Source: a virus
IMG/VR virus record: IMGVR_UViG_3300045922_000134
Coordinates: 1-25,541 of that record
DNA length: 25,541 bases
Strand: one strand, 5' to 3'
Of the stretch, positions 1 to 25,541 are shown piece by piece (positions within the stretch are counted from its first letter, which is position 1; each line of letters begins with the position of its first letter). The position numbers and the translations under genes are program-made. The notes beneath the pieces are model-generated. The model was not told the DNA's origin, searched no databases, and saw nothing but the letters and a program-made list of their open reading frames with translations.

Positions 1-117
1 CACCATCTTAACCAAATTGGATCCGCGAAAAACTTCCATGACAGCTTGGCCTGTATGGCGATCAACGACGGCCCATGAACCTTCGTGCGGCGCCAAGGGC
101 GGAATCGTGTTGCTCAT
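1..117 (-). CDS. Partial hypothetical protein downstream of the lysozyme (3' end outside the window)
   Basis: An ATG at 117-115 overlaps the lysozyme stop (ATGA), the coupling seen throughout this operon. The frame stays open for 39 codons to the window edge. The visible N-terminus reads MSNTIPPLAPHEGSWAVVDR and then HTGQAVMEVFRGSNLVKMV. It has no signal peptide or membrane segment, so the visible part does not look like a holin. No family is recognised. It would be the last visible gene of the late operon and continues to the left of the window. Confidence 0.6.
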   Translation of the reverse strand, partial: MSNTIPPLAPHEGSWAVVDRHTGQAVMEVFRGSNLVKMV

Positions 118-623
118 GGCTTATACTGAATCAGGCGGTCGAACTCCTCGAACTGCCGCAGATACAGGAACCGCTCAGCCTGCCGCCGCTCGACAAGCCC
201 ACGCAAACGCTTCCCGCGGCTGTAGACCCATTTCAGGAACTCGTTGGCGGCCCGATCATACTGACCGGCCCGATGGAGCTTGAGCAGGGTGCTATCGCCG
301 AGGCCCTTGGCAATTCCATCGCCGTTCTCATCCAGCCCAACATTGTAGGCGAAGGACACCAGCGCGCCGAATTGCGCCTGGTTTGTCTCTGCCCCGCCCT
401 TGATCAGCCGCGTGACCCCGCGCTCGAACTGGCCAAGCATCACCCTGAACATTTCCTCGGCTTGCGCCTCTGTGATCCGATCTCCCTCCTTGACCCGCCG
501 CCCGTCCGGGTAGGTAGTGTTGCCCCACCCTATCGTCCACTTGCCGGCAGGACAGAGATAGGCTCTGAGTTTGCGCCCCTCGTATTTCTTGATACACGCG
601 ATTGCGCGCGGTCCTGCTTTCAT
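114..623 (-). CDS. Endolysin: phage lysozyme, glycoside hydrolase family 24 (T4/P1 type)
   Basis: Muramidase expected to cut the MurNAc-GlcNAc bonds of peptidoglycan at host lysis. The N-terminal KKYEG, followed by AYLCPAG and TIGWGNT, reproduces the family pattern E-8 residues-D/C-5 residues-T, with Cys in the Asp position as in many phage members. Counted from the ATG at 623 these are Glu15, Cys24 and Thr30. NQAQFGALVSFAYNVG is the usual second signature. The length of 169 aa is typical. A GTG at 638 would add five residues and overlaps the stop of the upstream giant gene, but the ATG at 623 has a better site (AAGGG about 8 nt upstream), so it is preferred. No signal-anchor sequence is visible, so export probably needs a holin, and none was found in the window. 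The next gene overlaps by 4 nt. Confidence 0.93.
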   Translation of the reverse strand: MKAGPRAIACIKKYEGRKLRAYLCPAGKWTIGWGNTTYPDGRRVKEGDRITEAQAEEMFRVMLGQFERGVTRLIKGGAETNQAQFGALVSFAYNVGLDENGDGIAKGLGDSTLLKLHRAGQYDRAANEFLKWVYSRGKRLRGLVERRQAERFLYLRQFEEFDRLIQYKP

Positions 624-634
624 CGCCGTGCCCT

Positions 635-3600
635 TCACACCTTTGGCCGAAGGTCCATGCGGGGTTTCTTTTCCGGCCCCGCAAGCGCCTCAATAAACGC
701 TTCCCTGTCAGACGGCAAATTGCCACCCTTCTTGGTGCCGCTGGCAACGACAATCGGTGCGGCGACAGGCGCTCTCAGGTAGGAAACAGCAAGCGCGTCC
801 ATGGCAGGCTCGACAATCAGATCGTAGAGAGCGCCGGCAGCCGCCCGCTCCGCCGTATTGGTATCAGGAGAATTGTTGACAAACAGGCCCGCCGCCTTCC
901 TGGCGCCCTCTGACAGTGATCCGACAACGGAACCGGACAGGCTCTCAAGCACGGAACGCTGATACCGGACAGAAAAGATGGCGTTCACAAGCGGAGACGC
1001 AGCCGCCAGCAATCCCGAGTAGTCAAGCAGCCGCACCATTTCCGTCAGCGGGTCCTCCTCCTCATCCCGATTGGTCCCGAACAGCGCCATCCTGCTTTCC
1101 AGCACCACCTTTGACGCCATCAGAAGTGCCGGCAGCCCCACCGCGACGGGCGCCAGCATCATCGGATCACGCTCCTGCATCGCGCCCTTCGCAAGCCTTC
1201 CCCACCGGTTCAGAATCCGGCTCTTGAACGCATAGAGGAAAGACATGAGGCCATAGAACAGACTGCCGACCGGATGAGAGGCATAGACAGGCCGCTGCAC
1301 CCTGCTTGGCGCAAGCGCCACATCATTGGCGAACCGGAATACTGCCTTCACAAACTCCTCTTCCTCTTTCGCCATGCGGAAGGGATCGTGCGCTTTCGGC
1401 GGCGCCTTGGAGCCAATGTCCTGCGACCGGACCCATTTGGCAAACGCATCCACATCGGACACTCCAAGTTCCCGGAGATAGCGCGCCGCCCTTTTGGCCG
1501 TTGTGCCGCTCTCGTTCAAATCGTCCACCAGTTCGCGGATGAACCGCGCTCCCGCCCTGGTCGCGGCAGTCCGCGCCGCCTCGTTCAGTTGCGTCTGCAA
1601 TGTCGCCTTGTAGAACTTGCGCGAAATCCTCTGCCCGGCTTCCGACAGGTTTTCAGCCGACAGCCTAGCTTGCAGATTCTGCTCGAATGTATCCACCACA
1701 ACCGTGCCGATAGCGCGGGCATAGCGCTTCCACTCGCTTTCCGGCAGGCCGCGGAGATTGCGGGCAAACTCCATCATTCCGTTGAGAACCGCGCGCAGGC
1801 CCTGTGCGACACTGCCCGTCCTGACAAAGCCCTGTGCCAGATCAAGAAGGTTTGCCATCACCGCGCGGTCGAGCTTCCCGACCTGGTTCCAGACATGCAG
1901 CAGGGACACGGCCTCGCTCGTTGCGTGGGACACATCGGTGCCAAGAAGGCCAAGGTTCGAGCGGATGATTTTGTCCACGAACCCAAGCGCGTCCCGCGAC
2001 TTCTCGGCTGGAATGTCGGCTGCCAGAAGGTCCTCGGCAATCCGGTCCTGGAACACCTCAAGCTGCGTGAGATTGCCGTGCTTCTGTTGCCACTGCCGGC
2101 GCTCCTTTGAGCCTTCTTCGCCCTTCATCCCGAACCGGCGGGTATATTCAGCCCGGCGCGCCGATCCGATGATGTAGGACGACAGCACCTTGAAGGCGTC
2201 TTTTTCATAGAAGTCCGCAAGGATTGCATCGGCGGCCTTGAACAGTTCCCGGCTTCTGGCGCTGGCGCTTGCCGGCGTCCGCGGAGTTCGGATTGCCAAA
2301 AGGCCGCCATCGACGCCCGCGTGCTCACGGACAATCATCTGAAACCACCGCTCGGCAGCCCCGGCAGGGTCCTCGACACCCATGCGGCGGTAAACCTTCT
2401 CGGCAGCCTTCTTGAACTCGGCAGCGCGCCGGACAACCTCTTCGAGATTGAGAACGCGCGGGAAGTAGGAGTCGACAAGGCCAATATCCTCACCGGCCTC
2501 CCTGCGATATTTGTGAATGTCCCTGAGCAGCGCCTTGAGCCTGTCAGCTATGTCCTTGACTTCGGGATCGGCAGCCGCGCCCTTCTCTGCCACCAGCGCG
2601 TCCCTGACCTTTTCAAGAAACGCCTCATCGTTCACCCGATCACCGAGAATGTCAGACATTGCGTTCAGGTTGGTCCTCGAAGTCCGCGACACTGCCTCGT
2701 GATATGTCTCCCCGACCCGCCTGTCGGAGCCGGGCACATCCGAGAACATGTCTGCGATCTCCCGAATCGCGTCCGACTTCAATTCGCGCGCCAGTGCCCG
2801 CAGCCTTGCATCGTTTGAGAAAGTCAGAACCCCGATGCCATAGGAAACCCGGTCAACAAGGGCGCCAAGAACAGAAGCAACGCTGGTGCGGCCATCGCCC
2901 TTCATGAGCTTGCCAAGCCGGTCCACGGACTCCCGGTCCACAATCGCGTCGAGCACGGCATTGATACGCCTGTCTATGTCTGGAGGACCCTTGGAAAAGG
3001 ACGTTTTGCCCAACCTCCTGTTAATTCCGGCAAACCGCAGACGACCTGCCCGGTTTTCGTCAATGTCCGACACGATCCGGAAGGCCGCATTGGCCGCGTC
3101 CAGAACCTCATCGAGCGCAGTGCGGATTTTGTCAGTCGGCTTTTTTCCCGGAAACAGGACGCCGCTGACAGCCTCCACAAACCTGTTCCAGATCGAGCCG
3201 TTCCTTGTCCGGTCAACAGCGGACGGGATGACATTGCCGTCCAGGTCCATGGAGTTGAGCAGGGCCTGGAAGGCGGGGTTGGTCATGACATGGGCAATGA
3301 CCTCCTCAATGTCTGTGGTGGCAATGTTGATTATTTCGGATACAGCCCCGGCGGCATCCATGAATTGCGGGTTTTTCCGCGCGTCGGCCTGCAACTTTTG
3401 CACAAGCGCTTGCAGCCTCTTGAGCACATTCTCCAGATTGTCGATTGCGGCGGCCTCGGCTTTTGTGAGTTCGCCGCTTTTGCGCAATCCTCTTCTGAAA
3501 CTCTCAAGAGAACCGAGCTTGAGGCCGATGACGGCATGGATCGTCTCATGGAGAACGGTCTCGACTGAAAGACCGCCAACGCCTCCTGCGGTGTTCAGTT

Positions 3601-6600
3601 CGATTACAAACGCAACGGCGGGCCTGCCATCCGCATTGAACCCGGCCTGCTTTCTGGTGAGTCCCTTTACGCCCGCTTCTTTCTCATCGCCGCGAACCGG
3701 GATTGGCAGATTGCCAACAATGTCCAGAAGCCTCTTGGCAAGGACGCGGTAGAACGGGTTATTGCTCTTCTCGGCGATGTAGGACAGCATCGCCCGCAGC
3801 CGCTCATCCTCACCCTTTTCCTTGAAGATTCTGACAATCTCGGGGTCGTTGAACGCTGGGTTCCAGCGGAGGTTTTCGAAATTGTCCCTCCACATTTCGA
3901 TAAGGGACCTCCAGAATCCCTTTTGCCCAACGGCTACTTTTTCTGTGGCTTCTTCGCTCTGGCTTTCGCTTCTTTCAGCATCCGCGCGATCATTCTCCGG
4001 CGGTCGGTTCGCATCCTCGGGTCGGTTTCCTCGTCCGCCAGCTTCCGGTTCGCCTCTGCCAGAAGTTCCTCCGGTGTCATTTGCGTCTCCTCTGGTTGGT
4101 CCAGTGCCGGCATCCTGCCCTTCGGCAGTGCTTGGCCGCGCCTTCGGAGCCTCCTGTTCTGGCTGTGGTGACGGACCGCTGCGTTGCGGAGGCTCACGGG
4201 AGGATTGCGGCCCGCCGCTATCTGTTTGCCCGGTTTCGGGGCGATTGCCAACACCGCTTCCACCTCCACCCGGCGGGGGCGGTGGCGGAGGTGGCGGCGG
4301 GGGAGTGTCATCGCCCGGCGGTGGCGGTGGTGCATCGGGTCCCGGCCCGCCGCTGTCGGTTCCGCCCGCCTGCTTTCTCGGATTCCTCTTGGCGACATAA
4401 CCGTCCGATCCCCAGGTCGCGGGCTCAAAATCGCCAGCAAGCCGGTTCTTGACCAGCCATTTGGCAAGCTCCCGCAGGTCTTTCCACACGGCTGGCTTGC
4501 CGGATTTGCCGGCAACATACTCCCCATCGTCGGTCGTGCGCCATGTCCTATCGGCGTTCTGTTCAGGCGCCGAGTCGCTTCCGCCGTAGCGGCTTTCCGG
4601 TCGCGGCCCCTGTTGCTGCCCTGCGCCTTGGGAACGCCCGCCCGCCTGCTCTCTGGAACGGCGCTCTTCTTCTGCCCTTCTCGCCCGCTCTGCGGCTTCT
4701 GCCCTTTCGCGTGCCCGAAAACGTCGAATAAGGTCCTCGACCTCGGCTTCTGCCGCGGCTTCCCGCATGCGCTCGCGCGCGTCCTGTGCCTGCTGCTCCC
4801 GCGCCCTTGCTGCCTCCCGTTCCGCACGCCGCATTTCCTCGCGTCGGGCGGCAGTAAGAGGCCCGGTATCGGTGGCCTGATTGGAGGGTTGCGCCGCTCC
4901 ACGCGCGGCCCGCGCCTTGTCCGGACTGAGGCCCCTTGCCCCACTTGGCATTGGGCCGGTCGGGCTGATCTCGCCTGTCAGAACGCCATAGGCACGAATC
5001 TTGTCCTCGACAGGGATGTTGCTGTCCAGAATGTCCTGCACGAGCGGGTCGTCCACCGCTGCCCGGCGCATGTTCCGGAGTTGCTCCTTCTGAAACTGGC
5101 GATACCGGTCCAGCCCGGCTCGATTGCCGGGGGTATTTTCCATGATCCCCTCTGGCTGTGCCGTGAAGTCCGGCTGGCCTGCGTCCGGCTCTGCGGAACG
5201 CATCCGCTGTTCAGCGGCACGCCTTGCGGACTCTGCTGCCCACTCGCGGGCAGTGGCCTGCCACGCCGGGCTGTCAGGATCGCCAAGGGAAAGATATTCT
5301 TGGTAATATCGCTCTTCCAGTTCAGCCTGTTCCTCGGCTGCCATTGGCCGTGCATCTTCCGGCCCAGCCGCGGCGGACGCTCTTGGGTCCGTGTCGCCAA
5401 GCTCGATTGCGTCGGCTTCCTTTTGCTGCCGCTCCCGCTCCTTTTCCGCCCGGCGCACCCGTGCCTCGTTGCGCTTGCGGATGTCCCTGATCTCCACATC
5501 CGAGGCGCCTTCCGGGATTTGCTCAAGCTCCTCCCGTGGCACCTGCCTTCTCGCCCGCGCCTGTTGGATGCGTTGAGCGATTGCCTCCGGATCGGAAAAG
5601 GAGTCCGGGTCGGCGCCAGCGCTCTCGATGATCCTCCTGATCTCCTGGGCGCGTTCGCCGCCGTCTGCCACCTCATTGATCGCAGCGTCGCGGATGTCCT
5701 CGTCGGTTGCGTTCTCCGGCAGCCGGGTTGCCTTCCGCAAAGCGGAAAGCACTTCCATGTCCAGCGGCGCCATGAGCGCGCCGATGGTGAACGCGATAAA
5801 CCGGTCGCCTCCCGTAGTGCGCTCCCCAAGCGCCCTTGCTCCCGCCTCCTCTGTCGCGATCTCGCCGGCGCCCTGAATCCCCATCTGTGCCAAGACGTTG
5901 CCGGCAAACCTCGGGGCAGCTTTCCTGCCCACGCCAGCGCCGAACGGGCGAAAGGGAAGAGCGGCGCCGAAAGCGCCTGCCACAGGTGCGCTCGCAGCCG
6001 TCCGGATCGCCGCCTTCCTGACAGCCTCATCGACGGACTCACCCTCATTGACCCTGTTGGACACCTCGGACGGCAGTCCAAGGCCAATCTCTGCACCGGC
6101 GCCAATGCCGGCACCAGTAAGGTAGGGCGCGGCCTTGCTGGCAATCCCTGCCGGGAGTCTCGACTTAACAAGGCCAGACAGAGCGCGGCCACCGAGCCCG
6201 CCACCAACAACCGCGCCGGGCGCCAGTTCGATCAGAAGTTCAGCCACGGCACCGGGGTTGCGGGCCAGAACCCCGCCGCCAGCCGCAATGCCGGGAAGCA
6301 CGCCGGGCGCCTCCTCGAACGCCTTGCCAGCCTCCTCAATCGCAGGGTTTTGGGGGCGCGACTTCTGGCTGGCAGCCGTGGAGCGGATTGCATCCGCCAT
6401 CATGTCCGCAAGGCCGGGACCTTCCACGCCAACAGCGCGCCCGGCCTCCTGACCTGCCCGAAGCGCCGCATAGACAGGAATGTCGCGCAGGAGCTTGAGA
6501 TTGGCGACGCCGCGATTGAAAGCGTCCCAGGCACGCTCCATGAACGGCCTGTCCGCGGATGCCGATGCCTCAGGAAGCGACGCGACAACGGGCGCCTGTT

Positions 6601-6679
6601 GCCATGCCGCGCCCGAGGAAGGCGGCGCGACAGGGGGCGCCTGTTGCCACAAGGGCTTCTTGGAATTGGCTTCCGCCAT
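635..6679 (-). CDS. Giant polyvalent/ejected virion protein (2014 aa) with zincin metallopeptidase motif
   Basis: Likely internal virion protein delivered with the DNA. The N-terminus has two WQQAP motifs (residues 11-15 and 26-30), then a Gly/Ala-rich hydrophobic region (about 130-320) and charged, coiled-coil-prone Arg/Glu stretches (about 370-520 and 600-700). A proline-rich linker (784-803, with 11 prolines in a row at 793-803) runs into a disordered Gly/Glu/Arg segment to about 920. Next comes VLHETIHAVIG with His1044, Glu1045 and His1048, an HEXXH zinc site. EEVIAHVMTNPAFQ at about 1125-1138 could supply a third Glu ligand. The C-terminal third is helical with hydrophobic segments near 1850-1930, resembling the C-terminal associated domains of large polyvalent proteins (possibly LPD38, by eye only). 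It sits between two virion-type genes and the lysozyme, where ejection proteins usually lie. Its start overlaps the upstream stop (TGATG). Proteolytic activity is inferred, not shown. Confidence 0.82.
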   Translation of the reverse strand: MAEANSKKPLWQQAPPVAPPSSGAAWQQAPVVASLPEASASADRPFMERAWDAFNRGVANLKLLRDIPVYAALRAGQEAGRAVGVEGPGLADMMADAIRSTAASQKSRPQNPAIEEAGKAFEEAPGVLPGIAAGGGVLARNPGAVAELLIELAPGAVVGGGLGGRALSGLVKSRLPAGIASKAAPYLTGAGIGAGAEIGLGLPSEVSNRVNEGESVDEAVRKAAIRTAASAPVAGAFGAALPFRPFGAGVGRKAAPRFAGNVLAQMGIQGAGEIATEEAGARALGERTTGGDRFIAFTIGALMAPLDMEVLSALRKATRLPENATDEDIRDAAINEVADGGERAQEIRRIIESAGADPDSFSDPEAIAQRIQQARARRQVPREELEQIPEGASDVEIRDIRKRNEARVRRAEKERERQQKEADAIELGDTDPRASAAAGPEDARPMAAEEQAELEERYYQEYLSLGDPDSPAWQATAREWAAESARRAAEQRMRSAEPDAGQPDFTAQPEGIMENTPGNRAGLDRYRQFQKEQLRNMRRAAVDDPLVQDILDSNIPVEDKIRAYGVLTGEISPTGPMPSGARGLSPDKARAARGAAQPSNQATDTGPLTAARREEMRRAEREAARAREQQAQDARERMREAAAEAEVEDLIRRFRARERAEAAERARRAEEERRSREQAGGRSQGAGQQQGPRPESRYGGSDSAPEQNADRTWRTTDDGEYVAGKSGKPAVWKDLRELAKWLVKNRLAGDFEPATWGSDGYVAKRNPRKQAGGTDSGGPGPDAPPPPPGDDTPPPPPPPPPPPGGGGSGVGNRPETGQTDSGGPQSSREPPQRSGPSPQPEQEAPKARPSTAEGQDAGTGPTRGDANDTGGTSGRGEPEAGGRGNRPEDANRPPENDRADAERSESQSEEATEKVAVGQKGFWRSLIEMWRDNFENLRWNPAFNDPEIVRIFKEKGEDERLRAMLSYIAEKSNNPFYRVLAKRLLDIVGNLPIPVRGDEKEAGVKGLTRKQAGFNADGRPAVAFVIELNTAGGVGGLSVETVLHETIHAVIGLKLGSLESFRRGLRKSGELTKAEAAAIDNLENVLKRLQALVQKLQADARKNPQFMDAAGAVSEIINIATTDIEEVIAHVMTNPAFQALLNSMDLDGNVIPSAVDRTRNGSIWNRFVEAVSGVLFPGKKPTDKIRTALDEVLDAANAAFRIVSDIDENRAGRLRFAGINRRLGKTSFSKGPPDIDRRINAVLDAIVDRESVDRLGKLMKGDGRTSVASVLGALVDRVSYGIGVLTFSNDARLRALARELKSDAIREIADMFSDVPGSDRRVGETYHEAVSRTSRTNLNAMSDILGDRVNDEAFLEKVRDALVAEKGAAADPEVKDIADRLKALLRDIHKYRREAGEDIGLVDSYFPRVLNLEEVVRRAAEFKKAAEKVYRRMGVEDPAGAAERWFQMIVREHAGVDGGLLAIRTPRTPASASARSRELFKAADAILADFYEKDAFKVLSSYIIGSARRAEYTRRFGMKGEEGSKERRQWQQKHGNLTQLEVFQDRIAEDLLAADIPAEKSRDALGFVDKIIRSNLGLLGTDVSHATSEAVSLLHVWNQVGKLDRAVMANLLDLAQGFVRTGSVAQGLRAVLNGMMEFARNLRGLPESEWKRYARAIGTVVVDTFEQNLQARLSAENLSEAGQRISRKFYKATLQTQLNEAARTAATRAGARFIRELVDDLNESGTTAKRAARYLRELGVSDVDAFAKWVRSQDIGSKAPPKAHDPFRMAKEEEEFVKAVFRFANDVALAPSRVQRPVYASHPVGSLFYGLMSFLYAFKSRILNRWGRLAKGAMQERDPMMLAPVAVGLPALLMASKVVLESRMALFGTNRDEEEDPLTEMVRLLDYSGLLAAASPLVNAIFSVRYQRSVLESLSGSVVGSLSEGARKAAGLFVNNSPDTNTAERAAAGALYDLIVEPAMDALAVSYLRAPVAAPIVVASGTKKGGNLPSDREAFIEALAGPEKKPRMDLRPKV
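3934..4080 (-). CDS. Candidate nested small gene, 48 aa, out of frame inside the giant gene
   Basis: An ATG at 4080-4078, in another frame of the same strand as the giant gene, opens 48 codons ending in TAG at 3934. GAGGAG (4092-4087) lies 6 nt upstream, an excellent ribosome-binding site made in the host frame by the AGA and GGA codons. The product begins MTPEELLAEANRKL and ends KARAKKPQKK. It is charged and probably helical, with an acidic N-terminal half and a basic tail. In the hand-read first 20 codons about 15 end in G or C, whereas in the overlapped host frame about 10 of 24 do. The host frame here encodes a disordered linker that could tolerate overprinting. No homologue is recognised. 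Chance cannot be excluded in GC-rich DNA. Confidence 0.45.
   Translation of the reverse strand: MTPEELLAEANRKLADEETDPRMRTDRRRMIARMLKEAKARAKKPQKK
4087..4092 (-). promoter_or_regulatory. Internal Shine-Dalgarno GAGGAG for the nested ORF
   Basis: GAGGAG on the minus strand, 6 nt before the ATG at 4080. It lies inside the coding frame of the giant protein, where it is built from AGA and GGA, codons that should be uncommon in DNA this rich in G/C at third positions. Confidence 0.5.
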
Positions 6680-7755
6680 CAGGGCTTCACCCTGACCACC
6701 CCATCAGGACCCTTGAACACAGTGCCGCTCGGGAGCTTTGCGTAGTCCGCATCGTTGGCGATCTCGACTGGCTGTTGACCCGACTGTCGCGGCTCCGTTC
6801 GCTCAAACCTGTTGGTCACGAACGGATTTCCCTTTCCAACCGGCCTGTATTGATCGAGAATCCCTCTCACGGCCTCATCGGCACCCACAAACCCACCGTT
6901 GATGTAGCCACCAGTTGCCGCGTCCATCAGTTCCGGAATCATTCCGGGAGTGAGTCTGGCCATTTCGACAACGTCCGGCGGCAACACCTGCGCAAGGATG
7001 CCCGTTGCTTGGCTTGGGGGAATGGACCTGCCGGACTCTTTGGACGCGCCGATCCTGGCAACCGCCAACGCAGTGGCCGACCGGAGATTCGCAACCTCCC
7101 TGTCAGCCTCAATCCTGGAATAGCCCTGGCTGATAAGGTCTTGCCTGTGCTTTGCCAGCGAAGTGGCATTGATGAGTGCAGCCCGGCCCTGCATTTCCCG
7201 AAACCGGGCAAGGCTTTCCGCCTGATCCCTGTCCAGGCCCAGCCGCCCTTCAAGAACGCCAACCTTGCGCTCTTCAAGGCCAAGCAGGGCATCGTCGCGC
7301 ATTGCCTTGCGGCCCGCTTCCGCCGCCGCCAACTCCTGCTGCTGCTCCCTGAGCCGCATCAGGTTGTAGCTGTCGTTCGCCATCTGTCCGGCCTGATACG
7401 CGCGGCCAAACCCCCCACCGGAGAGAAGCTCCGAACCCCACGCCATGAGCGCGCGCTGCGTGGCCGGGTCCTGCAAAGCCTTCCCGATCCCGGAGCCAAG
7501 CTGTGCAAGGATTCCAGGCTTGCGAACCTGCGGCACATCGACAGGCTCGATTACAGGCTCCTGCACAATCGGCGCGGTCGATTGAACAGACGGTGCAATC
7601 CGGGCCAGAATCCCGTCCCGTCTGGCAAGATCCTGCACTTGCTGGAACCCAAGGTCCGGCGCCATTGGCGGCAGCGCGGGCATGGCTGCCACGCTCGGCG
7701 GAATTGCCGGCATTGGGATGGCCTGTGACCGCCTCAATCCTCGAAGAAACGCCAT
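6679..7755 (-). CDS. Virion-associated protein of unknown function (358 aa)
   Basis: Not assigned to a named family. The N-terminal 60 residues are Pro/Ala/Met-rich and probably disordered. Residues about 85-125 hold a small Gly-rich hydrophobic patch (GILAQLGSGIGKAL and the AWGSELLSGGG area). Residues about 130-230 are strongly helical (REQQQELAAAEAGRK onward), coiled-coil-prone. The C-terminus ends in DYAKLPSGTVFKGPDGVVR, a YxxLPSGxxFxxPDGxxR motif familiar from ends of phage internal or ejection proteins. The gene overlaps the upstream S74 gene by 22 nt and touches the giant gene start. Position and composition suggest a minor virion or ejection protein. A role as chaperone or partner of the giant protein is inference. 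Confidence 0.8.
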   Translation of the reverse strand: MAFLRGLRRSQAIPMPAIPPSVAAMPALPPMAPDLGFQQVQDLARRDGILARIAPSVQSTAPIVQEPVIEPVDVPQVRKPGILAQLGSGIGKALQDPATQRALMAWGSELLSGGGFGRAYQAGQMANDSYNLMRLREQQQELAAAEAGRKAMRDDALLGLEERKVGVLEGRLGLDRDQAESLARFREMQGRAALINATSLAKHRQDLISQGYSRIEADREVANLRSATALAVARIGASKESGRSIPPSQATGILAQVLPPDVVEMARLTPGMIPELMDAATGGYINGGFVGADEAVRGILDQYRPVGKGNPFVTNRFERTEPRQSGQQPVEIANDADYAKLPSGTVFKGPDGVVRVKP

Positions 7756-8891
7756 AGACCCCTCGGTGGCAGTTCTGCGTAATTGACTGTCCTGATCTCT
7801 CCGATTGTCGGGCCAAGCGCTTCCGGCCAGACGGCTGCGACCTCATCCGCCATGACCCCAACCAGCGGCTCCGACGCATCCGGCTGCCACTTGTAGAGGA
7901 AGGAATAGATGTTGAGGCCGGGCACGATCTCGCCAACCTGACGGATGTTCTTCTTCATCGACCGCTCGGACAGTTTCAGTCCAAGGCTTCCAGCCGCGCT
8001 GGCGCCCGTTGCCAGGGCGCCCAGGATGCTTTGCAGGATTCCGGGGCTGGTGACGCGCTCGCCGTAGCTGGACCTGTTGGTCGGCGTCCCTCCAAGAATC
8101 CCGGCAAGGTCGCTGTAGCGTTGCAGCGGCGTGTTCTGCACCCTCAGCCAGTCCTCATACAGCCGATCCAGTTCGGCCTGCCTCAGCGCCTGCAAAATGC
8201 CGCCAGTGCTGGTCAGATTGGCGATCTGCGTTGCATTGATGCCTGCATCCGCCTGTCCGATATTTGCCATGCCAAGGCCGGCTTGCAGCATCCTCTGCAA
8301 GTCTCCGGCGCCCGCGCCCTGGTTGGCAAGCGCGGCTCTCAGAACGCGCTCTTCGTCTGTCTGGAAGCCGCGCATGGCATTTTCATATGCCGCCGCGTTG
8401 GACTGGTTCAGAAAGTCAGAGCGGAGCATGTTTGCGTTCCGCGCGGCTTCCGCTGCCATGATGCCGTGGCGATCCCCGCCAAATGCCCGCGCGTTCTGTG
8501 CGGCCTGATTGACGTCAAGCTGGTCGATCTTCGCCTTGCGGTCCAGTTCCCGAAGGCCGGCCTCCTGCACGGCCTTGAGATATGGATTCATGTAGACGGC
8601 GGCCTGATTGCCGTCCCACCTCTGCGTCTGAACCTGCGGCGTTGCCGCCCGCGACGACTCGCCCACAAGCCCGCGCGCCGCGTCCAGGTCCTGTCTCCCG
8701 ACATTCTCCCGCGCCCGCAGCGCCGCGAGATACTGGTTCACATCAGGCGACGCGCTGAGCGTCCCACCATAGGGCTGCACGGGATTGTTCCGGACAAAAG
8801 CCTGTGCATCGGCGAAGTTCTGTTCGCCGCCGCGCGAAACCCATTCCGGCAGCCTGATCTCCTGCTTTTCGGTTTGCCGCTGCTTGCTCAC
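7734..8891 (-). CDS. Virion protein with C-terminal peptidase S74 / intramolecular chaperone domain
   Basis: 385 aa. Residues 1-300 are Ala/Gln/Asn/Arg-rich and helical (repeated NANML, NAAAYENAMRGF and AALANQGAG-like segments), with a Gly/Ala stretch near 280-300. From residue 308 the sequence LSERSMKKNI is followed by YSFLYKWQPD, VGVMADEV and VNYAEL, the signature of the S74 chaperone domain known from endosialidases and tail fibres. Ser308 and Lys313 match the S-x4-K dyad that cleaves just before the serine after trimer folding, so about 78 residues would be released. The domain usually ends a fibre or spike. Here it ends a non-fibrous protein next to the ejection genes. Overlaps both neighbours by a few bases. 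The N-terminal function is unknown (connector or ejection protein likely). Confidence 0.83.
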   Translation of the reverse strand: MSKQRQTEKQEIRLPEWVSRGGEQNFADAQAFVRNNPVQPYGGTLSASPDVNQYLAALRARENVGRQDLDAARGLVGESSRAATPQVQTQRWDGNQAAVYMNPYLKAVQEAGLRELDRKAKIDQLDVNQAAQNARAFGGDRHGIMAAEAARNANMLRSDFLNQSNAAAYENAMRGFQTDEERVLRAALANQGAGAGDLQRMLQAGLGMANIGQADAGINATQIANLTSTGGILQALRQAELDRLYEDWLRVQNTPLQRYSDLAGILGGTPTNRSSYGERVTSPGILQSILGALATGASAAGSLGLKLSERSMKKNIRQVGEIVPGLNIYSFLYKWQPDASEPLVGVMADEVAAVWPEALGPTIGEIRTVNYAELPPRGLWRFFED

Positions 8892-9289
8892 AGTGCGCCC
8901 TCATACACTGTCGCACGCGGCTTCATGTTGGAGAACAGGCGGCCAAGAGGGCGCGGGCTGTAGGCGCTCACCACGCGAAACTGACGGCGCCGAAACTCAT
9001 CGCACAAAAGCGACCACCAATCCCGGATTCGCCCGCCAGCCGCACTTCGCCAGCCAAGCCAGACATGCACCGTGTCAGCGTTCACAAACTGAAGGATCAC
9101 CCCGCCAACGGGCCGATCATCAATCCTGGCCTCAAGAAAGACCGAACGGCCCTCCATCACCGCATCAACCACATCGTCCGGACGCTGCTCCACCGCATCG
9201 TTGAACGACATCGCTTTCGCAATGGCCGACCTGTGGCGCTCAATCGCGCCAGCAAGGTCATTCGGCATGATCGTTGCCCAGTGCATCAC
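8888..9289 (-). CDS. Small protein, possibly GNAT-like (133 aa)
   Basis: A compact alpha/beta protein. Helical residues 10-45 are followed by VFLEARIDDRPVGGVILQF, TVHVWLGWRSAAGG, a helix and VVSAYSPRPLGRLFSNMKP. This strand-strand-helix order recalls the short GNAT-like proteins found in podovirus virion operons (T7 gp13 neighbourhood type), but no acetyl-CoA loop motif is certain, so the assignment is weak. The start is a tandem GTGATG in which the TGA of the preceding gene is embedded. GGGAG upstream fits the GTG better (about 7 nt). Confidence 0.72.
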   Translation of the reverse strand: MMHWATIMPNDLAGAIERHRSAIAKAMSFNDAVEQRPDDVVDAVMEGRSVFLEARIDDRPVGGVILQFVNADTVHVWLGWRSAAGGRIRDWWSLLCDEFRRRQFRVVSAYSPRPLGRLFSNMKPRATVYEGAL

Positions 9290-9480
9290 AGCACTTCTCC
9301 CGAAACCACTCCATTGTCATCTATCACAAGACGGAACCGCGTGCCATTCGGAGAACGCAGCACAAGGTCGCGTCCTTCCAGTTCAATGTCCCGGCTTTCG
9401 CTCCTCCGCATCATCTGGACAACATCGTCCTGGTCAACCGCCCTGCGGTCCCCGACAAAACGGCTTCTGTCAGCCATCAC
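9286..9480 (-). CDS. Small hypothetical protein (64 aa)
   Basis: Begins with GTGATG overlapping the stop of the gp10-like gene and ends overlapping the start of the 133-aa gene. GGAGG lies 6 nt before the GTG. The sequence has a charged helix (VDQDDVVQMMRRSES) and then a short beta-rich part with LVLRSPNGTRFRLVIDDNG. No family recognised. The tight overlaps on both sides and the good ribosome-binding site support a real gene. Confidence 0.72.
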   Translation of the reverse strand: MMADRSRFVGDRRAVDQDDVVQMMRRSESRDIELEGRDLVLRSPNGTRFRLVIDDNGVVSGEVL

Positions 9481-10967
9481 CGCAGCCCTCCCGGCCTTGT
9501 CTCAAGATGCATCTGTCCAAGTTCCCACCGATTTGCAGCCGCACCCGTCTCAAACCGGAGCGAGACCTGCCGGGCAGACAGCGACAGCATGATCCGCTCG
9601 GTTTCAGGTGAAAGGATGATCGGCCCGGTTGTCATCTGATTGCCTCTCGCGCTCATCCGGCTCTGGAGCGTGAGATTGAGAGGCCCGCCCTGCTGGGCGT
9701 CGATCCACATGCCGCTGATATGCTGCACCCGGTCGCCAGCCCCAAGTTCGACAGGCGAGGACTCGATATAGGCTGGAATCGGCTGCCCGTCCGCCGCGTC
9801 CCCAACCTCATGCTGCCACAATATGCCGTCCGGTGACGTAGCGTGCGGCAGGCTCACAAACCCCCGATCAATCCACGCCGTCCGGCTGATCTCGTGCGTG
9901 CTCCACACGCCGCGCGAATAGTCAAACGACACAGCCCGGTCCACTTCCTGCGAGTTCGCCGAGACGTAGAAAAACCAGACTTCCTGGAAAGCGCTATTGT
10001 TGGCAGCCAGAATCTTGTTGGCCTGCGAGCGGTTCAGGTCGCCAAACACATGGTCCTCGACCTCGCACTCAAGCCGGCGCACCCCGCGGTCATAAATCCA
10101 GAAAGCGTCCCGCCCCATCCAGAAGGCAAACTCGCCTTCCACTGCCACAGCCTTTGGCCCAATGGCGCCACAGGCCGATCCGATCCGGTCATAGCCATAG
10201 ACAAACTGCCGGCTGCTCGGAAACACCTCGAACACTTCCTCGGTGGTCCACAGAAGGATACGGCCCCTTGTGGGCCTGCCGCACAAAAGCCGCCCTGCCG
10301 CCCGAAGCGTGAAGCCTCCAGCCTTGTTGGTCGGCAGCGGCTCCCATGTATTGCGGTCCTCCTGATCGCTCCACCGGACCCGAAGCGGATTGTTGTCAGC
10401 GCCAAGCGCGAACAGGTGCCGCTCATCAGACACAAAGATCGCGCTCGCCCGCGGCGCATTGGCAATGGGAATCAGCCTTTCGTCTGTCCCATGCAGATAC
10501 TCATAGATGATTCCCTCGCTGGTGAAAGATGCCACCAGCATTTCGCCCCAATTGTCAGTGTGCCACAGGTCAGCAAAGAAGATGGCCGAGTCGGACGGCC
10601 TCGGAGTGCCATATTCCAGAAGCCCATAGGTGTCCCCACCATAGCCGCCGATGGTGCTTGCGGCGCCGGCTGGGAACGGATCGGGAGTAATGTCAAAAAA
10701 CTCCGCCCCATCGAACAGCGCCATACCCTCATTGGTGCCAAGCGACATGAGAGGGGCGCCAAAATTGAGCGGGCGCCATGCCCTGAGATCACGCACCACG
10801 CCACCAATGGGAAGCGTGCGGGTCGTTGCCCGGCGCCACCCGCCAATCTGCTGCGGGACGGTATCCCGAAAACGGACCATGTTTCCACGCACCCATCGCG
10901 GCTTTGACGCATAGTCGGTTGTCTGTGCGTAAATGCCGGGGGGAAAGCGGAGCGGAAGACGCGGCAT
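9477..10967 (-). CDS. P22 gp10-like packaged-DNA stabilisation / tail protein
   Basis: 496 aa, close to P22 gp10 (about 470 aa), the tail-hub protein added after gp4 that helps close the portal after packaging. It is beta-rich throughout with no coiled coil. The start LPLRFPPGIYAQTTDYASK and WVRGNMVRFRDTVPQQIGGW is the usual N-terminus of this family. Repeated strand motifs follow (YGLLEYGTP, FVSDERHLFALGAD, RVRWSDQED, WTTEEVFEVFPSS, FWMGRDAFWIYD), consistent with a beta-propeller. The position in a head-tail completion block fits. It lies 11 nt after the fibre gene and overlaps the next small gene by 4 nt. The assignment is by pattern and context. Confidence 0.85.
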   Translation of the reverse strand: MPRLPLRFPPGIYAQTTDYASKPRWVRGNMVRFRDTVPQQIGGWRRATTRTLPIGGVVRDLRAWRPLNFGAPLMSLGTNEGMALFDGAEFFDITPDPFPAGAASTIGGYGGDTYGLLEYGTPRPSDSAIFFADLWHTDNWGEMLVASFTSEGIIYEYLHGTDERLIPIANAPRASAIFVSDERHLFALGADNNPLRVRWSDQEDRNTWEPLPTNKAGGFTLRAAGRLLCGRPTRGRILLWTTEEVFEVFPSSRQFVYGYDRIGSACGAIGPKAVAVEGEFAFWMGRDAFWIYDRGVRRLECEVEDHVFGDLNRSQANKILAANNSAFQEVWFFYVSANSQEVDRAVSFDYSRGVWSTHEISRTAWIDRGFVSLPHATSPDGILWQHEVGDAADGQPIPAYIESSPVELGAGDRVQHISGMWIDAQQGGPLNLTLQSRMSARGNQMTTGPIILSPETERIMLSLSARQVSLRFETGAAANRWELGQMHLETRPGGLR

Positions 10968-10978
10968 TTCTGCCTCCG

Positions 10979-13423
10979 TCAGCTTGTGGTCACGGTGCGA
11001 ACCGTTCCATCGGATCGCCGGAACTTCAGGTCACCGCCCTCGATGAACAGGTTGATTGTGCCCGATGCCGGTGTGGGAACGTTCGCCGCCGCTGTCTCTC
11101 TGAGCGTGTAGAACCCGCGCCCGTCGAGCGAGAACCAGTCCGTTGCCGGATTTGCCGCAAACCCGCTGCCGCCGGGCGGCGACGCGGCAAGGATGACCCT
11201 GCCGCCAGTCGCGTTGCCCGTTCCAAGGCCGCCGCGCAGCCGAAGGTCTGCCCCGGCGCCGTTGGTTCCGACCCGGTTGGAAGCCGAGAATGTCAGTGCC
11301 AGCGGCGCATTGTCATCCGCCCCACCGCCGCCAATAATCTCGGTGATTCTCGAAAAAGTGGAGCCAATCACCATCTGGTTCGGCTTCATCGCCCGTGCAT
11401 AGGCGCCGAGCAGGATCGTGTCGTTGAGCGCGTCCGGAAGCGGCCCGAGAGCCGCGTCAGGCACATTGTCGGCAAAGGTAGTGGTTGTGTTGTCCGCAAT
11501 GATCGCGACCCGGAGAAGCTCGGACTCCTGATTGGCCCGCGTCCGGTAAATCCGCCTCGCCGTGCAGTTTCGCGGGCCGCTGTAGGTCGGGATGCCGGCA
11601 AGGTTCACGATGCCGTTGCCGGCAGTCACAACCACATTGGACGGAAGCGCCAGCGAGAGCGCACTCTCCACCCCGTCGATCACAAAGGTGACGCGGTAGC
11701 CGTAGGTTCCAGGCGCCAGTCCCGCCCCGGTTGCAGGCGTCGCAGTCATCCCGGTAGAGTCCGGAATAACCCCGTCGGTATAGGCCCCGAGCCATGTATT
11801 GCGGCTGCCGTGGTGCTGTTCGTGGCACGAGTAGAACCCGGCGAAAAGGTTGAGGGTGCCTGCGTTTAGGGAATAGCCGCAGCGATAGCCAAGCGAGACG
11901 TTTGAGTTGGCGGTGCGATGATACCAGCCGGACGCACGGCCAAGAGCCGTGTTGAACGCCCCCGTGGTCAGATGCCCAAGCGAGTAGGTGCCGATGCCTG
12001 TATTGCCGCCAGAGCCGGTATAGGCACCGTTGACCCCATATCCAGCCCACCGTCCAACAAATGTCGTGTCCCCCGCCGTGCCGCCGGACTGGTTGAACCC
12101 GGCGCCCTCACCAACAAGCACCATGTGCGTCTGCGTGGTGACATTGCGCCCCGCATCATGTCCCACTGCCACGCCGTTTCCGGTGGTGAGCGAATCGAAG
12201 GCGCCGAACCCGACACCGACAGTGACAGACGATGCAATGGTTGAAGGCCCGCCAAACAGAAAGCCGGACGTGTTGGACACCGACCTCTTGAGCGGAATTG
12301 CGTCGAGGATTTCCTGGATGGTGCCAGGCGCCGTGCTTTCAAGGACGCTTGGGGCCAGAAGCCGCCGGTTGAACACCGATACCGGATCGCCATTAGTGTA
12401 GGCCGCCAGCGCAGTGGGGTCGGTGAAGTCCATCGTCACCACCGCACCAATGCCGCTGCCTCCATCCTCTGGCACCACAATCTCGCGCACCGTGTTCCAC
12501 GAGCCGGCGTCGTTCACAAACAGGCTTGCAACGAGAGTCGCCCCGGTCCCCGAACTGTCGTTCGCCTCATAGATGTCGAACCGGAACCGCGTGCCAAAGT
12601 CCTTCCAGAAAACATCCCCCATTGCGTAAAACTTCGCCGGGTCGCCCCCGGTGATCCTGAGCATCCGGATGCGGTCCATGACCGCGCGTTCGGCTGCGTT
12701 GGCCGACGCCTGGTTCACGAAAATGCCGGTCGTGCCAGCGTTCTGGTTGTAACTCTGGATCACCGAGATCACCGCCGATGTGAAGGAGGGGAGCGTGAAG
12801 ATATTGTTCTGCGGCGCAAGCAGCATGTTTGCCGGCGTGCCCGAATAAATCCCCCACCGCTCTGTGTCATCGGCCCCGAAATCCACCCCGAGGATGCCGG
12901 TGATGCCGGAACCTCCCACTTCGATCAGGTCGAAGTAGCGCGTCCCGAACCAGCCCGTGCTGTCCAGAAAGGTCGGATAGGACACAAGGCTGGCAACAAC
13001 AGCATCGTCAGACACGCGCCTGATCTCGATGTAGAAGCGCACAACGTCCTGGACCAGATCGTCCCGGTAGAAGAACCGGACATAATAGTCCTCATCCGGA
13101 TCGGTGCCATTGAGAAGCAGCGCCGTGATGCGGGATGCCTCTGGCGGAGTCGGCACCGCAAAAATGTCCGGCGGCGTGCCGCTGATGACCGCGTTGGTGA
13201 GCGTGTCGATATTGGCGTCCACAATGCCAAATCTGGACTCAACGTTTCCTTGCGTGGTTCCAACCAGCGTTGCCCCGGTTGGCGCCGCAAGCGCCGCCCT
13301 GTCGCCAACGATGGCGGCGTCGATGGCCGTAAAGTTGGTGTTGAGCTTGTTGCCCCATGTCGATGCACTGCCGCCGATCTCCGGCAGGATGAGCGAGAGT
13401 CCGGGGGTCGTTCCGTCTGGCAT
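10979..13423 (-). CDS. Tail fibre protein with YadA-like repeats
   Basis: 814 aa. The N-terminus has LSLILPEIGGSASTWGNKLN and TNFTAIDAAI, a widespread tail-fibre N-terminal motif that mounts the fibre on the virion. Residues about 70-390 are beta-rich. Residues about 395-550 carry irregular repeats of the form G-x-G-x-x-A/S-x-G (GVGFGAF, NTGIGTYSLG, NTALGRASG, SNVSLGYRCG), similar to trimeric YadA head-type beta-roll repeats. Residues about 560-650 look like an Ig/FnIII-type domain (APGTYGYRVTFVIDGVES to ARRIYRT). The tip ends with GTINLFIEGGDLKFRRSDG. It has no S74 chaperone of its own. GGTAGGATAGG before the ATG overlaps the preceding stop. Probably the receptor-binding fibre; its ligand is unknown. 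Confidence 0.87.
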   Translation of the reverse strand: MPDGTTPGLSLILPEIGGSASTWGNKLNTNFTAIDAAIVGDRAALAAPTGATLVGTTQGNVESRFGIVDANIDTLTNAVISGTPPDIFAVPTPPEASRITALLLNGTDPDEDYYVRFFYRDDLVQDVVRFYIEIRRVSDDAVVASLVSYPTFLDSTGWFGTRYFDLIEVGGSGITGILGVDFGADDTERWGIYSGTPANMLLAPQNNIFTLPSFTSAVISVIQSYNQNAGTTGIFVNQASANAAERAVMDRIRMLRITGGDPAKFYAMGDVFWKDFGTRFRFDIYEANDSSGTGATLVASLFVNDAGSWNTVREIVVPEDGGSGIGAVVTMDFTDPTALAAYTNGDPVSVFNRRLLAPSVLESTAPGTIQEILDAIPLKRSVSNTSGFLFGGPSTIASSVTVGVGFGAFDSLTTGNGVAVGHDAGRNVTTQTHMVLVGEGAGFNQSGGTAGDTTFVGRWAGYGVNGAYTGSGGNTGIGTYSLGHLTTGAFNTALGRASGWYHRTANSNVSLGYRCGYSLNAGTLNLFAGFYSCHEQHHGSRNTWLGAYTDGVIPDSTGMTATPATGAGLAPGTYGYRVTFVIDGVESALSLALPSNVVVTAGNGIVNLAGIPTYSGPRNCTARRIYRTRANQESELLRVAIIADNTTTTFADNVPDAALGPLPDALNDTILLGAYARAMKPNQMVIGSTFSRITEIIGGGGADDNAPLALTFSASNRVGTNGAGADLRLRGGLGTGNATGGRVILAASPPGGSGFAANPATDWFSLDGRGFYTLRETAAANVPTPASGTINLFIEGGDLKFRRSDGTVRTVTTS

Positions 13424-13427
13424 GGTC

Positions 13428-13667
13428 CTATCCTACCAAAACTGACTGGTTCGTTCTCGGCTGCACCTTCCACCACCGGAAGCCAGCAATGGGCAAGCCA
13501 TAGAAACCGGGCGGGGTCGTTGCACTGAGCGCTCCGCCGGTTCCGGCCATGACATGCAGCCCATTCGCAGGCGCAATCGTGACTCCTTCAGAGAAAGGCT
13601 CCCATTGCGGCAGGAATTGCGGCAGGCCGTTTTGCCAATGGCTGACAAACTGTGGAGTGTCACTCAC
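13428..13667 (-). CDS. Small hypothetical protein preceding the tail fibre (79 aa)
   Basis: A GTG start at 13667 overlaps the upstream stop (GTGA), with GGAGG 7 nt before it. Aromatic- and Pro-rich N-terminus (FVSHWQNGLPQFLPQWEPF), then Gly/Ala-rich strands and GFRWWKVQPRTNQ at the end. No membrane segment. Unknown family. Its place directly before the fibre suggests a fibre-associated or collar component, which is inference. The competing frame at 13433-13663 has no coupled start and is rejected. Confidence 0.7.
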   Translation of the reverse strand: MSDTPQFVSHWQNGLPQFLPQWEPFSEGVTIAPANGLHVMAGTGGALSATTPPGFYGLPIAGFRWWKVQPRTNQSVLVG

Positions 13668-14011
13668 TCTCTGCCCTCCGACCTGCGGCGGATGAGAATA
13701 TCCTCTACCCGCTGCACCGCTCCATACACTTTCAAAAGGTCGGTTGCCATGTGGTTCAGCGTGGTTTCCGCCTCCGCCATCTGGATTTCGATGTGGTGCA
13801 CCCGGTTCCGGAAGTCATCCATTTCATCACGCCCGCCCATGTCGAGCACGGCCCGCTTGAGTGACGTAATCTCGGCGGACATGGTGGCAATCGCGCTGTC
13901 CGTTTTGGCGCGCCACTCCTGCGCCCGCCATGCAGCCGCACGAATGGCAATAATCACGGTCACTGTGATTGCCAGTGCCGGCAACACGACTTCCCATGCA
14001 GGATGTGGCAT
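13664..14011 (-). CDS. Membrane-anchored coiled-coil protein (115 aa)
   Basis: Residues about 7-28 (VVLPALAITVTVIIAIRAAAW) form one clear transmembrane segment. The rest is a charged heptad-like helix (AKTDSAIATMSAEITSLKRAV through LKVYGAVQRVEDILIRRR). The N-terminal anchor plus a long coiled coil resembles both DUF2730-type phage proteins and inner-membrane spanins. No outer-membrane spanin partner with a lipobox was found, and the lysozyme lies 13 kb away, so a lysis role is open. Its stop overlaps the next start (TGA inside GTGAG). Confidence 0.75.
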   Translation of the reverse strand: MPHPAWEVVLPALAITVTVIIAIRAAAWRAQEWRAKTDSAIATMSAEITSLKRAVLDMGGRDEMDDFRNRVHHIEIQMAEAETTLNHMATDLLKVYGAVQRVEDILIRRRSEGRE

Positions 14012-14014
14012 GGA

Positions 14015-14695
14015 CTATCCCCATCCCTGATCAGCCAGATCCTGGTAATAAGTGTCGCCAGCGACCTGCCACAGCCCGGCATCCTGCCTTCTGGCATCCT
14101 CGGCCTGGATCATGGCATCGCGCGCAACGCTGAAAATCTCCGCCTGCCTCTGGGCCTCCTCATTGTCCTTGAGCCACGTCGCCGCGACAATCGACGCGGC
14201 CAGCGCACAGGTGGCCTGAAACTGCCGGTGGATGGTCATGTTCGTCTGGTTGACAGCGTTCTCAAGCACCGGGGGAGTCTCGGAGATATAGACGATCTCA
14301 AGCCGCGTCCCATTCTCGACGGGCGCGTCCAGAATGATGTCCGTATCCGTCCTGGCGTAAAGGCACACGCTGCGGCCCGGCGACATTGGCGAAGCGTCCT
14401 CCGACCGCGCGCGAACCTGCCACACTGTCGCCGCCGACAGACGCTCGCGGTTGGAGTCCGCATACACCGCTGTCACCGAACGAATCTGGCCGCAGTCTAT
14501 GGGAATGTTGACCGCCTTTCCCTCGAACGGGTCCGACAGGCGCGTGACCTCGCGCCAGAGCCATGGACGCTCTGACTCGATTTGCAGACAGGCAAGATGG
14601 ATTGCCTCATTGAGAGTAGCGTCCGGAACCCCCTCAGGTCCCGGACGCCACAGGTCGCGCCTGATCTTGTCCCTTGCGTCCTGCCAGGAGGGCAT
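14015..14695 (-). CDS. gp4-like head-completion adaptor protein
   Basis: 226 aa, a probable tail-accessory factor that docks under the portal after packaging (P22 gp4 role). The opening MPSWQDARDKIRRDLWRPG and then DATLNEAIHLACLQIESERPWLWRE gives the paired helices typical of these adaptors. A beta section follows (VNIPIDCGQIRSVTAVY, LYARTDTDIILDAP and LEIVYISETPP), and the end is helical (QFQATCALAASIVAATWLKD). P22 gp4 itself is shorter (about 166 aa), and I see no clear lysozyme-type active site. AGGAGG stands 6 nt before the ATG and overlaps the preceding stop codon. Location after the capsid fits. Confidence 0.75.
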   Translation of the reverse strand: MPSWQDARDKIRRDLWRPGPEGVPDATLNEAIHLACLQIESERPWLWREVTRLSDPFEGKAVNIPIDCGQIRSVTAVYADSNRERLSAATVWQVRARSEDASPMSPGRSVCLYARTDTDIILDAPVENGTRLEIVYISETPPVLENAVNQTNMTIHRQFQATCALAASIVAATWLKDNEEAQRQAEIFSVARDAMIQAEDARRQDAGLWQVAGDTYYQDLADQGWG

Positions 14696-14704
14696 GAAGC
14701 CCTC

Positions 14705-15109
14705 CTAGTTGGTCTGCGCCGAGATCGCCACCGAAACCGTTGCGGCAGCCGTAACGGCAGCGCCACCGACCAGGAGTTCGATGAAGTCCGTGGTCCTGAT
14801 CTCGATGGGGAAGATGTTGAGCGTCACCAGCGAGGCCGCGCCGGCTGTCGTTGTCGCGGTCATGTTGGTGTAAACCCCGCTGCGGTTCCGGACGATCCTG
14901 AGCGTGCAGGAAGCGCCGAGCGTGCCGCTGGTCTGAAGCCATGCGTTCATCACGGTCACATTCCTGGCCGGTGCAAACAGCCGGATATAGTCTCCGTTCG
15001 CAATGCCGGAGGTCGGGGTCACAAACGGCGGGTGCGGCAGATAGAACTGCCCCACATCGACATTCGGAACCAGGCTTGCCTTGCGAATGAATGTGAGAAT
15101 GTCAGCCAT
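14705..15109 (-). CDS. Possible capsid decoration or minor structural protein (134 aa)
   Basis: The ATG at 15109 (MADILTFIRKASLVPNVDVG) has AGGAGCAGGAA just upstream. A longer reading from 15154 would run into the capsid gene and has no comparable site. The product is beta-rich with a Thr/Ala/Gly-rich sandwich-like sequence (NVTVMNAWLQTSGTLG, CTLRIVRNRSG, FIELLVGGAAVTAAATVSVA) and no membrane segment. Directly downstream of the major capsid gene, this is the usual place for a head decoration protein. That role is inferred only from place and fold type. Confidence 0.72.
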   Translation of the reverse strand: MADILTFIRKASLVPNVDVGQFYLPHPPFVTPTSGIANGDYIRLFAPARNVTVMNAWLQTSGTLGASCTLRIVRNRSGVYTNMTATTTAGAASLVTLNIFPIEIRTTDFIELLVGGAAVTAAATVSVAISAQTN

Positions 15110-15119
15110 TTCCTGCTCC

Positions 15120-16199
15120 TTACGCGATCGGCGCCGCAGCGGTGTTGATGGCAATCGCAGCGTAGTCCGACTGCCCGGAGAATCTGGTGCGCTGCATCCC
15201 CCAAATCAGGGTCACTGCCAGACCATAATATTTGTCATAGTCCGTCAGCTTCTCGGTCATCCGCAGAACGCCCTTGTCGTTGGTGCCGCTGCCGTGGCCC
15301 GTAACCGCGGCCTGCGCCCCAAGAAACACGCCCGTGGCTGCCGGCACATCGTTGCCAGCGCCAGCAAGGAAGGTCGGAACGCGCGTCGACTCAAGAATGA
15401 TGACGTCGCGATAGACGGCCAGCGCCTCTTCCATGATCGGCGAGGAGCCGCCACCCTGGGTCACGGCCTTGTTGAGGTCGAACCAGCCCGCCGTTGCCGC
15501 GTCGGTGCGGAGCGCGCTGATCTGCCATGGGTGCAGGATGCACACATAAGCCTTCCGGCCATTGAAGTTGGCCTTCCGCATCATCGGCGTCGCCAGCTTG
15601 GCGATGTCGATGCACTTGTCGATGACCCGCGCGCTCATCGTGGAACCCGCAACCAGCGTGGAAAGCGAGGTCGCCGTGCCGCCGAACACCTGCCGGTCAG
15701 CCGCGAATGTGTTGATCGTGTTGCCGCCAAGTGCGCCGCTCGGGTGATACTTGCTTGCGCCGCCCGGCCCTTGCCCGCGCCCGGTCAGATATTCCATGAA
15801 CGTGGTGTCGAGATATTCCTCGCACCACTCCCGGACCTGTTCGCCAGCCTCTTCACGGACATTCACCATGGGGCGCTGTTCGGACAGGTTCAGTTCAACC
15901 TTGGTCGCCTTGCGCTTCTCGCCCAAGAGAAGATCGAAGTCCCGGAACTCGAGTCCTTCTTCCTTGCCTTCCAGCGTTTCGCTGTCCTGCACGCCCGTAT
16001 CGTCCGAAAGCAGCCGGATTGGAAACCGGATACGGTCGCCGCGAGACTTCTTGAGATCGTCGCGACGCTGCACGATTGACGTGGCGGCGGTGCCCATCAG
16101 CTTGCCGTAAAGCGTGGTCTTGACAGCATCGCGGTGGATAATCCGCGACCACAGCTTGACTGTCAGCGGATCGAGGGCGGAAAAAAAGGTGTTTGCCAT
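15120..16199 (-). CDS. Major capsid protein, N4-gp56 family (HK97 fold)
   Basis: 359 aa forming the icosahedral shell. Starts MANTFFSALDPLTVKLWSR, followed by YGKLMG and the DDLKKSRGDRIRFPI segment, typical of the N4-gp56 coat family. Later EYLDTTFMEYLTGRGQG, the E-loop/P-domain stretch GRKAYVCILHPWQISALR and VIILESTRVPTF also match. The end (YGLAVTLIWGMQRTRFSG) is the usual beta strand region. AGGAG sits 5 nt before the ATG. It is preceded by the largest gap in the late operon, consistent with separate control of a highly expressed gene. Confidence 0.92.
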   Translation of the reverse strand: MANTFFSALDPLTVKLWSRIIHRDAVKTTLYGKLMGTAATSIVQRRDDLKKSRGDRIRFPIRLLSDDTGVQDSETLEGKEEGLEFRDFDLLLGEKRKATKVELNLSEQRPMVNVREEAGEQVREWCEEYLDTTFMEYLTGRGQGPGGASKYHPSGALGGNTINTFAADRQVFGGTATSLSTLVAGSTMSARVIDKCIDIAKLATPMMRKANFNGRKAYVCILHPWQISALRTDAATAGWFDLNKAVTQGGGSSPIMEEALAVYRDVIILESTRVPTFLAGAGNDVPAATGVFLGAQAAVTGHGSGTNDKGVLRMTEKLTDYDKYYGLAVTLIWGMQRTRFSGQSDYAAIAINTAAAPIA

Positions 16200-16222
16200 G
16201 GTTGCTCCTGTTGCTGAAATCC

Positions 16223-16241
16223 GTCCGATGACGCTTCGGAC
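16223..16241 (-). promoter_or_regulatory. Potential 6-bp hairpin in the leader of the capsid gene
   Basis: GTCCGA and TCGGAC arms enclose a 7-nt loop 24-42 nt before the capsid ATG. No T-run follows, so it is not a standard terminator. It could affect leader stability. Confidence 0.3.
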
Positions 16242-16311
16242 AGCGATTTCCTGTTACGCAAGGAAGCGATTGCCCTTGACGCAGGGCCATGGCGTAATGG
16301 CGCATTTACCA

Positions 16312-16327
16312 CAGGCCGCGCGGCCTG
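16312..16327. repeat. Perfect 16-bp palindrome between the 88-aa gene and the capsid gene
   Basis: CAGGCCGCGCGGCCTG is self-complementary across all 16 positions and lies 10 nt after the stop of the upstream gene in the direction of transcription. As RNA it would form a GC-rich stem. On the minus strand it is preceded, not followed, by CTTTT, so it is a poor terminator. It may be an mRNA processing or stabilising structure, or a protein-binding site. Confidence 0.45.
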
Positions 16328-16336
16328 AAAAGTCCT

Positions 16337-16603
16337 CTATGCCGCGTGCGTAATCTCCACGTCACGCACTGTGTGCTGGAACAGTTCCGGGCGGACAAGC
16401 TGGCTGGCTCTTGCAAACTCCCCGCGTGCCCTGAGCGCTGCCAGCGCGCTTTCGCACATATGTTCGAGCGCCATGTCTCCCTCTCCTGCCGGGAGGTCGA
16501 TCATCACAAGCGAAAGAAGGCTTGCGGCCCGCAGCGTCTCATGGATCGCGCGCATGGTAGAGACTTCCGCGTTCTCGATTTGTGTCCGCATGGCGATCTG
16601 CAT
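16337..16603 (-). CDS. Small hypothetical helical protein before the capsid gene (88 aa)
   Basis: The ATG at 16603 follows GAGGTGAGCAAC, in which the stop of the preceding gene overlaps the ribosome-binding site. The longer frame up to 16741 lies inside that gene and is not used. The sequence is helical (MQIAMRTQIENAEVSTMRAI, LEHMCESALAALRARGEF) and ends RDVEITHAA. No family recognised. A head-assembly accessory role is possible from context. Confidence 0.65.
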   Translation of the reverse strand: MQIAMRTQIENAEVSTMRAIHETLRAASLLSLVMIDLPAGEGDMALEHMCESALAALRARGEFARASQLVRPELFQHTVRDVEITHAA

Positions 16604-16608
16604 GTTGC

Positions 16609-17058
16609 TCACCTCACTGCTGCCACAGGCTGCCACAGCATTTCCATGCTGCCGGCTGCGATCATCACAAGTTCCGATGGGTCCGGCACTTCCGAGAGGT
16701 TGATGGCCGGAACCTCGTCGATGCCGGCGATGATGGCCCACGCAAGAAGGGTTGTGCCCGCTGCCAGGGTCATGTTCTCCGGCGCGGCGATCAGCCTTGG
16801 CCTTCCCCGTCTCGGCGCTGACTCCACGTCCGGCGTGGAGGAGGCGCGGTAGAGCACCGGCACGATTGCGAAGGGAGGGGTGTCGGCTGCGTTCACGCCC
16901 CGCAACTGGTAGCGCTGGCGCATCAGCGCCACGGCACCGTGGACAGAATCCCGGAAATCCGGACGAAGCTGCCGCATTGCGTCGTCAACCTTGAGCAGAT
17001 GGATGTATGCATCATACCCTGAGTCGAGGATTTTGGGGTTGATCGTGAAGGCTGTCAT
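16609..17058 (-). CDS. Hypothetical protein between scaffold and capsid (149 aa)
   Basis: The ATG overlaps the stop of the scaffold candidate (ATGA), with GAGG 7 nt upstream. A helical N-terminus (DSGYDAYIHLLKVDDAMRQL) is followed by a Pro/Arg linker (YRASSTPDVESAPRRGRPR) and a hydrophobic Ala-rich segment (MTLAAGTTLLAWAIIAGIDE), then EVPDPSELVMIAAGSMEML. The hydrophobic part could be a weak membrane segment or a buried helix. Family unknown. The place in the head block suggests a minor head or assembly protein. Confidence 0.68.
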   Translation of the reverse strand: MTAFTINPKILDSGYDAYIHLLKVDDAMRQLRPDFRDSVHGAVALMRQRYQLRGVNAADTPPFAIVPVLYRASSTPDVESAPRRGRPRLIAAPENMTLAAGTTLLAWAIIAGIDEVPAINLSEVPDPSELVMIAAGSMEMLWQPVAAVR

Positions 17059-17999
17059 TGCCGCACCTCTCCCAACTCCCGGAGGATCAGACCAATCTGA
17101 TCGTCGGGAATCTTGTTGAACTCCGCATCAGACAACTCAAGAATCCGCTGTGCCCGCTCGGCAAGGCTCATCGTGCCCCCGTTCGCGGTCCGTCCCATAC
17201 CCCCCAGGGTCTTTGGCGGCGTGACTGCGAGCCGCTGGCTTGCCGGCGCTGACATCTGCGTCGGCGCCTGTCCGTTGAGAAGCCGTCCGCGCCTGTCCAC
17301 GACTCCGGCATCAATCAGCCTCTGGAACCGCATTGCCATGTCAAGCGTCGTCAGGTCCCTTGCGTCCTGCACCGAGAAGGCTTCCTCCGGCGTGTAGCCG
17401 ATCCGCTCGATGCCGAACTTTGCCAGTTCCACTGCCTCCTGGTCGAAGTCCGGGATCATCTGCCTTGCAAGCTGTGTCTGCGCCGCGATCATCTCCTCAT
17501 GCGCGCGCTGCTCAACGGCGGTGCGCTCGGCTTCATGCTGCCGTTTCACCATTTCGAGGACAGCCGCGTCCGGATCCGCGACCAGCTTCTCCTCAATCTC
17601 CTTCTTTTCCCTCTCCTGCCGCTCCTGTGTCGCCTTCAGCCGGGCGGCAATCTGTTCCTCAAGCCTCCGGACGATCTCGGTTGCCTGCCTTGCCTGCCCG
17701 CGCGCTTCGGCCCGCGCCTTGTTCTGGTTGTAGGCAAGCCGCAGAATCTCCTGCGGATCCTTGTTGGCGTGCTTTTTGGCAAACTCGGCAAAATCCTCAT
17801 CCTCGCCATCCGGCTCGGTCACGCCCTCCTGTTGCGGCTCTCCCTCCGTCTCCGGCTGTTCCTCAGGCCCGGCCACCGGCGCCAGCCCGTCCTGTTCCGG
17901 TTCGGCCTCAGCCTCGGCCTCAACCGGCGGTCCCGCCTTCCCCATCCTGTCCCGGAGAAACTCCTCGTCCTGCTTCGACACACCGAAAATGTCATCCAT
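17055..17999 (-). CDS. Scaffolding protein candidate
   Basis: 314 aa. Residues about 25-70 are very acidic (EAEAEAEPEQDG, EGEPQQEGVTEPDGEDED). Residues about 75-190 form a long charged coiled-coil region (ARQATEIVRRLEEQIAARLK, ERQEREKKEIEEKL). The C-terminal part is helical (ILELSDAEFNKIPDDQIGLI). Acidic start, coiled coil and short C-terminal helices, placed between portal and coat genes, are the usual features of phage internal scaffolds, which guide coat assembly and then leave or are recycled. GGAG lies 7 nt before the ATG. The call is from architecture and synteny, since scaffold sequences are poorly conserved. Confidence 0.78.
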   Translation of the reverse strand: MDDIFGVSKQDEEFLRDRMGKAGPPVEAEAEAEPEQDGLAPVAGPEEQPETEGEPQQEGVTEPDGEDEDFAEFAKKHANKDPQEILRLAYNQNKARAEARGQARQATEIVRRLEEQIAARLKATQERQEREKKEIEEKLVADPDAAVLEMVKRQHEAERTAVEQRAHEEMIAAQTQLARQMIPDFDQEAVELAKFGIERIGYTPEEAFSVQDARDLTTLDMAMRFQRLIDAGVVDRRGRLLNGQAPTQMSAPASQRLAVTPPKTLGGMGRTANGGTMSLAERAQRILELSDAEFNKIPDDQIGLILRELGEVRQ

Positions 18000-19875
18000 T
18001 GATCGTCTCCGCCTGCATAGTGTCTCCCGGTGGCGCCGCGGCCTGCGGCGACATTCCCATCTGCTGCTCCATCATCGCCTTGAACGCCTCCCGCACATGT
18101 GGCGGCATGGGGATGATATCCACCATCTGCGGCGGCACTGGCACCCCAGCCTTCAGCATCACCGGAAGCAGCGTTTGCAGGACAGTCAGTGTTTCCGACC
18201 TGTCGTTCGGCGATGCAGTCACATCGTCAATCGCAGCCTCGTAGCGGGCAAGCCTCATATTGTCGTCCATCACAACATATCTGGCGCCACCGTCCGGTCC
18301 AAGAACCGCAATCTGTCGCTCTGGTGCAATAAACTTCTGGATGTAGGGGATGAGCACCTTGGCAAGTGCCCTTCTGCCGAGTCTTGCATGGTCGAAGAAC
18401 ACGGCAAGGGTTGTCATTGCCGCCTGTTTCCTCAGTTGCAGCACCACGCCGGGGTCCTGTCCCTGCCGGATGCCCTGCATCTCGATGTTGACGCCTGAGA
18501 TGTCCCGGATCGCTGCCATGCGCGTCTGCACAAGCTCAATGAGGTGCCTGGGCGGCGACTGTCCGTCCATCGTGTCCGGCTTGCCCTTTCTCGGGTCATA
18601 TTCCAGAAGCACGCCCGGCTGCGCGGCCTGTGTCTGCCACTTCTCCTTGTCCACATAGGCGCCCCGCGGCGCGATCCAGCCGCCCTTTGCCATCTTCTGG
18701 ATTTGATAGACGATAGACGATGACTCAATGTTGATCTGCCGCTGCGCGTCCTTCAGCCCGTCGATCAGCCCCCGCCAACCCTTTTCCTTCTTTTTCCGGA
18801 TGCCGGCAAAGCGGACATAGGGAATCCGCCTCGCTTCCGGCACAGGATGGGGCATTTTCTCAAGCACCACGTTCCCGACAGTGAACGCCTGATAGAAGCG
18901 CGTGATTGCCCGCCTTGCAGCCTCCGGCGGCGGCTCGGGCATTGGCCCGCCTGTCGCCAGCGCCTCTTCCACCAGCGCCTTGTATTCAAGATCAAGCGCC
19001 TTCTTCTCCTTGTCGGTCAACTCCACCACGCTGCCATTGAGCGGATCAATCGCCACCCACCCCTGTTGCCTCTCCGCCCACCAGTGTTCGCACACCAGCC
19101 ACGTCCCCGTCTTGCCGCAATAGACATGCGGGGACAGCGTGTCGCTCTGCGACCAATAGATGTCCCTGGCCCCTGACCCATCGGTCGAACGGTAACTTGT
19201 CCCGATATGCCCGATGGACCACTCCTCCAGCTTCGCCAGCGTCCCCGGCCACTCCGCTTCGAGATCGTCCGATGTCATCCGCCGGAAGCGAACCAGCTTC
19301 CGCCCGTCCGAATGGTCCGCCTTCACCGATTCCGGGTCCGGCAAAATCTCCTGCTCATCCACCCACTGGACAACAATCATCCCCTCCGGATCGTCATCAA
19401 ACGACACTTCAGGAACAACCCAACCCTCCCCGCAGGCAACACCCCCATGAAACGCCTCGGAGATCGCCATGTCCCCGTCCTGGCCGTTCATGACCCAACG
19501 AATCAACTGGGTCATCCCAAACCCCTTGTCATCCGACTCCCCGCCAGACGCCCGCCCGTAAATCCTGATCTCCTGCCGATTGAGCCGCTCCTCGCCCACC
19601 ACAGCCCGAACCATCGAATCCAGGTAATTCAGCGTCAGCAACGGACGCTTCTCAGCCCGCGCCCGCTCCTTTGCCTCCTTCGGCCAATGCTCCCCATCGT
19701 GAAACGCCCAACATTCCACCTGCCGCTTCCGCTCGGCAGACCAAAAAGACTGCATCTCCTGCATCCGGTCCATCAACCGACGGCACAGATCGGCGTCAGG
19801 AAGATCAAACCAGCCGGTCACGCGCTCCTTCGAGCCAGAGCCGTCCTTCGACAACAGCCCTAGAGCGACATCCAC
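17992..19875 (-). CDS. Portal protein, P22 gp1-like
   Basis: 627 aa (P22 gp1 is about 725), forming the dodecameric ring through which DNA is packaged and ejected. The block FWSAERKRQVECWAFHDGEHW, KRPLLTLNYLDSMVRAVVGE, LNRQEIRIYGR and ISEAFHGGVACGEGWVVPE matches P22-type portals. KKKEKGWRGLIDGLKDAQRQ and IRDISGVNIEMQG are further family signatures. The C-terminus ends in a Met/Gln/Pro-rich tail. A GTG start (19875-19873) with GGAGG 6 nt upstream overlaps the terminase end by 16 nt. The start-proximal part shares the unusual A+C-rich plus-strand composition of the large terminase gene. The rest looks like the other late genes. Confidence 0.92.
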   Translation of the reverse strand: MDVALGLLSKDGSGSKERVTGWFDLPDADLCRRLMDRMQEMQSFWSAERKRQVECWAFHDGEHWPKEAKERARAEKRPLLTLNYLDSMVRAVVGEERLNRQEIRIYGRASGGESDDKGFGMTQLIRWVMNGQDGDMAISEAFHGGVACGEGWVVPEVSFDDDPEGMIVVQWVDEQEILPDPESVKADHSDGRKLVRFRRMTSDDLEAEWPGTLAKLEEWSIGHIGTSYRSTDGSGARDIYWSQSDTLSPHVYCGKTGTWLVCEHWWAERQQGWVAIDPLNGSVVELTDKEKKALDLEYKALVEEALATGGPMPEPPPEAARRAITRFYQAFTVGNVVLEKMPHPVPEARRIPYVRFAGIRKKKEKGWRGLIDGLKDAQRQINIESSSIVYQIQKMAKGGWIAPRGAYVDKEKWQTQAAQPGVLLEYDPRKGKPDTMDGQSPPRHLIELVQTRMAAIRDISGVNIEMQGIRQGQDPGVVLQLRKQAAMTTLAVFFDHARLGRRALAKVLIPYIQKFIAPERQIAVLGPDGGARYVVMDDNMRLARYEAAIDDVTASPNDRSETLTVLQTLLPVMLKAGVPVPPQMVDIIPMPPHVREAFKAMMEQQMGMSPQAAAPPGDTMQAETING

Positions 19876-21323
19876 GACAAGCCTCCACCCTCAAGCGCAG
19901 GCACATCCCGGTAACTGTCAGAACGCCACCTGTCCCCGTCCGGACGATCCGGCAACAGGTCAAAGTCAATCGCAAAGGTCAAAGCCAAAGCATCCGCCGT
20001 ATCAGGCGACGGTATCCCCTTCGCACGCATCACATCCTTCGACATCACCCTGAACCGCCCATCACCAGTCGGCTGCCTCGACACATTGGCAAGATCAGCC
20101 ACCAGCGCATCGTCATGCGGTATGGAACAGCCGTTCTCAAACCAGTCCCGCATACGCATCCACATCTCCGCGCGGACGTTGACCGCAATCGACGATTCAG
20201 CCGCCGGCTCACCCGGCATAATCCCATGAACCCTCTGATACCCCATGTCCTCCAAAGTTTCCACCACCCCAACACCAATCCCGACATACTCAATACAAAC
20301 CTCGGGATCGAGACCATGCTCCCCACGCCACCACCTGATCTCCTCAGCCAGAAACCGCGCAAAGTCCGTAATCCGCATCTCATTCACACGCCTGATCCGA
20401 TCCGGCACAATCCGACCACGACGCGGCACAATCACACTGCTGTCATGCCGATGCCCCACGTCTACCCCAAGAACCAGCGGCCACCGCTCAAACATCTCGA
20501 TCTTCCGCTGAATCGCCGCCGTCACAAAATAGGACGGAATGATCGCATCCTCGGAAAACCGCGGCGGCAAACCAGCCACCCGAACCCGCCACTGATCCGA
20601 CTCCTCCCCAAAAGTCGAACGCATCTCCGCAATCCACTTGCGGTCAACCCACTTCGACTCCCAACTCGGAACCACAAAATGACACCACTTCCCACGCTCC
20701 AGATCACCATCAGTCAGCGCACGGTCACGCCCATGGCAAACCTCATAGAACTTCCCATTGGGCTTGGTCGGATTGCCGATCACCAGCCAACGCGCGTTCT
20801 CCGTGGACATGGCACCAGAGAAAGTCGTCCAGATGATCTCCGGAATGGCAGACGCCTCGTCAAAGACACCCAGAACATGCTCCTCGTGCGTGCCAGCAAA
20901 CGCCTCCGCATTGTTCTCACGCCAGGGGATCGCCACAGCCTGCGCCGTGTTATCGCCCATGAAGGTGAACGTATCATCGCTCATTGTAAACCATGCGCGA
21001 TTGACGGCACGCGAGTTGACCTTCCGAAGCTCCCGCCAGAGACGCTTCTTCACCTGCGTCTCGGTATTCGCCGTCGCCACACAGGCCGGGTGAGGACGAG
21101 TCGCCATGAACCAGTGAATGAGAGACGCAGCCAAAGTCGTCTTGCCAACACCATGGCCAGATGAGACGGCAACATAACGATGGCGGACAAGTGCCTCAGA
21201 AACCTTGTCTTGCCATGTGTCGCTGTCCATCTTGAGAATGTCGCGGCGGTATCCGTTGGGGTCGAAGGCATAGGTTTGCACGACGAAACGGATGAAGTCG
21301 GGGTCGAGAGAGGGGTCACTCAC
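19860..21323 (-). CDS. Terminase large subunit (packaging ATPase and nuclease)
   Basis: 487 aa, the motor that pumps DNA through the portal and cuts it. Walker A is GHGVGKTT (residues 56-63, Lys61). Walker B is LGVFDEAS with Asp155 and Glu156. NPTKPNG at about 184-190 fits the coupling motif. The RNase H-like nuclease starts with LVLGVDVGHRHD (Asp288, Asp294) and ends with SPDTADALALTFA (Asp441, Asp444). YVGIGVGVVETLEDMG is also typical. A GTG start at 21323 with AAAGGA about 9 nt upstream overlaps the small subunit by 8 nt. Codon third positions are unusually rich in G and T compared with neighbouring genes, which hints at a separate history. Confidence 0.95.
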   Translation of the reverse strand: MSDPSLDPDFIRFVVQTYAFDPNGYRRDILKMDSDTWQDKVSEALVRHRYVAVSSGHGVGKTTLAASLIHWFMATRPHPACVATANTETQVKKRLWRELRKVNSRAVNRAWFTMSDDTFTFMGDNTAQAVAIPWRENNAEAFAGTHEEHVLGVFDEASAIPEIIWTTFSGAMSTENARWLVIGNPTKPNGKFYEVCHGRDRALTDGDLERGKWCHFVVPSWESKWVDRKWIAEMRSTFGEESDQWRVRVAGLPPRFSEDAIIPSYFVTAAIQRKIEMFERWPLVLGVDVGHRHDSSVIVPRRGRIVPDRIRRVNEMRITDFARFLAEEIRWWRGEHGLDPEVCIEYVGIGVGVVETLEDMGYQRVHGIMPGEPAAESSIAVNVRAEMWMRMRDWFENGCSIPHDDALVADLANVSRQPTGDGRFRVMSKDVMRAKGIPSPDTADALALTFAIDFDLLPDRPDGDRWRSDSYRDVPALEGGGLSWMSL

Positions 21324-22164
21324 GGGGAGGAGTCCTTTGCGGCGGGAAGGTGCGATACTCTTGTCGCGTAAGAGTTACCTCAGAGGGATATTCTGACGAG
21401 TCCTCGCGCGCGGATTGGGGGATAGGAAAATCGCGCGCGGGACGGGACCCTTGCCCTGGCACCCCCCCCTGGGCGCCGCCCGCGTCCGCGTCCGCGCCCG
21501 CCGATGCGCCCGCGTCCACCCGCGCGCCGTGCAGGACTGCGAGACTCGTCGGATCCTGCCGGGTCCTGATGAGACGTTCGCGCCAGATTTCGCGGACGAG
21601 TGCCTGCCCTGCCCCTGCCGTGCCTGCCGCACCCGTGTTGATCTGCACCGCGACGGCAGGGGAGCGGTTGTCATCCTTTGCCGGCTTGCGTGGAAGCTCA
21701 GCCGCGCCCAGTCGCCACAGAGTCTTCGCTGCCTCGAGTCGGACTCTGTCATCATCTGCATGGGATGCAATGTCTGCGATGATGGCCAGCGCTAGCGGCA
21801 TCCGCGCGCGCGCGTCGCTAAGGGCCAGCTCTCGAACCGCCTCGGCAATGTGGGGTTGCAGGATCAGACGGCGCCCCACGCGCTCGGCATCGTGATACCC
21901 GGCGGCGGCGGCAGCCTCGGCATAGTCGCCACGGGTGGCGCCATCCTCTGAGACGTAGGCTAGGACATATTGCCATTGCTGATCCGTGAGGCGCCGGCCC
22001 AGAGCCTTGGAGCGATTGATGACGCGCCGGCCCTGCACGATGGCGCCTTGGCCTGACGGGTCGGTCTGCGCAGCGTCGGACTCGTCGGAGTCGTCCAGCT
22101 CGCTCGCAGGATCCAGCCCGCAGGCGTTATCGGTTCCTTCGATTGCTTCCGTCACTCTCATCAC
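21316..22164 (-). CDS. Terminase small subunit candidate
   Basis: 282 aa. Residues about 1-50 are acidic and disordered. Residues about 55-110 have LTDQQWQYVLAYVSEDGATR then YAEAAAAAGYHDAERVGRRLI and LQPHIAEAVREL, which matches the helix-turn-helix pattern of small terminases that recognise the packaging site. A helical oligomerisation-like region (ALAIIADIASHADDDRVRLE) follows. The last 90 residues are low-complexity Ala/Gly/Asp then Pro/Arg, which could contact the large subunit. The start is a tandem GTGATG with only a weak, close GAGG. It is the first clear gene of the leftward operon and overlaps the large subunit, as usual. Confidence 0.85.
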   Translation of the reverse strand: MMRVTEAIEGTDNACGLDPASELDDSDESDAAQTDPSGQGAIVQGRRVINRSKALGRRLTDQQWQYVLAYVSEDGATRGDYAEAAAAAGYHDAERVGRRLILQPHIAEAVRELALSDARARMPLALAIIADIASHADDDRVRLEAAKTLWRLGAAELPRKPAKDDNRSPAVAVQINTGAAGTAGAGQALVREIWRERLIRTRQDPTSLAVLHGARVDAGASAGADADAGGAQGGVPGQGSRPARDFPIPQSAREDSSEYPSEVTLTRQEYRTFPPQRTPPRE

Positions 22165-22173
22165 CTCGATCTA

Positions 22174-22281
22174 TCAGCCGCCATTATCTCCGGAATCCCC
22201 GTCCGACACGGCCAGATTCTTTGCAGCACCCGAACTCCTGATTGCGTCGCCTATGGTGGACAGGATGCTAGGCCCCTGCAC
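22174..22281 (-). CDS. Possible 35-aa leader ORF before the terminase
   Basis: A GTG at 22281 is preceded by AAGGGGATAAG and opens 35 codons to TGA at 22174, ending just before the small terminase start. The product begins MQGPSILSTIGDAIRSSGAA and ends in an acidic Gly-rich tail. About two thirds of its codons end in G or C. It would fill an otherwise empty 120-bp stretch in a tightly packed operon. No homologue is recognised, and this size is easily reached by chance. Confidence 0.35.
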   Translation of the reverse strand: MQGPSILSTIGDAIRSSGAAKNLAVSDGDSGDNGG

Positions 22282-22307
22282 CTTATCCCCTTATCCTCGC
22301 TCGATAT

Positions 22308-22340
22308 CATCCGGCTTGACGCTTTGGCGCGACATCCGGC
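22308..22340. repeat. Two 8-bp direct repeats (CATCCGGC) bracketing the promoter -35
   Basis: CATCCGGC occurs at 22308-22315 and again at 22333-22340, 25 bp start to start. The first abuts the -35 element and the second overlaps the spacer end and the start of the -10. The arrangement could be an operator for a regulator in this divergent region, or a coincidence. Confidence 0.45.
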
Positions 22341-22345
22341 ATAGT
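22316..22345 (+). promoter_or_regulatory. Probable sigma70 promoter of the rightward operon
   Basis: TTGACG (22316-22321) and CATAGT (22340-22345) are separated by 18 bp, matching the consensus at 5 and 4 of 6 positions. Transcription would start near 22352, about 65 nt before the first rightward gene. It is the only convincing promoter in the divergent region. No clear minus-strand partner was found for the late operon. Confidence 0.55.
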
Positions 22346-22416
22346 AGCGGATGGGCATATCGCCCGCCGGGTGCACCGCCGAGTCGGGTGCGGCGAACAG
22401 GAGGAAAGGGACTGAC

Positions 22417-22599
22417 GTGGTCATAATCTCGGTTCGCGGCGACCCGTCCGGCATGGGCTGGAGATGGTATGCAGGGCTTTCTTGCTACGATCTGCCGTAT
22501 CTGTCGGATTATTCGGGGCCGCTCCCCACACGGGCGGCGGCCTATCGTGCCGCAAGGGCGGCAGCGCGCGAAATCGCGCGGCATTTGCAGGAGAAATGA
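22417..22599 (+). CDS. Small hypothetical protein, first gene of the rightward operon (60 aa)
   Basis: A GTG at 22417 follows AGGAGG (22399-22404) and AAAGGG. An ATG at 22351 in the same frame has no good site and would start almost at the predicted transcription start. The protein has an aromatic centre (MGWRWYAGLSCYDLPYLSDY) and a basic Ala/Arg helix at the end (AAAYRAARAAAREIARHL). It could bind nucleic acid through that helix, but no family is recognised. Its stop overlaps the next start (ATGA). Confidence 0.68.
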   Translation: MVIISVRGDPSGMGWRWYAGLSCYDLPYLSDYSGPLPTRAAAYRAARAAAREIARHLQEK

Positions 22600-22601
22600 T
22601 G

Positions 22602-23192
22602 ATGATTGCTGAAAGTATCGCCATGCATGAGGCATGGCTTACGATGGCGGGTGGGGCGCCCGCCGATCTGCGGGGCCGCGATCTGCGGGCGCTTGATCTG
22701 CGGGGCCGGGACCTGGATTTCGCCCGTCTGGACAAGGCGGACCTTCGGGGCGCCTTGCTTTCCGGTGCCTGCCTCCGCAACTCTTGGATGGACGGTGCCG
22801 ACCTTCGGGACGCGTCTATGTGCGAGTGCGACCTTAGGGATGCCCACGTGAATTACGCGGACCTCCGGGGCGCGTTCCTTATGGACTCGCGCATGCGTTG
22901 GGGCGGGTTCACGGGATCCGATTTCCGCCGCGCAAGTTTGCGCGGCGCGGACCTCCGGGATGCCGGACTCCGCGATGCGGACCTTCGGGGCGCGTGCCTC
23001 GCTGGCGCCGATCTGCGGCGGGCGTGCCTTGTCGGGGCGGACTGTCGGGGCGCCGATCTGTCAGGCTGCGACCTTCGGGGCGCGGACCTTTTCGGCGCCG
23101 ATCTGCGCGGCGCATGGATCGTTGGTGCCGCCATGGATGACTCCTGCCTTGATAACGCCGCCATGGACGGCGTTATCACGGTTGCGGCGTGA
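22602..23192 (+). CDS. Pentapeptide-repeat protein (right-handed quadrilateral beta-helix)
   Basis: About 196 aa. After a short helical N-terminus the rest is built from A(D/N)LRG-type pentapeptides such as ADLRG, CDLRD, ADLFG, running from about residue 18 almost to the end. Such proteins fold as a square beta-helix of four pentapeptides per coil. Known relatives (Qnr, MfpA) imitate DNA and act on gyrase, but most phage members have no known role, and no Qnr-specific loops are evident. Three in-frame ATGs stand in a row (22596, 22599, 22602). AGGAG at 22589-22593 favours the second or third. The first overlaps the preceding stop. The repeats are also visible at the DNA level. Confidence 0.85.
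   Translation: MIAESIAMHEAWLTMAGGAPADLRGRDLRALDLRGRDLDFARLDKADLRGALLSGACLRNSWMDGADLRDASMCECDLRDAHVNYADLRGAFLMDSRMRWGGFTGSDFRRASLRGADLRDAGLRDADLRGACLAGADLRRACLVGADCRGADLSGCDLRGADLFGADLRGAWIVGAAMDDSCLDNAAMDGVITVAA
22741..23080 (+). repeat. Imperfect 60-bp DNA periodicity in the pentapeptide gene
   Basis: Variants of ACCTTCGGGG recur at 22741, 22801, 22861, 22921 (degenerate), 22981 and 23041, and offset by 30 bp at 22951 and 23071. Sixty bases encode 20 residues, one full coil of the beta-helix, which suggests growth by whole-coil duplication. Confidence 0.65.
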
Positions 23193-23197
23193 CGGCG

Positions 23198-23220
23198 GCG
23201 GGCGGCGATCTGGCGCCCGC
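23198..23220 (+). promoter_or_regulatory. Intergenic hairpin after the pentapeptide gene
   Basis: GCGGGCG and CGCCCGC arms (7 bp) enclose a 9-nt loop just after the stop codon. There is no T-run, so intrinsic termination is unlikely. Confidence 0.45.
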
Positions 23221-23258
23221 TTGCCCGGCAACCGGCGTCCGCGCCCGTTGCCCGGCAA
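23221..23258. repeat. Twin 11-bp palindromic repeats (TTGCCCGGCAA)
   Basis: TTGCCCGGCAA occurs at 23221-23231 and 23248-23258, 27 bp apart. Each copy is palindromic around one central base, and the two together can also pair as a 12-bp stem with one mismatch. They lie just upstream of the next ribosome-binding site. Possible RNA structure or a dimeric operator. Confidence 0.55.
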
Positions 23259-23285
23259 GAGTGCCGATACAGAGGAGGAAAGACT

Positions 23286-23735
23286 ATGAACGATTTGCAA
23301 GAGTATGTCCGGGACTACGTTCTGGATCAGGCCCGGGAATATGCGGGCGGGGACGAACGGACCCCCGAGGCGACGCAGTCCGCTTTCCGGGACGCATTGC
23401 GCGGCACCGATAGCGGCTGGTGGCACGATCTGATCTATACGGTCGATGTCCTGGACCTGTCGCACCGCTACCGTAGCGACATTGCCGCCGCGCTGGCGGA
23501 ATATAAGGACGAGACCGGCGAGTCCTATGTCTACCGCGACCGATGGGGCGGCCCGGCTGACGGGACCACTGCCGAGGATATTTTGGAGGCCCTGCTGTCG
23601 GGGCCCTTCAGCTTCGACGAATACCACGGGGAGACCAAGCGCGGCCGGATGGCCGAAGCCGCCTGCCTCGGGCTGCGGTTCGCCGTCGAATGGTATGCGG
23701 GCTCGCTCGCCAGCGAATACTGCCCCGACCTGTGA
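23286..23735 (+). CDS. Acidic hypothetical protein (149 aa)
   Basis: AGGAGG lies 7 nt before the ATG. A helical N-terminus (NDLQEYVRDYVLDQAREYAG) is followed by GWWHDLIYTVDVLDLSHRYR, AAALAEYKDETGE, a TTAEDILEALLSG helix and GLRFAVEWYAGSLASEY at the end. About 30 acidic against 14 basic residues were counted by eye. No membrane segment or catalytic motif was found. It looks like a conserved, fully helical phage protein, but I cannot name a family. Preceded by a repeat-rich gap and followed by a hairpin. Confidence 0.78.
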   Translation: MNDLQEYVRDYVLDQAREYAGGDERTPEATQSAFRDALRGTDSGWWHDLIYTVDVLDLSHRYRSDIAAALAEYKDETGESYVYRDRWGGPADGTTAEDILEALLSGPFSFDEYHGETKRGRMAEAACLGLRFAVEWYAGSLASEYCPDL

Positions 23736-23743
23736 GACTGGCA

Positions 23744-23767
23744 GCGCCCGGCGATCCTGCCGGGCGC
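23744..23767 (+). promoter_or_regulatory. Intergenic hairpin, 9-bp perfect GC-rich stem
   Basis: GCGCCCGGC and GCCGGGCGC arms enclose a GATCCT loop, 9 nt after one stop codon and 15 nt before the next AGGAGG. No T-run follows. Confidence 0.6.
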
Positions 23768-23797
23768 CATGCCCATGATGAGAGGAGGATCGACTAG

Positions 23798-24079
23798 ATG
23801 GAAAACACCGGATTTCGCACCCGCCACGTCAACGACAAGGGGCGCGGCAATCTGATCTCGTGGCTGGAAGGCGTCCTGGAAGGCGAGCGCGCGCTGTTCG
23901 CCGATGCATGGGCCGACCGTCTGATCGAGGGCGTGAACGGCGCCCTGGATGACGGCTGCATGTTCTGCGTCGAGGTGCCGCGCACCAAGACGCGGTCCGG
24001 CGCCGCCGAGGTGTATGACTTCGACGGCGACGAATACGACGTCATCGTCTTGGACGAGGACGGGACCGTCATCAGCTAG
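23798..24079 (+). CDS. Small acidic hypothetical protein (93 aa)
   Basis: AGGAGG 9 nt before the ATG. The N-terminal half is mixed and helical (NLISWLEGVLEGERALFADA), with DGCMFCVEVPRTKTRSG in the middle. The C-terminal part is highly acidic (EVYDFDGDEYDVIVLDEDG). By eye about 20 acidic and 9 basic residues. No family recognised. The alternating acidic and hydrophobic tail could form strands. DNA mimicry is possible but unproven. Confidence 0.72.
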   Translation: MENTGFRTRHVNDKGRGNLISWLEGVLEGERALFADAWADRLIEGVNGALDDGCMFCVEVPRTKTRSGAAEVYDFDGDEYDVIVLDEDGTVIS

Positions 24080-24082
24080 CAG

Positions 24083-24104
24083 GGCGGGGGAGTAATCCCC
24101 CGCC
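24083..24104 (+). repeat. Hairpin element A, 22 bp, copy in forward sense
   Basis: The arms GGCGGGGGA and TCCCCCGCC pair perfectly over 9 bp with a GTAA loop. The whole 22 bp is the exact reverse complement of the element at 24459-24480. It sits 3 nt after one stop and 7 nt before the next AGGAGG. Confidence 0.75.
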
Positions 24105-24124
24105 GCATTAGAGGAGGACTGACG

Positions 24125-24451
24125 ATGAGGGAATATGACGACGAACTTGATCTGGCGGTGGATTACGCCACCGAATCCCTGCCGAAGGACGCCTATGCAG
24201 CCGCCCGGTTCGCCCTCTACGAGGGGCCCGGCTGTGGCGCCAGCATGAGCTTTGACGAAGCCGTCGCCAAGCTGGAGGCATGGGCAAATGGCATCCAGGA
24301 CTGGGTGATCGAGGATTACGTGGAGGTCCCGGATTTTGTCGGCGCCGACTGCGAGGACGGATGCGAGGAAGTTCTCGTTGAAGTCGGGCGCATCGACCGG
24401 CGCGACATTGTCAAGGCGGTGCTGGGCGCCGACTTGGCGGAGTATGTCTGA
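24125..24451 (+). CDS. Very acidic hypothetical protein (108 aa)
   Basis: AGGAGG 7 nt before the ATG. Counted by eye, 27 Asp/Glu against 8 Lys/Arg. Helical segments (DDELDLAVDYATESL, DEAVAKLEAWANGI) lead to an acidic stretch with two Cys (ADCEDGCEEVLVEVG) and a final helix (DIVKAVLGADLAEY). The charge and size recall DNA-mimic inhibitors such as phage Ocr, but there is no recognisable sequence similarity. It is the gene flanked by the two reverse-complementary hairpins. Confidence 0.73.
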   Translation: MREYDDELDLAVDYATESLPKDAYAAARFALYEGPGCGASMSFDEAVAKLEAWANGIQDWVIEDYVEVPDFVGADCEDGCEEVLVEVGRIDRRDIVKAVLGADLAEYV

Positions 24452-24458
24452 CAGCACA

Positions 24459-24480
24459 GGCGGGGGATTACTCCCCCGCC
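24459..24480 (+). repeat. Hairpin element A, 22 bp, inverted copy
   Basis: Same 9-bp arms (GGCGGGGGA and TCCCCCGCC) with a TTAC loop, making it the exact reverse complement of 24083-24104. It lies 7 nt after a stop and 6 nt before the next AGGAGG. Confidence 0.75.
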
Positions 24481-24501
24481 ACATGAAGGAGGAATGAGAC
24501 G

Positions 24502-25116
24502 ATGCAATACAATATCGAATCCATGATCGAATCCGTCACCAGCGACGGACACATCATCCTGCGCCGCGACGGTGGGTCTCGGGATGAGATGCTGCTGCTG
24601 ATCGATGATGGCCGGGTGTCGCTCGACATCCGCGACTATTTTGACGGCGTGCCTGAAGCCGAATGGCACCGCCGGCGCTTGGCGCTCCCTGTCGCGAAAG
24701 GCGCTATGATCGTGGACCCCGACCGTCTGCGGGCCGTCTTGGAGCAGGCCCGCCCGCTGGTCGATCTGGTGGTTGCCGGCCACTCGGTCGAGTGGGACGG
24801 CTCAAATCGGGTCGGCAGGCTGACCGACGACGCCGACGAAGCGCTTTATGCGCTGGATGACCTTTTCGCGCGCGCGGATCTGTCTGACGAGGATCTGATG
24901 CTTTGGGCCGTCGAAGACTGGCTGGCAGGAACGCCACTGGCCGACCTGGGCCTTGACGCCGGATCCGACGACGAAGCCATCAGCGCCGCTGCTGCCGATC
25001 TGCGTCACACGGCGCGGACGGACGGAGTCATCCTGATGGACGACACGTCGCTTGAGGACGCCCTGCGCGAGAGGGTCGCAGAGGCCCAGGCAGAGGCAGA
25101 GGAGCAGACCGACTGA
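24502..25116 (+). CDS. Acidic hypothetical protein (204 aa)
   Basis: AGGAGG 9 nt before the ATG. A beta-rich N-terminus (SVTSDGHIILRRDG, EMLLLIDDGRVSLDIRDYFD) is followed by a helical centre (PDRLRAVLEQARPLVDLVVA), a DDADEALYALDDLFARADLS segment and acidic helices to the end (LRERVAEAQAEAEEQTD). Roughly 50 acidic residues against about 20 basic. No family recognised and no catalytic motif seen. The alternating helix pattern suggests a binding protein. Confidence 0.78.
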   Translation: MQYNIESMIESVTSDGHIILRRDGGSRDEMLLLIDDGRVSLDIRDYFDGVPEAEWHRRRLALPVAKGAMIVDPDRLRAVLEQARPLVDLVVAGHSVEWDGSNRVGRLTDDADEALYALDDLFARADLSDEDLMLWAVEDWLAGTPLADLGLDAGSDDEAISAAAADLRHTARTDGVILMDDTSLEDALRERVAEAQAEAEEQTD

Positions 25117-25168
25117 GCCGAGCCGCAAATTTGCAGCCCGCCCCGGCACTGATGAGGCAGGGCAGTTT

Positions 25169-25189
25169 GCCGCGCAGTTTGTGCGCGGC
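25169..25189 (+). promoter_or_regulatory. Intergenic hairpin, 8-bp stem
   Basis: GCCGCGCA and TGCGCGGC arms enclose a GTTTG loop, 7 nt before AGGAGG of the last gene. A separate 10-bp palindrome (GCAAATTTGC) lies at 25125-25134 in the same gap. Confidence 0.55.
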
Positions 25190-25209
25190 CAGTGAGAGGA
25201 GGTAACAGA

Positions 25210-25541
25210 ATGACCGACACCGAAGACCTCAGCAATGTCCCCGGGGCTTTCCACTGGAGGACCGACTGGGCCAGCTTTGGCCCAGACTTCGCTTCCCGCG
25301 AGGAGGCCGAGCGCTTCGACTACGTGGGCGAGATCATCCGGCTCGCCCAGGAAGCCGACCCCAACGACAGCGTGGGGATTTTCGGCCATCGCTGGCGCAT
25401 GTGCGAGGACGGCGTGACGCGCCGCTTGCCGCCCGCCACGATTGCCGAGGCGGTCGAGAACGCCCGTGTGGTGTTCAGGCACATCTGGCCGGAGCACGGC
25501 TTTCCTCTCTGCTACGAGGATGGCCGCCCATACGTGCGGCC
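25210..25541 (+). CDS. Partial hypothetical protein at the right edge (3' end outside the window)
   Basis: The ATG at 25210 with AGGAGG 7 nt upstream opens a frame that stays open for 110 codons to the window edge. It reads MTDTEDLSNVPGAFHWRTDW, then ASREEAERFDYVGEIIRLAQ, GIFGHRWRMCEDGVTRRLPP and AIAEAVENARVVF-like helices. An alpha/beta soluble protein with no recognised family. Its ribosome-binding site and upstream hairpin match the rest of the cluster. Confidence 0.7.
   Translation, partial: MTDTEDLSNVPGAFHWRTDWASFGPDFASREEAERFDYVGEIIRLAQEADPNDSVGIFGHRWRMCEDGVTRRLPPATIAEAVENARVVFRHIWPEHGFPLCYEDGRPYVR

Follow-up and report, generated by a model that had tools for sequence, protein, structure and literature searches.

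The linker of the giant virion/ejection protein encoded in the window, a 25.5-kb virus record, probably contains a small overprinted gene. This interpretation is favoured because two related phages carry, in their homologous giant genes, +1-frame ORFs that are equal to each other in length, begin with an ATG behind a Shine-Dalgarno (SD) sequence, and lie on the most synonymously constrained stretch of those genes. On this reading, the window ORF itself would be translated.

Genomic setting and anatomy of the nested ORF

The minus strand of the window carries a podovirus-like structural block that includes the giant gene (Table 1). Amino acids 1268-1827 of the giant protein match the virion structural family phrog_30152, and matches to proteins from several phages also fall in its C-terminal part. 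The segment aa 960-1279 shows resemblance to portions of N4-like virion RNA polymerases (vRNAP) and of DarB-like proteins. The linker is followed by a zincin-like module with an HETIH motif; the middle domain of the relatives is different. A candidate in-frame start lies at aa 929; initiation there would yield a C-terminal product that starts with the zincin-like module.

Table 1. Positions of the giant gene, the nested ORF and associated features in the window.
Feature	Position	Strand	Remarks
Structural block		-	terminase-like, portal, major capsid, nozzle-position and ejection proteins, then giant gene, then endolysin
Host gene, giant virion/ejection protein	635..6679	-	2014 aa
Hydrophobic-poor linker containing the nested ORF	3932..4372	-	aa 770-916; GC3 reduced throughout
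Candidate nested gene	3934..4080	-	48 aa; +1 frame of giant; ATG at 4080; TAG stop
SD-like sequence GAGGAG	4087..4092	-	6-nt spacer to ATG; SD scan
Longer alternative form	3934..4113	-	59 aa; upstream in-frame ATG at 4113; weaker AAGG, 5-nt spacer
Zincin-like module	2900..3930	-	after linker
Candidate internal start of giant	3893..3911	-	GGAGGT about 11 nt before ATG of aa 929 (ATG at 3895)

The preliminary description reported a 48-codon ORF that starts 6 nt after GAGGAG in a frame other than that of the 2014-aa gene, and this was confirmed from the sequence. Its codon counts were reproduced exactly: among the first 20 nested codons, 15 end in G/C, and among the first 24 main-frame codons, 10 do. 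The predicted 48-aa product is MTPEELLAEANRKLADEETDPRMRTDRRRMIARMLKEAKARAKKPQKK. The peak of the coding score begins at aa 857-863 of the giant, slightly upstream of the ATG at 4080. An open frame with a start and a ribosome-binding site within another gene, as expected of an overprinted gene, is present here, though such a combination arises frequently by chance in this linker.

Compositional effects within the window

Composition by itself cannot decide whether the nested ORF is a gene. A stop in the +1 frame is possible only where a main-frame codon has T as its second base, and the linker contains no V, L, I, M or F residue until V915, whose GTA codon supplies the T and A that, with the following G, form the nested TAG. 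The nested frame is therefore open over its length because the linker has no codon with T at position 2, and this holds for every synonymous recoding. Similarly, the third positions of nested codons are the first positions of main-frame codons, and GC-ending nested codons are expected because GC1 is 0.69 across the giant gene. The open length and the GC-ending codons, which were originally offered as arguments for a gene, are thus correct as facts and fail as arguments, since both follow from linker composition.

These observations bear on the alternative that takes most of the probability outside an overprinted gene, namely that the ORF is a product of chance and that nothing is translated from it. 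On this account, which is unlikely although it deserves serious weight, the Gly/Arg/Glu/Asp/Asn linker forces the +1 frame open, codons for Arg-Gly-Glu/Asp produce GAGGAG, and the A/T third bases that come with relaxed codon use make the +1 frame look coding-like. In addition to the forced openness and the identity of nested GC3 with main-frame GC1, it is supported by linker shuffles that preserve the amino acids, 40% of which create an SD-ATG ORF of at least 40 codons; the SD-ATG start, too, fails as an argument for a gene. Across the giant gene, an SD sequence precedes 3 of the 54 ATGs in alternative frames.

Main-frame GC3 in the window departs from chance expectation. In the overlap, G/C-ending codons number 21 of 49 against 35.8 expected (z = -4.7), the lowest value in the window. 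The drop noted in the preliminary description is thus real, but it is found throughout the linker, including upstream of the ORF (z = -2.4 and -3.4), and is also seen in ORF-free linkers, including those of a Microcystis phage (z = -6.7) and linker 1 of one of the relatives (L021, z = -5.7). The Microcystis phage, Mae-Yong1326-1 (L003, 9328-16653), encodes a 2442-aa protein with Pro/Ala-rich linkers at aa 284-430 in a gene whose GC3 is 0.92. Its linkers give positive, coding-like +1 scores although they have no usable start, again as expected if such scores arise by chance. GC3 depression and codon log-likelihood were therefore rejected as stand-alone proof, as both are seen in linkers without ORFs.

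Among 4,027 alternative-frame windows, the top +1-frame scores all fall over the ORF and the codons just upstream. Relative to linker-wide shuffles, its score is unexceptional when all window genes are used for training (P = 0.11) and exceptional with another training set (P = 0.005). The +1-frame score peaks at the nested ORF in all three giants (that of the window and those of two relatives), where it exceeds same-amino-acid linker shuffles with P = 0.005, 0.035 and 0.05.

Giant genes of related phages

Scans with the window giant, nozzle-position, portal and zincin-like segments returned no relatives, whereas a capsid-protein scan identified relatives with 51-55% identical capsids. A homologous giant gene is present in three of the five relative records: G002 (L020) and G003/G004 (L021). 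These represent two different protein sequences, 1841 and 1831 aa long, which are 71% identical to each other and 32% identical to the window giant. A close relative of the window phage itself was not found, and constraint was measured on the ORFs of the relatives only.

The L020 and L021 giants each hold a 62-codon, ATG-initiated ORF in the +1 frame of a hydrophobic-poor linker, preceded by AGGAG (spacer 6) or GGAGG (spacer 9); the products are MSGLRKLKHATPDQLAKMKAVRDDPSEDPTKRADAGLLLKMHSSLNGKATSATPSNGEPTNL and MGGLKRLRHATPEQVAKMKAVRDDPNETAEKRTDADLLLKMHSSLNGKPTSETPSSDEPTSD. In L020 this is the sole SD-ATG alternative ORF of at least 30 codons, which argues against a chance origin, as does the fact that the two equal-length ORFs occupy the part of their giants under the strongest synonymous constraint. 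Linker 1 of the same two giants (approximately aa 640-760) serves as an internal control. It is AT3-rich (z = -3.2 in L020 and -5.7 in L021) and contains no SD-ATG ORF of at least 30 codons, and its third positions diverge to a typical extent (23-27 of 50). Low GC3 in a linker of these giants is thus not in itself accompanied by the constraint seen over the ORF, which likewise weighs against chance.

Synonymous constraint between the relatives

The preliminary description proposed a comparison of synonymous variation among homologous giant genes. Made between L020 and L021, this comparison shows the ORF to be the most constrained stretch of the gene. Excess synonymous constraint of the host frame is present over the overlap in these two relatives, with a dS of 0.26 against 0.75 elsewhere in the giant. 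Fourfold sites differ at 3 of 28 positions in the ORF and at 312 of 759 elsewhere (Fisher P = 6e-4). In a composition-corrected scan, the least divergent of 1,598 windows starts at aa 943, one residue from the ORF start at 942, and the best constrained segment (aa 944-988) falls inside the ORF; when the gene-wide scan is assessed by site shuffle, P = 0.12.

The nested products of L020 and L021 are identical at 44 of 62 positions, against 30.9 +/- 3.4 expected from simulations built on main-frame protein change and gene-wide synonymous rates; none of 5,000 simulations reached this value, and the excess has the top z among 264 windows. Conservation is raised in the +2 frame nearly as much as in the +1 frame (z = 4.5 versus 4.8). 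This similarity and the site-shuffle result leave room for a short recombination tract. Compared with random placement of the same substitutions, changes in the nested frame lean towards conservative ones (P = 0.064, a weak tendency), with exchanges that include R/K, D/E and L/V, whereas main-frame changes do not (P = 0.60). The earlier proposal that the nested frame is the selected one is weakly consistent with this pattern, but the reasons first given for it do not carry it.

Instead of a coding overlap, the constrained stretch in the relatives could be an element at the DNA or RNA level, or a tract that recombined recently, with the window ORF unrelated to it. The similar rise in both alternative frames agrees with this, as does the low overall divergence (30 substitutions in 64 codons), and a comparably low synonymous divergence is seen at aa 1719-1785 of the same giants, where no ORF is known. 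Several observations make this explanation improbable. No stable RNA fold was found over the overlap (z about 0.1, -0.4 and 0.1), the constrained segment lies within the ORF, and main-frame amino-acid identity over the stretch is approximately 0.75, the average for the gene, so that the tract is not simply younger. The second stretch, at approximately aa 1719-1785, lacks an SD-ATG alternative ORF and possibly reflects recombination.

Comparison of the window ORF with the ORFs of the relatives

Alignment of the nested protein of the window with those of the relatives gives P = 0.06-0.24, depending on the form and the null used, and is not significant. The main-frame linkers align beyond shuffles for the window and L020 (P = 0.003) but not for L021 (P = 0.36). 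In single-sequence predictions, the window product forms a helical hairpin (helices 3-17 and 21-43, mean pLDDT 83.5), as does the product of a relative (helices 12-23 and 29-46), and in both helix 1 begins at a TPE motif. Hairpins in both are expected because the sequences are charged and helix-prone. A helical-hairpin fold is thus predicted for the nested product, and orthology of the window ORF with those of the relatives is plausible.

The giant protein is modular, and its middle domain differs between the window and the relatives. The nested ORFs also sit at different points in the domain order, ahead of the zincin-like module in the window and ahead of the conserved C-terminal part in the relatives, which counts against their homology. 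In a further alternative, the nested ORF is what is left of an independent small gene that lay between two others and was caught out of frame when these fused into the giant. Such a history would fit the variable middle domain and the fact that the ORF stops only a few codons short of the folded zincin-like module and is followed by an internal ATG of the giant's frame, at aa 929, with GAGGT. It is nevertheless very improbable, as no phage was found in which the module stands as its own gene behind a small gene of this sort, and no comparable in-frame start closely follows the nested stop in L020, while L021 has only a GTG at aa 1092.

Wider searches for homologues

No comparable ORF is present in the distant giants of Mae-Yong1326-1, Aeromonas phage phiA008 or Pseudomonas phage BroderSalsa, all of which retain the C-terminal part of the giant. 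Across the wider group, therefore, the giant does not always carry the nested frame. Loss of the frame or of its start signals in homologues that keep the giant protein had been named in the preliminary description as evidence against the gene. This applies in part: the distant homologues keep the C-terminal part without a comparable ORF, while L020 and L021 have an SD-ATG ORF. Frame, start and ribosome-binding site thus have analogues in these two giants and none in the more distant ones, and window-relative orthology is not statistically significant.

The suggested search of the 48-aa sequence against phage proteins yielded no relatives in phage records, PHROGs or Pfam. No family, sequence relative or significant fold relative of the nested products was found in the databases searched, and a profile of the relatives' ORFs detected no free-standing copy in any fetched locus. 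A 44% match in L001 was attributed to chance; it falls in an N-terminal region, coiled-coil-like in character, of an ORF of 1421 aa resembling a tape-measure protein. Two Chryseobacterium matches (L028 and L029, 36%) are likewise chance by score and lie inside longer open frames. The L021 ORF model resembles, by Foldseek, the DUF2786 domain of a Bacillus phage SP-15 protein as a helical hairpin over 41 columns, at a non-significant E of 0.36 and 12% identity that make no claim of membership. Membership in DUF2786 was rejected, as there was no Pfam family match at E up to 5.

Relation to known systems and significance

An overprinted gene in this position would be of a known kind, comparable to lambda Rz1 in Rz, and would encode a protein family without a known database counterpart. 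Rz1 is nested in the +1 frame of Rz, the two forming embedded two-component spanins (PMC6139136). As in that case, a small phage gene would lie entirely within another in the +1 frame, a class that annotation programs usually miss (PMC6139136). In contrast, Rz1 is a lipoprotein of the outer membrane that belongs to the lysis cassette and is the partner of its host gene's product, whereas the ORF described here is found within the gene for a virion protein. The 48-aa sequence is charged and contains no lipobox, membrane segment, Cys, hydrophobic segment or signal, and is thus not an Rz1-like spanin. In curated sets, it is an established pattern that disorder-promoting residues are abundant in the products of overprinted genes or of their hosts (PMC8227390, PMC6195259). 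The nested frame similarly occupies a stretch that is rich in such residues and tolerant of double coding, but here the comparison comprises one sequence and two relatives only.

If the overprinted gene is real, it would be embedded where a podovirus's giant ejection protein has a disordered linker, and would be expressed by internal initiation on the late structural mRNA at GAGGAG-6-ATG. The product would be a two-helix protein of 48 aa (possibly 59 aa) in the +1 frame, while the main frame would read the same bases as a tolerant Gly/Arg/Glu linker. As a guess made with low confidence, it may be an accessory protein, such as an assembly or folding helper, made with the ejection-protein module and acting on it.

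A broader reading is more tentative, its odds falling somewhat short of even: that giants of this podovirus group carry an overprinted gene for a two-helix protein in an interdomain linker, that the family is new to current databases, and that the linker is shaped by the hidden gene and not by the virion protein. The locus offers a compact, testable case of overprinting and shows how linker composition predisposes one frame to openness. If the gene is confirmed, the late structural transcripts of this phage group would encode an unannotated small protein that is invisible to gene callers, and this would explain why some disordered linkers of giant virion proteins stay conserved.
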